A DNA stretch of 64,000 nucleotides, from assembly GCF_003363265.1 (NCBI RefSeq), contig NZ_QRBF01000005.1, positions 314,571 through 378,570 on the forward strand. The letters run 5' to 3'. Under the pieces are notes generated by a model that was given only the letters and a program-made list of their open reading frames with translations, was not told the origin of the DNA and did no database searches. Numbering within the stretch: the stretch's first letter is position 1; every line of letters starts with the position of its first letter. Position numbers and translations under genes: made by a program. Positions 1 through 64,000 of the stretch are shown piece after piece. The stretch is from Dyella psychrodurans (lineage in GTDB: Bacteria > Pseudomonadota > Gammaproteobacteria > Xanthomonadales > Rhodanobacteraceae).

Positions 1-96
1 CTTCTTGATGGTGTTGGTCGACTCATCGATGGCGATGATGCCCTTGCCGGGTGCGACCATCGCCAGGGCGATGCTCTCGAGATCTTCAATGCTCAT
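1..96 (-). CDS. fbaB: class I fructose-bisphosphate aldolase, N-terminal 32 residues (cut by window edge)
   Basis: Class I aldolase reversibly cleaves fructose 1,6-bisphosphate to dihydroxyacetone phosphate and glyceraldehyde 3-phosphate through a Schiff-base lysine. Only the first 32 codons are present, starting at the ATG at 96. They read MSIEDLESIA followed by MVAPGKGIIAIDEST, the conserved N-terminal signature of the class I family; the catalytic lysine lies outside the window. A TATAAT -10 hexamer sits about 85 bases upstream. Pyruvate kinase lies just upstream on the same strand, as in the glycolytic loci of xanthomonads. Family identity is firm; the rest of the gene cannot be judged. 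Confidence 0.85.
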   Translation of the reverse strand, partial: MSIEDLESIALAMVAPGKGIIAIDESTNTIKK

Positions 97-179
97 GGGA
101 CGACTCCGTAAAGCTCGGGCGGCATAAGGCCGCAAGACGGGAACCCACCCGTGCGGGCGGCTAGGTTGGAAAAGGCGCG

Positions 180-185
180 ATTATA
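180..185 (-). promoter_or_regulatory. -10 hexamer of the aldolase promoter
   Basis: The minus strand reads a perfect TATAAT here, about 85 bases upstream of the aldolase ATG in the 149-base gap behind the TonB_C-like gene. No convincing -35 is seen at 17 bases; the matching stretch is GC-rich. Inference from consensus only. Confidence 0.45.
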
Positions 186-245
186 GACCCAACCGACCGG
201 AGGCGCCCGGCCGGGGTCCTTGAAAGCCTGCGGACTAAGCGGGGA

Positions 246-689
246 TCAGCTCTGGCCGTAGCCCGGCAGCTTGCACGGAGCCATCAGCTGGGCGCGCTGG
301 GCGGGATCGTCGGAGGAGTTGAACGGCACGATGTAATAAGTGGACACCGGCTGCTCGGTCTTGTTGGTAAGGGATGGGCCGTAGCGGAAATTGGACACCG
401 CGCTCACCGCCGCCTTGCCCAGATCGCTGGGCGGTTCCATCTTGGCGACCTTCACGTCGAACGGCACACCATCCGAGCCGATGCTGTATGTCACGGCAAT
501 GCAGCTGGGCTTGTAGATGTTCACGCCGCTATTGGGCACATCCACCGAGACGTCGCGATTGAGCAGGATCCAGTCGTTGCCGAGCTGCTCCGGCGCGACG
601 CGACGCGCCTGCTGGGCCATCGCGGGCAAGCTTGCGGCCAATGCAACGGCCAACAGCAAGGGTTGGCCGAGACGAATCATCGTGCGCAT
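246..689 (-). CDS. small secreted protein with TonB_C-like domain
   Basis: Predicted exported protein of 147 residues. The start at 689 is chosen because GGAGG lies 6 bases before it; a longer reading to 737 lacks that support. The N-terminus (MRTMIRLGQPLLLAVALAA, then SLPAMAQ) is a typical signal peptide. The rest resembles the C-terminal domain of TonB/energy-transducer proteins: a SIGSDGVPFDVKVAKMEP stretch, then a helix and FRYGP. There is no transmembrane anchor or proline-rich linker, so it is not a functional TonB; stand-alone TonB_C proteins are common in Xanthomonadales and their role is unknown. It sits between pyk and the aldolase on the same strand. An inverted repeat CCCCGC/GCGGGG lies in the gap upstream. 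Confidence 0.7.
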   Translation of the reverse strand: MRTMIRLGQPLLLAVALAASLPAMAQQARRVAPEQLGNDWILLNRDVSVDVPNSGVNIYKPSCIAVTYSIGSDGVPFDVKVAKMEPPSDLGKAAVSAVSNFRYGPSLTNKTEQPVSTYYIVPFNSSDDPAQRAQLMAPCKLPGYGQS

Positions 690-775
690 GGCATACCTCC
701 GATGTATTTCAGTGGGGATGGACGTAAGTCTAGCCAACCCCGCACGCGTCCGCGCAGCGGGGCGGCGATTCCCAT

Positions 776-2248
776 TTAGAGATCGCGCAGACTTTCGACC
801 ACGCCGTCCGCACCCACCGAGAGCAGCTTGAGCGTATTGGTGCCGCCACCGCGACCGATATGGTCACCGTGGGTAAGCACCACGCGATCGCCTTCGGCGA
901 GCTTGCCCATGGTGAACAGCTGACGCACGGCTTCGCGGGCCGACACCGCCGGATTCAGGGTGTCGTGCGTGAACTTCACCGGCTGCACGTCGCGCAGCAC
1001 CAGCATGCGGCGGCGCGCGTCGTCGAAGGGCGACAGCGCATAGATCGGCACGGCACTGCGATAACGCGAAAGCCACTGTGCCGTCGCACCTGACTCGGTC
1101 AGCGCGACGATCGCGCGCACGCCGATTTCGCTGGCCAACAACATCGAGGCCAGCGCGATGGCCTGGTCGGTGCGATCGAGACGATGCCCGGCCGTGGCCA
1201 GGTCTTCCTTCGGCTCGAACTGGCGTTCGGCGCCGAGGCAGATGCGACGCAGTGCCGCGACGGCCTTGTCCGGATGCGCGCCCGCGGCCGATTCTTCGGA
1301 AAGCATCACGGCGTCGGTGCCGTCGATCACGGCATTGGCCACGTCCAGCACTTCCGCGCGCGTGGGAATGGGCGAGCGCACCATCGATTGCAGCATCTGC
1401 GTGGCGGTGATCACCGCGCGATTGCGCTGCACTGTCTCGCGGATGATCTTCTTCTGCAGACCCGGAAGCTCCGCGTCGCCGATTTCCACGCCCAGGTCGC
1501 CGCGCGCCACCATCACCACGTCGGAGGCGTCGATGATTTCGCCGAGCACCGGAATGGCATCCGCGCGTTCGATCTTCGCCACCAGCGAAGCCTTGCCGCC
1601 GGCCTCGTGCAACAGCTGGCGCGCCAGTTCCATGTCGGCGCCGGAGCGCACGAAGGAAACCGCCAGAAAATCCGCACCGATCTCGGCAGCCAGCTTGATG
1701 TCGGCCTTGTCTTTATCCGACAGCGCGGACACGGACAAACCGCCACCTTGACGATTCAGACCCTTGCGATCGGAAAGACGACCGCCGATCAGCACCTTGC
1801 AACGTATCTCGGTGCCGACGACCTCGAGCACCGTCAGCGCCACCAGGCCATCGTCGAGCAGCAACACGTCGCCCGCCTTTACGTCGTTCGGCAGGCCGAG
1901 GTAACTCACGCCCACGCGCGTCGCGTCGCCGGCGGGTGCATCGGCACGGCAATCGAGCACGAAGGGATCGCCATCGCGCAACTCCACGGGGCCGTTGGCG
2001 AAACGCTCCACGCGAATTTTCGGTCCCTGCAGGTCGGCGAGGATGCCCACCTCGCATCCCACCTTTTCCGCCGCCTTGCGCACCGCCACCGCTCGGGCGC
2101 GGTGGTCGTCCGACTGACCATGGGAAAGGTTGAGGCGTACGACATTCACGCCTTCGCTGATGATTCGTTCGAGCATGCCCGGCGCGTCGGTGGCAGGGCC
2201 CAGGGTGGCAACAATCTTGGTACGGCGGGAATGAGTATCGGTAGTCAT
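776..2248 (-). CDS. pyk: pyruvate kinase
   Basis: Converts phosphoenolpyruvate and ADP to pyruvate and ATP, the last step of glycolysis. The protein has about 490 residues, usual for bacterial pyruvate kinase. The N-terminus RRTKIVATLGPATD carries the family start motif; VVRLNLSHG, LADLQGPKIR, the active-site segment with MVARGDLGVEI, and ATQMLQSM (domain A) follow in order, then a C-terminal allosteric domain ending near residue 490. The ATG at 2248 (MTTDTHSRR) is preferred by homology; a GTG at 2263 would add five residues, and neither has a well-spaced ribosome site. It lies upstream of the TonB_C gene and aldolase on the same strand and diverges from the S9 peptidase. Confidence 0.95.
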   Translation of the reverse strand: MTTDTHSRRTKIVATLGPATDAPGMLERIISEGVNVVRLNLSHGQSDDHRARAVAVRKAAEKVGCEVGILADLQGPKIRVERFANGPVELRDGDPFVLDCRADAPAGDATRVGVSYLGLPNDVKAGDVLLLDDGLVALTVLEVVGTEIRCKVLIGGRLSDRKGLNRQGGGLSVSALSDKDKADIKLAAEIGADFLAVSFVRSGADMELARQLLHEAGGKASLVAKIERADAIPVLGEIIDASDVVMVARGDLGVEIGDAELPGLQKKIIRETVQRNRAVITATQMLQSMVRSPIPTRAEVLDVANAVIDGTDAVMLSEESAAGAHPDKAVAALRRICLGAERQFEPKEDLATAGHRLDRTDQAIALASMLLASEIGVRAIVALTESGATAQWLSRYRSAVPIYALSPFDDARRRMLVLRDVQPVKFTHDTLNPAVSAREAVRQLFTMGKLAEGDRVVLTHGDHIGRGGGTNTLKLLSVGADGVVESLRDL

Positions 2249-2366
2249 CGCTTGAATTTTCACAGTCCTCGGCGGAGCCTATCAGAACTGCGAGCGTCGT
2301 CGACAACTTTTGTTCAACCGACGCGTGCGTATCGTCGCACTGCCGCAAATCGTCATGTTGATTTGG

Positions 2367-4385
2367 ATGGATAAACGTAAATGGGGATTTTTGCAGGCGC
2401 TGATGATGTGCCTGCTATATGGACAAGCCGTGCCAGCTTTCGACACGCCACCCGCCTTGCCGGCTCACGTCTCCCTACCGATCAGCAACTTCATGCGACA
2501 GCCGGATTTCTCCGAGGTCACCCTCTCGCCGGACGGCAGCTACATCGGCGCACTGATACCGGAACCGGGCAATCCGTATGGCAATCTGATTGCGATCCTC
2601 GACGCAAAGACGGCCAAAGTGGTGCATCTGCTGCACTCGGGCCGCTTCTCGCTGATCCAGGACTATTTCTGGGTCAGCAACCGCCGCGTAGTGATGACCA
2701 TCGCCACGCAGCAAGGCATCCTGGACACGCCGATCCTGACCGGCGAACTGTACGCCATCAACATCGACGGCAATGCGCAGATCGATCTGTTCGGCTATCG
2801 CGCCGGCCATATGCAGACAGGCACCATGATCAACACCGTCGTGAGGCGTTACGCCTTTGCCGCACCCATCCTGTGGCGACCGGTCAGCGAGAACCACATC
2901 CTCATCGCGGTCAATGATTTCACCGCCGATCCGGCCGGCAGCTTTACCTCTGCCGAAATTCTCGACGTGCGCGATGGCCGCACCGTGGCCGTGGGCGGCT
3001 CGCCGGTGCGCAACGCGGCGCTGCTTGCGGATCACGCGGGGCAGGTGCGCGCGGCTTATGCGAACCACAACTTTACGGGACTGCTGCTTTGGACGCGTCC
3101 ATCGACCCAGGCGCCATGGACAATGGTGAACGACTCGGCGAAGTCGGGCATCCAGATCGTCCCGATGGGCTTCAATCGCGACAACAGCAAGCTGTATGTG
3201 CGCGTGACGCAAGGAGATCGACCCGACGCCATCGAGTTGATGGACATGACGACCAACACGTTCAGCCTCATCTATCAGGGGAAATTCGCAGACCCCGGAC
3301 AGCTGCTGGAAACAGCCGACGGCCTGGATTACTACGCCGTCGTGACGGAAGACGGCAAACGCTCCCTGTTCTACTTCGATGAAAACAGCGAGGAGGCGCA
3401 GTTGAGCAAGGCGCTTGCCGCCAACTTCCCCGGACAACTGGCGTACTTCTCCAGCTTTACCCGCGATGGCAGGCACGCCATCGTGAAAGTGAGCAGCGAC
3501 CGCGACCCGGGCGACTACTATGCCTTCGATCTGGACACGCACAACGCCCGTTATCTACTGAGCGCCATGCCATGGATCGATCCCCGGCAGATGCGTCCTG
3601 TGCAGCCCATGGCATTGAAAGCGCGCGATGGACTGGTCCTCCATGGCTTCCTGACATTGCCTGTCGGCGACAAACCCTATCCGTTGATCGTTCTGCCGCA
3701 TGGCGGTCCGCACGGCATCGCCGACGTGTGGGTGTTCGACCGTGAGGTGCAGCTCTTCGCCAATCGCGGTTACGCCGTACTGCAGGTCAACTACCGAGGT
3801 TCGGGGGGTTATGGAAGCTATTTCCAGATCCTCGGCTATCGGCAATGGGGTCTCAGCATGCAGGACGACGTGACCGACGCCACGCGCTGGGCGATCGACC
3901 AGGGTTATGCCGATGCCAGGCGCATCTGCATCTACGGCGCGAGCTACGGTGGCTATGCCGCGCTGGAGGGCGCGGTACGCGAACCGGATCTATACAAATG
4001 CGCGGTGGGCTATTCAGGTGTCTACGACCTGCGGGTCCAGCTCGACAGGAGCGATACGCAGGCAACCGATCTCGGCAACGCCTATCTGCGGCTCGTGCTG
4101 GGCGACGATCGCGACGATCTATGGCGCCGCTCGCCGCTCAGCGGAGTAAGCCGCATCAAGGCCAACATCCTGCTGATACACGGCGGCGACGATCTGCGCG
4201 CGCCGTTCAAGAATTTCAAGGAATTCACCAAGGCGCTCGATCAGAACGGCACGCACTACGAGACGCTGGTCGAACCGCGCGAGGGCCATGATTTCTTTCT
4301 GCCCGAGCATCGGCAGGAGGCTTACCAGAAGATCATCGACTTCCTGGACCGCAACATCGGGCCCAGCGCGGCCACCAGCCCGTAA
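2367..4385 (+). CDS. S9 family prolyl-oligopeptidase-like serine peptidase, exported
   Basis: Predicted periplasmic peptidase of the prolyl oligopeptidase/acylaminoacyl peptidase family (S9), which cleaves short peptides. The N-terminus MDKRKWGFLQALMMCLLYG reads as a signal peptide. Residues about 35-390 are the beta-propeller region (motifs such as VTLSPDGSYIGAL). The alpha/beta-hydrolase domain follows: an oxyanion-loop region LPHGGPHG, the nucleophile Ser526 in YGASYGGYA, Asp609 in HGGDDLRAP and His641 in REGHDFF. All three catalytic residues are present. Start is uncertain: ATG at 2355 and TTG at 2310 are in frame and no clear ribosome site decides. It diverges from pyk and converges with the P1-type nuclease. 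Exact substrate is unknown. Confidence 0.87.
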   Translation: MDKRKWGFLQALMMCLLYGQAVPAFDTPPALPAHVSLPISNFMRQPDFSEVTLSPDGSYIGALIPEPGNPYGNLIAILDAKTAKVVHLLHSGRFSLIQDYFWVSNRRVVMTIATQQGILDTPILTGELYAINIDGNAQIDLFGYRAGHMQTGTMINTVVRRYAFAAPILWRPVSENHILIAVNDFTADPAGSFTSAEILDVRDGRTVAVGGSPVRNAALLADHAGQVRAAYANHNFTGLLLWTRPSTQAPWTMVNDSAKSGIQIVPMGFNRDNSKLYVRVTQGDRPDAIELMDMTTNTFSLIYQGKFADPGQLLETADGLDYYAVVTEDGKRSLFYFDENSEEAQLSKALAANFPGQLAYFSSFTRDGRHAIVKVSSDRDPGDYYAFDLDTHNARYLLSAMPWIDPRQMRPVQPMALKARDGLVLHGFLTLPVGDKPYPLIVLPHGGPHGIADVWVFDREVQLFANRGYAVLQVNYRGSGGYGSYFQILGYRQWGLSMQDDVTDATRWAIDQGYADARRICIYGASYGGYAALEGAVREPDLYKCAVGYSGVYDLRVQLDRSDTQATDLGNAYLRLVLGDDRDDLWRRSPLSGVSRIKANILLIHGGDDLRAPFKNFKEFTKALDQNGTHYETLVEPREGHDFFLPEHRQEAYQKIIDFLDRNIGPSAATSP

Positions 4386-4424
4386 TCGATTCGCCTGCTG
4401 CGCAAACGGTCGATCACCGCACGA

Positions 4425-5246
4425 TCAACCGTTCTCCAACGCAAGATTCAGCACCTCGGCCAGCCGCCTGCCCGCCTCACGCAGACGGCTGTCTGCCACC
4501 GGCAACTCCGCATCGATGTACGCCTGATCGATCTTGTGACCGGCAGGGTAAATATCGCGCGTGATCTGGCAGGACTCCTCGGCCCATTGCGCAACCGGAT
4601 TGCCGAGTGGCGCGATCGGTGGCGGCAGCGGTGCAACGCCCTCGGTATCGAGCCGGTTCGCATAGGCCTTCCAGTCGAGACCGCGCGTGCCGAGCAGCCC
4701 CGAATCCCACACGCGGTGCAGGTTCATGCCCTGCCCTTGGAACTGCACTTGATAGGCGTTGCCGCCTGCATCGTCGCGATAACCGGCGTGCAACGGCTGA
4801 TGGATGTCGCCGATGAAGTGCACGACGAATTTCAGCGCCTGCAACCGCGCCGCATCCGGTTGCGTGCGGTCGCTGAGGATCTGGATGTAGTGCGGGATGG
4901 CTTCGACGACGCACTTGCCATCCTTGCAATCGCGCGGCGGCACGTACACGCAGCTGGGATCGCGGAAGTCGATGTAATGCAACGGCCGTGTTTCCTTCCA
5001 CAATGCCTGCTGGTTCGGATCGTTGCGGATCTCGTCCGGCCAGCTGGCGATATCTGCCAGTGACTGTGTGCGATCGAGCGCAAGCAGATGCATCACCTCC
5101 GCCTTGACCGCAGGACTCAGATGCCGCTGCGCGAGTTCGGCCACCACGCTGTGTCCGAGCGGCCCCCAAGCCTCGGCGGCCGGCGCGATGGCGAGTGTGG
5201 CGAACAAGGCAGCAGCCATGCGGCACAGGCGAGACATACGTGGCAT
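4425..5246 (-). CDS. S1/P1-type zinc nuclease, exported
   Basis: Secreted single-strand nuclease/3'-nucleotidase of the S1/P1 family that uses three zinc ions. The signal peptide (MSRLCRMAAALFATLAIAPA) ends before WGPLGH, which fits the family rule that the mature N-terminal Trp and a nearby His are zinc ligands. Further ligands are seen in IASWPDEIR, HYIDF, VHFIGDIHQPLHAGY and GGNAYQV. Length of 273 residues is usual. The open frame runs on to 5630 but that part is antisense to osmC and has no family similarity. Start could be the ATG at 5246 or at 5237. Neighbours (S9 peptidase, OsmC) give no functional link. Confidence 0.85.
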   Translation of the reverse strand: MPRMSRLCRMAAALFATLAIAPAAEAWGPLGHSVVAELAQRHLSPAVKAEVMHLLALDRTQSLADIASWPDEIRNDPNQQALWKETRPLHYIDFRDPSCVYVPPRDCKDGKCVVEAIPHYIQILSDRTQPDAARLQALKFVVHFIGDIHQPLHAGYRDDAGGNAYQVQFQGQGMNLHRVWDSGLLGTRGLDWKAYANRLDTEGVAPLPPPIAPLGNPVAQWAEESCQITRDIYPAGHKIDQAYIDAELPVADSRLREAGRRLAEVLNLALENG

Positions 5247-5289
5247 CCGAAATGGGGAGTTCCGCATCTTGCCATAGGCGTTATGACAT

Positions 5290-5754
5290 TCAGGCGTGAC
5301 TGGTATGCACGACGGCACCCGTCGCATCGCGCACGCTGACATCCACCGCAATCCCCTGTCGCACACTCTCGGTGACGATGCAGAAGTCCTCGAACTGAGC
5401 CAGCGCGCGATCGACATGTTCGAACGCCACGGCGGCATCCGCCAGCTGCAGATCCACCGCGATATGCACGATGCGCCAACGGCCTTGCTCGTTGCGCTCG
5501 GTCGTGGCCCGGGCGCGGGCGGAGAGCTTGCCCGGCGCATTCTTGAACTTGCGCAGGGCGAACAGCAGGCTGGCCGAGAGGCAATTGGCCACCCCCACGA
5601 GCAACATGCGCGAGGGATTGGGGCCTGCATCGCCGCCGAGCGGCGAGGTCTCGTCGGTCACCAGGTCCGGCACGGCGGTGCCGTCGAAGCGCACGCGGAA
5701 CTCGTAGTCGTGGGTCTGCTCCAGGCTCACTTCGATCAACTGTTCTTCGCTCAT
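5290..5754 (-). CDS. OsmC family peroxidase-like protein
   Basis: OsmC/Ohr-fold protein of 154 residues, a family that reduces organic peroxides with a pair of cysteines and a dithiol donor. Cys58 in VANCLSASL and Cys125 in EDFCIVTES are the expected two cysteines, and the DETSPLGGDAGPNPSRML stretch is typical of the OsmC branch rather than Ohr. It probably acts in the cytosol in thiol-dependent detoxification. The closest-looking group is the general OsmC family, so substrate cannot be given. It is transcribed away from gap and toward the P1-type nuclease gene. The ATG at 5754 is the only early start. Confidence 0.85.
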   Translation of the reverse strand: MSEEQLIEVSLEQTHDYEFRVRFDGTAVPDLVTDETSPLGGDAGPNPSRMLLVGVANCLSASLLFALRKFKNAPGKLSARARATTERNEQGRWRIVHIAVDLQLADAAVAFEHVDRALAQFEDFCIVTESVRQGIAVDVSVRDATGAVVHTSHA

Positions 5755-5930
5755 GGGGACATGTCTCCGGGTGTTTGGCGGGGTTTCGATTCGCCCGATC
5801 CTGCTCCAGCCTGACCGCCCGAACCACCCCCGGATGAGTGACGGCCCCGGTTCCGGCTAAAATGCGCGTTTCGGCGGTCCATCCGGGCCGCCGCTTCGCT
5901 GCCCCATCTTGCTTTGGAGGATGCTGTCCC

Positions 5931-6944
5931 ATGGCCATCAAGGTCGCCATCAACGGTTACGGTCGCATTGGCCGCAACGTCCTGCGTGCGCTTTACGAAT
6001 CCGGTCGTACCAACGAGTTCCAGATCGTTGCGGTCAATGACCTCGGCAACGCCGAAACCAACGCGCACCTCACTCAGTACGACACCGCCCACGGCAAATT
6101 CCCGGGCGAAGTGTCGGTGGACGGCGGCGATCTGATCGTCAACGGCGACCGCATCAAGGTCTGCGCCGAGCGCGATCCCTCGAAGCTGCCGTGGGGCGAG
6201 CTGGGCATCGACGTGGTGCTCGAATGCACCGGCCTGTTCACCTCCAAGGCCAAGGCCGGCGCGCATATCGCCGCAGGCGCCAAGAAGGTGATCATCTCCG
6301 CACCGGGCGACAAGGACGTGGACGGCACCTTCGTCTACGGCGTCAACGACGACAAGATCACGGCCGCGCATCAGGTGATCTCCAACGCTTCCTGCACCAC
6401 CAACTGCCTCGCGCCGCTGGCCAAGGTGCTGCACGAGAAGATCGGCATCGTGCACGGCCTGATGACCACCATCCACGCCTACACAAACGACCAGGTGTTG
6501 ACGGACGTCTATCACTCCGACCTGCGCCGCGCCCGCTCGGCCACGCATTCGCAGATCCCGACCAAGACCGGCGCCGCCGCCGCGGTGGGCCTGGTGCTGC
6601 CGGAACTCAACGGCAAGCTGGACGGCTTCGCGATGCGCGTGCCGACCATCAACGTGTCGGTGGTGGATCTCTCCTTCGTGGCCGCACGCAACACCACCAA
6701 GGAAGAAATCGACGCTGCCATTCACGACGCCGCCCACGGCGCGCTGAAGGGCATCCTGGCGGTGAACACCAAGCCGCTGGTGTCGATCGACTTCAACCAC
6801 AACGCGTCCTCGTCCATCTACGACGCCACGCAGACGCGCGTCATGGGCGGCACGCTGGTGAAGGTCCTGAGCTGGTACGACAACGAGTGGGGCTTCTCCA
6901 ACCGCATGCTCGACATGACCAAGGCGCTGATGGCGGCGAAATAA
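5931..6944 (+). CDS. gap: type I glyceraldehyde-3-phosphate dehydrogenase
   Basis: Oxidises glyceraldehyde 3-phosphate to 1,3-bisphosphoglycerate with NAD and phosphate. The 337-residue protein starts at the ATG at 5931, with TTGGAGG ten bases upstream; the open frame extends to 5838 but that part is unsupported. [14 protein letters not shown] is the dinucleotide-binding loop, Asp37 (VNDLG) suggests NAD preference, and the catalytic Cys155 lies in [21 protein letters not shown] is the conserved C-terminal helix. The 177 bases upstream contain a TAAAAT box at 5858 but no good -35. A strong terminator follows at 6971. Other glycolytic genes (pyk, aldolase) lie 4-6 kb away on the other strand. 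Confidence 0.96.
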
Positions 6945-6970
6945 GCTTCTTCGCCAAAGCACCCCGAAAA

Positions 6971-6994
6971 AGCCGGGCCATGCCCGGCTTTTTT
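6971..6994 (+). terminator. Rho-independent terminator of gap
   Basis: AGCCGGGC pairs with GCCCGGCT around a three-base loop and is followed by a run of T; preceded by A residues. It begins 26 bases after the gap stop codon. Confidence 0.9.
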
Positions 6995-7050
6995 GTGCCA
7001 GCGGCCCCTTGCCGCAGGCCCGGCAACGGCGATGGGATTATCATGGCGGC

Positions 7051-7488
7051 ATGCAGGACCCCACGCTAGATAAACCCGGGTTAGACAAACCCCGGTTTGA
7101 CGAAACCCAGATCGCCGTTCTGGTCGATCGCTTCTACGAGAAAGTACGTGTCGATCCGCTGCTCGGACCGGTGTTCAATGCCGCCGTGCACGACTGGGAC
7201 GACCACAAGCGCACGCTCGTTTCCTTCTGGTCGTCGGTGGCGCTGCGCGCCGGCAGTTATCGCGGCAACCCGATGGCGGTGCATCGCCCGCAACCCATCC
7301 GCGCCGAGCATTTCGTCCGCTGGCTGGCCCTGTGGCGCGAGACGGCCGGTGAAGTGCTGGACGAAGCCGGCACAGCGCAGATGATCGAATATGCGGACCG
7401 CATCGGTCGCAGCCTGCGTCTTGGGCTTGGTTTGCCGGAACGTCTGGAAGCGCGTCCGCTAGGCATCCGGGTTATTGGCGAAGCTTGA
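7051..7488 (+). CDS. group III truncated hemoglobin
   Basis: Small heme protein of 145 residues of the truncated hemoglobin group III (Ctb-like) class, which bind oxygen or nitric oxide and are linked to nitrosative or microaerobic stress. The sequence shows the group III pattern: FYEKVRVDPLLGPVFN, then DWDDHKRTLVSFWSSV, the MAVHRP segment carrying the proximal-region histidine, and FVRWLALWRET. It starts at the ATG at 7051, four codons into an otherwise open upstream frame to 7009; no strong ribosome site is seen. It sits alone between two terminators, in a gap-tpx interval; tpx, a peroxidase gene, converges on it. The redox pairing may be chance. Confidence 0.85.
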   Translation: MQDPTLDKPGLDKPRFDETQIAVLVDRFYEKVRVDPLLGPVFNAAVHDWDDHKRTLVSFWSSVALRAGSYRGNPMAVHRPQPIRAEHFVRWLALWRETAGEVLDEAGTAQMIEYADRIGRSLRLGLGLPERLEARPLGIRVIGEA

Positions 7489-7545
7489 TACGCCGATTCA
7501 CTCTCGCGCTCTGGAGCATTCTCATGGAGCAGGCACTGACATAAA

Positions 7546-7570
7546 AAAAGCCGGGCGATACCCGGCTTTT
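7546..7570. terminator. bidirectional Rho-independent terminator between truncated hemoglobin and tpx
   Basis: AAAAGCCGGG and CCCGGCTTTT form a perfect 10-bp stem with a five-base loop. The A and T runs on both flanks make it work in both directions for the converging genes. Confidence 0.9.
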
Positions 7571-7596
7571 TATTTCGCGACATGGCCCGCGCGACA

Positions 7597-8097
7597 TCAC
7601 TTCAGCGCGGCGAGCGCCGCATCGTAATTCGGTTCGTTCGCGATCTCGCCCACCAGCTCGGTGTGCAGAACCTTGTCATGCTCGTCGAGCACGACAACGG
7701 CACGAGCAGCCAAACCCGTCAGCGGACCCGACGCGATCGCCACACCGTAGTTTTTCAGAAAATCGTGCCCGCGCATGGTCGACAGCGTAGCGACATTGTT
7801 CAAACCCTCGGCACCGCAAAAGCGCGCCTGGGCGAACGGCAGATCGGCCGAAATGCACAGCACGACCGCGTTGTCGAGCTGGCTGGCCTTCTCGTTGAAA
7901 CGGCGCACGGAGGTGGCACACGTCGGCGTATCGACGCTGGGAAAAATATTCAGCACCTTGCGCTTGCCACCGAAGTTGGCGAGCGTGGCGTCGGACAGAT
8001 CCTTGGCGACGAGGCTGAAGGCGGGTGCCTTCCCGCCCACGGCGGGAAGCTGACCATCGACCTTGACCGGATTGCCCTTGAGCGTGACCTGGGACAT
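7597..8097 (-). CDS. tpx: thiol peroxidase (2-Cys peroxiredoxin, Tpx)
   Basis: Periplasm- or cytosol-facing peroxiredoxin of the Tpx class that reduces hydrogen peroxide and alkyl peroxides using thioredoxin. Of the 166 residues, Cys60 in [15 protein letters not shown] is the peroxidatic cysteine and Cys94 in ARFCGAEG the resolving one, both at canonical Tpx spacing. The ATG at 8097 has AGGAG six bases upstream. No signal peptide is seen. The gene has its own upstream gap of 143 bases before fahA and a shared terminator downstream. Confidence is high because the whole sequence fits the family end to end. Confidence 0.95.
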
Positions 8098-8240
8098 GGG
8101 GAACTCCTGACATCAGTAAGAAAACGATCGGTCCAAGATAGCGCCGATAAACTAACGCGTCGAGCCGTTCGCCATTCCCTCTGCCCTTCGGGACACGCGG
8201 GAAGAGGGATTGACACCTGCGGAATGTGAGGCGCCGACGA

Positions 8241-9224
8241 TTACTTCAACGGCGCAATCGCTTGCTCGATGGCGCCGAAGATCGACGCGCCGTTTTTGTC
8301 CGTGATCTCAATGCGCAGCGTATCGCCGAACTTCAGGAACGGCGTGCTCGGCTTGCCGTCGCGCAAGGTTTCCACCGTACGCTGCTCGGCGAGGCACGAT
8401 GCGCCTTTGCTCGTGTCTTCATTGGCGATGGTGCCTGAGCCGACTATCGCGCCCGCCGAAAGTGGCCGCGTTTTCGCTGCGTGCGCAACCAATTGCGCGA
8501 AGTTGAATTGCATATCCACGCCGCATTCGGCTTCGCCGAACCACTTGCCGTTCAACCACGTGCGCATGGGCAGATGCAGCTTCTCGTCCTGCCATGCATC
8601 GCCGAGTTCATCCGGCGTCACAAACACTGGCGACAGGGCCGAGCGCGGCTTGGACTGCAGGAAGCCGAAACCCTTGGCGAGCTCCGGCGGAATCAGATTG
8701 CGCAAGCTGACATCGTTGACCAGACCCACCAGTTGGATATGGCCGGCAGCCTGCTCGGGCGTCACCGCCATCGGAACATCGTCGGTCACCACCACGACTT
8801 CCGCTTCGAGATCGATGCCGTAGTCTTCGCTGGGCACCACGACCGGATCGCGCGGTCCGAGAAAGCCCGCACTGGTGGCCTGGTACATCAGCGGATCGAC
8901 ATAGAACGATTCGGGTACTTCCGCACCGCGTGCACGGCGCACGCGCTCGACGTGCGGCAGATACGCGCTGCCATCGACGAATTCGTAGGCACGCGGCAGC
9001 GGCGCGGCCAGCTTCGTGACATCCAGCGCGAACGCACCTGAGGCCTTGCCGGCGTTGAGTTCATCCGACAACGCATTCAAGCGTGGCGCGGTATTCGACC
9101 AATCTTCGAGCGCGGCCTGCATCGTTGCGGCAATGCCGGTGGCTTTCACCGCCTGCGTGAGATTGCGGCTGACGACGATCAGCGTGCCGTCGCGCCCGCC
9201 TTCCTTGAGACTGCCCAGTTTCAT
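8241..9224 (-). CDS. fahA: fumarylacetoacetate hydrolase family protein (tyrosine catabolism)
   Basis: Likely cleaves fumarylacetoacetate to fumarate and acetoacetate, the last step of homogentisate breakdown. The 327-residue protein belongs to the FAH superfamily; YQATSAGFLGPRDPVVVP and the metal-binding DLEAEVVVVTDD segment are seen, followed by GLVNDVSLRNLIPPELAKG, PVFVTPDEL and SGTIANEDTSKGASC. The adjacent upstream gene on the same strand, 70 bases away, is homogentisate dioxygenase, which fixes the role. A maleylacetoacetate isomerase gene is not in the window, so either it lies elsewhere or the organism uses a shortened route. The short distance suggests co-transcription with hmgA. Confidence 0.9.
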   Translation of the reverse strand: MKLGSLKEGGRDGTLIVVSRNLTQAVKATGIAATMQAALEDWSNTAPRLNALSDELNAGKASGAFALDVTKLAAPLPRAYEFVDGSAYLPHVERVRRARGAEVPESFYVDPLMYQATSAGFLGPRDPVVVPSEDYGIDLEAEVVVVTDDVPMAVTPEQAAGHIQLVGLVNDVSLRNLIPPELAKGFGFLQSKPRSALSPVFVTPDELGDAWQDEKLHLPMRTWLNGKWFGEAECGVDMQFNFAQLVAHAAKTRPLSAGAIVGSGTIANEDTSKGASCLAEQRTVETLRDGKPSTPFLKFGDTLRIEITDKNGASIFGAIEQAIAPLK

Positions 9225-9294
9225 GCATTCACTCCGTCGGCTGCCCTCATGAACAGCCTTCTACATAATCGATTTGCGGCGGGTCGCGTGCGCT

Positions 9295-10599
9295 TCACGC
9301 ACGCTCCGGATTGAAACGCTTTTTGATGCTTTGCCAGCACTGGTAGTAATCGTGCTGCAATTGCGGCGCATCGAGCGCTTGTTGGGTCGGATGAATCACC
9401 TTGCGCGTTTCGAACATGAAGGCCATCGTGCCGGTGATGTGATCGGGCTTGCTCACATCCGCCGCGCTCGCCTTCTCGAAACTCGATTCATCCGGACCAT
9501 GGCCGCTCATGCAGTTGTGCAGGCTCGAGCCGCCCGGCACGAAGCCGCCGGCCTTGGCGTCGTACGCGCCTTCGATCAACCCCATGAATTCACTGGCCAC
9601 GTTGCGATGGAAATACGGCGGACGGAACGTGTGCTCGGCCACCAGCCAGCGCGGCGGGAAAATCACGAAATCCACGTTCGCCGTGCCTGGCGTATCGCTG
9701 GGCGATGTCAGGACGGTGAAGATCGATGGATCGGGATGGTCCACGCTGATCGAACCCACCGTGTTGAAGCGGGTCAGATCGTATTTGTAGGGCGCGTAAT
9801 TGCCGTGCCACGCGACCACATTCAGCGGCGAGTGATCGATACGTGCCGACCACAGCGCACCCTGGAATTTGTTGATCAGTTCGAAATCGCCTTCCACATC
9901 TTCGTAAGCCGCATGCGGCGTGAGGAAGTCGCGCGGCAGCGCCATCGAGTTGGCGCCGATCGGGCCAAGATCCGGCAGGCGAAGCAGGCTGCCGAAGTTT
10001 TCCGCGACATAGCCGCGCGCTTCGGCATCCAGCAGTTCGACGCGGAAGCGAACGCCACGCGGAACGACCGCGACTTCCAACGGCTTGATATCCAGCACGC
10101 CCAGCTCGGTCGCCAGACGCAGGCGGCCTTGCTGCGGCACGATCAGCAATTCGCCATCGGCGTCATAGAAGAAACGCCCCTGCATCGAGCGGTTGGCCGC
10201 GTAGATGTGAATGCCGCAACCGGCCTGCTCCGCCGCGCTGCCATTGCCGGCGAGTGTCACCAAGCCATCGACGAAATCGGTGGGCTGAGCGGGCATCGGC
10301 CACGGATCCCAGCGCAGCTGGTTCGGTGTGGCAGGTGCCTCGTGGAAGCGGTTGTGGAAGGTAGCGTGCGCGAGCGGCTTGAACGGTTGGTGCATGGCTG
10401 CAGGCCGGATGCGGTAGAGCCAACTGCGCCGATTGGTGTGCCGTGGCGCGGTGAACGCCGAACCGGACAGTTGCTCGGCATACAAGCCATGGGCCACGCG
10501 CTGCGGGGAATTCTGGCCAGCCGGCAACACACCCGCGATCGCCTCGGTGGCGAATTCGTTACCAAAACCCGACTGGTACTTCTGTTCGTTCGTTGACAT
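9295..10599 (-). CDS. hmgA: homogentisate 1,2-dioxygenase
   Basis: Non-heme iron enzyme that opens the ring of homogentisate to maleylacetoacetate in tyrosine and phenylalanine catabolism. The 434-residue protein starts at the ATG at 10599 ([16 protein letters not shown]), with GGAG five bases upstream; the open frame to 10632 is unsupported. [13 protein letters not shown] is the family N-terminus. Iron ligands fall in [12 protein letters not shown] (His, Glu) and [12 protein letters not shown] (His). It is the first gene of a probable hmgA-fahA operon; hppD lies 570 bases away on the same strand with an unrelated membrane gene between, on the other strand. Confidence 0.96.
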
Positions 10600-10721
10600 G
10601 AAAGCTCCGCGACCTCGGGTGCCATACAACACACCAGCGCCGATCCTATTACTCTTGACCTCGCCTCGCTCAGGGAATGAGGCGACACCTATCTGACTGC
10701 AACGACTGCAAAGGGGAAAAC

Positions 10722-11117
10722 ATGTCCGATCAATACGCTTCGCTTGGCCAGGCTCCCAGCCATTCGATCAATGACCTCATCCAGCCACTGGCATCCGGCA
10801 AGGGGTGGATGAAGTTCGTAGGCATCATGTTCATCATCCAGGGTGCCATCACGGCCCTCACCATCGTCGGCATTCTGATTGCGTGGCTACCGATCTGGAC
10901 CGGCGTGCTGCTGGTCCAATCCGCAGGCGCCCTCGAAAATGCCCAGCGCAGCGGCGACGTATTTGCACTGAAGGAATCCTTTTCCAAGCTCAGAACGTAC
11001 TTCGTCATACAAGGCGTGCTTTATCTGGTGGGAATCGCGCTCATGGTGCTGTACTTCATGTTCTTCGCTGCGAGGTTCGCAACGATGATGAAGACCGGCG
11101 CTTTCCCGCATCACTGA
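10722..11117 (+). CDS. small membrane protein, DUF5362-like
   Basis: Predicted inner-membrane protein of 131 residues. After a soluble N-terminus of about 28 residues come hydrophobic segments at roughly 30-53, 55-68 and 95-115 ([38 protein letters not shown]). The pattern and the WMKFVGI and [16 protein letters not shown] motifs recall DUF5362; I cannot confirm that without a search. The start at 10722 is supported by AGGGGAA six bases upstream. It lies between hmgA and hppD but on the opposite strand, so a catabolic role is not implied. A GCGTGGC/GCCACGC inverted repeat between it and hppD may end transcription. Confidence 0.7.
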
Positions 11118-11171
11118 CGCACACTGCCGTGGCGTGGCCATCCGGACAGGTCAGCCACGCTTTCGAAACAC

Positions 11172-12266
11172 TTAGAGCACGCCGCGCTTCATCTGGTCGC
11201 GCTCGATCGATTCGAACAGCGCCTGGAAGTTGCCCTCGCCGAAACCTTCGTTGCCCTTGCGCTGGATGATCTCGAAGAAGATCGGACCGATGTTGTTCTG
11301 CGTGAAGATCTGCAGCAACTTGCGCTGCTTGGTCTCCAGATCGGCATCGATCAGGATCTTGTTCTTCGCCAGGCGCGGCACGTCTTCGCCGTGGTTGGGA
11401 ATGCGCATGTCGATCACGTCGAAATACGTATCCGGCGTGTCGAGGAACTCCACGCCCGTCGCGCGCATCGCTTCCACCGTGTCGTAGATGTTGTCGGTGA
11501 AGCAGGCGATGTGCTGGATGCCTTCGCCGTGGTAAGCGTCGAGGTATTCGTTGATCTGGCTCTTCGGATCGCTCGATTCGTTGAGCGGAATGCGCACGAT
11601 GCCGTCCGGTGCCGTCATCGCCTTGGATACCAGGCCCGTCTTGGCGCCCTTGATGTCGAAGTAACGGATCTCGCGGAAGTTGAACAGGCGCTCGTAGTAA
11701 TCGGACCACTTCTGCATGTTGCCGAAGTAGAGGTTGTGCGTGAGGTGATCGATGAAGGTCAGACCGAAGCCGACGGGATGCTGGTTCGCGCCAGGGACCG
11801 GCACGTAATCGCCGTCGTAAATGCTGCCGGCATCGCCGTAGCGGTCCACCAGATAGAGCATGCAATCGCCGATGCCCTTCACGACCGGGGCATTCACGGC
11901 CTTGGTGTCCGCCTTGTCGGTCGATGCCTCACCGCCGTTGGCGAGCACGGTCTTCAAGACGTCCGCCGCCGGCTTCTTGAAGCGGATGGCAAAACCGGAT
12001 GCACAGGGACCGTGCTTGGCGGCAAAATCGGCGGCAAAGGAATGCGGATCTTCGTTGACCAGGAAGTTCACGCCGCCCTGTCGGTAGACGGTGATCGGCC
12101 GGCTCTTGTGCTTGAGCACGGCGGTGAAGCCCATGCTCTTGAACAGTGTGTGGAGCTCGCCGGCACGGCCGGCCGGCGCGGCAAACTCCACGAATTCGAA
12201 CCCGTCGATACCCATCGGGTTCTCGAACGTGGTGACCTGCATGCCGAGGTTGGGCTGGGCGTTCAT
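11172..12266 (-). CDS. hppD: 4-hydroxyphenylpyruvate dioxygenase
   Basis: Iron(II) enzyme that converts 4-hydroxyphenylpyruvate to homogentisate, the substrate of HmgA. The 364-residue protein has the two-module vicinal-oxygen-chelate fold of the family. Iron ligands are visible in FIDHLTHNLYFG (His), GIQHIACFTDNIYD (His) and IFFEIIQRKGNEGFGEGNF (Glu); the last is also the family signature. The ATG at 12266 has AGGAG six bases upstream. A strong promoter lies 85 bases upstream at 12351-12379, with a MarR-type palindrome in its spacer, and the marR gene is divergent. This gives a clear model of MarR repression of tyrosine catabolism. Confidence 0.97.
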   Translation of the reverse strand: MNAQPNLGMQVTTFENPMGIDGFEFVEFAAPAGRAGELHTLFKSMGFTAVLKHKSRPITVYRQGGVNFLVNEDPHSFAADFAAKHGPCASGFAIRFKKPAADVLKTVLANGGEASTDKADTKAVNAPVVKGIGDCMLYLVDRYGDAGSIYDGDYVPVPGANQHPVGFGLTFIDHLTHNLYFGNMQKWSDYYERLFNFREIRYFDIKGAKTGLVSKAMTAPDGIVRIPLNESSDPKSQINEYLDAYHGEGIQHIACFTDNIYDTVEAMRATGVEFLDTPDTYFDVIDMRIPNHGEDVPRLAKNKILIDADLETKQRKLLQIFTQNNIGPIFFEIIQRKGNEGFGEGNFQALFESIERDQMKRGVL

Positions 12267-12350
12267 GGCGCGCTCCTGATCTATTCGATGCGTTCAAACC
12301 GATGCGCGACGGCGGCTACGCGAGCGTGCCACCATCGCCATAAGCCCAAT

Positions 12351-12379
12351 GTTATAGTTACAAATGAAACTAATTGCAA
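12351..12379 (-). promoter_or_regulatory. sigma70-type promoter of hppD
   Basis: On the minus strand TTGCAA (12379-12374) and TATAAC (12356-12351) are separated by exactly 17 bases, a near-consensus promoter. Transcription would start near 12344, giving a leader of about 78 bases. The spacer is filled by the palindrome at 12355-12372. Confidence 0.75.
12355..12372. promoter_or_regulatory. predicted MarR operator in the hppD-marR intergenic region
   Basis: TAGTTAC-AAAT-GAAACTA is an inverted repeat of 7-bp arms with one mismatch and a 4-base centre, the size typical of MarR sites. It fills the -35/-10 spacer of the hppD promoter, and a TATAGT hexamer for marR overlaps its other side, so one site could control both genes. 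Binding is inference. Confidence 0.65.
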
Positions 12380-12393
12380 GGAACAGTGCCGCA

Positions 12394-12858
12394 ATGCCCA
12401 ACCCGCGCAAGCCTGCCCCCGCCGGAGCCGAACACGCCCCCCTGGAGCTGGAGCATTTCCTGCCCTACAAGCTCTCCATCCTTTCCAACACGGTGAGCCA
12501 GGCCATCGCGGACGATTACCAGCAACGTTACGACCTGAGCGTGACGGAATGGCGAGTCATGGCGGTATTGGCGCGGTTTCACGGCCTGTCGGCGCGCGAA
12601 GTGGCCGAGCGCACTGCCATGGACAAGGTGGCCGTGAGCCGTGCACTGGCCCGGCTGGTGGAAGCCGGTCGGGTGCATCGCGAAACGCACGGCGGCGACA
12701 AGCGCCGCTCCGTGCTGAGCCTCACCGAGGCGGGATGGCTGATTCACGACGATGTGGCGCCGATGGCGCGCGCCCGCGAGCGCGAGGTGTTGGCGAAGCT
12801 CGATGCCGAAGAGCAGCAGTGGCTGACCCGCATCCTGGACAAACTGCTCGCGCATTGA
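12394..12858 (+). CDS. MarR family transcriptional regulator, probable regulator of hppD
   Basis: Winged-helix dimeric repressor of 154 residues. The recognition region YDLSVTEWRVMAVLARF, LSAREVAERTAMDKVAVSR (helix-turn-helix, about residues 67-85) and the wing THGGDKRRSVLSLTEAG are all typical. I choose the ATG at 12394 over the in-frame ATG at 12364, because 12364 lies inside the predicted operator and AAGGAA sits ten bases before 12394. The gene is divergent from hppD, so it most likely represses hppD and itself and responds to an aromatic intermediate; the ligand is not known from sequence. It converges on the peptide transporter gene across a hairpin at 12871-12902. Confidence 0.88.
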   Translation: MPNPRKPAPAGAEHAPLELEHFLPYKLSILSNTVSQAIADDYQQRYDLSVTEWRVMAVLARFHGLSAREVAERTAMDKVAVSRALARLVEAGRVHRETHGGDKRRSVLSLTEAGWLIHDDVAPMARAREREVLAKLDAEEQQWLTRILDKLLAH

Positions 12859-12870
12859 AACGGGCGTGGA

Positions 12871-12902
12871 CGAGTCATTCCGGCAGAATCCGGAATGACT
12901 CG
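12871..12902. repeat. single REP-like hairpin between convergent genes
   Basis: A perfect 13-bp inverted repeat with a 6-base loop. Its core, GTCATTCCGG and CCGGAATGAC, matches the ends of the larger repeats at 14534, 17809 and 47567. It lies between the marR and transporter stop codons and may also end transcription, but there is no T run. Confidence 0.7.
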
Positions 12903-12910
12903 ATGCGCGA

Positions 12911-14419
12911 TTACTTCACGCCGTGCATCAAGCGGTTGATCAAGGGCGAGATCAGCAGCAACAACGCGCCCGCACCAACCAGCAGCCAGAAGCCGAACGT
13001 GAACCCGCCCAGGGCGGAGGCAGCCGTCATGCCGGTGGTGCCGCTGATGTAACCCGCCACCAGCCCTGACAAATTGCCGCCCACGGCGAGCGAAAGAAAC
13101 CATCCGCCCATCGCCACACCGACCAACCGCGGCGGCGCCAGCTTGGTGACCATCGACAAGCCGATCGGTGACAGGCACAGCTCGCCCACCGTTTGCAGCA
13201 CGTAGCACAGCGTCAACGGCCAGAACGGTATGAGGCTGCCGCCTGCTCCGATCAACTTCGACAACGCATACATCAAACCGGCGAATCCAAGCCCGTTGAA
13301 AATCAGCCCCAGGCCGAACTTGCGCGGGATCGACGGCTCCATGTGCCGCTTGCCAAGCAGTCCCCACGTCACCGACACCACGGGCGCCAGCACGATGATC
13401 GCCAGCGGACTGACCGACTGGAACCAAGCCACCGGGAACATCCAGCCCCCTGGCATGCGGCGATCGACGAGATTTTCCGCGAGGAAGTTGAACGAGGTGC
13501 CGAGCTGGTAATAGAACGTCCAGAACAGCACATTGAACGCGAAGATGATCAGCATCGCGACGACGCGATCCAGTTGCACCTTGTCATGACGCTTCGCTTC
13601 GACGATCAGCAACGCAGCGACAACAACGAACAGCGGCGCGAGCACAAGCGAGAGGCGATCCGCGCCGTATCTCAGCAGAAGATATACGAGCGGCACTGCG
13701 ACAACGATGCCGACCAGTACCCACACGACCCGATTCAAACCTTCCGCGCCCGGCGCCGGACGCCCCACGCCCCGAAGACCTCGTCGACCGAACCAAAACC
13801 AGAACAGGCTCAGAATCATGCCCACGCCTGCCGCCGCGAACACCACCTTGTAGTTGTCCTGCATCGGCGTGTCGGTGAAATACGCGGCCAGCCATCCCGT
13901 CAGCAGCGGCGCCACCAGCGCGCCGAAATTGATACCCATGTAGAAAAGCGTGAAGCCGCGATCGCGACGCTCATCGCTCATCCCGTAAAGCTGACCCACC
14001 ATCGACGAGATGTTGGGCTTGAACAGGCCGTTGCCCACGATGACCAAGGCCAGGCCGCACAAGAGAAGATTCTTGTCGGGCAGCATCATCACAAACAGGC
14101 CAAGCCCCATCACCAGCGCGCCGACGAGGATCGAACGCTGGTACCCGATGATCTTGTCGGCGACGTAGCCGCCGAAGATGCTGCTGGCGTAAACAAGCGC
14201 GGTGTAGGCGCTGAAAATCGCACTGGCCCAGGCCTGGCCGGACGGATCGCCGTGATAGAACTGCGCCACGATGTACAGAGCCAGCGCCCAGCTCACGCTG
14301 TAGAACGCGAAGCGCTCCCAGAATTCGGTCATGAACAGCATCCACAGCGGACGCGGGTGACCGAGCATCTGCGGAAAGTCGGGCGCGGCGGCGACGCCGG
14401 CTTCGGGATTCTGGCTCAC
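12911..14419 (-). CDS. POT/PTR family proton-dependent peptide transporter
   Basis: Inner-membrane symporter of 502 residues that imports di- and tripeptides with protons. The E-x-x-E-R motif of the family is present in helix 1 (FMTEFWERFAFYSV). Other conserved stretches are GGYVADKIIGYQRSI, GNGLFKPNISSMVGQLY and FTLFYMGINFGALVAPLL, and the C-terminal half has LSPIGLSMVTKLAPPRL. About 14 hydrophobic segments can be counted, including two extra ones in the middle as in bacterial POT proteins. It starts at the ATG at 14419. It sits between marR and kynA, an arrangement that fits amino acid and peptide use, but it has no promoter evidence linking it to either. Confidence 0.92.
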   Translation of the reverse strand: MSQNPEAGVAAAPDFPQMLGHPRPLWMLFMTEFWERFAFYSVSWALALYIVAQFYHGDPSGQAWASAIFSAYTALVYASSIFGGYVADKIIGYQRSILVGALVMGLGLFVMMLPDKNLLLCGLALVIVGNGLFKPNISSMVGQLYGMSDERRDRGFTLFYMGINFGALVAPLLTGWLAAYFTDTPMQDNYKVVFAAAGVGMILSLFWFWFGRRGLRGVGRPAPGAEGLNRVVWVLVGIVVAVPLVYLLLRYGADRLSLVLAPLFVVVAALLIVEAKRHDKVQLDRVVAMLIIFAFNVLFWTFYYQLGTSFNFLAENLVDRRMPGGWMFPVAWFQSVSPLAIIVLAPVVSVTWGLLGKRHMEPSIPRKFGLGLIFNGLGFAGLMYALSKLIGAGGSLIPFWPLTLCYVLQTVGELCLSPIGLSMVTKLAPPRLVGVAMGGWFLSLAVGGNLSGLVAGYISGTTGMTAASALGGFTFGFWLLVGAGALLLLISPLINRLMHGVK

Positions 14420-14533
14420 GGATTTCCCCCTGAATAATGGGCACAGCAGCTTCGTATCGACAACGCACTGATTTTGCTACATGTAACCAGCTGCGCCGTT
14501 GCCGTCAAACACAATGCAACATCTTTGGCGCGC

Positions 14534-14654
14534 CGTCATTCCGGCGAAGGCCGGAATCCAGTCCAAATAAACAGTGCGAAGCACGCAACTTTTTTTGATT
14601 TGAGTGCTTCGCACGACATGTTCAAACTGGATTCCGGCCTTCGCCGGAATGACG
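14534..14654. repeat. REP doublet (copy A), 121-bp palindromic element
   Basis: Outer 29-base arms (14534-14562 and 14626-14654) are exact reverse complements, and each arm is itself a small hairpin (ATTCCGGC-gaag-GCCGGAAT). The centre holds GTGCGAAGCAC and GTGCTTCGCAC facing each other. It lies just beyond the kynA stop codon and upstream of the peptide transporter. The GAGTGCTTCGCAC piece recurs in copy C. Confidence 0.85.
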
Positions 14655-14665
14655 ATGAGGTGCGA

Positions 14666-15514
14666 TCAACTTCCCAGCACGGTGCGCACGTCCAGCAGCT
14701 CGGGGAAAAACTCCAGCTCCAGCGCCTTCTTCAAAAACGCCACGCCCGAGGAACCACCCGTACCGCGCCGGTGTCCGATGATGCGCTCCACGGTTTTCAT
14801 ATGGCGGAAACGCCAAAGCTGGAAACTTTCCTCCACATCCACCAGCTGTTCGCACATGTGGTACTCCGGCCAGAACGTCGCACGCTCTTCGTAAATGCGC
14901 TTGAACACAGGCAGCAAAGCTTCATGGCGCTGATACGGCTCGCTCCAGTCGCGATTCACCCGCACGTCCGGCACCGCGTGGCCGCGGCGCGCGAGGTAGC
15001 GCAGGAATTCGTCGTAAAGACCGGGCGATTCCAGCACCTCGCGCAAGACCGCCTGCGCCGCCGGGTCGTGATCGAACACGCGCAACATCTGCGCATTCTT
15101 GTTGCCCAGCAGAAATTCGATCACACGGTATTGCAGCGACTGAAAGCCCGACGACGGCCCCAGCACGTTGCGGAACTCCAGGTATTCCGACGGCGTGAGC
15201 GTTTCAAGCACCGCCCATTGTTCGAAAAGCTGCCGCTGCACCTGCTTCACGCGGGCCAGAATCTTGAGGCAGGCGTTCACGTCGTCGATGCGCAGGTGCG
15301 CGATGGCCGACTTCAGTTCATGGATGATCAGCTTCATCCACAGCTCGGCCACCTGATGCTGCACGATGAACAGCATCTCGTCGTGGTGCGGCGGCTGGCT
15401 GAGGGGGTGCTGGGCGGTCAGCAGCTGGTCCAGCCGCAGGTAGCCGCCGTAGGTCATCTGTCCGTTCAGGTCGAGCTGGATGCCCGCCTCGAGGTCACGC
15501 TGATTGTCCGTCAT
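14666..15514 (-). CDS. kynA: tryptophan 2,3-dioxygenase
   Basis: Heme enzyme that opens the indole ring of L-tryptophan to N-formylkynurenine, first step of the kynurenine pathway. The 282-residue protein has the family landmarks in order: [36 protein letters not shown] (substrate and heme pocket, with the distal His), [20 protein letters not shown], and [20 protein letters not shown] with the proximal heme His, followed by [12 protein letters not shown]. The start at 15514 is an ATG at the usual position. No other kynurenine gene is in the window. It diverges from the 2-oxoacid dehydrogenase operon. Confidence 0.96.
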
Positions 15515-15595
15515 GGCGCCCGCAAACCCGCAAAGATGCTCATGTTACCCGGTATGGCAAGGCATGCCGTACGGGCTCGCATGCTGCAGTGTACC

Positions 15596-15625
15596 TTGCG
15601 GCGCAACATGGCTGCCTGCTATCAA
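15596..15625 (+). promoter_or_regulatory. candidate promoter of the 2-oxoacid dehydrogenase operon
   Basis: TTGCGG at 15596 and TATCAA at 15620 are 18 bases apart, about 100 bases before the GTG start of the E1alpha gene. The -10 matches only moderately, so this is a weak call. Confidence 0.35.
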
Positions 15626-15724
15626 ATAGGGGTTTTTTTGGGACTTTCCCTGTGAGCCAGGCCCCACTGGATGGGCCTCGCCTCCCCGCAGAAACTATTT
15701 CCTTACCCCACCCGGGAGCGAGTC

Positions 15725-16810
15725 GTGTCCATCGCCGCCAAGTTTGAAATCGAATATCTGCAATACCTCGACGCCGAAGGCAAACAGGTCCGTGACGATC
15801 TGCCTGAGTTCGCCAAAGACCTCAGCCACATGGTCGAGCTGTACAAGCTGATGCTGTCGACCCGCGTGTTCGACGCGAAGTCCGTTGCGCTGCAACGTAC
15901 CGGCAAGCTCGGTACTTATGCAAGTTGCCTCGGTCACGAAGCCGCACACGTCGGCATCGGCAGCTCCATGAAGCCCGAAGACGTGCTGGCCCCCAGCTAT
16001 CGCGAATACGGCGCCCAGCTCTACCGCGGCGTACAGCCGCGCGAGGTGTACATGTACTGGGGCGGCGACGAGCGCGGTAACGATTATCAGAAAGAACCCG
16101 CACGCCACGACTTCGCCTGGTCGGTGCCGATCGCCACGCAATGCCTGCACGCTGCCGGCTCCGCCCTGGCGTTCAAGATCCGCAACGAACCGCGCGTGGC
16201 CGTGTGCACGATCGGCGACGGCGGTTCGTCCAAGGGTGACTTCTACGGTGCCATCAATATCGCCGGCGCGCAGAACCTGCCGATGGTCGCCGTGATCGTC
16301 AACAACCAGTGGGCGATTTCGGTGCCGCGCAAGATCCAGTCCGGCGCGCCGACGCTTGCGCAGAAGGGCATCGCCGCGGGTCTCTTCTCGATCCAGGTGG
16401 ACGGCAACGACATCATCGCCGTGCGCAAGGCGATGGAAGACGCGCTCGAACGCGCTCGTACCGGCAAGGGCGGCAGCGTGCTGGAACTGGTGACCTATCG
16501 CCTGAGCGACCACACCACGGCCGACGACGCACGTCGCTATCGTGGCGAGCAGGAAGTGAAGGACGCGTGGGCCAAGGAGCCGATGAAGCGCCTGCGCAAC
16601 TGGCTGGTCGCCAAGGGTGCATGGGACGACAAGAAGGAAGAAGCCTGGAAGACCGAGTGCGACGACTGGATGGATAACGAGGTCAACGCCTACCTCGAAA
16701 CCAAGACCCAGCCTGTCACGGCGATGTTCGATTACACCTTCGCCGAAGTTCCGGCCGATCTGGCCAAACAACGCGATCTCGCAATCTCGCTCGACAAGAA
16801 GGCGCACTAA
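15725..16810 (+). CDS. 2-oxoacid dehydrogenase E1 component, alpha subunit (pyruvate or branched-chain type)
   Basis: Thiamine-diphosphate-dependent decarboxylase subunit that, with the beta subunit, decarboxylates a 2-oxoacid and acylates the E2 lipoyl group. The TPP-binding motif runs from GDGGSSKGDFYGAINIAG to NNQWAISVP, and the SDHTTADDARRYR loop is the regulatory/phosphorylation-loop equivalent. I set the start at the GTG at 15725 because GGGAG lies six bases before it; the frame extends to 15671. The protein has 361 residues, usual for the alpha chain. Heterotetrameric E1 of this kind can be pyruvate- or branched-chain-specific; xanthomonads are rich in iso-fatty acids, which would favour the latter, but sequence alone does not decide. 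Next gene is 3 bases away. Confidence 0.9.
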   Translation: MSIAAKFEIEYLQYLDAEGKQVRDDLPEFAKDLSHMVELYKLMLSTRVFDAKSVALQRTGKLGTYASCLGHEAAHVGIGSSMKPEDVLAPSYREYGAQLYRGVQPREVYMYWGGDERGNDYQKEPARHDFAWSVPIATQCLHAAGSALAFKIRNEPRVAVCTIGDGGSSKGDFYGAINIAGAQNLPMVAVIVNNQWAISVPRKIQSGAPTLAQKGIAAGLFSIQVDGNDIIAVRKAMEDALERARTGKGGSVLELVTYRLSDHTTADDARRYRGEQEVKDAWAKEPMKRLRNWLVAKGAWDDKKEEAWKTECDDWMDNEVNAYLETKTQPVTAMFDYTFAEVPADLAKQRDLAISLDKKAH

Positions 16811-16813
16811 GCC

Positions 16814-17794
16814 ATGGCACAAATTACTCTTATCGAAGCCGTCACCCAGGCGCTTGCATATGAAATGGCCCATGACCCGAGCGTCGTGGTGCTGGGCGAG
16901 GACGTGGGCGTGAACGGCGGCGTGTTCCGCGCCACGCAAGGCCTGCAGGAAAAGTTCGGCGAACTGCGCGTGCTCGACACGCCGCTGGACGAAACCACCA
17001 TCGCCGGCGTCACCGTCGGTCTCGCCGCACAAGGCATGAAGCCGGTTGCCGAAGCGCAGTTCGAGGGCTTCATCTATCCGATGATGGAACAGATCGCCTG
17101 CCACGCCGCGCGTTTACGCAACCGCACGCGCGGCCGCATCACCGTGCCAGCCGTATGGCGCGCACCGTGGGGCGGCGGCATTCGCGCACCGGAGCATCAC
17201 TCCGAAGCGAACGAACATCTGTTCACCAACATTCCGGGCCTGCGCGTGGTGATGCCCTCGTCGCCGGCGCGCGCTTACGGCTTGCTGCTCGCTGCGATCC
17301 GCGATCCGGATCCGGTGATGTTCTTCGAGCCCAAGCGCATCTATCGCCAGTACAAGGAAGAAGTGCCGGATGACGGCGAAGCGCTGCCGCTCGACGTGTG
17401 CTTCGTGCTGCGCGACGGCACCGACGTCACCATCGTCACGTGGGGCGCGCAGGTGAAGGAAGCGCTGGAAGCCGCCGATGCGCTGGCCGAAGAAGGCATC
17501 AGTGCCGAAGTGATCGACGTCGCCACGCTTACCCCGCTCGACTTCGACACCATCGCCGAATCGGTGCAGAAGACCGGCCGTTGCGTAATCGTGCACGAAG
17601 CACCCAAGACCGCCGGCTTCGGCGCGGAAATCGCCGCGCGCATCGCCGAGGAGTGCCTCTACGAACTGCTCGCACCGGTCGAGCGCGTCACCGGTTACGA
17701 CACGCACATTCCGCTGTTCCGTCTCGAAATGAAGTACCTGCCGAGCACGGAGCGTGTGGTCGAAGCCGCCAAGCGCACGCTCGCCAACTCCTAA
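16814..17794 (+). CDS. 2-oxoacid dehydrogenase E1 component, beta subunit
   Basis: Partner of the alpha subunit, forming the E1 heterotetramer. The 326-residue protein starts MAQITLIEAVTQALAYEM and shows GEDVGVNGGVFRATQGLQ, DTPLDETTIAGVTVG, GGGIRAPEHHSEANE and the C-terminal GRCVIVHEAPKTAGFGAEI, all typical of the beta chain. The FFEPKRIYR segment is closer to branched-chain enzymes in my reading, while the N-terminal third resembles Gram-positive pyruvate dehydrogenase; hence no symbol. Its ATG lies 3 bases after the E1alpha stop, so the two are translated together. A 115-base interval with a REP doublet separates it from E2. Confidence 0.92.
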   Translation: MAQITLIEAVTQALAYEMAHDPSVVVLGEDVGVNGGVFRATQGLQEKFGELRVLDTPLDETTIAGVTVGLAAQGMKPVAEAQFEGFIYPMMEQIACHAARLRNRTRGRITVPAVWRAPWGGGIRAPEHHSEANEHLFTNIPGLRVVMPSSPARAYGLLLAAIRDPDPVMFFEPKRIYRQYKEEVPDDGEALPLDVCFVLRDGTDVTIVTWGAQVKEALEAADALAEEGISAEVIDVATLTPLDFDTIAESVQKTGRCVIVHEAPKTAGFGAEIAARIAEECLYELLAPVERVTGYDTHIPLFRLEMKYLPSTERVVEAAKRTLANS

Positions 17795-17808
17795 GCTTAT
17801 AACCGCAC

Positions 17809-17894
17809 CGTCATTCCGGCGAAGGCCGGAGTCCAGTCAACATACCTCGCGCGAAACATACTGTTACTGGATCCCGGCTCGCGCCGGGATGACG
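17809..17894. repeat. REP doublet (copy B) inside the dehydrogenase operon
   Basis: Two facing hairpins of the same family as copies A and C: the left one centres on TTCCGGC-gaag-GCCGGA, the right one on ATCCCGGC-tcgc-GCCGGGAT. The two differ at several positions, so the element is older or a mix of two sub-types. It lies between the E1beta stop and the E2 start. Confidence 0.8.
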
Positions 17895-17931
17895 GCAGAA
17901 AAGAATCAAGACTGATTACGGGAACCGACTC

Positions 17932-19311
17932 ATGGCCGACATCAAGACGTTCTACCTGCCGGACCTCGGCGAAGGCCTGCCCGACGCCACCATCGTCGAA
18001 TGGCACGTGAAGGAAGGCGACACCATCAAGCTCGACGCTCCGCTGGTGTCGATGGAAACCGCCAAGGCGGTGGTCGACGTGCCTTCGCCGTACACCGGCA
18101 AGGTCACCAAGCTGCACGGCGCCGCGGGCGACGTGATCGAAACAGGCGCCGCACTGGCCGAATTCGAACCCGACCCGAACGCCAAGCAGCGTGCCGAAGC
18201 CGAAGCCACCGGCCATCACCATGGCCCGAAGAAGGCGGCCGCGGCAGAGCAGAAGAAAGTCACCGCTTCCGATGAAGGCGGCGAGATCGAATCGGGCAAC
18301 GGCAAGACCTCCGATCGCGAAGACGAAGGCACGGTGGTCGGCGCGATGATCAGCGGCAGCCACGTGCACGTCGAGCAGGCGTCCAGCGTGGGTGGCGTGA
18401 AGGCCGTTCCGGCCGTTCGCGCGCTCGCCAAGAAACTCAAGGTCGATATCGCACGCGTGAAGCCTTCAGGCGCCGATGGCGTCGTCACCCTGCAGGACGT
18501 GAAGAACGCTGCTGCAAACGGGTCCGCGGCACTCGGTGCAGCGCCTGCACGTGCTGTGCCCTCTTCCGCTGGTCGCCACCTCGCTCCTGAGCTGCCGCAA
18601 CCGAAACCGGCACGCACGGCGACTTCGCTCGCTGGCAAGCCGGTACGCACCGCACCGCCGAGCGTGCAAGCAAGTGGGCAGCCGGAACAGTTGAAGGGTG
18701 TCCGCCGCAACATGGCCCGCGTGATGGCCGAAGCGCACGCCAACGTCGTGCCGACCACGCTGGTGGACGATGCCGACCTGCACGCATGGATCGGCAAGCA
18801 GGACATCACCGCACGCCTGATCCGCTCCATCGTTGCCGCATGCAAGACAGTCCCCGCGCTCAACGCATGGTTCGACGGCAAGAACCTCACCCGCACGCTG
18901 CATCCGCACGTGGATATCGGCATCGCCGTGGATACCGAAGACGGCCTGTTCGTCCCGGCGCTGCGTAACGCCGACGTGCTCGACGGCGCGGGCATCCGTG
19001 CCGGCATCAAGCGTCTTCGCACGCAGGTGGAAGACCGCACGATTCCGTCGTCGGAACTGAGCGGCTACACCATCAGCCTGTCGAACTTCGGCATGTTCGC
19101 AGGCCGTTACGCGACACCGGTCGTGGTACCGCCATGCGTGGCCATCATCGGCGCCGGCAAGCTCAGCCACGATGTGGTGGCCGTGATGGGCGGCATCGAA
19201 GTGCATCGCCGCATGCCGATCAGCATCACCTTCGACCATCGTGCGGCAACGGGTGGCGAAGCCGCCCGCTTCCTCAAGGCGCTGCTGGACGATTTGTCGC
19301 TGCCTAACTGA
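17932..19311 (+). CDS. dihydrolipoamide acyltransferase (E2) of a 2-oxoacid dehydrogenase
   Basis: Core subunit that carries the acyl group on lipoate and transfers it to CoA. Residues 1-80 are one lipoyl domain with the modified Lys45 in SMETAKAVVDVPSP. An Ala/Lys-rich linker, a peripheral subunit-binding domain near 160-195 (VPAVRALAKKLKVDIARV, then GVVTLQDV), a second Pro/Ala linker and a catalytic domain from about 245 to 459 follow. The catalytic motif is odd: His436 is present, but the usual HxxxDG reads H-R-A-A-T-G, with Thr440 in place of Asp. No E3 gene follows; a terminator does. The 137-base gap after E1beta holds a REP doublet. Confidence 0.92.
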   Translation: MADIKTFYLPDLGEGLPDATIVEWHVKEGDTIKLDAPLVSMETAKAVVDVPSPYTGKVTKLHGAAGDVIETGAALAEFEPDPNAKQRAEAEATGHHHGPKKAAAAEQKKVTASDEGGEIESGNGKTSDREDEGTVVGAMISGSHVHVEQASSVGGVKAVPAVRALAKKLKVDIARVKPSGADGVVTLQDVKNAAANGSAALGAAPARAVPSSAGRHLAPELPQPKPARTATSLAGKPVRTAPPSVQASGQPEQLKGVRRNMARVMAEAHANVVPTTLVDDADLHAWIGKQDITARLIRSIVAACKTVPALNAWFDGKNLTRTLHPHVDIGIAVDTEDGLFVPALRNADVLDGAGIRAGIKRLRTQVEDRTIPSSELSGYTISLSNFGMFAGRYATPVVVPPCVAIIGAGKLSHDVVAVMGGIEVHRRMPISITFDHRAATGGEAARFLKALLDDLSLPN

Positions 19312-19331
19312 TCACCGGCTATTGGTTGAAG

Positions 19332-19362
19332 AAAAAAGCGCCCCACACGGGGGCGCTTTTTT
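19332..19362 (+). terminator. Rho-independent terminator of the dehydrogenase operon
   Basis: AAAAAAGCGCCCC pairs with GGGGCGCTTTTTT around a short ACACG loop, 20 bases after the E2 stop. The A/T runs on both sides would also let it serve the converging MFS operon. Confidence 0.92.
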
Positions 19363-19404
19363 ATGGTCTCCATATCGCTTCACTCATCGAAACGCGACCA
19401 TCCC

Positions 19405-20871
19405 TCAGGTCTTGGTGCAATCGTTAAGACGCAGATGCCGCGTTTCCGGCGCCCAAAGAATCGACACCACCATACCGATAACCAGTACCGCAGCCAGCGA
19501 TAGCATCGCAGCCTGTACGCCATAGCGTGCCATGGTCATCGGCAGAACGAATACACCCACTGCCGAACCAAGGCGGCTGAATGCAATAGCAAAACCTACA
19601 CCGCACGCACGCACTTCCGTGGGGAAGCACTCGGGCGGATAAACACCCACCAGATTGGACACGGCCGACAAAGCCGCCGTGAACAACGCGAACGACGCTA
19701 TCAATGCAACGGGCAGAGAGCCGGGCAACAGGCTTAACGCAGCCAGCGACACAGCGGTAACTGCAAAGGATGAGATCAGGAATACGCGTCGTGGCAGGAT
19801 GACCGTAAGCCAAATACCAACGACTGCTCCTGCAATCAGCAAGCCATTCAACAACAGGTCGGCACGTCCATCGTTCGGTAAATTAAACAGCTGAAGGATG
19901 GTGGGCAGGAATGTGTAGATCGCAAAGTACGGAATCACGATGCAGACGAAGAACACACAATTGAACAGCGTACGTCGAATCAGATCACGGCGGAAAAGAC
20001 GGCCGAACCCGCTCGACGCGTGATGGTCGTCGCGTACGCTTGTATCGAGCATCACCTTCTTGCCGAAGTACTTTTCCACCACCGCATTCGCTTCCGCCCG
20101 GCGTCCCTTGTTGAACAGCCAGCGTGGCGATTCCGGCGTACCCATGCGCAATATCAGCACAATCAAAGCGGGAACACCGGCGGAAGCCAACACCCAGCGC
20201 CATGCGTCGGGATTCGACGAGTGTTGAACGTACTCCATGCCGATGATATTGGCGGCCACATAGCCGACGGTCCAGATCACGCTAAACGAGCCCAACAGCA
20301 AACCGCGGTGCTTTCGCGGTGAGAACTCAGCAAGAATGGCATGTCCGACGGCGAAATCGCCGCCCATGCCAATACCGAGCAACACACGTAACAAACACAG
20401 TGCCAAAGGTGTTTGCACATAGAATTGCGCGAAAGCCGTAACGGTAATGATCACAAAGCTCAGCAGGAAAATCTTCTGGCGGCCGACACGATCGGATAGA
20501 CGACCGAATAGCAAGCTTCCGAGGAAAATGCCCATCAGGGTGGAACTGCCGATCAGGCCATTCCACACGGCCGCAAGCCCGGCATCGATGCCCAGAAGAT
20601 TCAGGATGCTTTGCACAACAACGGGCAACGGTTGAAGTTGCCCGTTCATCGCCTGCATCTGATTGAGAAACGGCGTCAACGCGTAAGCGATTGTGCCTAT
20701 TGCATAACCTTCGGTCAGATGCGCACCGAAGGTAAGCCCCGCGATCTTGCAATGAAAGAAGTTCAGCGGCACATCGTCGAGGAGAACCTTACCCTCCGAC
20801 GATCCTTGTCGTTTGCCGGCATATCCGGCCAATCCTTCTGCGGTTACAGCTCGTCCATCTCCGCTGCCCAT
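19405..20871 (-). CDS. MFS transporter, sugar/organic-acid porter type
   Basis: Inner-membrane proton-coupled transporter of 488 residues with about 12 hydrophobic segments. The MFS signature GRLSDRVGRQKIFLLSF after helix 2, the ILAEFSPRKHRGLLLGSFS segment, and PESPRWLFNKGRRAEA between the halves place it in the sugar/metabolite porter group. The start at 20871 (MGSGDGRAV) has GGGAG five bases before it; a longer frame to 20919 is not supported. It is the last gene of the fae-aldo/keto reductase-aldehyde dehydrogenase operon and may import the compound they metabolise. The substrate cannot be told from sequence. Confidence 0.85.
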   Translation of the reverse strand: MGSGDGRAVTAEGLAGYAGKRQGSSEGKVLLDDVPLNFFHCKIAGLTFGAHLTEGYAIGTIAYALTPFLNQMQAMNGQLQPLPVVVQSILNLLGIDAGLAAVWNGLIGSSTLMGIFLGSLLFGRLSDRVGRQKIFLLSFVIITVTAFAQFYVQTPLALCLLRVLLGIGMGGDFAVGHAILAEFSPRKHRGLLLGSFSVIWTVGYVAANIIGMEYVQHSSNPDAWRWVLASAGVPALIVLILRMGTPESPRWLFNKGRRAEANAVVEKYFGKKVMLDTSVRDDHHASSGFGRLFRRDLIRRTLFNCVFFVCIVIPYFAIYTFLPTILQLFNLPNDGRADLLLNGLLIAGAVVGIWLTVILPRRVFLISSFAVTAVSLAALSLLPGSLPVALIASFALFTAALSAVSNLVGVYPPECFPTEVRACGVGFAIAFSRLGSAVGVFVLPMTMARYGVQAAMLSLAAVLVIGMVVSILWAPETRHLRLNDCTKT

Positions 20872-20949
20872 GTCACTCCCTTCCCTAGCATGAGCGCCGA
20901 ACGCGCCCGGGTTACGCAAACCACATGGTCGCCCGTGTCATTCGCTTCG

Positions 20950-22386
20950 TTATTTCAAACCGCCCATCATCAGGTACTTGAGTTCGACGTATTCATCGAT
21001 GCCGTACTTGGAACCTTCGCGGCCCAGACCTGACTCTTTCACACCGCCAAACGGCGCAACCTCGGTGGAGATGATTCCTTCGTTGATGCCGATCATCCCG
21101 CTCTCGATCGCTTCGGCAACGCGCCAGATGCGCTTCATGTCCTGCGTGTAGAAGTACGCGGAAAGGCCATACGGTGTGTTGTTGGCGGCGGCGATTACTT
21201 CGTCTTCCGTATCGAATTGGAAGCACGCTGCAACGGGACCGAAGGTCTCGTCCTCGGCGATCAACATGTCGTGCCTGGCGCTCGTCAAAACGGTCGGTTC
21301 GTAGAAGGTGCCGCCCAACGCATGAGGCTTGCCACCGACAAGCACCTTCGCACCTTTGCTTATCGCATCCGCGACATGGGCCTGGACCTTTTCGAGCGCA
21401 GCCTGATTGATCAGCGGCCCTTGTTCGACCTCGCCTGTCAGGCCATTACCGACCCTCAGCTGGCGAACTGCCGCAGATAGCGCCGTGGTGAAGGCATCGT
21501 AGATACCACTCTGCAAGTAGAAGCGATTGACACAAACGCAGGTTTGTCCGGTGTTCCGGAACTTCGACGCCATCGCGCCGCGCACGGCCGCATCGATATC
21601 GGCGTCGTCAAATACGATGAAGGGAGCGTTCCCGCCCAGTTCCAGCGACATTTTCTTCAAGGTATTCGCGCACTGGCTCGCCAGCAGCTTGCCGGTGCGC
21701 GTTGAACCGGTAAACGAGAGCTTGCGAACGATTTCCGACTCCGTGAGCACCTTGCCGATAACACGCGCATCGCCCGCGACAACGTTGAACACACCGGCGG
21801 GAATACCTGCCTGTTCAGCGAGCGCCGCCAGTGCAAGGGCCGATAGTGGCGTGTCTTCGGCGGGCTTGAGCACCATCGTGCAACCCGCGGCGAGTGCCGG
21901 CGCGGCCTTGCGTGTGATCATGGCGAGAGGGAAGTTCCACGGCGTGATTGCCGCGACGACACCCACGGGTTCGCGCGTTACGAGGATTTTCGAGCCGGGA
22001 AACGGGCTCGGGATCACATCGCCATAGGCGCGCTTGGCTTCTTCCGCAAACCATTCCAGGAAACTGGCGGCATAACCGACTTCTCCGCGCGCTTCAGCGA
22101 TCGGCTTGCCCTGCTCGCGCGTCAGAAGCTCCGCGAGTGATTCTTTGTGCTCAAGCATCAACTCGCCCCAGCGGCGAACTCTGATGCTGCGTTCCTTGGC
22201 AGTCAACGCACGCCAGGCGGGGAATGCCTTGGCTGCCGCAGCAACCGCTTGCTTGGCTTCCGCTTCACCGCCTCGCGCGATCTCGGCGATGATGTCGCCA
22301 GTCGCCGGATTGTGAACCGGAAACAATGTGGGGCCGGTCACCCATTTGCCGTCAATGTAGTGACCATTGCGAATCAGATCCTTCAT
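20950..22386 (-). CDS. NAD(P)-dependent aldehyde dehydrogenase, succinate-semialdehyde dehydrogenase-like
   Basis: Oxidises an aldehyde to the acid. The 478-residue protein has the ALDH landmarks ITPWNFPLAMITRK, the cofactor loop FTGSTRTGK, the general base Glu in LELGGNAPFIVF and the catalytic Cys in NTGQTCVCVNRF, then PFGGVKESGLGREGS near the end. Overall it looks most like the GabD branch. The ATG at 22386 overlaps the upstream aldo/keto reductase stop by four bases (ATGA), which implies translational coupling. In this operon it might act on an aldehyde made by the reductase or on one derived from the transported substrate; GABA catabolism is not supported by any neighbour. Confidence 0.9.
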   Translation of the reverse strand: MKDLIRNGHYIDGKWVTGPTLFPVHNPATGDIIAEIARGGEAEAKQAVAAAAKAFPAWRALTAKERSIRVRRWGELMLEHKESLAELLTREQGKPIAEARGEVGYAASFLEWFAEEAKRAYGDVIPSPFPGSKILVTREPVGVVAAITPWNFPLAMITRKAAPALAAGCTMVLKPAEDTPLSALALAALAEQAGIPAGVFNVVAGDARVIGKVLTESEIVRKLSFTGSTRTGKLLASQCANTLKKMSLELGGNAPFIVFDDADIDAAVRGAMASKFRNTGQTCVCVNRFYLQSGIYDAFTTALSAAVRQLRVGNGLTGEVEQGPLINQAALEKVQAHVADAISKGAKVLVGGKPHALGGTFYEPTVLTSARHDMLIAEDETFGPVAACFQFDTEDEVIAAANNTPYGLSAYFYTQDMKRIWRVAEAIESGMIGINEGIISTEVAPFGGVKESGLGREGSKYGIDEYVELKYLMMGGLK

Positions 22387-23420
22387 GCCGCTCTCCCCTT
22401 GCCTTGCGCAAATTCGTCACGTGGCGCGCGGGGTTCGCGCGCGATGCGTTTACCGGCTGTGTAATCGTTGATCAGATCGCATGGCGTGTAGTTGCGCTCC
22501 AGTTCGTACAGCTCTTCGTCGCCCAATTTCGTGTTCAGCGCCGCCAGGGCGCTGTCGAACTGCGCAGGTGAATCGGCGCCGACCAGCATGCTGGCGATGC
22601 CGCTCTGACCGAGCACCCACGCTTGTGCGATCTGCGCAGCAGACACACCGCGTTTCGCCGCCACGCGAGCAGCGGATGCGGCGATCTCCAGCGAAGCTTC
22701 ATCGCCATACATCTGAGCGGTGAAAAGGTCGGTCTGATTGCGCGTTGAACTCGCATCACCCGTGAGCAGGCCGCGCGCCAATGGACTGAACACCGATACA
22801 CCGATGCCTTGATCGGCACAGTAGGGGATCATTTCGCGCTCTTCCTCGCGATACGCGAGGTTGTACTGCAGCTGCATGTTGATGGGCTTGGCCCAGCCAT
22901 GGCGCTCGCACGCCTGCATGATCTTGGCGAGCTGCCACGTGTACATGGTGGAGACGCCGACGTAACGTGCCTTGCCCGAACGTACGATGCCGTTCAACGC
23001 ATCCATCGTTTCTTCGACCGGCGTGTTGACGTCGAAGTAATGCAGCATGTAGATGTCGACGTACTCCATGCCCATGCGCGAGAGCGAGCCGTCGATGCCA
23101 TCCATGATGTGCTTGCGCGAATGGCCACCCGCATTCGGATAGGCGCCCATGTCGTAACCCACCTTCGTCGTCACCACGATTTCCTCGCGACGAGTCAGGC
23201 GCCTCAGAATGCGGCCCACGACCTCTTCGCCGACACCGGTGGAATAGAAGTCCGCCAGATCGATGAAGTTGACACCGGCATCCAGCGCGTGGCGCACGAT
23301 GGGTTCGCTCTGCGCTTCGTCGAAGATCCAGGGTTTCCAGCGCGGGGTGCCCATATTCATCGTGCCCAGGCAAAGGCGCGAGACTTTCAGGCCCGATTGG
23401 CCAAGACGAACGTATTCCAT
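22383..23420 (-). CDS. aldo/keto reductase (YajO/AKR-type)
   Basis: NADPH-dependent oxidoreductase of the aldo/keto reductase superfamily, 345 residues in a TIM barrel. It starts EYVRLGQSGLKVSRLCLG. The catalytic set is visible: Asp and Tyr in NFIDLADFYS, Lys in TTKVGY and His in MLHYFD. VFSPLARGLLTG is the typical beta7 motif. The ATG at 23420 has AGGAG nine bases upstream and lies 36 bases after the fae-like stop. Similarity is greatest to the YajO/voltage-channel-beta-like group; substrate is unknown. It is the second gene of a four-gene unit. Confidence 0.9.
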   Translation of the reverse strand: MEYVRLGQSGLKVSRLCLGTMNMGTPRWKPWIFDEAQSEPIVRHALDAGVNFIDLADFYSTGVGEEVVGRILRRLTRREEIVVTTKVGYDMGAYPNAGGHSRKHIMDGIDGSLSRMGMEYVDIYMLHYFDVNTPVEETMDALNGIVRSGKARYVGVSTMYTWQLAKIMQACERHGWAKPINMQLQYNLAYREEEREMIPYCADQGIGVSVFSPLARGLLTGDASSTRNQTDLFTAQMYGDEASLEIAASAARVAAKRGVSAAQIAQAWVLGQSGIASMLVGADSPAQFDSALAALNTKLGDEELYELERNYTPCDLINDYTAGKRIAREPRAPRDEFAQGKGRAA

Positions 23421-23456
23421 GACTTGTTGCTCCTGCTTTCTTTCGCGTAGCGCGAC

Positions 23457-23975
23457 TTACGCCTGCTTGGGCGTGTAGAAGGGGTTGGATACTTCGCGCG
23501 CGGCAGCGAAGACGTCCTGGCGTGCGGGCAAACCGAGCATGGCGGCACGAATGGCGTTCTTGCACGCGCGGTAGTTGTTGTCGTAAACGGCGTCGAGATC
23601 GTCCGTGGCGGGATTGACCCAGTTGGCCGACACGATCACCCAATCGTTTTCCGCCTCGTGCGGCAGCACGCCTTCTTCCAGCGACTCGGCCACCGCCTTG
23701 GCAATGCCAGCCTGCGAAGCACCCCAGGTCGCATTGCCGTGGAAATCGCCAACGATTTGCGCCTTGTTGACGTAAAGCGTGAGTGGCTTGGTCGGAACGC
23801 CCGGTTTGGCGATGATCACGAAGGGTGCGTGACCTGCCGACGGGGTGGCCAGCGCGGTGGCAAAAGCCTGACCGGCCGGACCGTTGCGTGGGCCGACCAG
23901 CACGTTGATGTGTGCGAGGTTGACGCCAGGACCTTCAAAACCCTCGCCGATGTAAAGCTGCTTGTTGGTATCCAT
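23457..23975 (-). CDS. formaldehyde-activating enzyme (Fae) family protein
   Basis: Member of the Fae family, which in methylotrophs and methanogens speeds condensation of formaldehyde with tetrahydromethanopterin. The 172-residue protein aligns along its length with Fae: VNLAHINVLVGPRNGPAGQA at the start, PGVPTKPLTLYVNKA in the middle, then GIAKAVAESLEEGVLP and NNYRACKNAIRAA. The catalytic histidine falls at His22 (LAHIN), the same position as in studied Fae. No tetrahydromethanopterin gene is nearby, so the true cofactor or substrate may differ. It heads a unit with an aldo/keto reductase, an aldehyde dehydrogenase and an MFS transporter. A promoter-like element lies about 210 bases upstream; the ribosome site is weak. 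Confidence 0.85.
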   Translation of the reverse strand: MDTNKQLYIGEGFEGPGVNLAHINVLVGPRNGPAGQAFATALATPSAGHAPFVIIAKPGVPTKPLTLYVNKAQIVGDFHGNATWGASQAGIAKAVAESLEEGVLPHEAENDWVIVSANWVNPATDDLDAVYDNNYRACKNAIRAAMLGLPARQDVFAAAREVSNPFYTPKQA

Positions 23976-24191
23976 CTATCTTTTCGCCGTGCCGCAAATG
24001 AAGTGAAGCACCGATTGTGCAGTTCACGCGACAGACAAAAGAGTCGATGTCTCCTGATACAGGCATGAGGAAAATTCGGCAACGTTCGTGGATCGATTCC
24101 TACACAACGCGATGGACCGCATCGCAATGCCACAGAACGCCTCCGACAGTCACATCGAGGCGAAGGCTGGTCCTCCTGAGTTAGCCCGGCA

Positions 24192-24219
24192 GTTTTAGGA
24201 CAGTTACGACTGTCAGCAA
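24192..24219 (-). promoter_or_regulatory. candidate promoter with palindromic operator for the fae-type operon
   Basis: On the minus strand TTGCTG (24219-24214) and TAAAAC (24197-24192) are 16 bases apart. The spacer and -35 edge hold a perfect inverted repeat GACAGT-tacg-ACTGTC at 24199-24214. It lies 217 bases before the fae start and 47 bases beyond the cpxA stop. No regulator gene for it is identified. Nothing else is recognised in the 290-base gap. Confidence 0.4.
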
Positions 24220-24265
24220 CCCCTACGCGACGATCGATGAAACGACTCGGGAGAAAAATGGGATA

Positions 24266-25639
24266 TCAGGCAGCTTCGACCGCAGGCAACTGCATAGTGA
24301 CCTCCAGGCCGCCGTCTTCGCCATTGCGTGCGACGACGCTACCGTCGTGCACCTGCATGACGCGGTGCACGATAGCCAACCCAAGTCCATGTCCGGCTGC
24401 ATGGGCAGCATTCGTACCGCGATAGAACGGCCTGAATACCGCCTCCAGCTCATCGGATGGCACACCCGGCCCATGATCGCGAACACATACGCGAGCCTGG
24501 TTTTGCTGGCTGTCGACGATTACGTCGACACGACCGTTGTCCGGACTGAACTTGACGGCGTTGGCAATGACGTTGTCCAGCGCGCGTTCCAGCAGGACAC
24601 CGCTGCCGTGCACGATCACAGGATGTCCATTGGACATGTGAAACTGAATGCCGCGTGCCTGTGCCTCGACATGCGCGGCATCGACACGCTCCTTGACGAG
24701 TTCGGCCAGATCCACTGCATCGCGCTCCATGCCCGGCAAGCCGCCTTCGAGTCGGGAAAGCGCGAGCATTTCCGTCGTCATGCGGTCCATGCGTGCGATC
24801 TCATGCTCCGCGCGCCGGAAATGCTCGGATGCTTTTTCCCGGTCGCCGCTATGTTGCGCCAGATCCAGAATCAGGTGCAGGCGCGCCAGCGGCGAACGCA
24901 GTTCGTGCGAGAGATCCTGCAGCACGCCGCGCTCGTGCGTCACCAGCAGCTCGATGCGCTCGGCCATGGTGTTGAAATCACGCGCGAGCTGGCCGAGCTC
25001 ATCGTGTGCATCGCTCCATTGCCTGTCGACGCGCGTGGCGAACTCGCCGGCAGCCATTTTTCGGGTGGCGCCACGCATGGCTTCGATCGGGCGCGACACG
25101 CTGCGGGCCACCCACCAACCAATACCACCGATAAGCAGCAGCGAAAGCACCAGCTGAACGCCGAGCAAAATTTTCTCTCGCATGTGACGCGGGATGCGCG
25201 AGCGCGAATTGCTCATGGCAACGAGCTGTCGCGTATGACCGTCGGCACCCGTTACCTGCTGCACGGCGATGTAGAACCCCGGAAAAGGTCTCAACTCGAT
25301 GTTATGGCCCGCGTTGAGCCATCCCGGCAACGCGTCGCGCAAATTGCCCGGCAGGCGAATGTCACGCAGGGGCTGACCGTTTTCGTACAGCGTGGCATCG
25401 ATCCCTTCGCTGCGCTCTTGTTGAATCCACGCATCCAGGCCGTCGGCGCCGCCGTTGTCGTAAGCGTCTTCGGCCGATTGCGCGATCGCGGTCCAGTTGA
25501 TGTCCTGTTCCGTCGAAAAAGCAATGAACCGGGTTGTCAGCCAGCTGCTCGATACCAGCACCAGCAGATTGGCGATGCAGAAAAAGATCAGCAACCGCCA
25601 GAACAAGGGGCTGCGGAAGGGACTCTTGAACGAGTTCAT
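24266..25639 (-). CDS. cpxA: CpxA-type sensor histidine kinase
   Basis: Inner-membrane sensor of envelope stress that phosphorylates the CpxR partner. The 457-residue protein has a transmembrane helix near 12-33 (WRLLIFFCIANLLVLV), a periplasmic domain, a second helix near 165-187 (LVLSLLLIGGIGWWVA), a HAMP linker, the phosphoacceptor His in LQDLSHELRSPLARLHL, and the ATP-binding boxes NVIANAVKFSP, DHGPGVP and GHGLGLAIV. The ATG at 25639 overlaps the cpxR stop by four bases; the open frame running on to 26020 is a shadow of cpxR. The family call rests on the CpxR-type box and the Spy-like gene next door as much as on sequence. Confidence 0.85.
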   Translation of the reverse strand: MNSFKSPFRSPLFWRLLIFFCIANLLVLVSSSWLTTRFIAFSTEQDINWTAIAQSAEDAYDNGGADGLDAWIQQERSEGIDATLYENGQPLRDIRLPGNLRDALPGWLNAGHNIELRPFPGFYIAVQQVTGADGHTRQLVAMSNSRSRIPRHMREKILLGVQLVLSLLLIGGIGWWVARSVSRPIEAMRGATRKMAAGEFATRVDRQWSDAHDELGQLARDFNTMAERIELLVTHERGVLQDLSHELRSPLARLHLILDLAQHSGDREKASEHFRRAEHEIARMDRMTTEMLALSRLEGGLPGMERDAVDLAELVKERVDAAHVEAQARGIQFHMSNGHPVIVHGSGVLLERALDNVIANAVKFSPDNGRVDVIVDSQQNQARVCVRDHGPGVPSDELEAVFRPFYRGTNAAHAAGHGLGLAIVHRVMQVHDGSVVARNGEDGGLEVTMQLPAVEAA

Positions 25640-26331
25640 GCCTGCAACCCACCGTTGGCCAGCAGCACATAGCCGGCGCCGCGCACGGAATCGATGCGCG
25701 GCGATTGCGGCGATGCCTCGGCCAGCTTGTGCCGCAGGCGGCTGACGTGTACATCGATGCTGCGATCGAAGCGCTCCAGTTCGCGGCCCAGGGCAATGCG
25801 TGTCAGCGACGTTTTGTCGATGACTTCTCCCGCGCGTTGGACGAGGATCAACAGCAGGGCGAATTCGGCCCCCGTGAGATTGAGTTCCTGCTCGCCGGCA
25901 TACGCGCGCCGCTCTCCCGGCAACAGGCGCAGCACACCTGCGTTGATCACGCCGACAGCCTCGACCGTGTGACGTCGCAACTGTGCGCGCACGCGCGCAA
26001 GCAATTCGCGTGGCAGGCAAGGTTTGGACAAATAGTCATCCGCGCCAAGCTCCAGACCCACCACTCTGTCCACAGGCTCGCCACGACCGGACAGCATGAT
26101 CACCGGCAGGCGATGCTGCGCGCGCAATTCGCGCAACGTATCCAGGCCGTTACGGCCCGGCATCATCACATCGAGTATCAGCAGATCGGGGCGCGTGGCG
26201 GCATCGCGCAACTGCGCGAGCACTGCCTCGCCGTCGTGCACCACATCCACCTGCAATCCTTCGCGACGCAGGTATTCGGCCAGCAGGGCGCACAGTTCGC
26301 GATCGTCATCGCCAATCAATATTCGGGACAT
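25636..26331 (-). CDS. cpxR: CpxR-type OmpR-family response regulator
   Basis: Two-component response regulator of 231 residues. The receiver domain has the acidic pocket GDDDRE, phosphoacceptor Asp54 in LLILDVMMPGRNG, and Lys in YLSKPCLPRELL. From about residue 130 a winged-helix DNA-binding domain of the OmpR type follows (LNLTGAEFALLLILVQRAGE, RSIDVHVSRLRHKL, VRGAGYVLL). It overlaps cpxA by four bases and is divergent from a Spy/CpxP-like gene. A perfect GTAAA-N5-GTAAA element lies 90 bases upstream, so the operon is probably autoregulated. Confidence 0.88.
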   Translation of the reverse strand: MSRILIGDDDRELCALLAEYLRREGLQVDVVHDGEAVLAQLRDAATRPDLLILDVMMPGRNGLDTLRELRAQHRLPVIMLSGRGEPVDRVVGLELGADDYLSKPCLPRELLARVRAQLRRHTVEAVGVINAGVLRLLPGERRAYAGEQELNLTGAEFALLLILVQRAGEVIDKTSLTRIALGRELERFDRSIDVHVSRLRHKLAEASPQSPRIDSVRGAGYVLLANGGLQA

Positions 26332-26420
26332 GGACTCGTATCGAACGACTCATCAAGACTCGGCACTTACTATCGCATTACATGCCGAGCTTGGCTGCCT
26401 GCAGCTTACGCGATCCTGAC

Positions 26421-26435
26421 TTTACCCTTCTTTAC
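26421..26435. promoter_or_regulatory. CpxR box (GTAAA-N5-GTAAA) between cpxR and the spy-like gene
   Basis: The plus strand reads TTTAC-CCTTC-TTTAC, that is GTAAA-N5-GTAAA on the minus strand, an exact match to the enterobacterial CpxR consensus and spacing. It is 78 bases before the spy-like start and 90 before the cpxR start, so one site could control both. A TTAAAC hexamer follows at 26451. Confidence 0.8.
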
Positions 26436-26512
26436 CTGACCGCAAAGATCTTAAACGCGCCCCTGCTTTCCAATGATCACAACACCCCCCACACACAAGC
26501 AGGAGTTTCACC

Positions 26513-27034
26513 ATGCGCAAGACAATGACCCTGTCGATCATCCTGGCTGCGGCCCTGGGCTGCTCCGCGCTGGCGCTCGCCGGCCCGGGTGGGCAGGACT
26601 TCGGCGGCGGCCCCGGCTTTCACGGCGGTCATGGCCATCACGGCGGCGGCATGATGCTGCTCAAGGGCGTCAACCTCACCGACGCCCAGAAGGCCTCGAT
26701 CAAGCAGATCGTGCAGCAGAGCTTCACCCAGCTGAAGCCGCAGTTCGAAGCCGTCCGCCAGCAGCGCCAGGCGTTTGAAGCCCTGTCGCCGAGCGCGTCG
26801 GGCTACCAGGCCGCGGCTGCCAGCCTGGCCCAGGCCGAAGCCAATCTCACCAGTGCCCGCGTCACCGCGCGCGCTGCAGTTACCGCCCAGATCTACAACA
26901 ACGTGTTGACCAGCACGCAGCAGAGCCAGGTGACAGCGAACAAAGCCGCCTTCGAAGCCCGCAAGGCGCAGTGGCAGCAGTTCAAGGCCTCGCACCCGGC
27001 ATCGTCGTCGACCTCGAGCACGCCTGGCCAGTAA
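26513..27034 (+). CDS. Spy/CpxP-like periplasmic LTxxQ chaperone
   Basis: Predicted periplasmic protein of 173 residues of the Spy/CpxP family, which bind unfolded proteins and, for CpxP, damp the CpxA sensor. It has a signal peptide (MRKTMTLSIILAAALGCSAL, cleaved near ALA-GPG), a Gly/His-rich stretch (GFHGGHGHHGGGMM) that could bind metal, and two LTxxQ motifs, LTDAQ and LTSTQ, in long helical segments. The start at 26513 has AGGAG six bases before it. It is divergent from cpxR across a CpxR box and ends in a strong terminator. The His-rich run is unlike E. coli Spy and may matter for metal stress. Confidence 0.85.
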   Translation: MRKTMTLSIILAAALGCSALALAGPGGQDFGGGPGFHGGHGHHGGGMMLLKGVNLTDAQKASIKQIVQQSFTQLKPQFEAVRQQRQAFEALSPSASGYQAAAASLAQAEANLTSARVTARAAVTAQIYNNVLTSTQQSQVTANKAAFEARKAQWQQFKASHPASSSTSSTPGQ

Positions 27035-27100
27035 TCAATTCAAAAAAGAAAACATCCAGGTTAGTAGGATCTTAGCGGACGTTCTAACCCGGAATAACTT

Positions 27101-27133
27101 AGCGATCGCCGCTGCATCGGCGATCGCTTTTTT
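27101..27133 (+). terminator. Rho-independent terminator of the spy-like gene
   Basis: AGCGATCGCCG and CGGCGATCGCT form a perfect 11-bp stem with a six-base loop, followed by a T run. It sits 66 bases after the stop codon. Confidence 0.92.
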
Positions 27134-27151
27134 ATGTCCGCGATGCAAGAT

Positions 27152-27688
27152 TCAAGCTGCTTTCGGGAAATCGAGCACGGTGTCGTTCACGCGGTTGAGC
27201 ATGTTGGTGAACAAGATCGCGCTGACCGCATACAAGGCTTCCACGATCTGGCGATCGCTGTAGCCCGCCCGCTTTACGTTTTGCACGGCATCCGCTGGCA
27301 GCGTTCCCGTGGTTTTCACCACGCGCACCACGAATTTCACCAGGGCGTCGATCTTGGCGTCGGCGCTGAACCCACCGTTGCGCAGCTCGTGCAGCTGCTC
27401 GACGGTATAGCCGGCCATCTTTCCGGTCATGCTGTGCGCCGCCAGACAATAGTCACACGCCGAGGCTTCGCTGACCGCCAGATTGATGGCTTCCTGTTCG
27501 CGGGCGCTCAGCTCGCTCTTCTTCAACACGGCGCCCGTCTGCAGCACCTGACCGAGCACGGCCGGGGCGTTGCTGCCCAGGGTGAGATAGGTATTGGGCA
27601 CCATGCCGATGGCGCGCTTGATGGCGACAAAGAGTTGCTCGGTTTCACCGGCAGCATCGTCGACGTTGATGGTATGAAGGCGGTTCAT
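27152..27688 (-). CDS. AhpD-like carboxymuconolactone decarboxylase family protein
   Basis: All-alpha protein of 178 residues of the AhpD/CMD family, likely a peroxidase or disulfide carrier. The redox motif C-x-x-C is present in SACDYCLAAHSMTGKM, with the following His at the proton-relay position. The start at 27688 (MNRLHTINVDD) has GGAG nine bases upstream; the open frame beyond it is antisense to the AraC gene and unsupported. It is divergent from an AraC regulator with a cupin domain, an arrangement common for regulator-target pairs. No ahpC gene is nearby. Confidence 0.85.
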   Translation of the reverse strand: MNRLHTINVDDAAGETEQLFVAIKRAIGMVPNTYLTLGSNAPAVLGQVLQTGAVLKKSELSAREQEAINLAVSEASACDYCLAAHSMTGKMAGYTVEQLHELRNGGFSADAKIDALVKFVVRVVKTTGTLPADAVQNVKRAGYSDRQIVEALYAVSAILFTNMLNRVNDTVLDFPKAA

Positions 27689-27829
27689 GAGGATTCTCCA
27701 GAAAGATTTCGAAGGGGTGGTTGCGGCGACTCGCTTTGCCGTTTCCGTGGAGATATCGTAGGTCCGCTTTCTGCCAGTATCTGCACATAAGCGTATACTT
27801 TTATTGCTCAATCGTCTCATTCGATCCCC

Positions 27830-28771
27830 ATGGACAACCTGAGCCACCTGATCCGCACCCTCGCCCCTTCGGGTACCGTGAACCTGCACTGCCTGCTGGC
27901 CGGCATCTGGGTCGCGCCGCATCCCGAGGCCCCACCGGGCCATGTGCCGTATCACGTGATCCTGGACGGAAAGCTGCGGCTGCGCACTGGGCACGGCACG
28001 CAGATATTCGAAGCCGGCGACGTGCTGGTTTTTCCGCATGGCACCAGCCATACGCTTGAGAGCGTCGTGCTTGGCGAAAACGATGCGGCGCCTGACTACG
28101 AGGGCGAACAGCATTTCAATGGTGCCGTCACGCAAGTTGTCATCCGCGGCGAGGGCGCTGCGCTCGACATGCTTTGCGGCAAGTTCATCATGGGCGAAAC
28201 AGGAAGCTCGCTGCTGCGCTCGCTTCCCGATGTCCTGCACATCCGCGCCAGCGAGCGCACGCCGCTGTTTGCGCTCATCGAGATCATGCGCAGCGAAAGC
28301 GCGGATCCCAAGCCCGGCAGCGCGGCACTTATCGACGAACTTTCCAGCGCGCTTTTCACGCTGCTGATGCGCCGGCTGATGGCGGAGAAGCATCTCACCG
28401 GCACCGTGCTGGCGTTGCTGGCGGATGCGCGCATGAGCCGCGCCGTGGAAGCGGTGTTATTGGATCCTGCACAACCGTGGACGGTGGGCACGATGGCCGA
28501 ACGTGCGCATGTTTCGCGTGCAACGTTTGCACGCCGCTTCGCGCAGTTAGGCGGCCTCTCGCCGCTGGAATGGGTGACCAGCGTGCGCATGGAATTGGCG
28601 GCACGCTTGCTGGTGCGCGAAGGACTCGCTGCCAATCAGGTCGCCGAGCGCTGCGGCTACGCGTCGGAGGCGGCTTTCGGGCGCGTGTTCAAAAAACATT
28701 ATCGAAGCGGTCCTGGCACCTATCGCCGCGACATGCTGAAACAAACGTCTGAAAATTTATCTCGAGTATGA
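27830..28771 (+). CDS. AraC family regulator with N-terminal cupin (Cupin_6) domain
   Basis: Transcription factor of 313 residues. The first 180 residues form an AraC-type cupin (PYHVILDGKLRLRTGHG, then LVFPHGTSHTL); the last 100 hold two helix-turn-helix units (WTVGTMAERAHVSRATFARR and EGLAANQVAERCGYASEAAF) and the closing GPGTYRR. This domain pair is shared with redox sensors such as RclR, but the RclR cysteines cannot be matched by eye, so the signal is unknown. It is divergent from the AhpD-like gene; the shared 141-base interval has a TATACT hexamer at 27794 and no clear -35. It likely controls that gene. Confidence 0.87.
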   Translation: MDNLSHLIRTLAPSGTVNLHCLLAGIWVAPHPEAPPGHVPYHVILDGKLRLRTGHGTQIFEAGDVLVFPHGTSHTLESVVLGENDAAPDYEGEQHFNGAVTQVVIRGEGAALDMLCGKFIMGETGSSLLRSLPDVLHIRASERTPLFALIEIMRSESADPKPGSAALIDELSSALFTLLMRRLMAEKHLTGTVLALLADARMSRAVEAVLLDPAQPWTVGTMAERAHVSRATFARRFAQLGGLSPLEWVTSVRMELAARLLVREGLAANQVAERCGYASEAAFGRVFKKHYRSGPGTYRRDMLKQTSENLSRV

Positions 28772-28834
28772 TTGTCACGCCTTTGTCTTGAGCAGTGCTT
28801 AGCTTCCGTGAGGCTGACCACTGAGGGGCGTACC

Positions 28835-30418
28835 ATGCAGACGGAAGTCGCTGTAGCCACCACCGCGTCGCCAAGCCAGGGTTCGGGGCGCATCTTCGGC
28901 ATCATTTTCGGGTTGATACTGCTGGTGGGCGCCGGATACGCAGGCCTCCATCTGGTCGATGATCTCTCCATCGTCCGTTCGCACTCGGCCGCACCATTCA
29001 TTCTGCTTGGCGTTGCCCTGCTGATCGCGTTGGGTTTCGAATTCGTCAACGGATTCCACGACACCGCCAACGCGGTCGCGACGGTGATCTACACGCATTC
29101 GATGCCAGCCGGTCTTGCCGTGATCTGGTCCGGTGCCTTCAACTTCCTGGGTGTGCTGACGTCCTCGGGCGCCGTCGCCTTCACCGTGGTCTCGTTGCTA
29201 CCGGTCGAACTCATTCTGCAGGTAGGCAGCCAGGCCGGCTTCGCGATGGTGTTCGCGCTGCTGCTCGCGGCGATCCTGTGGAATCTCGGCACGTGGTATT
29301 TCGGATTGCCCAATTCCTCTTCGCATACGTTGATCGGGTCGATCATCGGTGTGGGTCTCGCCAATCAGCTCACCGCGGTGAAAAGCGGCACGAGCGGCGT
29401 GGATTGGAATGCGGCGATCGGCGTGTTCAAGGGATTGGTCTTCTCGCCGATCGCGGGATTCATTTTCGCCGGCCTCTTGATGTTGATCCTCAAGGCAGTG
29501 GTCAGGATTCCCGAGTTGTATCGCGCGCCGGAAGGCAACAAGCCGCCGCCGTGGCCGATTCGCGCACTGCTCGTGCTGACTTGCACTGGTGTGAGCTTCA
29601 GCCATGGCTCCAACGACGGGCAGAAAGGCATGGGCCTGATCATGCTGATCCTGATCGGCACGGTGCCCACGGCTTATGCATTGAATGGTGCCGTGTCGGG
29701 TGGCCAGGTGAAAACCTTCCACCAGGTGTCGGTCGAAGTGCAGCAAGTGCTCACCACTTACGATCACGGCGCAACCTTTACGGGCGACCCACGCGACGTC
29801 GTCACGAGCGCTGTCCAACAACACAAGTTGCTGCCGGACACCGCACCCGCGCTGTCGGAACTGATCGCCAAGATCGATCAGCAGGTGGGTAGCCGCACAT
29901 CCCTCCGCGCCGTGCCACAGGAACAAATGGGCAACGTGCGCAACGACATCTACCTTGCGAATGCAGCGATTCCGCTGGTGCTCTCGCAACCCGGACTTAC
30001 ATCCGACCAGACCAAGGTGCTGACCACATGGCGTGGTTTAGGTGCAACCGCCACGCAGTTCATTCCGCCCTGGGTCAAAGTCGCCGTCGCGCTCGCGCTG
30101 GGTCTTGGGACGATGGTCGGCTGGAAACGCATCGTGGTAACGGTCGGCGAAAAGATCGGCAAGGAACATCTGACCTATGCGCAAGGCGCATCGGCCGAGT
30201 TGATCGCGATGGGATTGATCCAAGCCGCCGACATGTATCACCTGCCCGTCAGCACCACACACGTGCTGACCTCGGGCGTCGCCGGCACCATGGCCGCGAA
30301 CGGTTCAGGCTTGCAGTGGTCGACAGTACGCAATCTTCTGATGGCCTGGGTGTTGACGTTGCCTGCGTCGATCTTGCTTGCGGGCGTACTGTTTGTGGTA
30401 CTGAAGCACCTGTTCTGA
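28835..30418 (+). CDS. pit: PiT-family inorganic phosphate transporter
   Basis: Inner-membrane low-affinity phosphate or metal-phosphate symporter of 527 residues. Both PHO4 family signatures are present: GFEFVNGFHDTANAVATVI near residue 70 and FSHGSNDGQKGMGLIML near 255. Ten or more hydrophobic segments are seen, with a long hydrophilic insert between about 295 and 405, as in PitA proteins. The ATG at 28835 (MQTEVAV) follows GAGGGG; the open frame starts at 28772 but has no support. It follows the AraC gene by 63 bases on the same strand. No PhoU-like gene accompanies it here, which is usual for the PitA type. Confidence 0.92.
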   Translation: MQTEVAVATTASPSQGSGRIFGIIFGLILLVGAGYAGLHLVDDLSIVRSHSAAPFILLGVALLIALGFEFVNGFHDTANAVATVIYTHSMPAGLAVIWSGAFNFLGVLTSSGAVAFTVVSLLPVELILQVGSQAGFAMVFALLLAAILWNLGTWYFGLPNSSSHTLIGSIIGVGLANQLTAVKSGTSGVDWNAAIGVFKGLVFSPIAGFIFAGLLMLILKAVVRIPELYRAPEGNKPPPWPIRALLVLTCTGVSFSHGSNDGQKGMGLIMLILIGTVPTAYALNGAVSGGQVKTFHQVSVEVQQVLTTYDHGATFTGDPRDVVTSAVQQHKLLPDTAPALSELIAKIDQQVGSRTSLRAVPQEQMGNVRNDIYLANAAIPLVLSQPGLTSDQTKVLTTWRGLGATATQFIPPWVKVAVALALGLGTMVGWKRIVVTVGEKIGKEHLTYAQGASAELIAMGLIQAADMYHLPVSTTHVLTSGVAGTMAANGSGLQWSTVRNLLMAWVLTLPASILLAGVLFVVLKHLF

Positions 30419-30436
30419 GCTAGCCCATCTAGATCC

Positions 30437-30463
30437 GCAAGCACGGTGCAATGCCGTGCTTGC
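30437..30463. terminator. hairpin terminator between pit and the His-rich gene
   Basis: GCAAGCACGG and CCGTGCTTGC form a perfect 10-bp stem with a seven-base loop, 19 bases after the pit stop. There is no T run, so termination is less certain. Confidence 0.55.
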
Positions 30464-30566
30464 CCGGGTAAGCAAATCCCGCGTTATCGTTCCGGATACA
30501 TTCGCGCACGCCGCTCAGGGGGTCGTCCTTGACCGTGTAACTTCCTGAGATGATCGTCGGCGACGC

Positions 30567-30785
30567 TTAATGCGCGTGATGTTTGCTGGCGTGCTGCTTG
30601 GCCGCATGCTCGGCGTGTTCGATCGCATGCAGCTTGTGGCCGTGCGCGAGGTGCGCATGATGGCTGGCCGTCTCGTGATCGCCCTTCTCGGCATGCTTGG
30701 CAGCTTCACGATGATGCTTGGCCGCTTCTTCCAGATGTTTTGCCGCTTCGTGGTGATGATGATGAATCTCGTGCTCAGTGTTCAC
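30567..30785 (-). CDS. His/Ala-rich helical mini-protein, function unknown
   Basis: Cytoplasmic protein of 72 residues with about 20 histidines, rich in Ala, Lys and Glu, and with no signal peptide or cysteine. It begins VNTEHEIHHHHHEAAKHL and goes on with seven-residue repeats of the EAAKHHR type, so an amphipathic helix with a His face is likely. I choose the GTG at 30785 because GAGGAG lies six bases upstream; an ATG at 30806 is possible. Its own gene is not known to me; similar His-rich repeats occur in other proteobacteria. A metal-binding or buffering role is a guess. It is divergent from the BON-domain gene across a 318-base gap. Confidence 0.7.
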   Translation of the reverse strand: MNTEHEIHHHHHEAAKHLEEAAKHHREAAKHAEKGDHETASHHAHLAHGHKLHAIEHAEHAAKQHASKHHAH

Positions 30786-31103
30786 GCAACTCTCCTCGAC
30801 AGGCATGTACCCGACCCAGGTAGCCAGGTTCGTTCAGTCAAACAGAGGACGGTGTCACGCTGATGACGTCGCGCATTGCGTGTCGTGCACGCGATCACAC
30901 ATGAATGCACGCAACAATTGCGAAACAACACGTTCGCATCCTCGACACGTCACTGAACGAACGAAACAACGTTCGACATTTTGAAACATTGTTTTTACAT
31001 ACGCCTTGTTGCGATGTGCGCGCGAATCCTCAGTGATGCGCCTGCTTGCGTGAGGCTTTGCATGTTTCCGCGCGAGCAGCTTCACATGCCCAAGGAGATT
31101 GCC
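30786..31103. other. 318-base intergenic region between the His-rich and BON genes
   Basis: More A/T-rich than its surroundings in the middle. It holds an inverted repeat CGAACG-aaacaa-CGTTCG at 30958-30975 and a TTGAAACATTGTTTTTACAT stretch after it that could carry the BON promoter, but no consensus pair is clear. No gene is seen. Confidence 0.5.
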
Positions 31104-31577
31104 ATGCGTACTTTGTCCCTTCTTCGCAAATCCATCGCCGCCGCTGGTGCGATGACGGCATTTGCGGCCCTTCCACTATCCCTGGCGATGGCACAGAGCA
31201 CGCCGCAGTCGTCAGCGGCCATGCAAGAGCAACAAGCAGCCCAACAGCAGCAACCCATGCAGCAACAGGCGCCTTCGAGCACCACCCCATCAACTAGCAA
31301 TGAAACAATGCCCGGCAAAGTGGATGACACCTGGATTACCACAAAGGTGAAGTCGAAGCTGGCTGCCGCCAAGGGCGTGAAAGCATCCGATATCTCGGTA
31401 AGCACGACAGACGGTGCGGTGACGCTTACCGGTACCGCGACATCCTCCAAGGAGAAGAGTCATGCGGTGCATCTGGCCAAGCAGGTGAAAGGCGTCAAAA
31501 GTGTCGACGCGTCGGGCCTGACCGTGACGGCCGCAAGCAGCCGGAGCAGCGGCACGCCGTCAGCGGGCACCGAATAA
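31104..31577 (+). CDS. exported BON-domain protein (OsmY-like)
   Basis: Periplasmic protein of 157 residues. A signal peptide (MRTLSLLRKSIAAAGAMTAF, cleaved near AMA-QST) is followed by a Gln/Ser/Pro-rich linker (about residues 32-75) and a single BON domain from about 80 to 145 (DDTWITTKVKSKLAAAKGV, VTLTGTATSSKEKSHAVHLA, GVKSVDASGLTV). BON proteins such as OsmY bind membranes or phospholipids and respond to osmotic stress. The ATG at 31104 has AAGGAG six bases before it, so the longer frame from 30981 is rejected. It converges on trpS across a 12-bp hairpin. Confidence 0.85.
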   Translation: MRTLSLLRKSIAAAGAMTAFAALPLSLAMAQSTPQSSAAMQEQQAAQQQQPMQQQAPSSTTPSTSNETMPGKVDDTWITTKVKSKLAAAKGVKASDISVSTTDGAVTLTGTATSSKEKSHAVHLAKQVKGVKSVDASGLTVTAASSRSSGTPSAGTE

Positions 31578-31596
31578 TTCGAGGTCTTCAGGCAAG

Positions 31597-31632
31597 GCTG
31601 GGCCGGATGGGTTAGCGAGAATCCGGCCCAGC
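31597..31632. terminator. hairpin between convergent BON and trpS genes
   Basis: GCTGGGCCGGAT and ATCCGGCCCAGC form a perfect 12-bp stem around a 12-base loop. No T run follows on either side, so it is a likely but not certain terminator. Confidence 0.6.
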
Positions 31633-31644
31633 GGGTGACACCAT

Positions 31645-33015
31645 TTATTCGCTTCCCTGCGCCGCAAGCTTATCCAGCGCCTCGCGCAGATAGGCCAGCG
31701 CTTCGTCGCGCGCCATTTCGTCGACATAGTCGGGCGTGCTGGCCACCGGTTCGCCATCGAGTTCGAGCACCAGCGACAGCGGCAGGCTGTGCAGCGTCAC
31801 GGCACTGCCGCCTATCGACTTCAACTGTTTCTGCACCGCACCTGCAGCCTTCGGATCCTTGAAGGATTTCGACAGCAGCAACTCGTCGCCCTCGGAAGAA
31901 AACAGACGGAAGCGGAAGCTGCCATCCGTATCGCGGAAGCTCGCAAAGCGCGGCGATTTGACCGATTTCGAAAGCACCCTGGAGTGATCCGCATGCATCG
32001 TCACCGACGACATCGCGCGCAAGCCGATCGCGTCGCGCAACTCGGCCATCTTGGGACCGGCGATCGCGCGTGCCTTGCGCGCGCCCTCCTGCAGAATCTC
32101 CTCGATGGCGGCAGGCTTGGCGATCAGGCTTTCGTAACGCTCGCGCATCGGCGCGACATCCGCTTCGATCCGCTCGAACAGCACCTGCTTGGCTTCGCCC
32201 CAGCCGATGCCCTCTTCCAGCGCACGGCGGAACGCGGCGCTTTCGGCCTCGCTCGCAAACGCACGAAAGATGGTGAACAACGAGGAGCTTTCCGGATCTT
32301 TCGGCTCGCCCGGCATGCGCGAGTCGGTGACGATGCGCATGATCGTCTCGCGCAGCTGCTTGGCGCCGCCGGCAAACAACGGGATGGTGTTGTCGTAGCT
32401 CTTGGACATCTTGCGGCCATCGAGGCCGGGCAGCGTCGCCACCTGCTCTTCGATCACCACTTCCGGCTGCACGAAGAATTCGCGTCCGTAGATATGGTTG
32501 AAACGCTGCGCGATGTCGCGCGCCATCTCGATGTGCTGGATCTGATCGCGCCCCACCGGCACCTGCTGTGCGTTGAACGCGAGAATGTCGGCCGCCATCA
32601 GCACGGGATACATGTACAGGCCAGCCGTGACGCCCGCATCCGCGTCTTCGTTCGCTTCGGTGTTCTTGTCGACCGCCGCCTTGTAGGCATGCGCGCGGTT
32701 GAGCAGACCCTTCGCCGTGACGCAGGTGAGAAACCACGTCAGCTCCGGAATTTCCGGAATATCCGATTGCCGATAGAACGTGACCTTCTTCGGATCGAGT
32801 CCCGCCGCCAGCCATGTCGCGGCGATTTCCAGGCGCGAACGTTCGATGCGCGCCGGATCGTCGCTCTTGATCAGCGCGTGGTAATCGGCCATGAAGAAGA
32901 ACGCATCCACCTCCGGGCGACGGCTCGCGGCGATCGCGGGGCGAATGGCGCCGACGTAGTTGCCGAGATGCGGCGTACCGGTGGTGGTGATGCCTGTAAG
33001 AACACGAGTTTGCAT
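31645..33015 (-). CDS. trpS: tryptophanyl-tRNA synthetase with C-terminal YegP/DUF1508-like extension
   Basis: Charges tRNA-Trp. The catalytic region spans residues 1-330: TGTPHLGNYVG is the HIGH-type motif, VPVGRDQIQH and the KMSKS loop (GRKMSKSYDNTIPLF) follow. The protein has 456 residues against about 330-340 in E. coli. The extra 110 residues start near 340 and contain FRFRLFSSEGDELLLSKSFK, the pattern of the small YegP/DUF1508 domain. I believe such extended TrpS occurs across Xanthomonadales but cannot check it here. The role of the extension is unknown. It lies next to the arginase gene on the same strand, 113 bases apart. Confidence 0.93.
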   Translation of the reverse strand: MQTRVLTGITTTGTPHLGNYVGAIRPAIAASRRPEVDAFFFMADYHALIKSDDPARIERSRLEIAATWLAAGLDPKKVTFYRQSDIPEIPELTWFLTCVTAKGLLNRAHAYKAAVDKNTEANEDADAGVTAGLYMYPVLMAADILAFNAQQVPVGRDQIQHIEMARDIAQRFNHIYGREFFVQPEVVIEEQVATLPGLDGRKMSKSYDNTIPLFAGGAKQLRETIMRIVTDSRMPGEPKDPESSSLFTIFRAFASEAESAAFRRALEEGIGWGEAKQVLFERIEADVAPMRERYESLIAKPAAIEEILQEGARKARAIAGPKMAELRDAIGLRAMSSVTMHADHSRVLSKSVKSPRFASFRDTDGSFRFRLFSSEGDELLLSKSFKDPKAAGAVQKQLKSIGGSAVTLHSLPLSLVLELDGEPVASTPDYVDEMARDEALAYLREALDKLAAQGSE

Positions 33016-33128
33016 GGGGCGTTATCGGCTTTTACGAATGACGATGCCGCGCCCGCGCACGTTTGCGCGGGGCGGATTCGCGCAGTGTACGGGCAAAAAG
33101 AACCGAACGTGACCCGGCAGCCGCCGGC

Positions 33129-34052
33129 TCAGTCCGGCCCGCGCATCAGGGTGGACTTGCCGAACAGCGATTCGACCAGCTCGACCGCCAGTTTCGCGGT
33201 CTGATTGCGCTTGTCGTAGGCCGGGTTCAATTCGACGATGTCCACCGACCCCAGTCGGCCCGTGTCGGCGATCATCTCCATGCACAGCTGCGCTTCGCGA
33301 TATGTCGGACCGCCGCGCACGGTGGTGCCCACGCCCGGCGCAATCGACGGATCGAGGAAGTCGACGTCGAAGCTCACGTGCAGATGCGTGTCGGCGTCGA
33401 CGCCTTCAAGCGCTTCCTCCATCGTGCGTTTCATGCCCACTTCGTCGATGTGGCGCATGTCGTAGATGTCCATCTTCGCCTCGCGCACCAGGCGCTTCTC
33501 GCCTTCGTCGACCGAGCGGATGCCGATCTGGCGGAACACGTCCGGCGACGTCGCAGGCGCTTGATCGCCGATCTCGACCAGCTCGCGCGGACCGGTGCCG
33601 CACAGGCACGCCACGGGCATGCCGTGGATGTTGCCCGACGGCGTCACCTGCGACGTGTTGAAATCGGCATGCGCGTCGAGCCAGAGCACGCGCAATTTGC
33701 GCCCCTGTTCGCGGCAATGACGCGCCACCGCGCTGATCGAACCGATGGCCAGGCAATGATCCCCGCCCAGCATGATCGGCAGACGGCCCGCCTGCAGCTC
33801 GTGATGGATGGCGCCATGCACCGCGGTATTCCACGCGATGACTTCGGACAAGTGGCGATACCCGTTTTCCGGCGGCTGCCAGGGATTCATCGGACCGTGC
33901 AGATTGCCGCGATCCACCACGTCCAGGCCACGTCGGCGCAACTTCTCGCCTAGCTGGGCGACACGCAGGGCCTCGGGCCCCATCGATGCACCGCGATGTC
34001 CTGCGCCGATATCCGTCGGAACGCCGACCAGTGCAATCACCTGCTTACCCAT
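33129..34052 (-). CDS. rocF: arginase
   Basis: Manganese enzyme that hydrolyses arginine to ornithine and urea. The 307-residue protein carries the three metal-ligand motifs: MLGGDHCLAIGS, WLDAHADFNTS and SFDVDFLDPSIAPG. The start at 34052 (MGKQVIALVGVP) is taken because the extra 21 residues of the longer frame do not fit the family; the ribosome site is weak. The VGVPTDIGAGHRGASMGPEAL opening is typical of arginase rather than agmatinase. It may supply nitrogen or polyamine precursors. It is upstream of trpS on the same strand and diverges from the diguanylate cyclase. Confidence 0.92.
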   Translation of the reverse strand: MGKQVIALVGVPTDIGAGHRGASMGPEALRVAQLGEKLRRRGLDVVDRGNLHGPMNPWQPPENGYRHLSEVIAWNTAVHGAIHHELQAGRLPIMLGGDHCLAIGSISAVARHCREQGRKLRVLWLDAHADFNTSQVTPSGNIHGMPVACLCGTGPRELVEIGDQAPATSPDVFRQIGIRSVDEGEKRLVREAKMDIYDMRHIDEVGMKRTMEEALEGVDADTHLHVSFDVDFLDPSIAPGVGTTVRGGPTYREAQLCMEMIADTGRLGSVDIVELNPAYDKRNQTAKLAVELVESLFGKSTLMRGPD

Positions 34053-34211
34053 ACACCACTTATCTCGCGAAGGCTTGTCGAAGTGCTCAAGTGTAGCCGC
34101 TCGCCCCTCTTGCAAGCGTTATGCCCCTTCCCGGTGCCGGATGAGGCGGGGCATCGCCTGCCGCGACGTCTTTGGTAAATTGGGCGGATCGCGCCCAAGC
34201 AAGGATCTTGC

Positions 34212-35369
34212 GTGTCGCTCCGTCGCGTCGCCTCCATCGTGCTATTTGCCACGGGCCTGGCCTGGACCGCCGGGCAGGCCTGCGCACAGCAAGCGCCACC
34301 ACCGCCGCCGGCCGGCATGCGCCCGCCACCGCCGGGCATGCCGCCTCCGCCGGGGTTCCCGCCGCCACCCCGGGGAAACCTGCCCCCGCCCCCGCCATGG
34401 GCACCGCCTCCGCATTCCGACGCCCCGCCGCTGCCGGCCGTATCGCCCGTGTCGCCTTCGCAGCCGACATCGGATGCACCGACAAACAACAGCGCCGCGA
34501 CGCCACTTTCTACGCCCGCATCGCCCGCATCGCCCGTAGCCGCCGCCCCGGCACCGTCGCCCACCACAGCGACTGAAACACCGCAGACGCCATCCAACGC
34601 AAATGCCGACACAGCAGTCACCGGTCCCGACAAACCACCGCGCGCGACCTCGATCCTGCCCTGGTTGCTGCTGCTCGCCCTGGCGATCGTGCTGCTGGCA
34701 TGGCGCGCCTCCTTGCGCAGAAGCCAGCAACTGGCGCTGGAAACCGAGCGTCTCTCGCGCCAGCAACGATTCCTGAAATCGGCCCATAACCAGTTGCAGG
34801 AGAAATCGCAGCAATTGAAGAAGCTGTCGATGCACGACCCGCTGACAGGCGTGCTCAACCGACAAGCGTTCGCGGCGGAATTGCGCGAACGCATCGATCA
34901 TCTGTCGCGCTATAGCCAGCCGCTCAATCTGATCATGCTGGATCTGGACAACTTCAAAACGATCAATGATCGCCACGGCCATTTGGTAGGCGATGCCGCG
35001 CTGGGTCTCGTTACTGGTGTCGTGCGAGAACAACTGGTAAGCGACGATCTCTTCGGCCGCTTCGGCGGCGATGAATTCATGATCGCCTGCGCGGGACGCT
35101 CGCTAGAGGATTGCGCCACGCTCGCAAACGCCATCCGCACCGCCGTCTCTGCCCAATCGGGCTCACTCACACCACCGATACCCACGCTTACGCTTAGCAT
35201 GGGACTCGCACAAGCCAACGCCAATAGCGGATACATGCCCGACGAACTGTTCGCACGCGCGGACGCCGCGCTCTATGCCGCCAAGCAGCGTGGTCGCAAT
35301 TGCGTCGTGGTGGCCGATGACGGCATACCGGCCATGCCGGTCATGAATGTGCCGCGCAGGCATTTGTAG
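34212..35369 (+). CDS. membrane-bound GGDEF diguanylate cyclase with proline-rich periplasmic region
   Basis: Makes cyclic di-GMP from GTP. The 385-residue protein begins with a signal-like segment (MSLRRVASIVLFATGLAW), then a proline-rich stretch (about 28-70, PPPPP and PPG repeats), a Ser/Thr/Pro/Ala linker to about 150, a transmembrane helix near 152-170 (LPWLLLLALAIVLLAW), a short coiled coil (SRQQRFLKSAHNQLQEKSQQ) and a GGDEF domain. The active-site motif FGGDEF is intact at 285-289. The inhibitory I-site RxxD reads V-S-D-D, so product inhibition is probably lost. The GTG start at 34212 has AAGGA six bases upstream. The signal sensed is unknown. Confidence 0.88.
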   Translation: MSLRRVASIVLFATGLAWTAGQACAQQAPPPPPAGMRPPPPGMPPPPGFPPPPRGNLPPPPPWAPPPHSDAPPLPAVSPVSPSQPTSDAPTNNSAATPLSTPASPASPVAAAPAPSPTTATETPQTPSNANADTAVTGPDKPPRATSILPWLLLLALAIVLLAWRASLRRSQQLALETERLSRQQRFLKSAHNQLQEKSQQLKKLSMHDPLTGVLNRQAFAAELRERIDHLSRYSQPLNLIMLDLDNFKTINDRHGHLVGDAALGLVTGVVREQLVSDDLFGRFGGDEFMIACAGRSLEDCATLANAIRTAVSAQSGSLTPPIPTLTLSMGLAQANANSGYMPDELFARADAALYAAKQRGRNCVVVADDGIPAMPVMNVPRRHL

Positions 35370-35434
35370 CGCGACGTTTCGAAGCACTGGCAGTTGTACG
35401 TCCCGGTACGTGCCAAGTACATCGAAACAGGAAG

Positions 35435-35510
35435 ATGGTGCCGACAGTCCGACTTGAACGGACGACCTACCGCTTACAAGGCGGTTGCTCTACCAACTGA
35501 GCTATGCCGG
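35435..35510 (-). tRNA. tRNA-Thr (anticodon TGT)
   Basis: The minus strand folds into a full cloverleaf of 76 nt with encoded CCA. The acceptor stem is GCCGGCA paired with TGTCGGC, the D-arm holds AGCTCAGTTGGTAGAGC, the anticodon loop reads CTTGTAA, and the T-arm contains GTTCAAGTC. A TAGAAT hexamer lies about 14 bases upstream as a likely -10. It stands between the diguanylate cyclase and SPOR genes. Confidence 0.96.
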
Positions 35511-35541
35511 CATTGGGCCGTCCATTCTAACAGGGCTTGGC

Positions 35542-36270
35542 TCAAAAACAGCCCGTGCTGTGCGATCCGATCGACGGATCGTGGATCGTGCTGCGCCAGT
35601 CGAAGTGGTTGCTGTCGGTGGGGATCAGGTCGAGCCAGTACTCCGGCACCGTTTCGGTGCGCTCGCTCATCTGGACCGGGAAACCCGCCGCCTGGATCTG
35701 ATCGCGCCGTTTGCGCGCGTTAGCGGGATCTTTGAACAGTCCGAGCGAAACGGTGTTCTGGTCGTCGCCGGAACCGACCACGAAATAGTCCTGGATGTTG
35801 CGCGCGGCAAGCGCGCGCGCCTGGGCCAGCGCCGCGGCATGGCTTTGACTGGGCGGCAGATGGACCCACCATCCACGGGTTTGCGTGGTCTGTTCTTGTC
35901 GAGCACGCATGCGTTGAACCTGGGTGCTCAATGCATTGCGTGCGATGCGCAAGTCTTCTTGCGTCGCGAACGGGCCAAGCGCCATGCAGGCATAGCTGAG
36001 CGCGGTCGTGGACGCGGGTGTGAGTGCGGAGCTCGCGGAGGACGCCGGTTGCACAGGTGCCGGCGACGCAGCCGCCGTGGCTGGCGGCAATACGGACGCT
36101 GCTCGTGCCGCCGCGGAAGATGGGGGCGGCAATTCGGACAGAAGGCGCAGTTTCGGAACGCCCGGGTCGGTGACGAATCGCCGGTGCACGTCGTTCTGGC
36201 CCAGCAGCAGCCATGCGCCAACGGCGATATTGAGGGCGATCAGCAGAACGAACAGCAGGCGCAGGAGCAT
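35542..36270 (-). CDS. SPOR-domain membrane protein
   Basis: Predicted inner-membrane protein of 242 residues. One N-terminal transmembrane helix (MLLRLLFVLLIALNIAVGAW) is followed by an Ala/Ser/Pro-rich periplasmic linker (about 50-95) and a C-terminal SPOR-like domain (YACMALGPFATQEDLRIARN; DYFVVGSGDDQNTVSLGLF; ANARKRRDQI), which in this family binds denuded septal peptidoglycan. The start at 36270 has GGTGGA seven bases upstream. It is 35 bases downstream of coaX, in the birA-coaX-SPOR order found in xanthomonads, so the three are probably one transcript. The link to coenzyme A or biotin is positional only. Confidence 0.8.
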   Translation of the reverse strand: MLLRLLFVLLIALNIAVGAWLLLGQNDVHRRFVTDPGVPKLRLLSELPPPSSAAARAASVLPPATAAASPAPVQPASSASSALTPASTTALSYACMALGPFATQEDLRIARNALSTQVQRMRARQEQTTQTRGWWVHLPPSQSHAAALAQARALAARNIQDYFVVGSGDDQNTVSLGLFKDPANARKRRDQIQAAGFPVQMSERTETVPEYWLDLIPTDSNHFDWRSTIHDPSIGSHSTGCF

Positions 36271-36305
36271 TCGGCCATCCACCGCGGCATCAGTGGTGTT
36301 GGATT

Positions 36306-37064
36306 CTAGGATGCGACGGGCACGGGATGTGAGTCCGCCCACACAAGCAGCCCACGCAAAACGCTGTCCGTGGAAAGTTCGCCCGAGACGCCCAGCAGCG
36401 GCAGCAAGACATCGGCGTCGCCGCCATCCAGCAAAAGTCGCAGGGAGCCACCGGCGTGCTGATCGGCCATGCGCCGTGCGAAGCGTTCCACCAGGGCAGC
36501 CACCGCGAGCCAGCATCCGGAAGCGACGGCATCGGCGGTGTTGTCGGCCATGTCGCGTATGGCACCCGGGCGCTCCGGGCGTACGCGCGCGGTGGCACCG
36601 AGCAAGGATTGCTGCATCAGGAACGGACCTGGCGCGATCAATCCACCGAGGTGCTGCCCATCGGCGCCGAGTGCGTCCAGCGTCAGTGCGGTGCCGATAC
36701 CTGCCAGCACGCATGGCGCGTGCCCGGCAGCATGCGCGGCGACCATCGCCAGGAATCGATCGACGCCCAGCCGCTGCGGTTCGGGATAAGCATTGCGCAC
36801 GCCGCATGCCTCGGCTGGCGTACGCACCCAGGTGATGTCATGCGCGAAGACGTCGGCGACGAGTTTTTCGATATCCGCTTCGCGCGCGGTATCGACGACC
36901 GATGCGCCTACAACACGCTCGGGTCGCATCATGCTTCGCCACACACTCGTCAGCTCGGCCGGCACATCGCCATCCCATGCTATCGCGCCGCGCGCGGACC
37001 AGCCGCCCGCCGCGGCCATCGCCCATTTCAATCGCGTATTGCCAAGATCGAGCAGGAGTTTCAT
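36306..37064 (-). CDS. coaX: type III pantothenate kinase
   Basis: Phosphorylates pantothenate in the first step of coenzyme A synthesis. The 252-residue protein has the type III landmarks: the phosphate-binding N-terminus LLLDLGNTRLKW, then VRNAYPEPQRLGVDRFLAMV, the GIGTALTLDALGADG segment and HLGGLIAPGPFLMQQSL. The start ATG at 37064 overlaps the birA stop by four bases (ATGA), so translation is coupled. Type III enzymes lack feedback by CoA, as known for the family. Downstream is the SPOR gene. Confidence 0.94.
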   Translation of the reverse strand: MKLLLDLGNTRLKWAMAAAGGWSARGAIAWDGDVPAELTSVWRSMMRPERVVGASVVDTAREADIEKLVADVFAHDITWVRTPAEACGVRNAYPEPQRLGVDRFLAMVAAHAAGHAPCVLAGIGTALTLDALGADGQHLGGLIAPGPFLMQQSLLGATARVRPERPGAIRDMADNTADAVASGCWLAVAALVERFARRMADQHAGGSLRLLLDGGDADVLLPLLGVSGELSTDSVLRGLLVWADSHPVPVAS

Positions 37065-38032
37065 GCGCGGCGCACCGTGACGTCCGCGCTGTCGATGCGA
37101 TGCAAGCCCGCCCCGGTTTGCAACTGCAGCGCACCGCGCGCATCGATGCCCGCCCCGACGCCGTCGAGTTCACCGGCGGCACTGCTGACGCGCAACGGGA
37201 TGCCGCGCAAGGCATCGTGTTCGGCGTATTCGTCGACGAACGCGGCAAAGCCTTCGCGTTCGAATTGATCCAGACCTTCGATCAAGCTGGTGATCAACGC
37301 GGCAACGGCACGGTTGCGATCCGGCGGCACACCGTGCGCGAGATCGGCCAGATCGCTCACCGGCTGACCGGCCTGCTCACGCAACGCGGGCGTCAATCGC
37401 AGATTGAGCCCGATCCCGATCACCGCCGCACACGGTCCCTGATACTCGCCACTGAGTTCGACCAGGATGCCGGCCAGCTTGCCGCCATTGGCCAGCACAT
37501 CATTCGGCCATTTCAGTCGGGGACCGGAAACGCCCAGTACATGCAATGCACGCAACACGATGACACCGGTAGCCAACGACAAGCCCGACAGCGAAGCGAA
37601 GCCGGCGTCGAAGCGTTTCAGGCAGGACAGATAGATATTCAGCCCCGGCGGCGACAGCCAGCTTCGTCCGCGCCTTCCGCGTCCCGCAGTCTGGGTTTCG
37701 GCGAGTACGACGCTGAGGTCCGGCGCAGCCATGCCCCGGCGCTGCAGCTCGCTGGAAGTGGAATCGAGCTCCCAGTACACGTCCAGGGCGCCCAGCCGGC
37801 GGCCGGCGGCGGCGGCCAGATCGGCCCGGATCGACGACTCCTCCAGCATCTGGATCGGCCACGGCAATCGATAGCCGGCGGCACCGGCGGATTCGATCAG
37901 GACGCCGCGATGGCGCAAGGCCTCGACCTGTTTCCAGATCGCGGCGCGTGTGACTCCGATTTCGGCGGCCAGGCGGGAACCGGACAGCGGCTCGCCGGTG
38001 GCCAGGGCGGCCAGAAGTTGTTGCGGCTGCAT
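37061..38032 (-). CDS. birA: bifunctional biotin-protein ligase / biotin operon repressor
   Basis: Attaches biotin to carrier proteins such as AccB and, through its N-terminal helix-turn-helix, can repress biotin genes. The 323-residue protein shows the DNA-binding region LSGSRLAAEIGVTRAAIWKQ at 17-36, the biotinyl-AMP loop TQTAGRGRRGRSWLSP near 110-125, KWPNDV and the ILVELSGEYQG strand, and a C-terminal SH3-like cap. Start at 38032 has AGGAAG nine bases upstream; the longer frame is unsupported. It leads a coupled birA-coaX-SPOR unit. No biotin synthesis genes are in the window, so repression targets are elsewhere. Confidence 0.94.
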   Translation of the reverse strand: MQPQQLLAALATGEPLSGSRLAAEIGVTRAAIWKQVEALRHRGVLIESAGAAGYRLPWPIQMLEESSIRADLAAAAGRRLGALDVYWELDSTSSELQRRGMAAPDLSVVLAETQTAGRGRRGRSWLSPPGLNIYLSCLKRFDAGFASLSGLSLATGVIVLRALHVLGVSGPRLKWPNDVLANGGKLAGILVELSGEYQGPCAAVIGIGLNLRLTPALREQAGQPVSDLADLAHGVPPDRNRAVAALITSLIEGLDQFEREGFAAFVDEYAEHDALRGIPLRVSSAAGELDGVGAGIDARGALQLQTGAGLHRIDSADVTVRRA

Positions 38033-38217
38033 GGTCTCAGTCTTCCTGGAGACATTCGACGTGGCGCGGCCGCTCAAGGGGATGGGAACCTGAACGTAGC
38101 ATCGGGCAATTCTACCGGGAGGCAGTGCTTCGAAGTCGTACGACCCTGGCACTGGCATCCCCGAGGGGTTTCTGGGACTATCCGGTTGATAGGCTACCGC
38201 CTCGGGGGCTGATCGCC

Positions 38218-38559
38218 ATGCGTGCCACACCACTGTTACTCGCAAGCGTGCTGAGCCTAGGCACCATCGCCAGTGCGTCGGCGACGGGTACCTCGACGGC
38301 AGGCACGTCCGGCTACAACTGCACCAACCAGTCCGGCGAGCGTTCCGCCAGCCGCGAATCGGCATCCACCGGCGGCGACACACTCAACATCCCGCGCGCA
38401 AGCAGCGCCACCCGGTCGGCCACGTCCAGCCACGCAAGCAGTTCCAGCAGCACTGACGAAAGCGCCACCCATTTGAGCGGTGCCGATGCGACGTCGTCCG
38501 GCTCCGCCCACAGCTCCGGCCTGGGCTGGCAATCGCTGCTGCCCGGTTCGATCCAGTAA
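38218..38559 (+). CDS. small exported Ser-rich protein, function unknown
   Basis: Protein of 113 residues with a signal peptide (MRATPLLLASVLSLGTIASA, cleaved near ASA-TGT). The mature part is very rich in Ser, Thr, Ala and Gly with one Cys (SGYNCTNQSGE), and probably disordered. I do not recognise a family. Start at 38218 is the best fit to a signal peptide; the ribosome site is weak (CGGGGG). It lies between divergent birA and convergent phoQ. The low-complexity composition makes chance coding possible, hence moderate confidence. Confidence 0.5.
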   Translation: MRATPLLLASVLSLGTIASASATGTSTAGTSGYNCTNQSGERSASRESASTGGDTLNIPRASSATRSATSSHASSSSSTDESATHLSGADATSSGSAHSSGLGWQSLLPGSIQ

Positions 38560-38616
38560 GGCTCGTCGTTTAACCCAAAGCTTTCGACGCGGATCGATAT
38601 CCGTGCCTTGCCGCGT

Positions 38617-40044
38617 TCAATGGGGCGGCAACTGCACGCTGAAGCGTGCTCCGCCGAATTCCGGCGAACGATCCACGGTCAATTCGCCGTTATAAGCGCG
38701 CACGATGTCCTGCACGATGGACAAACCGATGCCGTGTCCCTGCACGCGCTCGTCGCCGCGCACGCCGCGCTGCAGAACCTTCTCGATCTTGTCGTCGTCG
38801 ATGCCGGGACCGTCGTCCTCCACGCTGAGCAACATGCCGGATCGTTGACGCCCGGACTGCGGCTGCATCTTTACCACCAGCAGCACGTGGTGCTGCGCCC
38901 ATTTGAACGCATTCTCGAGCAGGTTGCCCATCAGTTCGAGCAAGTCGCCCTGTTCGCCGTAGAACGCCGCGCCATCGTCGATATCGAATTCGCACAGCAC
39001 GTTCTTCGCGGCGTAGACCTTTTCCAGGCTTTGCACGAGATCCTCGGCATGCCCCGCGATCTTCACGGCGCTGGCGAATGTCTGTCGTCCGCCCGTCGCG
39101 GCGCGCGAGAGCTGGTAGGCCACCAGTTCGTCCATCCGGCGCACTTGATCGAGCACCGGCGTGCGTGCGGCCGATGGCATCTCGCTGGCCGATTCCACTT
39201 GCGAACGGATCACGGCCAATGGCGTCTTCAAGCTGTGCGCGAGATCGGCCAGCGTGTTGCGATAACGCGTGCGCTGTTCGCGTTCGCTATCGATGAAATC
39301 GTTGATACGCTCGGTAAGGCCAGTCAGTTCGAGCGGATATTGGCTATCCAGATGATCGCTGGCACCACGCTCGACGCGGCTCATGTCGTTGGCCACCTTG
39401 CGCAAGGGCGTGAGGCTCCAGCGCAACAGCAGCAATTGCAGCACGATCAGCATCACGCCGAGCGTTGCAAGCCATCCGACCAGGCTGCGCCGGTAGACCT
39501 CGTTGTTGCCTTCCAGCTCGTCTTCGGTCTGCGCCACCGTGAAGGTGAGATGCACGGGCGGGTGATCGGCCATGTCCAGCGCCACGCCGAAGCTGTAGTA
39601 GTAAAGCCGTCCAAGTTCGGTATCGACCGGGCCGACGAACTGATGATCCCCGGGCTCCAGCGGATGCAGGAAACTGAAATCCCGCCCCAGCGCGGAAGAA
39701 GATTCCCAATGGAAGCCGTTGTCGCCCAACACCACGGCATACAGGCCCGAACCGGGGCGCGAGAACATCGGGTCCGGCGGCGTATCGGGCATCAACGGCG
39801 TACCGTCGCGGCGCACGTCGGTGCCGGTGATGTAGGAAATCACATTGTCGTGCAGCCGATCCTGCAGCTTGTTGAGTTCGCTGGCCGAATAGGTGCGCGA
39901 CAGCGTCCACCCGATGGCGCCGAGGAAGGCAGCCAACACGAGGCCGGTGGCAAGGGCCGCACGCGCCGCCAGTGAGAACGGGCGGCGCTCGGCTGCATCA
40001 TTCGTCTTCGCTTCGAGGGATGGCAAAGCGATACCCGCGTCCAC
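38617..40044 (-). CDS. phoQ: PhoQ-type sensor histidine kinase
   Basis: Inner-membrane sensor of 475 residues that partners PhoP. Transmembrane helices are near 27-50 (ALATGLVLAAFLGAIGW) and 190-212 (LATLGVMLIVLQLLLLRW), flanking a periplasmic sensor domain; a HAMP linker follows. The phosphoacceptor His is in DLAHSLKTPLAVIRSQ and the ATPase boxes are NLLENAFKWA, VEDDGPGIDDD and GHGIGLSIVQDIV. The start is uncertain: the frame opens with GTG at 40044 inside phoP (47-base overlap), and TTG at 40026 is possible; no ATG is near. In xanthomonads PhoPQ senses low calcium or magnesium and host signals. Symbol follows gene order and similarity. Confidence 0.87.
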   Translation of the reverse strand: MDAGIALPSLEAKTNDAAERRPFSLAARAALATGLVLAAFLGAIGWTLSRTYSASELNKLQDRLHDNVISYITGTDVRRDGTPLMPDTPPDPMFSRPGSGLYAVVLGDNGFHWESSSALGRDFSFLHPLEPGDHQFVGPVDTELGRLYYYSFGVALDMADHPPVHLTFTVAQTEDELEGNNEVYRRSLVGWLATLGVMLIVLQLLLLRWSLTPLRKVANDMSRVERGASDHLDSQYPLELTGLTERINDFIDSEREQRTRYRNTLADLAHSLKTPLAVIRSQVESASEMPSAARTPVLDQVRRMDELVAYQLSRAATGGRQTFASAVKIAGHAEDLVQSLEKVYAAKNVLCEFDIDDGAAFYGEQGDLLELMGNLLENAFKWAQHHVLLVVKMQPQSGRQRSGMLLSVEDDGPGIDDDKIEKVLQRGVRGDERVQGHGIGLSIVQDIVRAYNGELTVDRSPEFGGARFSVQLPPH

Positions 40045-40684
40045 GCACCGTTTCGATGGGCTTCATCGTACCCTCCGAATCCAGCTTCCTGCGCAATCGG
40101 CCGATGAAAACCTCGAGTACGTTCGAATCGCGGTCGAAATCCTGCTGGTAGATGTGCTCCGTGAGGTCCGCCTTCGACACCAGTTCGCCGGCGTGCAGCA
40201 TCAGGTATTCGAGCACCTTGTATTCGTAACTGGTGAGGTCCACGGGCTTGCCGTCCACCGTCACCGTCTGCGCGGTGGTATCGAGCTTGATCGGACCGCA
40301 GGCCAGCACCGGCTTGGACCAGCCGCTCGCGCGTCGCACCAGCGCGTTGATGCGCGCCAGCAGTTCCTCGACGTGGAAGGGCTTGACCAGGTAGTCGTCG
40401 GCGCCGTGCTTCAAGCCTTCGACCTTGTCCTGCCAGCTGCCGCGTGCGGTGAGGATCAGGATGGGATAGCGCTGACCGGCTTCGCGCAACGCCCGGACCA
40501 GGTCCATGCCCGACATCTTGGGAAGGCCAAGATCGATGATGGCCAGATCGAACGGCACTTCGCGACCCAGGTAGATGCCTTCTTCACCATCCTGGGCGGT
40601 ATCCACGGCAAACCCGTCGCGCTTCAGGCGCGCTGCGAGTGTTTCACGCAACGGCGCTTCGTCTTCGACCAGGAGGATGCGCAT
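39998..40684 (-). CDS. phoP: PhoP-type OmpR-family response regulator
   Basis: Response regulator of 228 residues. The receiver has LLVEDEAPLRETLAARLKR, the phosphoacceptor Asp in LAIIDLGLPKMSGMDLVR, Thr in LILTARGSW and Lys in YLVKPFHVEELLARI. The C-terminal OmpR-type domain has LTSYEYKVLEYLMLHAGE and NVLEVFIGRLRRKLD, ending ETVRGRGYRF, the form seen in PhoP. Its ATG overlaps the stop of the PepSY gene by one base (TGATG), and phoQ begins inside its 3' end, so the three are tightly coupled. It is likely autoregulated; no PhoP box is identified by eye. Confidence 0.9.
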   Translation of the reverse strand: MRILLVEDEAPLRETLAARLKRDGFAVDTAQDGEEGIYLGREVPFDLAIIDLGLPKMSGMDLVRALREAGQRYPILILTARGSWQDKVEGLKHGADDYLVKPFHVEELLARINALVRRASGWSKPVLACGPIKLDTTAQTVTVDGKPVDLTSYEYKVLEYLMLHAGELVSKADLTEHIYQQDFDRDSNVLEVFIGRLRRKLDSEGTMKPIETVRGRGYRFAIPRSEDE

Positions 40685-41007
40685 CAGTGTTTCTCCTTTT
40701 TGTTGCTTCCGCCATTGGGGGATTTCTTTGGGAGGGATTGTGCCGCAGCCGGCGCATGCGCGGCATCCGAGGGCACGGCGAGCACGCGCACGTGACCTTC
40801 GGGAGTGAGCACCTTGATGCGGTACTCCACCTTGCGCCCGATGTGACGCGGCTCCGCCGAAAGCACTTTGCCACCTTCGCGTTGCTGGACTTGCTGCACC
40901 GCTTGGTCAAGGCTCAGGCCGGACTGTGGCGGAGAGGACTGGGCGGAGGCCACACCGGCCATGACCCCCCCAGCCGCGACCATCCATGCTAGTAACTTAG
41001 AACCCAT
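40684..41007 (-). CDS. exported PepSY-domain protein
   Basis: Small periplasmic protein of 107 residues. Signal peptide MGSKLLAWMVAAGGVMAGVA ends near ASA-QSS; the PepSY-like part covers about 30-80 (LSLDQAVQQVQQREGGKVLS; KVEYRIKVLTPEGHVRVLAV). The end is lysine-rich (KKSPNGGSNKKEKH). PepSY proteins often inhibit proteases or modulate the two-component system beside them. Start ATG at 41007 is preferred over GTG at 41034. It is the first gene of a PepSY-phoP-phoQ operon with a one-base overlap to phoP, suggesting an accessory sensor role. Confidence 0.85.
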   Translation of the reverse strand: MGSKLLAWMVAAGGVMAGVASAQSSPPQSGLSLDQAVQQVQQREGGKVLSAEPRHIGRKVEYRIKVLTPEGHVRVLAVPSDAAHAPAAAQSLPKKSPNGGSNKKEKH

Positions 41008-41095
41008 AGTTCCGTGATGAATGCCGGTCGACACCCGGCTGATGCGACATACTGCGGAACCGGGGCTGAATATTGACCGGACGGCTGTCAGCGCC

Positions 41096-42085
41096 TTAGG
41101 CCGCGACCAGCACCGGCGCCACGGCCTGCTCGATCAGCGCCCATCCCGCGCCCGGCAGATGCGCGCCCTCACTCAGGGTGCGGCGGAAGCCGCGGGCCCC
41201 GGGCTCGCCCTGATACAGGCCCAACAGATGCCGGGTGATGTGCTTGAGCGCGGTGCCGCGCGCCAGTTCGGCCTCCACGTATGGCCGCATATGTTGCAAG
41301 ACGCTTTCACGCGTGGGCATCGGCATGTCATAAAGCGCCGCTTCGATGCGCGCCAGCACGTAGGGGTCGTGGTATGCCGCACGTCCCAGCATCACGCCAT
41401 CGACGTGCTTCAAGTGTTCACGCACCGCGTCCACCGTCGTGATGCCGCCGTTGATGACAACGATCAGATTCGGAAATTCGCGCTTGAGCCGATACACGCG
41501 CTCGTAATCGAGCGGCGGTATTTCGCGATTTTCCTTCGGCGAGAGGCCCTGCAGCCACGCCTTGCGCGCGTGCACGGTCAGCACCTCCACGCCCGCCGCC
41601 AGCATCGTTTCGGTGAAATGCTGCAGATCGGCGTACTCGTCCTGATCATCGACGCCGATGCGGCACTTCACCGTCACCGGCACCGTAACGGCATCGCGCA
41701 TCGCCTTCACGCAATCGCCCACCAGCGCGGGCTCGCGCATCAGGCACGCGCCGAAACGCCCCGACTGCACGCGATCGGAAGGACAACCCACATTGAGGTT
41801 GATCTCGTCATACCCCGCCTGTGCGCCGAGACGCGCCGCTTCCGCCAGCTCCTGGGGATCGCTGCCGCCCAGCTGCAACGCGACGGGATGTTCCTGCTGG
41901 CTGTGTTCAAGCAAACGCAACTGCTTGCCGCGCACCAGCGCGGCGCTGGTCACCATCTCGGTGTAGAGCAGCGCGTGCGGCGAAAGCAGGCGATGGAAAT
42001 AACGGCAATGGCGATCCGTCCAGTCCATCATGGGGGCAACGGATAGCTGGAAATCGCTGGGATTGAGGTTCTGCATGGCGGACAT
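41096..42085 (-). CDS. dusA: tRNA-dihydrouridine(20/20a) synthase
   Basis: FMN-dependent enzyme that reduces uridines 20 and 20a in the tRNA D-loop. The 329-residue protein shows LSVAPMMDWTDRHCRYFHR, the FMN site, the catalytic Cys in LNVGCPSDRVQSGRFGACL, VTVKCRIGVDD and the DusA-type HARKAWLQGLSPKENREIPP. INGGITTVD and VMLGRAAYHDPY close the barrel. The start could be ATG 42085 or 42076; the frame goes on to 42328 without support. It is divergent from the SMP-30 gene and 88 bases from the PepSY gene. Confidence 0.93.
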   Translation of the reverse strand: MSAMQNLNPSDFQLSVAPMMDWTDRHCRYFHRLLSPHALLYTEMVTSAALVRGKQLRLLEHSQQEHPVALQLGGSDPQELAEAARLGAQAGYDEINLNVGCPSDRVQSGRFGACLMREPALVGDCVKAMRDAVTVPVTVKCRIGVDDQDEYADLQHFTETMLAAGVEVLTVHARKAWLQGLSPKENREIPPLDYERVYRLKREFPNLIVVINGGITTVDAVREHLKHVDGVMLGRAAYHDPYVLARIEAALYDMPMPTRESVLQHMRPYVEAELARGTALKHITRHLLGLYQGEPGARGFRRTLSEGAHLPGAGWALIEQAVAPVLVAA

Positions 42086-42326
42086 TCTACCCGGCCGGCC
42101 ATCGGGGGTCGTTTCAACCCGCGCAGCTATACGGGGGAGGTCCACCCAACGACGCCGCTTGCCGTACGGGGCGCATGGCGTCTTTGAGAAACCGGAACAT
42201 TCGGATTCAACACGTTGTTGTCCGTCGCCAGATGCCCCGGATAGATGGCCCATGTCCATTTCCGAGGATGCTGATCGTCTAAACAACAAGCTCCCCCACG
42301 TGACCCACGAAATGGAGATCAGCCCC

Positions 42327-43172
42327 ATGTCTTCGCAACAGGCTCTTCAACCGGAAGTTCAAACACTTGTGAACGGCATCGCCATGGGCGAGTCACCGCG
42401 CTGGCACCAGGGACGCCTGTGGTTTGCCGACTGGGGGGCACAGCAAATCGTCGCCGTCGATGTTTCGGGGCGTAGCGAGGTGATGATCGAAACCCATCTT
42501 GACCTTCCCTTTTCCATCGACTGGCTGCCCGATGGACGGCTTCTCATGGTGGCAGGGCGAGAAAGCCTGGTATTGCGCCAGGAAGCAGACGGCACAGTCG
42601 TAACCCATGCCGATCTACGCAGCGTCTCCGAGTTGGGTTGGAACGAAATCGTCGTAGACAGGCATGGACGCGCTTACGTCAATGGCGGGCCTGGCGTCAT
42701 CGCTGTCGTGACTCCTGACGGATCCGCGCGACAAGTGGCCGACAACATCGCCTTCCCCAACGGCATGGCCATTACGCAGGACGGCAGGACGCTGATCATC
42801 GCCGAGTCGCATGGAAGACGGCTCACCGCCTTCGACATCGACGCAGATGGAAGCCTAAGCCATCGGCGCGTGTGGGCCGACTTGGGAAATGGCTGTCCCG
42901 ACGGCATCTGCATCGACGCTGACAACGCCGTCTGGTATGGAGACGTGCCGAACAAACGCTGCGTACGTGTGCGTGAAGGTGGAGATGTGCTCCAAACGAT
43001 TACGCTGGATCGCGGCTGCTTTGCCTGCATGCTCGGAGGAGCGGAAGGCAAAACCCTGTTCATGGTGGCGACCGAGTGGCGTGGCATGGAGAACGCTTCC
43101 GCAGTCGCGTCCGAACGAACCGGGAAAATAGTGATCGCCGAAGCGCCCGCAGCGGCGGCTGGACGGCCTTGA
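42327..43172 (+). CDS. SMP-30/gluconolactonase/LRE family protein
   Basis: Six-bladed beta-propeller lactonase of 281 residues; the family hydrolyses sugar or other lactones with a single divalent metal. The metal ligands fit GESPRWHQGRLWFADW (Glu), WNEIVVDRHGRAYV (Asn), FPNGMAI (Asn region) and PDGICIDADNAVWYGD (Asp). The start at 42327 has GGAGA eight bases before it; in-frame ATG at 42312 also exists, and the open frame to 42030 overlaps dusA. Substrate is unknown. No sugar genes are near. The 241 bases before it (42086-42326) show nothing clear. Confidence 0.87.
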   Translation: MSSQQALQPEVQTLVNGIAMGESPRWHQGRLWFADWGAQQIVAVDVSGRSEVMIETHLDLPFSIDWLPDGRLLMVAGRESLVLRQEADGTVVTHADLRSVSELGWNEIVVDRHGRAYVNGGPGVIAVVTPDGSARQVADNIAFPNGMAITQDGRTLIIAESHGRRLTAFDIDADGSLSHRRVWADLGNGCPDGICIDADNAVWYGDVPNKRCVRVREGGDVLQTITLDRGCFACMLGGAEGKTLFMVATEWRGMENASAVASERTGKIVIAEAPAAAAGRP

Positions 43173-43573
43173 GTACGACGCGGCACACCCCGCTTCCTGC
43201 CGCAGTCGAAAGCAGACATAACAGATGTCCCTGATGGGGTCGCTTTACGGAATTGTCAGGTTCGCGTCGAGGCCGGATGTATGCGGCGAGATGGCCGGGA
43301 CCGGCCTCGCGTAAGCCGGTTCTACCGGCGTATTCCTAGGGATGGTCTGGCGACGGCGCATCCACATATTCCTGGCCTGCCGCGCCCTGTCCGGCTTGAT
43401 AAATCGTGGCTATGGAACGGTACGGGCGTAACCCTTGCCGATCGCGTAAAATAGGCGTCCGGCCACGATCCCCAAGCAGCTTCAGCCAGGTCTGCGGCAA
43501 CCGCGATCCCTCGCGAGTCCCGCTCGAGCAGTGGCCCGCTACTCCCTTAATTGCAACCCGAGAAGACATCACG
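43173..43573. other. 401-base intergenic region between SMP-30 and fpr
   Basis: No gene is seen. It holds inverted repeats GAGGCCGG/CCGGCCTC and CCGGT-tct-ACCGG around 43270-43330, then CCTAGGGATGGTCTG at 43335, which matches the outer end of the MITE at 49973 except for one base before it diverges. A TAAAAT hexamer at 43447 may belong to fpr; no good -35 is present. Confidence 0.5.
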
Positions 43574-44350
43574 ATGGTGGCTTTGGCGACCGAACAAGTT
43601 ATCGATGTGCATCACTGGAACGAAAGCCTTTTCAGCTTTCGCACCACGCGCGACCCCAGCTTCCGCTTCGACAGCGGCCAGTTCGTGATGATCGGCCTGG
43701 AAGTGGACGGCCGTCCGTTGATGCGCGCCTACTCCATCGCCAGCGCGAGCTGGGAGGAGCACCTGGAGTTCTTTTCGATCAAGGTGGAAAACGGTCCGCT
43801 CACTTCGCGTCTGCAGCACCTCAAGCCCGGCGACAACCTCACCGTCAGCCGCAAGCCCACCGGCACGCTGGTGCTTACCGATCTCAAACCCGGCAAGCAT
43901 CTTTATCTGCTCGGCACCGGCACGGGGCTGGCGCCGTTCATGAGCATCATCCGCGATCCGGAAACCTACGAGCGCTATGAAAAGATCGTGCTGGCGCACG
44001 GCGTGCGCAACATCAGCGACCTGGCGTATTCGGACTATCTGCAAAACGAACTGCCCCAGCACGAATACCTGGGCGAGCTGGTACGCGAAAAGCTGATCTA
44101 CTACCCCACCGTCACGCGCGAATCGTTCCGCAATCGCGGCCGCATCACCGACAACATCGTCGATGGCGCGATGAGCCAGGCGATCGGCCTGCCCACGCTC
44201 AATCCGGAAACCGATCGCCTGATGCTGTGCGGCAGTCCCGCGATGCTCGACGATCTGTGCGCGCTGCTCGATGCACGCGGCTTTCACGCATCGCCGCGCA
44301 CGCGCGAACCGGGCGACTACGTGATCGAGCGCGCCTTCGTCGAGAAGTAA
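43574..44350 (+). CDS. fpr: ferredoxin-NADP(+) reductase
   Basis: FAD enzyme of 258 residues that moves electrons between NADPH and ferredoxin or flavodoxin. It shows RAYSIASASWEEHLEFFS (FAD-binding RxYS motif), GPLTSRLQHLKPGD (FAD phosphate), LGTGTGLAPFMSII (NADP site) and LCGSPAMLDDLC, and ends YVIERAFVEK as bacterial Fpr do. The start at 43574 (MVALATEQV) is taken by homology; a long open frame to 43406 precedes it without support. In gammaproteobacteria fpr is often induced by oxidative stress; no regulator site is seen here. It converges on the kinase gene 24 bases away. Confidence 0.93.
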   Translation: MVALATEQVIDVHHWNESLFSFRTTRDPSFRFDSGQFVMIGLEVDGRPLMRAYSIASASWEEHLEFFSIKVENGPLTSRLQHLKPGDNLTVSRKPTGTLVLTDLKPGKHLYLLGTGTGLAPFMSIIRDPETYERYEKIVLAHGVRNISDLAYSDYLQNELPQHEYLGELVREKLIYYPTVTRESFRNRGRITDNIVDGAMSQAIGLPTLNPETDRLMLCGSPAMLDDLCALLDARGFHASPRTREPGDYVIERAFVEK

Positions 44351-44374
44351 TGACGCGAGGCGGCGCGAGATCGC

Positions 44375-45028
44375 TCAACTGCGCACGCGCCCCTTGCCTT
44401 CGTTGTCCCAGTAACCGAACACGCGACGCGCGATGAACTTGTAAAGCCGCTTGCCCGTCGCGCGCCACAAACGCGAGTGCCACGCGGGCGTTTTCAACAT
44501 CGCATGCTGGCGCTTGCTGAGCGCATGATCGCAATAGGTGCGCTTGTGCTTGAGCAGATGACGCAGATCCTCGCGCGCAAGCAGGCGGAACAAGCGGCCG
44601 CGACGGCCGCGCGTCCAGGCGATCTGGAAATCCACCAGTGCGGGACGTCCGTCGCTGCGCACCAGCCAGTTCGGCTCCTTCGCCAGATCGTTATGCACCA
44701 CGCCGTGGCGATGCAGTTGCGCGAGCAAGCGCAACGCATCGCGGTAATAGGCGGGCTCGCACGGCTGCGCCTGTTGCATCGGTTGGCCGGCGATATAGCC
44801 GCGCAGAAGTTCACGGCCGTCCCAGCCGAGCAAGGGCGGCACGCCATCGACGCCGTCGAGCTTCGCCAACGCCCGCGCCTCGCGCGCGGCGGCGCGGCGC
44901 GCGAACGCACGCGCCCACCAGCGCGCGGCGCGGATATCGCGGCGAATCATCCGCACACCGTCGCGCTCGACGATTTCGATGCGGCCGAGTTCATCGGCTT
45001 TGAGCAGGGTGGGTTCGACGTTTGACAC
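44375..45028 (-). CDS. lipopolysaccharide kinase (InaA/Kdo-kinase-like) family protein
   Basis: Small protein-kinase-like enzyme of about 217 residues. The catalytic loop reads HGVVHNDLAKEPNWLV (HxD-type, with the Asp and Asn) and the metal loop LVDFQIAW stands for DFG. A Lys/Arg-rich tail (HKRTYCDHALSKRQHAML, then FGYWDNEGKGR) ends the protein. Related enzymes phosphorylate the inner core or Kdo of lipopolysaccharide; others are of unknown substrate. Start GTG at 45028 follows GGTAA; an ATG at 45079 would extend it toward the divergent DUF456 gene. No lipopolysaccharide genes are near. Confidence 0.72.
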   Translation of the reverse strand: MSNVEPTLLKADELGRIEIVERDGVRMIRRDIRAARWWARAFARRAAAREARALAKLDGVDGVPPLLGWDGRELLRGYIAGQPMQQAQPCEPAYYRDALRLLAQLHRHGVVHNDLAKEPNWLVRSDGRPALVDFQIAWTRGRRGRLFRLLAREDLRHLLKHKRTYCDHALSKRQHAMLKTPAWHSRLWRATGKRLYKFIARRVFGYWDNEGKGRVRS

Positions 45029-45131
45029 AGGATTACCGATGGGTGGATCGCGAGCGACTTGCAGGCTGCATCGCGGCATCGGAGTATTGTGGCCGATCTG
45101 CGGCGACGCCGCTGCTGGCAAGGATCATCCG

Positions 45132-45614
45132 CTGGACATCGCGTTCTACATTCTCGGTGGCGTACTGATCGTCGGAGGACTGATCGCCGCCGTGCTGCCC
45201 ACCCTGCCCGGCATCCCGATGATCTTCGGCGGCATCTGGCTTGTCGCCGCCGTGGACAATTACCGGCATCTGGGCACAGGCTGGTTGATCGCCCTGGGTG
45301 TGCTGGCCGCATTCGGCGTGCTGGTGGATTTCATCGCCACATCACTGGGCGCCAAACGCCTCGGCGCCAGCCGGCAAGCCGTGTGGGGTGCGTCGCTGGG
45401 AACCCTGATCGGCATGTTTTTCGGCCTGCCGGGCCTGGTCCTCGGGCCGTTCGTGGGCGCGCTGATCGGCGAATTCGCTTCCAGCAAAAGCGTGCTGCGC
45501 TCGGCGCACGTGGGCCTGGGCACGTGGCTGGGCCTGCTGTTCGCCACGCTGCTCAAACTGGTGATTTCGCTGGTCATGGTGGGGTTGTTCGGGTTCGTCA
45601 TGGTGTTCGGATAG
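45132..45614 (+). CDS. DUF456 family membrane protein, probable CTG start
   Basis: Integral membrane protein of about 160 residues with four or five hydrophobic segments, several in glycine-rich pairs (FYILGGVLIVGGLIAAVLPT; MFFGLPGLVLGPFVGALIGE). The LPTLPGIPMIFGGIWLVA and LGAKRLGASRQAVWGASLG motifs are those of DUF456. The family start LDIAFYILGG lacks an ATG, GTG or TTG at the right place; a CTG at 45132 has AAGGA exactly seven bases before it, so I use it. Alternatives are TTG at 45087 or ATG at 45039. Function is unknown. It is divergent from the kinase gene. Confidence 0.78.
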   Translation: MDIAFYILGGVLIVGGLIAAVLPTLPGIPMIFGGIWLVAAVDNYRHLGTGWLIALGVLAAFGVLVDFIATSLGAKRLGASRQAVWGASLGTLIGMFFGLPGLVLGPFVGALIGEFASSKSVLRSAHVGLGTWLGLLFATLLKLVISLVMVGLFGFVMVFG

Positions 45615-45692
45615 CCACCCCAACCTTGGGTACATGACGGGCGGCACTCGCTGCCCTTACTCTCGGCCCACTTCACCCTGGGGATCTCCAAC

Positions 45693-47474
45693 ATGATCAA
45701 ACGCCTCGCCTTCGCCGTGGCGGTTGCACTGGCTGCCACCGGATCGGCTTACGCACAAACCCAAGCGCCGCAGGCACCCGCCTGGGTCGCTCGCAGCAAC
45801 GCAGATGCTCAGGTACTGCTCGAAGAGCAGGCACGCTTCAGTCCCGAATTCGCCACGCAAGTGGGCCTGCCCGGCTATGACGACAAGGTGGCCGACCTCA
45901 AGCCCGATCTCGACGCGCGCATGCGCGCCGCGCTGGTGGATACCAAAGCCAAGCTGGAAAAAATGCTGGCGACGGAAAAAGACACCCATGTGCGGCAGGA
46001 CCTGCAGATCATGCTCCACACCGTGAATCTGCAGATCGAAGGTATCGACCTCAACCACAAATACTTGCTGCCGTATCAGGATGTCGCACAGCTGATCTTC
46101 GGCGGCGAGTTCTATCTGTTGAAGGATGAAGTCGATCCCAAGCGCCGTGCGCTCGCGGTGAAACGCCTGCAGTGCTATGTCGGCCAGGCACCGGGCTGCA
46201 CGCCCATCACCAAGCTCGCCGAAGCGCAAACCGCCGAACGCCTCGGCGAAAAAAACCTGCTCGGTCCTTACAAGCTCGACGTGGAGCAGCGGCTTTCCAA
46301 CACGCAGCGCTATACGCAAGGCATCCGCCAACTGTTCGCCAAGTACAAGCTCGACGACGCCCAGGGCAAGGCCGCGCTCGATGCGATGGACAGCCAGCTC
46401 AAGGAATACGATGCGTGGACGCACAGCACCATCGTGCCGCGCGAACGCAGCGATTTCCGCCTGCCCGAGCCTTTGTATGCCTACAGCCTCAAGCAAGTCG
46501 GCATCGACATTCCGCCCGAGCAACTCATCAAGCAGGCCGAACTGGAATTCGTCGAACTGCGCTCGACGATGCAGGTGATAGCGCCGACCGTGGCGAAAGC
46601 CGAAGGCATCAATGCCACCGACTACGGCGACGTGCTCAAGGCGCTCAAGCTGCAGCAACTCGGCAAGGACGATGTCGTGCCGTGGTACCACCAGATCATC
46701 GGCAAGATCGAAGACATCATCCGCCGCGAGCACATCATCACCTTGCCTCAGCGCGACATGCAGATGCGCCTGGCCTCGGATGCCGAAGCCGCCGCCACGC
46801 CGGCACCGCACATGGACCCACCGCCGCTCATCGACAACCACGGCGAACGCGGCACCTTCGTGCTGACCATGGGCAACCCGTCGGCGAGCAAGGATGCGTC
46901 CGACGCCTATGACGACTTCACGTATAAAGCCGCCGCGTGGACGCTCACCTCGCACGAAGGACGTCCCGGCCACGAACTGCAATTTGCCGCGATGGTGGAA
47001 CGCGGCGTATCGATCGCACGCAGCCTGTTCGCTTTCAATAGCGTGAACGTGGAAGGCTGGGCGTTGTACTCGGAAGCGGAGATGCTGCCGTACGAACCGC
47101 CGGCCGGCCAGTTTGCCGCGCTGCAGGCTCGCCTGATGCGTTCCGCCCGCGCCTTCCTCGATCCGATGCTGAATCTGGGCATGATCAGCAAGGAACGCGC
47201 GCACGATGTCCTGCGCTACGACGTGGGCCTTTCCGAAGCACTGACGCGCGAGGAACTGGACCGCTACACCTTCAACAGCCCCGGCCAGGCCACCTCCTAC
47301 TTCTACGGTTACATGCGCCTGCAGCAACTGCGCCTGGAAACCGAGCTTGCGCTGGGCAAGAACTTCAATCGACAGGCCTTCAACGATTTCGTGATCAACC
47401 AGGGCCTGCTGCCGCCCGAGCAGTTGGCCGAAGCGGTGCGTACGCAGTTCGTTCCTTCGCAGCAGAAGAAATAA
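45693..47474 (+). CDS. DUF885 family exported metallopeptidase-like protein
   Basis: Periplasmic protein of 593 residues with a signal peptide (MIKRLAFAVAVALAATGSAY, then AQTQ). The DUF885 core holds the likely zinc site SHEGRPGHELQF near residue 425 and NVEGWALYSEAEM about 25 residues later, a HExxxGH-like pattern with a distal Glu. The C-terminal part ends GQATSYFYGYMRLQQLRLE and NDFVINQGLLPPEQLAE, as in the family. Such proteins are thought to be peptidases, but substrate is not established. The start has GGGGA eight bases before it. A REP doublet follows 93 bases after the stop. Confidence 0.88.
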   Translation: MIKRLAFAVAVALAATGSAYAQTQAPQAPAWVARSNADAQVLLEEQARFSPEFATQVGLPGYDDKVADLKPDLDARMRAALVDTKAKLEKMLATEKDTHVRQDLQIMLHTVNLQIEGIDLNHKYLLPYQDVAQLIFGGEFYLLKDEVDPKRRALAVKRLQCYVGQAPGCTPITKLAEAQTAERLGEKNLLGPYKLDVEQRLSNTQRYTQGIRQLFAKYKLDDAQGKAALDAMDSQLKEYDAWTHSTIVPRERSDFRLPEPLYAYSLKQVGIDIPPEQLIKQAELEFVELRSTMQVIAPTVAKAEGINATDYGDVLKALKLQQLGKDDVVPWYHQIIGKIEDIIRREHIITLPQRDMQMRLASDAEAAATPAPHMDPPPLIDNHGERGTFVLTMGNPSASKDASDAYDDFTYKAAAWTLTSHEGRPGHELQFAAMVERGVSIARSLFAFNSVNVEGWALYSEAEMLPYEPPAGQFAALQARLMRSARAFLDPMLNLGMISKERAHDVLRYDVGLSEALTREELDRYTFNSPGQATSYFYGYMRLQQLRLETELALGKNFNRQAFNDFVINQGLLPPEQLAEAVRTQFVPSQQKK

Positions 47475-47566
47475 TCGCCGGGTGCAGGCGGAGCACACGG
47501 CGCCGCCTGCACGGATAATCCGACTGGCAAAAGCGGTTCAATCCAGAAGCACGCCCACAACCTTGC

Positions 47567-47682
47567 CGTCATCCCGGCGCAGGCCGGGATCCAGTGGCGA
47601 ACACGTATGAGGTACGCGAAGTGGATTCTGAGTGCTTCGCACAACGTATTTAGACTGGATCCCGGCCTGCGCCGGGATGACG
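47567..47682. repeat. REP doublet (copy C), 116-bp palindromic element
   Basis: The 29-base arms at 47567-47595 and 47654-47682 are exact reverse complements, each a hairpin centred on ATCCCGGC-GCCGGGAT. The interior carries GAGTGCTTCGCAC, shared with copy A. It lies in the 284-base interval between the DUF885 and hemolysin-III genes; nothing else is recognised there. Confidence 0.87.
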
Positions 47683-47758
47683 AGAGGTATTTGGGCGGTT
47701 CGCCACCAGATATACGCGTTGTGGTTTCAACGAAGCCATGCAACGGGATACGTCCACT

Positions 47759-48427
47759 TCACGCCCGCACGTTCGGCACCACATAGAAGAACACCGCGAG
47801 GAATTGCAACACACTCCCCGCCAGCACAAAGAAATGCCACACCGAATGGTGATACGGCAGCCGGCGCCACAGATAGAACGGCACGCCCAGCGTGTACGCC
47901 GCACCACCTGCGAGCACCAACACCATGCCGCCGATCTGCAGATGCGTCAGCAACGGCCGGAACGCGACGATTCCCACCCAGCCCATGGCCACGTACAACA
48001 ACACGGCGAAGCGCCGATAGCGCCTGAGCATGCCCAGCTCCAGCGCACTGCCTAGCAAGGCCAGGCTCCACACGATTCCAAAAAGACTCCAACCCCAGGT
48101 GCCGCGCAAAGCGATCAACGTGAACGGCGTATAGGTGCCGGCGATCAGCAGGAAGATCGCGATGTGATCCAGCGTACGCAATACGCGCCGCGCCGATTCG
48201 ACGCGAATCGAGTGATAGAGCGTCGATGCCGTGTAAAGCAGGATCAGCGAGCTGCCGTAGACCGCACTCGCCAGGACATCACTCGCAGTGCCTCCGAGGG
48301 CGGCGCGGATGACCAGGAGAACCAGCCCGGTAATGCTGAGCAGGATACCAATGCCGTGAATGACGCTGCTCGCCAGTTCATCGCCGACACCGTAGCGCGG
48401 TAATGCCAATCCACCTGCTGCAGACAT
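47759..48427 (-). CDS. hemolysin III / YqfA (PAQR-like) family membrane protein
   Basis: Integral membrane protein of 222 residues with seven hydrophobic segments, of the Hly-III family, distantly related to PAQR receptors. The metal-ligand motifs are seen: LYTASTLYHS, LDHIAIFLLIAGTYTPF and the late YHHSVWHFFVLAGS. The start at 48427 (MSAAGGLALP) has GGGAG eight bases upstream; the longer frame is unsupported. Despite the name, haemolysis is not implied; E. coli YqfA functions are unclear. It is divergent in no clear unit; the secreted protein gene lies 89 bases upstream. Confidence 0.85.
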   Translation of the reverse strand: MSAAGGLALPRYGVGDELASSVIHGIGILLSITGLVLLVIRAALGGTASDVLASAVYGSSLILLYTASTLYHSIRVESARRVLRTLDHIAIFLLIAGTYTPFTLIALRGTWGWSLFGIVWSLALLGSALELGMLRRYRRFAVLLYVAMGWVGIVAFRPLLTHLQIGGMVLVLAGGAAYTLGVPFYLWRRLPYHHSVWHFFVLAGSVLQFLAVFFYVVPNVRA

Positions 48428-48516
48428 GCCAACCGCTCCCGGGCAACTCGACAGATCGTCGAACCAAACCGACACGTTAACCGTTCGGCTTCTCATTGCC
48501 TAATAGCAAAACGGCA

Positions 48517-48960
48517 TCAAGGCTCGATGATGAATGCGCCGAATGCGATGCCTAGGTTCCATCCGCGTCCTTTGCCGCTCAGCGCGAGCGACACGTTGCC
48601 CTTGGTCAGCACCTGGCTGTCCGCGCTTGCCGACGCCCCGGCATGCGCTTCAGCGGTGGCGTAGTGTCCCAGCACTTCGCGAATGTTGTAGACGCCGGTG
48701 AAGGCGCCGTGGCCGTCGTCGACCTCGGTTTTGCCGAAGGTCAGGCCGCCGCCTTTCGCACGGATGTGCACGTGCATGCTCTGGCCGTTGTTGCAGGTGA
48801 TGGTGCCGCTGCCGGTCGCCGTCTTGTAGAACACCGACCATCCGGACAAATTGAACCGCATGTGACAGTCGATGTCGGCATGCGCCGGCGCCATGGCCCC
48901 TAGCCCGGTAAGTCCGAGCAAAGTCGCGGCCACCCATTTGATCAAGCCCGTCGTTTTCAT
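48517..48960 (-). CDS. small exported protein of unknown family
   Basis: Predicted periplasmic protein of 147 residues. A signal peptide is clear (MKTTGLIKWVAATLLGLTGL, cleaved near AHA-DID). The mature part begins DIDCHMRFNLSGW and has two cysteines (CHM, ITCNN) that could pair, then Gly-rich beta-like stretches (GGGLTFGKTEVDDGHGAF; GWNLGIAFGAFIIEP) and an Ala/Ser run in the middle. It recalls small beta-rich proteins such as DUF992 but I cannot assign it. Start at 48960 fits GGAAG four bases upstream. A structured, terminator-bearing region begins about 80 bases away on the opposite strand. Confidence 0.65.
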   Translation of the reverse strand: MKTTGLIKWVAATLLGLTGLGAMAPAHADIDCHMRFNLSGWSVFYKTATGSGTITCNNGQSMHVHIRAKGGGLTFGKTEVDDGHGAFTGVYNIREVLGHYATAEAHAGASASADSQVLTKGNVSLALSGKGRGWNLGIAFGAFIIEP

Positions 48961-49039
48961 GTGCTTCCACCCTCGCATCGCACAACCCTGCGGATTGTCG
49001 CAAAAGCCAGGGAGTCGATTTCGTGAAAGCAGTCATCAC

Positions 49040-49152
49040 GAGGAGTGCACGCCGCGCCAAGCCGCGTCCGTGCAGGATGCGCGCCACGGATGTCGCCTCC
49101 CCGACGTCCGTCCATCCTGCAACCCCGCACCCTTGCGGGGTTCTTTTTTTTT
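49040..49152 (+). ncRNA. candidate structured small RNA
   Basis: Between divergent genes the plus strand carries a series of good stems: TGCACG/CGTGCA (49046-49051 with 49069-49074), GCAGGATG/CATCCTGC (49072-49079 with 49113-49120) enclosing ACGGATGTCG/CGACGTCCGT (49086-49095 with 49102-49111), then a Rho-independent terminator. No gene ends on this strand for 1.6 kb upstream, so the terminator needs a transcript of its own. The first two stems share bases, so they are alternatives. The 5' end is a guess; no promoter is clear. It could instead be a leader for tonB at 49306. Confidence 0.5.
49121..49152 (+). terminator. Rho-independent terminator of the candidate RNA
   Basis: AACCCCGC and GCGGGGTT form an 8-bp stem with a six-base loop, followed by a long run of T. 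It is strong and points along the plus strand with no upstream coding gene on that strand. Confidence 0.9.
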
Positions 49153-49305
49153 AACGCCGCCGGTTTTCGGGCCTCCCGGGCGCCTATTGCGCAGATCCGG
49201 GCGACAGGCATAGGCTGAAGCCGCGCCCGCCACGATCCCCCTGTGTCCCCACACAGCGTGGTTCCAAGCGCAACACAATCCACATCGTCGTCAGGAGGTC
49301 GCCTT

Positions 49306-49962
49306 ATGTCGTCCGCAAGCCTGGCTGTCGTTCGTCCTGCGCACCCGGATATGGTGCGCGTTGTCGCGCTCAGCGCGGCCATCGCCCTCAACCTCGCTGC
49401 GTTGTTGTTTGCCATGCGGCCCCTGGCGCCGCAGTTTGCCGCCGCGCTTGAATCGGCCAGGGTCGAAACCGTGCGTATTATCCAGCCGCCGCCCAAGCCG
49501 CTACCGGTTCCGGATATCGTGCTCAAGCCCTTGCCCAAGCCGGTACACATGCCGCCCGTGCATGCACCCGTCCACGTGGAGCAGCACACCGCGCCACCCG
49601 TGGTAACCACCACCGAACCATCGCAGAACAGCGAGCCCGTCGTGCCGACGGTACCAACCGTTACGCCACCTTCCACGCTGCCCGGCATCGTGTCATTGGC
49701 ATACCGCGCATCGCCGCTGCGCTTCCCGGCACAGGCGATACGCATGCACATGAAAGGCACGGTGCTGTTGCGCGTGCTGGTGGACGAAAACGGCAAACCG
49801 GTCGACGTGGTGATCGAACAAAGCAGCGGTTATCCGTTGCTGGACAAAAGTGCGCGTGAACAGGTCCTGGCGGGCTGGTCGTTCCAACCCGCGACCACGG
49901 ATGGCCATGCAGTAAAAGCGTGGGCGCGTGTTCCGGTAAATTTTGCGTTACAGGAACTTTGA
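49306..49962 (+). CDS. TonB-like energy transducer
   Basis: Inner-membrane-anchored protein of 218 residues that would couple the proton gradient to outer-membrane receptors. Residues 18-40 are a transmembrane helix (VVALSAAIALNLAALLFA); a Pro/Val-rich periplasmic stretch (about 58-130, PPPKPLPVP and KPVHMPP motifs) spans the periplasm; the C-terminal TonB domain contains RFPAQAIRMHMKGTVLLRVL and PLLDKSAREQVLAGWSFQPA. The start at 49306 has AGGAGG eight bases before it. No exbB or exbD is next to it, so it is one of several TonB paralogues. The MITE lies 10 bases past its stop. Confidence 0.88.
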   Translation: MSSASLAVVRPAHPDMVRVVALSAAIALNLAALLFAMRPLAPQFAAALESARVETVRIIQPPPKPLPVPDIVLKPLPKPVHMPPVHAPVHVEQHTAPPVVTTTEPSQNSEPVVPTVPTVTPPSTLPGIVSLAYRASPLRFPAQAIRMHMKGTVLLRVLVDENGKPVDVVIEQSSGYPLLDKSAREQVLAGWSFQPATTDGHAVKAWARVPVNFALQEL

Positions 49963-49972
49963 AGCGACGCGC

Positions 49973-50230
49973 CTAGGGATGCTCTGATCAATTCTACGTA
50001 AGCGTCACCAGCTCTGTTTGTTCGCAGGCCACAGGGCCGTCGGCGAAGGCAGACTGGCGGTCTGTCGAGACGACGGACCGAAGGCATGCGGACAAACAGA
50101 GCTGGCCCCACCTGTTGAAATTTTGACGACGGGTGATGTCCAGAAGGCCCGCAGCCTGCGCCGCGCGACACAGCCTGCGGGCCTTCTGGACATCATGCCG
50201 CTTGCGTAGAATTGATCAGAGCATCCCTAG
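49973..50230. mobile_element. MITE, 250 bp with 28-bp terminal inverted repeats and CTAG target duplication
   Basis: Terminal repeats at 49977-50004 and 50199-50226 match at 27 of 28 positions (they start GGATGCTCTGATCAATTC). CTAG flanks both ends (49973-49976 and 50227-50230), the 4-bp duplication typical of IS5-type transposition. Inside are two more perfect palindromes: CCAGCTCTGTTTGT facing ACAAACAGAGCTGG, and a 20-bp arm GATGTCCAGAAGGCCCGCAG facing its complement. No transposase is encoded, so it is non-autonomous. It lies between tonB and a small membrane gene. Confidence 0.85.
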
Positions 50231-50302
50231 CACCGGGGAATCGGGACCCGGCCAGTATCCAGCGACTGGTCCGGGTCTCGTTCCACGGCTATCGGGGTAA
50301 TG

Positions 50303-50590
50303 TCAGCGTGACGTAGGCGCCACGGCCGCAGGCTTGCGCGTCGCATGCACGATCGCCCAGATCAGCCCGAACAACAGCAGCGCCGGCAGGCATACGGGAA
50401 GCAGCGACAGCGCCACGATCGGCAACACCAGCAGCATCACCAGGCCGCCGATGAAAAGGCCGATGGCGCCTGCAAGCAAGCCGAAGATTCCGCCGATCAA
50501 TCCGAAGACGACCTTGAAGATCAGGCCGATCAGCGACCCTACGATCCACAGCGCTCCCACTATCACGCAAATCAGCATCAGCTCGATCAT
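50303..50590 (-). CDS. small hydrophobic membrane protein, unknown function
   Basis: Protein of 95 residues, nearly all hydrophobic, with three likely transmembrane helices: MLICVIVGALWIVGSLIGLI, a glycine-rich middle (GGIFGLLAGAIGLFIGGLVM) and LLPVCLPALLLFGLIWAIVH. The tail is soluble (ATRKPAAVAPTSR). The ATG at 50590 has GGAGA six bases upstream, which supports real translation. I do not know a function; such glycine-rich triple-span proteins are common in Xanthomonadales. It is 72 bases past the MITE. The 204-base interval on its other side shows no clear feature. Confidence 0.72.
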   Translation of the reverse strand: MIELMLICVIVGALWIVGSLIGLIFKVVFGLIGGIFGLLAGAIGLFIGGLVMLLVLPIVALSLLPVCLPALLLFGLIWAIVHATRKPAAVAPTSR

Positions 50591-50794
50591 GTCCGTTCTC
50601 CGATATCGGCCATACGGTCAGATGCGTCCCGCGCCACAAAGGTTTAAGGACTTGCGTTGCTAAGCATAGGCCGATGCGGAATCCCGTCCATGCTGCAAAA
50701 GTCATGGTTGATATCCGCACACCCTGTTCGCCTTACGTCTGTTTAACGATGGGCATGCTCCACTGCCGACATCTACGGTCTGCCTACGAGAGTC

Positions 50795-51373
50795 ATGCGT
50801 ACTTACCGACACAGTCTTAAAGCACTTCGCGATGTTGCGCTCGCGCAGTCATTCGAAAAAAATCCGGATCTCGCGTCGTTGTCGCGCGAACTCGGCGGCA
50901 TCATCCATCGCGATGCGCAAACGCTTGCGGAGGGTTTGTCCGATCTTCGTCGCGGCCATCGCGGATTCGAACGCTGGCTCGTCGCGCGTCGTGGCCGTCC
51001 TGGCGTGAGCGTGCTGGTGATGGCATGGCCACCCGGTTACACCACGCCGTCGCACGATCATGCGGGCTTGTGGGGCATCGAGTTGAGCCTGTACGGCGCG
51101 CTGGAAGTGGAATCGTGGACGCGCCCGTCGACATCTCATCCGTGGCAGTTGCGCGGACGCGATTGGCTGGGGCCTGGCGATGCGACCTGGTTCGACAACG
51201 ACATGCCCTATATGCATCGCTGCCGCAACCTGTCGCGGCAGGAGACTGCGCTGACGCTGCACGTTTACGGCGGCGATCTGGACGATTACGCCACCTACGA
51301 ACCGGTCGAAGCCGAACCGTTCTGGCAGACACAGCCGCAGCGCGCAAGGATTGCCGGTCCTCTTCGCGTTTGA
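50795..51373 (+). CDS. cysteine dioxygenase-like cupin
   Basis: Cupin of 192 residues of the cysteine dioxygenase family, non-heme iron enzymes that oxidise thiols such as cysteine to sulfinates. The three-His iron site fits SHDHAGLWG (two His) and MPYMHRCRNLS (third His); TLHVYGGDLDDYATYEP is the family's C-terminal signature. Overall it has the CDO_I-like pattern but is shorter in the N-terminal region than mammalian CDO; substrate may be cysteine or another thiol. The ATG at 50795 has a weak ribosome site. A flavoprotein gene follows after 44 bases, on the same strand, and may act with it. Confidence 0.8.
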   Translation: MRTYRHSLKALRDVALAQSFEKNPDLASLSRELGGIIHRDAQTLAEGLSDLRRGHRGFERWLVARRGRPGVSVLVMAWPPGYTTPSHDHAGLWGIELSLYGALEVESWTRPSTSHPWQLRGRDWLGPGDATWFDNDMPYMHRCRNLSRQETALTLHVYGGDLDDYATYEPVEAEPFWQTQPQRARIAGPLRV

Positions 51374-51417
51374 TGTGACGTCAAAAACAAAGCTTCACCC
51401 ACACCTCAAGGAATGAC

Positions 51418-52785
51418 ATGTTTCGACGGGTCGCCATTGTCGGCGGCGGCGCCGCGGGGGCCACGCTGCTCAGCGAATTGCTGGAGCGCCCTGTTGCGCA
51501 ACCGCTGCATCTGGATTGGTATACCGCCGGCGCGACGCCAGGTCGTGGCGTCGCTTACAGCACGCGCTCGAAACTGCATCTGTTGAATGTGCGTGCGGCG
51601 TCGATGGGCATGTTCGCCAGCCGTCCCACCGGCTTTCTGGAATACATGCAGAAGCAGGATCCCAGCATTTCGGGCACCGATTTTTTGCCGCGCTGCTGGT
51701 ACGGCGATTACCTCGAAGCGGAAACCGCGAGCGCGCTGCGCCGCGCGAAGGAACGCGGTCACGATGTACGCGTCGTGCCGTACGCCGTGGAAGCCGTCGT
51801 GCCTGAAAACGACGGCGTGACGTTGTTCCAGGGCGAATCCACCACGCGCGTCGAGGCGGCGGTGCTGGCGCTCGGCTCGCTCGCGCCGCGCCCGCTTCCC
51901 GGCGTGGGCGATGCGGCCATCGCAAGCGGCCGTTATGTCACCATGCCATGGCAGTTCATTGCGAGCGCGAAGCCCGACATAAAGCAGCACCATGTGTTGG
52001 TCGTCGGCCTGGGCCTCACGGCCGTCGACATACTGCTCGAGCTTGCCGACAAATGGCCCAATGCCCGCTTTACCGCCATTTCCCGGCACGGCGGATTGCC
52101 GGAGTCGCATCAATCCAGCGCGTCGCTCCCTTATGAAGATTGCGCCGAGCTTGTCGAGACGATGTGCGACGCGCCGGATATCCGCACCTGGATGCATCTT
52201 CTGCGCGACTCAGTCACGCATGTCGACGACTGGCGCAGCGTGATCGACTGCCTGCGGCCGCACACATCGTCGCTGTGGCAAGCGCTGCCGCGCGCCGAAC
52301 GTGCACGCTTCCTGCGTCACGCACGCTGGATGTGGGAACGCGCAAGGCATCGCATGGCGCCGCACGTGGCGCAATCCATCAACGTGCTCGAACAGTCGGG
52401 ACGACTGCGACGCCTGCGAGGCCATATACACGGTGTCGCCCTCACCGACAGCGGCGTGCAGATGACCTTCCTGCCCAAGGGCGAAACGACGGAACAAACG
52501 CTGGATGCGGACATCATCATCCAGAGCACCGGCTTGGAAACCGATGTGCGCCGCACCAGTCACGGACTGCTGCAGCAGCTGATGACCAACGGCCATGTCC
52601 GCTCCGATCCTTTCGGCCTCGGCATCGAGGCCACCCCGGACGGCCGACTGCTGCACGACGGCAAAGCCTGGCCGCGCTTCTTCGCCATCGGCAGCCTGTT
52701 GCGCGGCACGCTGTGGGAATCCACCGCCATGCCGGAAATCCGCCAGCAAGCGCGACAGCTCGCCGATCGCATCCTGGCCGATTAG
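51418..52785 (+). CDS. FAD/NAD(P)-binding flavoprotein (NAD_binding_9 type)
   Basis: Flavoprotein of 455 residues, related to E. coli YdhS, function unknown. The FAD Rossmann motif RVAIVGGGAAGATLLSELL is at the N-terminus, the NAD(P) motif HVLVVGLGLTAVDILLEL near residue 200, and LDADIIIQSTGLETDVR in the third part. ARPGRGVAYST-like residues (TPGRGVAYSTRSKLHLLN) mark this family. The ATG has AAGGA five bases upstream. It follows the cysteine-dioxygenase-like gene by 44 bases, so it may use or recycle its product; that is inference from position. Confidence 0.82.
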   Translation: MFRRVAIVGGGAAGATLLSELLERPVAQPLHLDWYTAGATPGRGVAYSTRSKLHLLNVRAASMGMFASRPTGFLEYMQKQDPSISGTDFLPRCWYGDYLEAETASALRRAKERGHDVRVVPYAVEAVVPENDGVTLFQGESTTRVEAAVLALGSLAPRPLPGVGDAAIASGRYVTMPWQFIASAKPDIKQHHVLVVGLGLTAVDILLELADKWPNARFTAISRHGGLPESHQSSASLPYEDCAELVETMCDAPDIRTWMHLLRDSVTHVDDWRSVIDCLRPHTSSLWQALPRAERARFLRHARWMWERARHRMAPHVAQSINVLEQSGRLRRLRGHIHGVALTDSGVQMTFLPKGETTEQTLDADIIIQSTGLETDVRRTSHGLLQQLMTNGHVRSDPFGLGIEATPDGRLLHDGKAWPRFFAIGSLLRGTLWESTAMPEIRQQARQLADRILAD

Positions 52786-52862
52786 GGAACGTAGCGGCCC
52801 GCCTGGCGGCCGCGCAGTAGTTTTGTTCGCGGCTCTTAGCGCGTGCGAGAATCGCCCGTACT

Positions 52863-54263
52863 ATGAGCCTCCCACAGCTTGTCACCCTGCTCGCCATGCT
52901 GCTGCATGTGGCGGGAATCGTCGCCGCGATGCACGCGATGATGAACACGCGCACGCCGCAAGGCGCGTTTGCCTGGGCGCTGGGCCTGGTGTTCCTGCCG
53001 TACGTGACGCTGGTGCCCTATCTCTATCTCGGGCGACGTCGCTTCGAGGGCTATGTCACCTTGCATCGTGCGCATCGCCAGCGTCTTTCCGAAGCGTCGC
53101 TGCGCGGCGAATTTCCAGGCGTGCCTCCATCGTGCACGCAATACGCGGCACTGGCGCAGATGCTGGGCAACAGTTTTCATCCCGGACAACAGTTGCGTTT
53201 GCTCATCGACGGCGAGGCAGCGTTCCAGGCGATGTTCAGCGCCCTCGCCCAGGCCGAGCGCTGCGTGCTGGTGCAGTTCTTCATCTTCCACGACGACAAT
53301 CTCGGCCGCCGCATGCAGCAGGCGCTGCTCGAGCGCGCCGCCGCCGGCGTGCAGGTGTACGTGCTGTTCGACGGCATCGGCAGTCACGCCCTGCCCAGGC
53401 ATTACGTGGAGACCCTGGCGCAAGGCGGCGTCGCCATCCATCCCTTTGCCACCGAGCGGCGCAGCAATCGTTTCCAGCTCAATTTCCGCAATCACCGCAA
53501 GATCGTGGTGGTCGATGGCTGGACCGGTTTCGTCGGCGGCTTGAACGTGGGCGACGAATACCTGGGCCTGAAACCGCCGCTGTCGCCATGGCGCGACACG
53601 CACCTGCAGATGAGCGGCCCGGCGGTGATGGACTTGCAGCGCAGCTTTGCCGTCGATTGGCATTGGGTCACCGGCGAACTGCCGCCGATGCTCCCGCCGC
53701 GTCCCGCACAAGGCAGCGCCGACACATTGATTACCGCGACCGGCCCCGCCGATCCGCAGGAAACCTGCTCGTTGTTCTTTACCGTGGCGATCAACGCGGC
53801 GCGTCGGCGCCTGTGGCTGACCACACCCTACTTTGTTCCCGACCAGGCGGTGATGTCGGCCTTGCGATTGGCGGTGATGCGCGGCGTGGATGTGCGCGTG
53901 CTGCTGCCGTCACGCCCGGATCACCGCACGGTGTTCCTGGCCTCCACGCTGCATGCGCACGATGCCATCAACGCCGGCATCCACGTGTATCGCTATCAAC
54001 CTGGATTCGTGCATCAGAAGGTCATCCTGATCGATGACGACACGGTCAGCATCGGCAGCATGAACCTGGACAACCGTTCGTTCCGTCTCAATTTCGAAAT
54101 CGGCGCGATGAATGTGGACCGCACTTTCGCGAAAGAGGTGGAACACATGTTGATCGACGATTTCGCTCACGCGGTGGAAGTCACGCGCGACGAATACCGC
54201 AAGGCGCCTTACCTGCGCCGCCTCGCCATGCATATAGCTCGACTGTTTGATCCGATCCTGTAA
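52863..54263 (+). CDS. cls: cardiolipin synthase (phospholipase D family)
   Basis: Inner-membrane enzyme that makes cardiolipin from phosphatidylglycerol. The 466-residue protein has two N-terminal transmembrane helices (LVTLLAMLLHVAGIVAA; GAFAWALGLVFLPYVTLV) and the two catalytic HKD motifs: FRNHRKIVVVDGWTGFVGG near residue 205 and GFVHQKVILIDDDTVSIGSM near 385. It ends short of the C-terminal tail typical of some Cls forms, but both motifs are complete. Start is the ATG at 52863 with a weak ribosome site. It follows the flavoprotein by 77 bases; whether they form a unit is unknown. Class ClsA-like. Confidence 0.92.
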   Translation: MSLPQLVTLLAMLLHVAGIVAAMHAMMNTRTPQGAFAWALGLVFLPYVTLVPYLYLGRRRFEGYVTLHRAHRQRLSEASLRGEFPGVPPSCTQYAALAQMLGNSFHPGQQLRLLIDGEAAFQAMFSALAQAERCVLVQFFIFHDDNLGRRMQQALLERAAAGVQVYVLFDGIGSHALPRHYVETLAQGGVAIHPFATERRSNRFQLNFRNHRKIVVVDGWTGFVGGLNVGDEYLGLKPPLSPWRDTHLQMSGPAVMDLQRSFAVDWHWVTGELPPMLPPRPAQGSADTLITATGPADPQETCSLFFTVAINAARRRLWLTTPYFVPDQAVMSALRLAVMRGVDVRVLLPSRPDHRTVFLASTLHAHDAINAGIHVYRYQPGFVHQKVILIDDDTVSIGSMNLDNRSFRLNFEIGAMNVDRTFAKEVEHMLIDDFAHAVEVTRDEYRKAPYLRRLAMHIARLFDPIL

Positions 54264-54267
54264 ACGC

Positions 54268-54651
54268 CTAATCGCCGCGCCACACGCCACGCCAGTCGCC
54301 GCCGCGCACGATCCAGGCCACCGTTGCGCCGACAAAGGCACCGACCAGCTCCCAGAACACGCGCAGGCCGATATTGTCCGGATCGTGCACCTGGGCCAGC
54401 TTGGCTTTCAACAGTTGAATCGACTGCAACTGGCCATAGTTGAAATAGAACAGATCCCACGCGTCGCCACTGGCCGTCAGCAACAGCGACAACAGAAACG
54501 CGACGCTGAGCTTCTTGAGCGGACTCCAGCCCTGCCGGCGGCCGATCGCATCCACAATGAGGTACAGCACGAAGGCCACGGCGGCACTGATGCCACCGGC
54601 TTCCAGGCCGCCCACCAGGCCATATCCCATCCACGATTGGTCGTAGTGCAT
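54268..54651 (-). CDS. membrane protein of unknown function
   Basis: Protein of 127 residues with three hydrophobic segments: GISAAVAFVLYLIVDAIG near 19-37, LSVAFLLSLLLTASGDA near 48-64 and GLRVFWELVGAFVGATVAWI near 95-114. It ends RGGDWRGVWRGD. I recognise no family. The ATG at 54651 is the only early start; the longer frame 54209-54685 is a shadow in another frame. It converges on cls with a 4-base gap and diverges from pncA. Confidence 0.6.
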   Translation of the reverse strand: MHYDQSWMGYGLVGGLEAGGISAAVAFVLYLIVDAIGRRQGWSPLKKLSVAFLLSLLLTASGDAWDLFYFNYGQLQSIQLLKAKLAQVHDPDNIGLRVFWELVGAFVGATVAWIVRGGDWRGVWRGD

Positions 54652-54740
54652 AAGTCGGTGCGTTCCTCGGATCGATCGCTTGCATTATGCCGCGCCTTGG
54701 CAGTGGAATCTTGCGACAACGACTTGCCCGAGCCTAACCC

Positions 54741-55379
54741 ATGCACCGCCACGCCGCCCTGATCCTCGTCGACGTCCAGCCCGATTTCATGCTTGGCGGC
54801 GCACTGGCCTGCCACGACGGCGACGCCATCGTGCCCGGTGTCGACGACCTGCTGCGCCGGCGCCTTTTCAGGCAGACCGTGGCGACCCAGGACTGGCATC
54901 CGCGCGGACATGTCTCGTTCGCGAGCATGCATGCCGGCGCCAAGCCGTTCCAGGAAATCCCGCTTTACGGCTACCCGCAAACGCTCTGGCCCGACCACTG
55001 CGTGCAAGACACGCCCGGCGCCGCGATGCATCCGGATATCGACTGGTCGCCCCTGGACCTGATCCTGCGCAAAGGCAACGACCCGGATGTGGATTCCTAT
55101 AGCGGCTTCCGCGAGAACCACGGACCCGACGGCACACGCCCCAGCACCGGACTGGCCGGATGGTTGCGCGAACGCGGCGTGAGCGAGGTTTATGTCGCCG
55201 GCCTGGCGCGGGACGTGTGCGTGCTGTGGACGGCGCAGGATGCGCTCACGCTCGGTTTCCGCACCCATGTGCTGTGGGACCTTACACGCCCTGTCACACC
55301 CGATACCGATGAAGCGACGCGCGCCACCTTGATGTCGCTGGGCATCGGGGTCGTCGATGCCGCGTCGGAGCTTGCCTAG
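54741..55379 (+). CDS. pncA: nicotinamidase
   Basis: Hydrolyses nicotinamide to nicotinate for NAD salvage. The 212-residue protein has the complete catalytic set: Asp11 (LILVDVQPDF), Lys111 (ILRKGNDPD) and Cys160 (GLARDVCVLWTA), matching E. coli PncA numbering, and the metal site Asp51, His53 and His57 (QDWHPRGHVSF). The start ATG at 54741 is the first in frame. Its stop TAG at 55377-55379 overlaps the stop of the opposite-strand CPXCG gene on the palindromic CTAG. It stands alone; no other NAD gene is near. Confidence 0.94.
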   Translation: MHRHAALILVDVQPDFMLGGALACHDGDAIVPGVDDLLRRRLFRQTVATQDWHPRGHVSFASMHAGAKPFQEIPLYGYPQTLWPDHCVQDTPGAAMHPDIDWSPLDLILRKGNDPDVDSYSGFRENHGPDGTRPSTGLAGWLRERGVSEVYVAGLARDVCVLWTAQDALTLGFRTHVLWDLTRPVTPDTDEATRATLMSLGIGVVDAASELA

Positions 55380-55567
55380 GCGTCGTCCTCGCCGGAGACG
55401 GTGACATGCACCTGATCATCGTCGTCGATGCGCACGTCGATGTTCATCGGGCAGCAGCACACCTGGCAGTCTTCGATATAACTCTGTGCGCTTCCTGCCG
55501 TCGGATCGACCAGGATGCCGAAGTGTTCACCGCAATAAGGACACTGGATGGGGTACGGAGCGAGCAT
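55376..55567 (-). CDS. CPXCG-motif cysteine-rich protein
   Basis: Small protein of 63 residues with two Cys pairs (IQCPYCGEHF; CQVCCCPMNI), a likely zinc- or iron-binding knuckle. The rest is acidic (RIDDDDQVHVTVSGEDDA). It belongs to the CPXCG family of unknown function, common in gammaproteobacteria. The ATG at 55567 starts 18 bases after the HAD gene, so they are probably co-transcribed. Its stop shares the CTAG with the pncA stop. Confidence 0.85.
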   Translation of the reverse strand: MLAPYPIQCPYCGEHFGILVDPTAGSAQSYIEDCQVCCCPMNIDVRIDDDDQVHVTVSGEDDA

Positions 55568-55585
55568 GGCGCCAGTGTAAATCCA

Positions 55586-56305
55586 TCAGGCTGCCGCACG
55601 CGCGGAAAGTTGCGCAATCGCCGCCGGAATGTCCGCGGGCGCCTGCACGGTGAGCATGCGCGGCGCGTCGGCCTCGCCCAGGCCGTTCTCCAGTTCGTGT
55701 TCCCAGGTCACGTGATAGGGCATGTGCACGCCCCAGCCGCCCAGGCGGATCACCGGCTCGATATCCGAGCGCAGCGAATTGCCCACCATCGCAAACTGCG
55801 CGGGCTCCAGCGCAAACTCCGCCAACACCCGGCGATAGGTCGCGGTGTCTTTCTCCGACACGATCTCGATGCGCTGGAACAGATCGGACATCCCCGACTG
55901 CATCACCTTTTTCTCCTGATGGAACAGGTCGCCCTTGGTGATCAGCACCACCGCATGCCGCTCGGCCACGGCCGCGACCGCCTCGCGCACCCCCGGCAGC
56001 AGCTCCACCGGATGCTGCAGGACATATTTTCCGACCTCGACCAGCCGGTGAATATCCGCCGCGGAGATGCGCCCCTCGGTGATCGCGATGGCCGTTTCCA
56101 CCATCGAGAGCGTCATGCCCTTGGCGCCATAACCGAACAGCTTCAGGTTGCGCCGTTCGGTGGCCAACATGCTGGCCTGCACGCTGGCGTCGCCCACGTC
56201 GACGTAGCGACCGATCAGGGCGGTGAACTGTGCGCTGGCTTCGCGGTAGTAATCCTCGCTGCGCCAAAGCGTATCGTCGCCGTCGAAACCGATGAGCCTG
56301 AGCAT
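55586..56305 (-). CDS. HAD-superfamily hydrolase
   Basis: Phosphatase-like enzyme of 239 residues. Motif I is FDGDDTLW with Asp8 and Asp10, motif II ITKGD, and the late MVGNSLRSDIEPVIRLGG holds motif IV. A helical cap (about 15-95, YYREASAQFTALIGRYV onward) lies between motif I and II. The family covers many phosphatases; substrate is unknown. The ATG at 56305 is the only early start. It is followed after 18 bases by the CPXCG gene and diverges from the potassium channel gene. Confidence 0.85.
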   Translation of the reverse strand: MLRLIGFDGDDTLWRSEDYYREASAQFTALIGRYVDVGDASVQASMLATERRNLKLFGYGAKGMTLSMVETAIAITEGRISAADIHRLVEVGKYVLQHPVELLPGVREAVAAVAERHAVVLITKGDLFHQEKKVMQSGMSDLFQRIEIVSEKDTATYRRVLAEFALEPAQFAMVGNSLRSDIEPVIRLGGWGVHMPYHVTWEHELENGLGEADAPRMLTVQAPADIPAAIAQLSARAAA

Positions 56306-56424
56306 GGACCGCGCGCCTGACCTGGGGGACGAACCATCTTACTTTCCCGACTGTGCAAGTGCAGCGAGGAAGCGTCGGGCCCGAGCGCTACAATCGCGCC
56401 CAGGAACCGTAGGAGCGAACACAC

Positions 56425-57336
56425 ATGCCCGGGAAGCCATTGTCGCCATGGCGGCGAAAACCGCGCACGGTACAGATCGGAGGGCGCCCGTTCGTCTCCG
56501 AAGGCATCCATGAGCCTTTCTGGGACGACTTCTACCACCGCGCCCTCACCATGACGTGGCCGGCCTTCTTCGGCCTGGCCGTCAGCGTCTTCCTGATGTT
56601 CAACGCCGTGTTCGCGATGATCTACCAGATCGATCAGCACGGCATCGCCAACCAGTATCCGCAAGGCCTGGCCGGTGCGTTCTTTTTCAGCGTGGAAACG
56701 CTCGCCACCGTCGGCTATGGCGACATGCATCCGCAGTCGGTCTACACGCACATCGTGGCGACGGTGGAAATCATCATCGGCATGGGCAACATCGCCGTAT
56801 TCACCGGCCTGATCTTCGCGCGCTTCTCGCGACCGCGCTCCAAGATCATCTTCGGCAAGCATCCTGTCGTGCGTACGATCGACGGCAAGCAGACGCTGAT
56901 GATGCGCGCCGCCAACATGCGCATGAACCTGATCGCGCAGGCATCGGCGCAGCTTCACCTGGTTCGCCTGCACCATTCGCCGGAAGGGTTCCAGATACGC
57001 CGTATCGAGGACATGACGCTGCTGCGCAACGAGCACCCGGTGTTCATGCTCAGCTGGAATGTCATGCACGTCATCGACGAAAACAGCCCGCTGTACAACG
57101 CCACGCCCGAGAGCCTGGAAGCCACCGAAACCACGCTGCTGCTGACCATCGAGGGCGTGGACGAAACCACCTCGCAGTCGATGCTCGCCCGCCACCAATG
57201 GCCCATCGGGGATGTGCGCTGGAATCACCGCTACATCGACCTGGTGCGCCGCGACGAGCACGGCGTCAACATCATCGACTACACCATCTTCGACGAAGTG
57301 CTCCCGCTGGATGAGGAAGCGGGCAATAGCCCGTAA
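56425..57336 (+). CDS. KirBac inwardly rectifying potassium channel
   Basis: Inner-membrane potassium channel subunit of 303 residues that forms tetramers. A short cytosolic N-terminus leads to outer helix (WPAFFGLAVSVFLMFNAVFA), pore helix and the selectivity filter TVGYG at 95-99, then inner helix (GNIAVFTGLIFARFSRP), and a cytosolic beta-rich Kir domain from about 130 to 300 (VVRTIDGKQTLMMRAANMR; DVRWNHRYIDLVRR). The order matches KirBac1.1. The ATG has AGGAG nine bases before it. It may set membrane potential; no regulator is adjacent. Confidence 0.93.
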   Translation: MPGKPLSPWRRKPRTVQIGGRPFVSEGIHEPFWDDFYHRALTMTWPAFFGLAVSVFLMFNAVFAMIYQIDQHGIANQYPQGLAGAFFFSVETLATVGYGDMHPQSVYTHIVATVEIIIGMGNIAVFTGLIFARFSRPRSKIIFGKHPVVRTIDGKQTLMMRAANMRMNLIAQASAQLHLVRLHHSPEGFQIRRIEDMTLLRNEHPVFMLSWNVMHVIDENSPLYNATPESLEATETTLLLTIEGVDETTSQSMLARHQWPIGDVRWNHRYIDLVRRDEHGVNIIDYTIFDEVLPLDEEAGNSP

Positions 57337-57338
57337 CG

Positions 57339-57713
57339 CTACCCGCCTACGCGCTTCCTTTCCGCGACGATATCGTGCACCGGACGCACTTCGATGCTGC
57401 CGGTGGCGGCCCACGGGAACGTCTTGGCGATACGCACCGCTTCTTCCATGTCGGCGGCCTCGATCAGATTGAAACCGCCAAGGTATTCCCTGGCCTCCGC
57501 GAACGGACCATCGATCACCGTGGCCTGGTTGTTGCGCACGCGTATCGTCTTGGTCAGCGCGGGCGGCTCCAGCTGCATGGAATCGAGCAGATGACCTTCG
57601 GCGCGCAGTTCGTCGGCGTGCTTGAAGCACCCGTTCATCATCTTGTCGTACTGGCCGGGCGGCAGTGCGTCGAGCAGCGTGTCGTCGTTGTAGATCATGA
57701 CCAGGAATTTCAT
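57339..57713 (-). CDS. YciI/DGPF-type small protein
   Basis: Protein of 124 residues of the YCII-related (DGPF) family, ferredoxin-like dimers of unclear function, some fused to sigma factors. The signature is VIDGPFAEAREYLGGFNLIE near residue 68; the opening KFLVMIYNDDTLLDALPP is typical. The start at 57713 is preceded by GAGCGAGAACG. It lies 2 bases past the KirBac stop on the opposite strand and diverges from the GH89 gene, so it stands as a single transcription unit. Confidence 0.85.
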   Translation of the reverse strand: MKFLVMIYNDDTLLDALPPGQYDKMMNGCFKHADELRAEGHLLDSMQLEPPALTKTIRVRNNQATVIDGPFAEAREYLGGFNLIEAADMEEAVRIAKTFPWAATGSIEVRPVHDIVAERKRVGG

Positions 57714-57891
57714 GACGTTCTCGCTCAGGCTGTTGGACGTTGCGGCAACCGTCGCAGCCTAGGCCAGTTACGGACACGAATCCACTGCCCAAGGTCATGC
57801 GCCGGCCGTCAGTCTCGCGCAATCATGCGATGATCCGGCACTGAGTGATGGCAACGTGCTGCCAGATGCCCGGTTTTCGCGGAGATATCGC

Positions 57892-60099
57892 ATGCGCAAA
57901 CACCTCATCGGCCTGTGCCTGGCGAGCCTTGCAGCGTGGCTGCCAGTTGCCGGCGCGCACGGTGCCGACACCCCGACGTTCGATATCCGGCCGGAACAAG
58001 GCGTTCTCGAACGCCTCATGCCGCACCAGGCCGCGCAATTCGAGCTTGTGTCGATCACCGCGAAGGATGGGCATGAGCGCTTCCGCATCTCCAGCGAACA
58101 TGGCCGCATCAAGATCGAAGGCAGCACGCCCAGCGCCCTGCTCTTCGGCGTCGACTGGTACCTGAAATACGTCGCGCATGTGCAGATCTCGCCCAACGGC
58201 GACCGGATCGGTAGCGCACCGTTTCCGCTGCCGACAACCGCGATCGAAAAAGAAACGCCGTATGCCTATCGCTACGCGTTGAACGAAAACGTCGACGGCT
58301 ACACCGCGCCTTACTGGGATTGGCCGCGCTGGCAGCGCGAGATCGACGTGCTGGCCCTCTCCGGCATCAACGCGGTGCTGGTCGAACGCGGCATGGATAC
58401 GGTGCTTTACCAGACCTTCCGCGACGTCGGCTATTCCGATGGCGAGATCCGCCACTGGATCACGCAACCGGCGCATCAGAACTGGCAACTGATGGGCAAC
58501 CTGTGCTGCTTCAACGGACCCATCAGCACGACCTTGATGCAAAAGCGCGCGGCATCGGCGCAGAAGATCATCGCTCGCTTGCGCGAACTTGGCATCACGC
58601 CGGTGCTGCCCGGCTTCTACGGCATCGTGCCGGCCGATTTCCAGAAGAAATTTCCCAAGGCGCGCGTCGTGCCGCAAGGCGAATGGGCCGGCTTCACGCG
58701 ACCGGGCTGGCTCGATCCGCGCGATCCGATGTTCGCGAAACTTGCCGCGTCGTTTTATCGGCATCAGCGCGAACTGTTCGGCGACAGCAGCATCTACGAC
58801 ATGGAAGTGTTTCAGGAAGGCGGCGATTCCGGCGACGTTCCCGTTCCCGAAGCCGCGCGCGACGTGCAGAACGCCCTGCTCGCCGCGCACCCCGATGCGC
58901 GCTGGATGATGCTCGCCTGGCAGGGCAATCCGCGCCAGGATCTGCTCGCCGGCGTGGATCGGCAGCATCTGCTGATCATCGACATCGATCACGACCGCGT
59001 TCCACGCGACGACCGCCAGAAAGATTTCCAGGGCGCGCCCTTCCTGTTCGGCGGCATCTGGGAATTCGGCGGGCGCACCACGCTGGGCGCCAACGTCGAC
59101 AACATCACCGATCGCCTGCAACGGCTCGGACACATCAACCACAACATGATCGGCACGGCCGTGTTCACCGAAGGCATGGACACCAATCCGTTTGCCTTCG
59201 ATCTGTTTACCGAGATGGCATGGCGCGACCAGCCTGTCGATACGCAAGCATGGACTGACGACTACGTGTTACGGCGGTATGGCGCTGCCGATCCGCATGC
59301 ACTGGCTGCGTGGAAAATCCTGCTGAACACGGCCTACAACATCCGCATCGATCAAGTGGCGTTCCATAGCGAACGCGATGCCGCGCAGGAATCGCTGTTC
59401 GATGCGCAGCCCGGTCTCACGGTCAATCGCGCATCCAACTGGTCGCCCGAGGCCATGCGCTACAGCGCGGAGGCTTTTATGCAAACCTTGCCCGAGATGT
59501 TGCAGGTGGCGCCGGTTTTGCGAGACAGCGAGACCTACCAATACGACCTGGTGGATATCGCGCGCCAGACGCTGGCGAATGAAAGCCGTGCGCTGCTGCC
59601 GCAAATCAAGACGGCTTACGACAACAAAAATCGTTCAAGATTCGAAGCGCTGACACAACACTGGCTTCACTTGATGGACCTGCAAGATCAATTGCTCGCC
59701 ACCAACCGGTTCTTTCTCGTCGGCACCTGGTTGGCACATGTCCGGCCGTGGGCATCGACGCCTGAAGAACGCATGCGCCTCGACTACGACGCCCGCTCCC
59801 TCCTCACCACCTGGGGCGACCGCAAGGCGAGCGATGGCGCAAGCCTGCACGACTACGGCAACAAGGATTGGGCAGGCCTCACGCGCGACTACTACCGTTT
59901 GCGCTGGCAAACCTACTTCCATGCACTGGATGACGCCTTGCGCACCGGCAAGCCGCCGGCGTCCATCGACTGGTTCGCCATGGGCGATGCGTGGAATCAC
60001 GGCACACAGCACTACGCCGATCAGCCCGTGGGCGATGCCTATACCGCAGCCAGTCGTGTCGCACAGGCACTGCAAGGGACTGCGCAGCCATCACACTGA
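57892..60099 (+). CDS. alpha-N-acetylglucosaminidase (GH89), exported
   Basis: Secreted or periplasmic glycosidase of 735 residues, family GH89, which removes terminal alpha-linked N-acetylglucosamine, as human NAGLU does on heparan sulfate. It has a signal peptide (MRKHLIGLCLASLAAWLPVA). The N-terminal domain (about 25-110) and the TIM-barrel (YAYRYALNENVDGYTAPYWD onward) are in order. Family motifs: NWQLMGNLCCFNGP, a likely acid/base Glu309 in YDMEVFQEGG, FGGIWEFGGR, and likely nucleophile Glu427 in VFTEGMDTNP. The start at 57892 has GGAGA six bases before it. No other glycan genes are near. The last bases overlap the opposite-strand permease end by 9. Confidence 0.9.
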   Translation: MRKHLIGLCLASLAAWLPVAGAHGADTPTFDIRPEQGVLERLMPHQAAQFELVSITAKDGHERFRISSEHGRIKIEGSTPSALLFGVDWYLKYVAHVQISPNGDRIGSAPFPLPTTAIEKETPYAYRYALNENVDGYTAPYWDWPRWQREIDVLALSGINAVLVERGMDTVLYQTFRDVGYSDGEIRHWITQPAHQNWQLMGNLCCFNGPISTTLMQKRAASAQKIIARLRELGITPVLPGFYGIVPADFQKKFPKARVVPQGEWAGFTRPGWLDPRDPMFAKLAASFYRHQRELFGDSSIYDMEVFQEGGDSGDVPVPEAARDVQNALLAAHPDARWMMLAWQGNPRQDLLAGVDRQHLLIIDIDHDRVPRDDRQKDFQGAPFLFGGIWEFGGRTTLGANVDNITDRLQRLGHINHNMIGTAVFTEGMDTNPFAFDLFTEMAWRDQPVDTQAWTDDYVLRRYGAADPHALAAWKILLNTAYNIRIDQVAFHSERDAAQESLFDAQPGLTVNRASNWSPEAMRYSAEAFMQTLPEMLQVAPVLRDSETYQYDLVDIARQTLANESRALLPQIKTAYDNKNRSRFEALTQHWLHLMDLQDQLLATNRFFLVGTWLAHVRPWASTPEERMRLDYDARSLLTTWGDRKASDGASLHDYGNKDWAGLTRDYYRLRWQTYFHALDDALRTGKPPASIDWFAMGDAWNHGTQHYADQPVGDAYTAASRVAQALQGTAQPSH

Positions 60100-61314
60100 A
60101 CGGGTTGCTTCCACCGGCGGCAGGCGCGACGCACGCCACGCCGGCACCAGCACCGCGCATTGGCCGAGCAGCAACACCACGACGATTCCCACCGCGACAT
60201 ACGTGAGCGAAAGACGCTGCATCTCGAACCGATGGACCAGCAACGCATTCAACGCCACCGTCAACTGCGCGCCGATGATGACGCCGCCGACACTGATCAG
60301 CAGATTCTCGGTGCAGAAATAGCGCAGGATGTCGTTCTTGGTGGCACCGAGTGCGCGACGCACGCCGATATGCTTGCGCCGCTGGCCGACCCAGAAACTG
60401 GTCAAGCCCACGATGCCAGCGGCGGTTGTCGCCAGCAGCACCAGGCAGATCACGCCCATCAGGATCGCCATGCCGCGGTCGCTCCGGTAGGCGCTCGCGC
60501 GAACCTGGTCGTAGGCCTGGACATCCTTCGCGCCGATCACCCGCAACGGATTGGCGGCAAACAGGCCGCGCAGTGCGGCACGCACGACGTCCTGCGACGC
60601 GCCGGGTTGCACGCGCACCAGGTAGGCCGTGCTGCTTGCTAGCAACCGGAACGGAACCAGCGTCGACCGTTCCACCCAGGCGTCGGAGAAGCTTCCGCTC
60701 CACGTCTGCATCCGCTCGACCACGCCCACGATCGTGCTGGGCGGCGCATTGCCGATGCACACCTGCCTGCCCACCGCATGGCCATCCGGAAACAGTTTGT
60801 CGGCCAGCGCCTTGGTGATGATGATGACGCGCGGCATCAAGCTGTCGCGCGGGGCCATGTCGCCGATATCGTTCGCCCGGAAATTGCGCCCCGCCACCAG
60901 CTTCAGGCCCAGCGTGGCCAGCGCATGTTCGTCGGCGAAATAAATGGCGGTCGGCGACGCCGCACTCTTCTGATCCATCGTATAGCGCACGCCTTTGGAC
61001 CAGCCGTCCGTACCCAGCGGATAGCCGTTGCTGGCATACACATCCACGACACCCGGCACGCGGCGCAACGTTTCCAGATCGGATGACATCAACGCCCGCG
61101 CCTGTTGCTGGGTCGGGTCGCCGATCCACTGGTTGCGAATCACCAGCACCTGCGCTTCGTCCACACCGCTGGGCCGTGACATGCGCGTCACGCGCTGGTG
61201 GACGATGAACAGCGCATTGCAGACGATCGCCAACGTCAGCGCGATCTGCAACACGATCAAGACGGTGCCGCTCTTGTGATGCCAGAGCGCGGAAATGATG
61301 GGCCTGATCTGCAT
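60091..61314 (-). CDS. FtsX/MacB-type ABC transporter permease
   Basis: Inner-membrane permease of 407 residues of the MacB/FtsX class, in which the permease moves substrates or transmits a mechanical signal. An N-terminal transmembrane helix (GTVLIVLQIALTLAIVCNA), a large periplasmic domain (about 60-275), and three further helices (AILMGVICLVLLATTAAGIV; LLISVGGVIIGAQLTVALNA; AVGIVVVLLLGQCAVL) are seen. GVRRALGATKNDILRYF is the MacB/FtsX signature. It follows a sister permease by 10 bases. No ATPase gene is in the window; it may lie beyond the right edge or elsewhere. Confidence 0.87.
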   Translation of the reverse strand: MQIRPIISALWHHKSGTVLIVLQIALTLAIVCNALFIVHQRVTRMSRPSGVDEAQVLVIRNQWIGDPTQQQARALMSSDLETLRRVPGVVDVYASNGYPLGTDGWSKGVRYTMDQKSAASPTAIYFADEHALATLGLKLVAGRNFRANDIGDMAPRDSLMPRVIIITKALADKLFPDGHAVGRQVCIGNAPPSTIVGVVERMQTWSGSFSDAWVERSTLVPFRLLASSTAYLVRVQPGASQDVVRAALRGLFAANPLRVIGAKDVQAYDQVRASAYRSDRGMAILMGVICLVLLATTAAGIVGLTSFWVGQRRKHIGVRRALGATKNDILRYFCTENLLISVGGVIIGAQLTVALNALLVHRFEMQRLSLTYVAVGIVVVLLLGQCAVLVPAWRASRLPPVEATRSV

Positions 61315-61324
61315 GGCTATTGTC

Positions 61325-62644
61325 TCACTGCGATTTCAGCTGCCAGGAAGGTTGGACGCGCGCGGCGCGCCACGCCGGGTAGATGCCTGCCATCACCGCG
61401 GCGGTCACGGCCACCAGCAAGGTCATGCCGATCAGGCTTGCGGTGAGATGCGCGAGTTTCGCGATATCGGGGTCGAATAAGAGATCGGTGCCCAACATGC
61501 CCATCGCGGTAAGCGCCAGTCCCAGCGCGCCACCCGCAACGCCCACGATGGCGGCTTCGGCGATGAATTGCCGGTAGATCTCCGCACGCGATGCACCCAG
61601 CGCGCGGCGCACGCCGATCTCGCCCGCGCGGCGCATGATCTTGGCGAGCAACAAGCCCACCGTATTGACCAGGCACACGAGCAGAAAGCCGAACGCCACC
61701 AGCATCGACACTTTCGTTTCCGGCGGCACCACGCCTTCGTGGTCCAGCCAGTCCATCATGCCGGACAAACGCACGTTGGCCGCCCATTGAAACCGGCCGC
61801 TTCGCTGCTGCGCCGAGGCGTAGTCGCCCAGGAACTCGCGATAACGTTGCACGGCGGCAGCATCCGGCAGAGCTACCCACAGCGACACCCACACGCATTC
61901 CGATTGCAGCCAGCCATCCCACCCCGGCGCCACCGGCTTGCTGGAGGCCGAGCAGTTGTTGTTGCCGTTGCTTCCCATATGCACGTCCACTGCCCGCGTA
62001 AAGGGCAGATAGACGTCGGGCGCGTCGCCGAAGCCGTAGCCGTTGTTGACGTCGTAGAAGCGCGGCTGCGGATTCCAGCGGTCGACGACGCCGACCACGC
62101 GATAGTCGCGGCCATCCAGGTCGAGGTTTTTTCCAACGCTGTTCGCGCCACCGAACAACTGCCGATTGAGCTGGCTGCTGATCACGATGACATTGGCGCG
62201 CGCCCGATCGTCGCCGTCGCTCCACGCACCACCGTATTCGAACGGCGCTTCGAACATCGAAAAGAAATCCGTGTAGGCCGCGTAACCAGTCACGGCAAAA
62301 GGTCGATGCACGCCGTCCTGCGGCACGACGTTGCCGGCGATGGGATAGATCGCCGTCTGGCGACTGGCCGCATGGGCACGCATCAGCGCCATCGCATCGA
62401 TGTAGGTCAGCGCGTCGGGCAGGTTCGCGCGTGTCGCACCGTTCTGCGGCCCGAGATTGTCGATCTGCGGCACGAACAGCTGCGCCGACCTGTCCGGAAG
62501 CGGATTGCCCGAGACGGCGCGAAACACCGCATAGGTGGTCATCGACGCCGCCACGCCGACCGCCATGATGATCACCATCAAGGCCGTCAGGCCCGGACTG
62601 CGCCGGAAGCTGTGAACGGCGAGTTGCACGTAGTAACCCAGCAT
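61325..62644 (-). CDS. FtsX/MacB-type ABC transporter permease
   Basis: Sister of the preceding permease, 439 residues. N-terminal helix LTALMVIIMAVGVAASMTTY, a periplasmic domain with an unusual NNNCS stretch (GNNNCSASS), and a three-helix C-terminal part (MLVAFGFLLVCLVNTVGLLL; AAIVGVAGGALGLALTAMGM; GMTLLVAVTAAVMAGIYPAW). GEIGVRRALGASRAEIYRQF is the family signature. The start at 62644 has AAGGA ten bases upstream; ATG at 62665 is an alternative. It lies 10 bases before the second permease and 147 bases after the LytTR regulator on the same strand, so it may be part of its regulon. Confidence 0.85.
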   Translation of the reverse strand: MLGYYVQLAVHSFRRSPGLTALMVIIMAVGVAASMTTYAVFRAVSGNPLPDRSAQLFVPQIDNLGPQNGATRANLPDALTYIDAMALMRAHAASRQTAIYPIAGNVVPQDGVHRPFAVTGYAAYTDFFSMFEAPFEYGGAWSDGDDRARANVIVISSQLNRQLFGGANSVGKNLDLDGRDYRVVGVVDRWNPQPRFYDVNNGYGFGDAPDVYLPFTRAVDVHMGSNGNNNCSASSKPVAPGWDGWLQSECVWVSLWVALPDAAAVQRYREFLGDYASAQQRSGRFQWAANVRLSGMMDWLDHEGVVPPETKVSMLVAFGFLLVCLVNTVGLLLAKIMRRAGEIGVRRALGASRAEIYRQFIAEAAIVGVAGGALGLALTAMGMLGTDLLFDPDIAKLAHLTASLIGMTLLVAVTAAVMAGIYPAWRAARVQPSWQLKSQ

Positions 62645-62791
62645 CGGTCGACCATCCTTCGACATGCCAGGCGCCTTCGATGGCACCCGCGGCCGGAGTC
62701 CATAAGCTGCCGCCACTGTCGAGGCGCCGCATGGTTTTTGTGGCGACAGGTCGCGCCCTGGGGTAAGCGGTCGGCGAACCGCCGCGAGCGG

Positions 62792-63547
62792 TCAGCGCAG
62801 ACCGAGCGCAACGCGCGCGGCGTTGCGGAAGCGGCGACTGAGATCGAGCCGCGTGCCGTCGTGAAGAACGACCTCGGCATGCCCCTGGAACAAGGTGTGG
62901 ACTTCGCGGATGCGGTCCATGTTCACCACGATGCTGCGGTGGATGCGCAAAAAATGATTCGGGTCCAGCGATTCATACAGGCCACGCAGGGTTTCGCGGT
63001 GCAGATACGTACTGCCACCCACATGAATATGCACGTAGTTGTCGTCCGCGCGAATCCAGTCGATATCCGCCACCGCTATCACCATGCTGCGTTCGGCCGC
63101 CTGCACGCTGATGCGTTTCAGATACTGACCATGGCCGTCGGCAGGCATCGGAAGGCGTCCCGCCTGCATGCCCTGCCAATGCTTTCTGACGCGGTCCATG
63201 GCCTGGTCGAAGCGCGCCTGATCGATGGGCTTCAGCACATAGTCGATGGCATTGGCATCGAAGGCTTCCAGTGCGTGATCGGCAAAGGCCGTGGTGAACA
63301 CCACCAGCGGCAACGATTCGGCGGAGAGGCCATCGTGCAGCAGACTGAAGCCATTGCCGCCGGGCATCTGGATATCCAGAAAAAGCACATCGGGAGCCAG
63401 CGCCTTGACCGCCTGCTCGGCTTCCTGCACGTTGCCGCACTCGCCCACCACCTCCACATCCGCGTGCGACGCCAGCGCCTGCCGCAGCGCGACGCGCGCG
63501 AGAATCTCATCATCGACCAGCACGGCGCGGATGCGTGGCGTCGTCAT
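62792..63547 (-). CDS. LytTR-type response regulator
   Basis: Response regulator of 251 residues. The receiver has VLVDDEILARVALRQAL, the phosphoacceptor Asp in DVLFLDIQMPGGNGFSLL, Thr in VVFTTAFADHA and Lys in YVLKPIDQARFD. The C-terminal LytTR DNA-binding domain contains IDWIRADDNYVHIHV and LRIHRSIVVNMDRIREV. The ATG at 63547 overlaps the kinase stop by four bases (ATGA), so the pair is coupled. It probably controls the adjacent permeases, and LytTR boxes might lie in the 147-base gap 62645-62791, but none is clear by eye. Confidence 0.9.
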   Translation of the reverse strand: MTTPRIRAVLVDDEILARVALRQALASHADVEVVGECGNVQEAEQAVKALAPDVLFLDIQMPGGNGFSLLHDGLSAESLPLVVFTTAFADHALEAFDANAIDYVLKPIDQARFDQAMDRVRKHWQGMQAGRLPMPADGHGQYLKRISVQAAERSMVIAVADIDWIRADDNYVHIHVGGSTYLHRETLRGLYESLDPNHFLRIHRSIVVNMDRIREVHTLFQGHAEVVLHDGTRLDLSRRFRNAARVALGLR

Positions 63548-64000
63548 GGGCTGCACTCGACAAAGGGAAACCGCAAGTCCACTCGCGTACCGCCTTCGGA
63601 TCGCCGCGAGAGCTGCATGGTCGCGGCATCGCCGAACATCGCGCGCAATCGCGCCCGCGTGTTGCTGAGGCCTACGCCTTCCACCGGGCCTGCTTCAGGC
63701 AAGCCCAGGCCATCGTCTTCCACACGCACATGCAGGTCGCCCTCAACACGGCGGGCCACGATATTCAGTTCGCCACCGCTCGTCTTGGTCAGCAGTCCAT
63801 GACGCAAGGCGTTCTCCACCAGCGGCTGCAGGATGAGGCTCGGCACCATGGCATTGCCGGTGTCGCCGACGTCCACGTGCGTGACGAGCCGATCCTGGAA
63901 CCGCACCTTCTGGATGCCCAGATACGATTCGAGAAACTGCATCTCGCGCGACAGCGGCACCTGCTGTGCATGACGCTCCTCGAGCGTCAGCCGCAGAAAG
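63544..64000 (-). CDS. LytS/YehU-type sensor histidine kinase, C-terminal part (cut by window edge)
   Basis: C-terminal 151 or so residues of a sensor kinase of the LytS family. The coding frame continues to the right edge, and the start is outside. The visible part shows VPLSREMQFLESYLGIQKVR, the conserved segment after the phosphoacceptor His, ILQPLVENALRHGLL (N-box), VEDDGLGLPEAG (G1) and VGLSNTRARLRAMFGD (G2). The phosphoacceptor His itself is outside. It overlaps the LytTR regulator by four bases. The signal is unknown. Confidence 0.88.
   Translation of the reverse strand, partial: FLRLTLEERHAQQVPLSREMQFLESYLGIQKVRFQDRLVTHVDVGDTGNAMVPSLILQPLVENALRHGLLTKTSGGELNIVARRVEGDLHVRVEDDGLGLPEAGPVEGVGLSNTRARLRAMFGDAATMQLSRRSEGGTRVDLRFPFVECSP

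What the first reader, a model, noticed from the sequence alone, without database searches (positions are those of the whole stretch)
19405..24219. Formaldehyde-activating-enzyme homologue heads an aldo/keto reductase-aldehyde dehydrogenase-MFS operon
Fae is known from methylotrophs and methanogens that use tetrahydromethanopterin. Here a full-length Fae-like protein with the catalytic His at position 22 leads three genes in a tight unit (4-base overlap between reductase and dehydrogenase) with a transporter, and no tetrahydromethanopterin gene is near. This may be a route for detoxifying or using formaldehyde or another aldehyde that does not use the classical cofactor, or a Fae that has taken a new substrate.
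Basis: partly seen in the sequence, partly recalled or inferred. Interest (0 to 1): 0.7.

Follow-up and report, generated by a model that had tools for sequence, protein, structure and literature searches.

The report
Fae-like enzyme in methanopterin-free catabolic operon
A soil bacterium carries a relative of the formaldehyde-activating enzyme of methylotrophs without the usual partner pathway, in a four-gene operon shared by distant bacteria that tends to occur together with a second set of genes resembling a sugar-acid or polyol breakdown pathway, so this enzyme may do a new job there.

Summary
The operon is real: fae (172 aa, His22), aldo/keto reductase, SSADH-type aldehyde dehydrogenase, MFS transporter; minus strand; 4-base akr/aldh overlap. 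The window's genome (genus Dyella, 99.95% complete) has no match for two hallmark tetrahydromethanopterin enzymes (MCH, FTR); 25 of 39 searched carrier genomes also lack MCH. The protein keeps the Fae fold but forms its own clade, with 31 conserved positions changed. fae-akr-aldh is kept, in order, in 78 of 80 relatives; Fae is the best conserved of the four proteins between Dyella and Burkholderiaceae. New here: a second operon (porin, AldA-type dehydrogenase, MFS, enolase-superfamily dehydratase-like protein, GMC oxidoreductase) co-occurs with it: 17/22 fae-positive versus 0/226 fae-negative genomes of one family (taken to be Pseudomonadaceae), 7/9 versus 1/7 in the genus. It lies near fae in several lineages and on another contig in this genome. 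Best reading: an H4MPT-independent Fae-family enzyme in a mobile catabolic pathway for a hydroxylated acid or polyol, rather than a plain formaldehyde detoxification unit (the genome also has glutathione-dependent formaldehyde dehydrogenase). Substrate and reaction are unknown, and some carriers lack the second operon's dehydratase. A 2019 genome paper lists such genes together in one Pseudomonas island, by annotation only.

The parts
23457..23975 (-). fae-like gene, 172 aa, Fae fold, His22 present
22383..23420 (-). aldo/keto reductase, 345 aa (best solved relative DepB, 8hwn, E 7.5e-59)
20950..22386 (-). SSADH-type aldehyde dehydrogenase, 478 aa (TIGR01780 709.5 bits, cut-off 646.35)
19405..20871 (-). 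MFS transporter (PF00083; distant matches to aromatic-acid symporters and SLC22 carriers); the ORF can start at TTG 20919
24037..24072 (-). upstream block conserved between Dyella and Burkholderiaceae, 62-97 bases before the fae start; probable operator or promoter element (function inferred)

Best explanation
The operon is half of a horizontally mobile peripheral catabolic pathway. Operon 2 (GMC oxidoreductase, AldA-type aldehyde dehydrogenase, enolase-superfamily dehydratase-like protein, MFS, porin; on contig 15 in this genome) would oxidise an alcohol group to an acid and dehydrate it to a keto acid. The Fae-like protein, without H4MPT, would then act as a lyase or hydro-lyase on a small carbonyl intermediate, and the reductase and the SSADH-type dehydrogenase would bring the resulting aldehyde to a C4 or C5 dicarboxylate; the MFS would import substrate. 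Shown: gene content, conservation, absence of MCH and FTR, statistical and physical association of the two operons, Fae fold in the model. Inferred: order of steps, substrate class, direction of transport, and the Fae reaction (that specific step: about 0.3).
For: No MCH or FTR in own genome; 25 of 39 carrier genomes without MCH. fae-akr-aldh covered over 80% in the same order in 78 of 80 loci, 70 also with mfs. Dehydratase-like gene in 17 of 22 fae+ and 0 of 226 fae- genomes of family f7, Fisher 3.2e-22; 7 of 9 fae+ versus 1 of 7 fae- in the genus, p 0.04; 36 of 44 carriers reached by handle (three of them Dyella already counted; no fae- control). On one contig 5-30 kb from fae in 15 of those 17; at least one of ALDH2, MFS2, dehydratase-like, GMC inside 17 of 80 named loci. 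Operon 2 present in own genome, dehydratase-like gene 90% identical to the query. Own clade and changed conserved positions. L139 has akr-fae next to another enolase-superfamily gene.
Against: The dehydratase-like gene is absent from 5 of 22, 2 of 9 and 8 of 44 carriers, and present in 1 of 7 fae- Dyella, so neither needs the other in every genome. Relatedness of genomes was not corrected for, so p-values overstate. The fae upstream block was not found at operon 2. S. clavuligerus has a Fae relative with a betaine-type ABC transporter and no dehydratase in the 16.5 kb seen. 14 of 39 carriers do have MCH. No assay, growth or expression data were found.
Confidence: 0.55

Rival explanations
1. 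Formaldehyde, released inside the pathway or coming from outside, is the substrate: Fae captures it on a carrier other than H4MPT, and the dehydrogenase or reductase removes the product.
For: Fae fold and His22 kept; partners of aldehyde-active families.
Against: FrmA-type formaldehyde dehydrogenase present in own genome; the ALDH is of SSADH type; the operon tracks an enolase-superfamily gene; 31 positions conserved in both sets differ from other Fae rows.
Confidence: 0.25
2. Detoxification of a reactive aldehyde or of a plant or fungal toxin: AKR and ALDH inactivate it, the MFS exports it, Fae binds it.
For: Best solved relative of the AKR is DepB, and of the operon-2 GMC protein a chloramphenicol-inactivating oxidoreductase; PMC6372532 labels a similar island 'Aldehyde Detoxification; D-gluconate and ketogluconate metabolism' (passages seen).
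Against: A porin, two MFS proteins and a dehydratase-like protein look like uptake and catabolism; the structural matches are at superfamily level.
Confidence: 0.12
3. Classical H4MPT-dependent Fae using H4MPT made by genes that were missed.
For: 14 of 39 carriers have MCH.
Against: No MCH or FTR in a 99.95% complete genome; MCH not found in 25 of 39 carriers; separate clade from canonical-type Fae.
Confidence: 0.03

Closest known systems
Fae of Methylobacterium extorquens AM1 (PDB 1Y5Y, 1Y60)
   Different: 28-29% identity in the structural alignments; 'QMFGPAQ' is 'ATWGASQ', D24 is N, 'GVFIHW' is 'ANWVNP'; no MCH or FTR in the window's genome.
Fae2/Fae3 paralogues of methylotrophs (Methyloversatilis, PMC5023235, abstract and passages seen)
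   Same: Fae homologues without a known reaction; fae2, fae3 and double deletions grew like wild type on methanol and methylamine.
   Different: They live beside an H4MPT pathway. Seven paralogue-like rows in my tree form a separate group (100/99); that these are Fae2/Fae3 is my inference.
Island RGP103 of Pseudomonas aeruginosa CR1 (PMC6372532, passages seen)
   Same: 14,440 bp with formaldehyde activating enzyme, aldehyde dehydrogenase, aldo/keto reductase, gluconate dehydratase and choline-degradation genes; taken by its authors as transferred (87-93% similarity to P. citronellolis). Probably this gene set.
   Different: Annotation by name only in the passages seen; no pathway and no test.
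Enolase-superfamily structure 4E4U (and 4E5T, 3T4W, 3RCY, 4J3Z)
   Same: The operon-2 protein of L182, 90% identical to the Dyella copy, matches 4E4U at E 1.2e-246.
   Different: The PDB molecule names give only the superfamily; no paper with these codes was found.

Membership tests
Fae (PF08714, TIGR03126) | Sequence score above the curated cut-off | tested here: met
   167.6 vs 27 bits; 143.5 vs 118.05 bits
Fae (PF08714, TIGR03126) | Fae fold | tested here: met
Fae (PF08714, TIGR03126) | Catalytic His22 (role recalled) | tested here: met
   H in 99% of 109 clade rows; in the other 26 rows 73%, the rest gaps or other letters (rows are local alignments, 7 of the 26 paralogue-like)
Fae (PF08714, TIGR03126) | H4MPT-binding residues | tested here: inconclusive
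   31 positions conserved in the clade and in the other rows carry different letters, others such as K63, T66, K71, Q88 are shared; which of them touch H4MPT was not tested
Fae (PF08714, TIGR03126) | Condensation of formaldehyde with H4MPT | not testable with these tools
   Needs an enzyme assay
H4MPT-linked formaldehyde oxidation pathway | MCH (PF02289) in the genome | tested here: not met
   No match in own genome; the control search rang in three archaea
H4MPT-linked formaldehyde oxidation pathway | FTR (PF01913) in the genome | tested here: not met
   No match in own genome; the control search rang in two archaea
H4MPT-linked formaldehyde oxidation pathway | H4MPT biosynthesis and MtdB genes | not tested
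Oxidative (Weimberg-type) sugar-acid pathway | Sugar-acid dehydratase plus semialdehyde dehydrogenase | tested here: inconclusive
   The L182 enolase-superfamily protein is below the cut-off of every named dehydratase model listed (best galactonate dehydratase 260.1 vs 311); the window's ALDH is above the SSADH cut-off
Oxidative (Weimberg-type) sugar-acid pathway | A known keto-deoxy-acid dehydratase or aldolase | not tested
   None noticed on reading the ORFs of the two operons; no family search was made

The most novel reading that the evidence does not exclude
The Fae fold has been recruited as a lyase or dehydratase in an undescribed catabolic pathway that also gives a role to an enolase-superfamily group with solved but unassigned structures (4E4U), for example as the missing second dehydratase or as a formaldehyde-releasing C-C lyase acting on a keto acid.
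Probability: 0.35. Interest if true: 0.75.

Novelty: new variant of a known kind. Interest (0 to 1): 0.57.

Why it matters
fae is used as a marker gene in surveys of methanol users (PMC3763247, one passage seen). This clade passes the NCBI equivalog model for Fae, and the Caballeronia grimmiae copy is annotated 'formaldehyde-activating enzyme', although carriers such as this Dyella lack MCH and FTR; the label may therefore mislead. The link to a second operon gives a concrete pathway hypothesis that growth tests of simple deletion mutants can decide, and it could assign a function to an enolase-superfamily group known from structures only.

Tried and rejected
Tried without gain: ten paper searches gave no study of this clade in the listings; in PMC11264596, PMC8343143, PMC5209427 and PMC3425912 (passages seen) the 'formaldehyde-activating' gene is the glutathione-dependent Gfa. 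The fae upstream block was sought at operon 2 and not found. The class of G224 (taken to be Alphaproteobacteria) is nearly free of the clade: 1 of 385 genomes at E 1e-25 with the Ensifer protein. Foldseek lists IGPD (4lpf) only at E 0.05; no weight put on it. Two plasmid searches meant to name the family of G342 did not do so.

Considered and rejected: relic gene (85-91% identity between Dyella and Burkholderiaceae); the CpxR/CpxA-like genes upstream as pathway parts (beside fae in the Dyella loci seen; in Burkholderiaceae loci only weak response-regulator matches some kb away). I first took a C-terminal YTPK tail as special to the clade; it is dropped because the compared rows are local alignments cut at their ends.
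Full report
Observation. The window holds, on the minus strand, fae (23457-23975), akr (22383-23420), aldh (20950-22386) and mfs (19405-20919, likely start 20871). Pfam gives PF08714 (167.6 bits), PF00248, PF00171 and PF00083; NCBIfam gives TIGR03126 at 143.5 bits over a cut-off of 118.05 and SSADH (TIGR01780) at 709.5 over 646.35. akr and aldh overlap by four bases. Motifs expected for a working reductase and aldehyde dehydrogenase are present (motifs recalled).

No sign of the methanopterin pathway. In the window's assembly (99.95% complete, 16 contigs) there is one Fae, no MCH and no FTR; the controls rang in three and two archaea. Biosynthesis genes and MtdB were not searched. The genome has a glutathione-dependent formaldehyde dehydrogenase (739.5 bits, cut-off 543.95).

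Distribution. In 197 genomes of the same family 9 carry this Fae, all in the window's genus (9 of its 16). A scan of genome contigs found 213 relatives and kept the best 80: 75 are titled Burkholderiaceae, 5 belong to the Dyella genus (two of these under other titles). In 78 of 80, tblastn covers over 80% of akr and aldh in the order fae-akr-aldh; 70 also have mfs; L063 and L098 fail, and some mfs misses are contig ends. In 398 genomes over the phylum, 22 have a Fae match at 1e-5, and 6, own included, are of this clade at 65% identity or more. In 248 genomes of family f7, taken from gene content to be Pseudomonadaceae but not named by the tool, 22 carry it. One genome (G361) has mfs-fae-akr-aldh between glnS and nagE; its 20 kb match the E. 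coli glnS-nagE region at 81% identity over 70%, so it is an enterobacterium or close kin with the operon as an extra. Identity to the window's proteins in Burkholderiaceae is about 85-91% for Fae, 82-88% AKR, 74-80% ALDH and 59-69% MFS, partial copies apart: Fae is the most constrained.

The second operon. Near the fae operon of family f7 genomes a second gene set recurs: porin, LysR, AldA-type aldehyde dehydrogenase, MFS, enolase-superfamily protein and GMC oxidoreductase. In L182 the dehydrogenase passes PRK10090 (527.2 over 500), the enolase-superfamily protein is closest to galactonate dehydratase (260.1, cut-off 311), the GMC protein to choline dehydrogenase (579.3, cut-off 605). In the 80 named loci, which reach at most 10 kb from fae, LysR2 is inside 19, ALDH2 12, MFS2 9, the dehydratase-like gene 9, GMC 7; 17 hold at least one of the last four. 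They are Burkholderia, Caballeronia and Ralstonia. In L069, L079 and L087 no mfs of operon 1 is found and operon-2 genes follow aldh, LysR genes between. In this window's genome porin, ALDH2, MFS2, the dehydratase-like gene (90% identity) and GMC stand together on contig 15.

Co-occurrence. In the genus 7 of 9 fae-positive and 1 of 7 fae-negative genomes have the dehydratase-like gene (p 0.04). In family f7 it is in 17 of 22 fae-positive and 0 of 226 fae-negative genomes (same 248-genome draw, thresholds 1e-25 and 1e-150; p 3.2e-22); in 15 of the 17 both lie on one contig, 5-30 kb apart, in 2 on different contigs. Of 44 carriers reached by handle 36 have it; three are Dyella counted above, and there is no fae-negative control. 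Kinship was not corrected for. Against: 5, 2 and 8 carriers lack it, and one fae-negative Dyella has it.

Other contexts. Ensifer adhaerens has akr-fae-aldh, a LysR gene and a peptide-type ABC transporter. Four of the 21 family f7 genomes fetched have that transporter near fae. Streptomyces clavuligerus has a glycine-betaine type ABC transporter, a Fae relative (49%), a 3-hydroxyisobutyrate-dehydrogenase-like protein and SSADH. Fae plus a reductase or dehydrogenase plus an aldehyde or alcohol dehydrogenase looks like the stable core; the transporter changes.

Regulation. A block 62-97 bases upstream of fae (24037-24072) is conserved: 81 of 87 distinct upstream regions of close relatives hold an 18-base core with at most 6 mismatches, against 1, 2, 5, 3 and 3 of 87 in five single-base shuffles and 12 on the other strand. 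A weight matrix from 31 thinned sites scores 31.7 bits there and 7.3 at the next best place of the window; the window's own region was among the sites from which it was drawn. In the eight Dyella operon-2 loci the best score is 13.2, so no shared operator was found.

Literature. Ten paper searches (listed under Tried and rejected) showed no study of this clade. PMC6372532 (passages seen) lists formaldehyde activating enzyme, ALDH, AKR, gluconate dehydratase and choline degradation in one 14.4 kb island of P. aeruginosa CR1 and takes it as transferred. PMC5023235 (abstract and passages seen) reports no growth defect of fae2 and fae3 deletions on C1 compounds.

Interpretation. I commit to an H4MPT-independent Fae-family enzyme in a two-operon peripheral catabolic pathway (0.55), most likely acting on a small carbonyl intermediate downstream of the dehydratase-like enzyme (that step about 0.3). 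Substrate, order of steps and reaction are inference.

Noticed in passing
L195:9311-10525 (own genome, contig 15) and L182:16223-17446: The enolase-superfamily protein reads FGTHG where I recall an Asp metal ligand (D-x-H/N) in this superfamily; EEP, GER and a His are kept. The relative in L139 has DCN there.
   Followed up: partly
L181:12043-14205: In one family f7 genome an M24 peptidase (DddP-like, 317.8 bits, below its cut-off of 600) and a HalD-like oxygenase lie upstream of the ABC transporter genes; in L182 only a remnant-like ORF of the M24 gene is seen.
   Followed up: partly
L100:7968-11787: Streptomyces clavuligerus plasmid: Fae relative in a betaine-type ABC transporter operon, with an NRPS/PKS gene some 8 kb away.
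   Followed up: partly
window 24266-26331: CpxR/CpxA-like two-component genes upstream on the same strand; in other Dyella loci the CpxR is 89-95% but the CpxA only 39-46% identical.
   Followed up: partly
window 19405-20919: mfs has a lower G+C (0.556) than the window (0.624) and the lowest conservation in the operon.
   Followed up: no
L134:5435-14805: Between glnS and nagE of an enterobacterial relative the operon mfs-fae-akr-aldh plus a LysR gene is extra compared with E. coli, whose matching stretch is about 5.6 kb shorter.
   Followed up: partly
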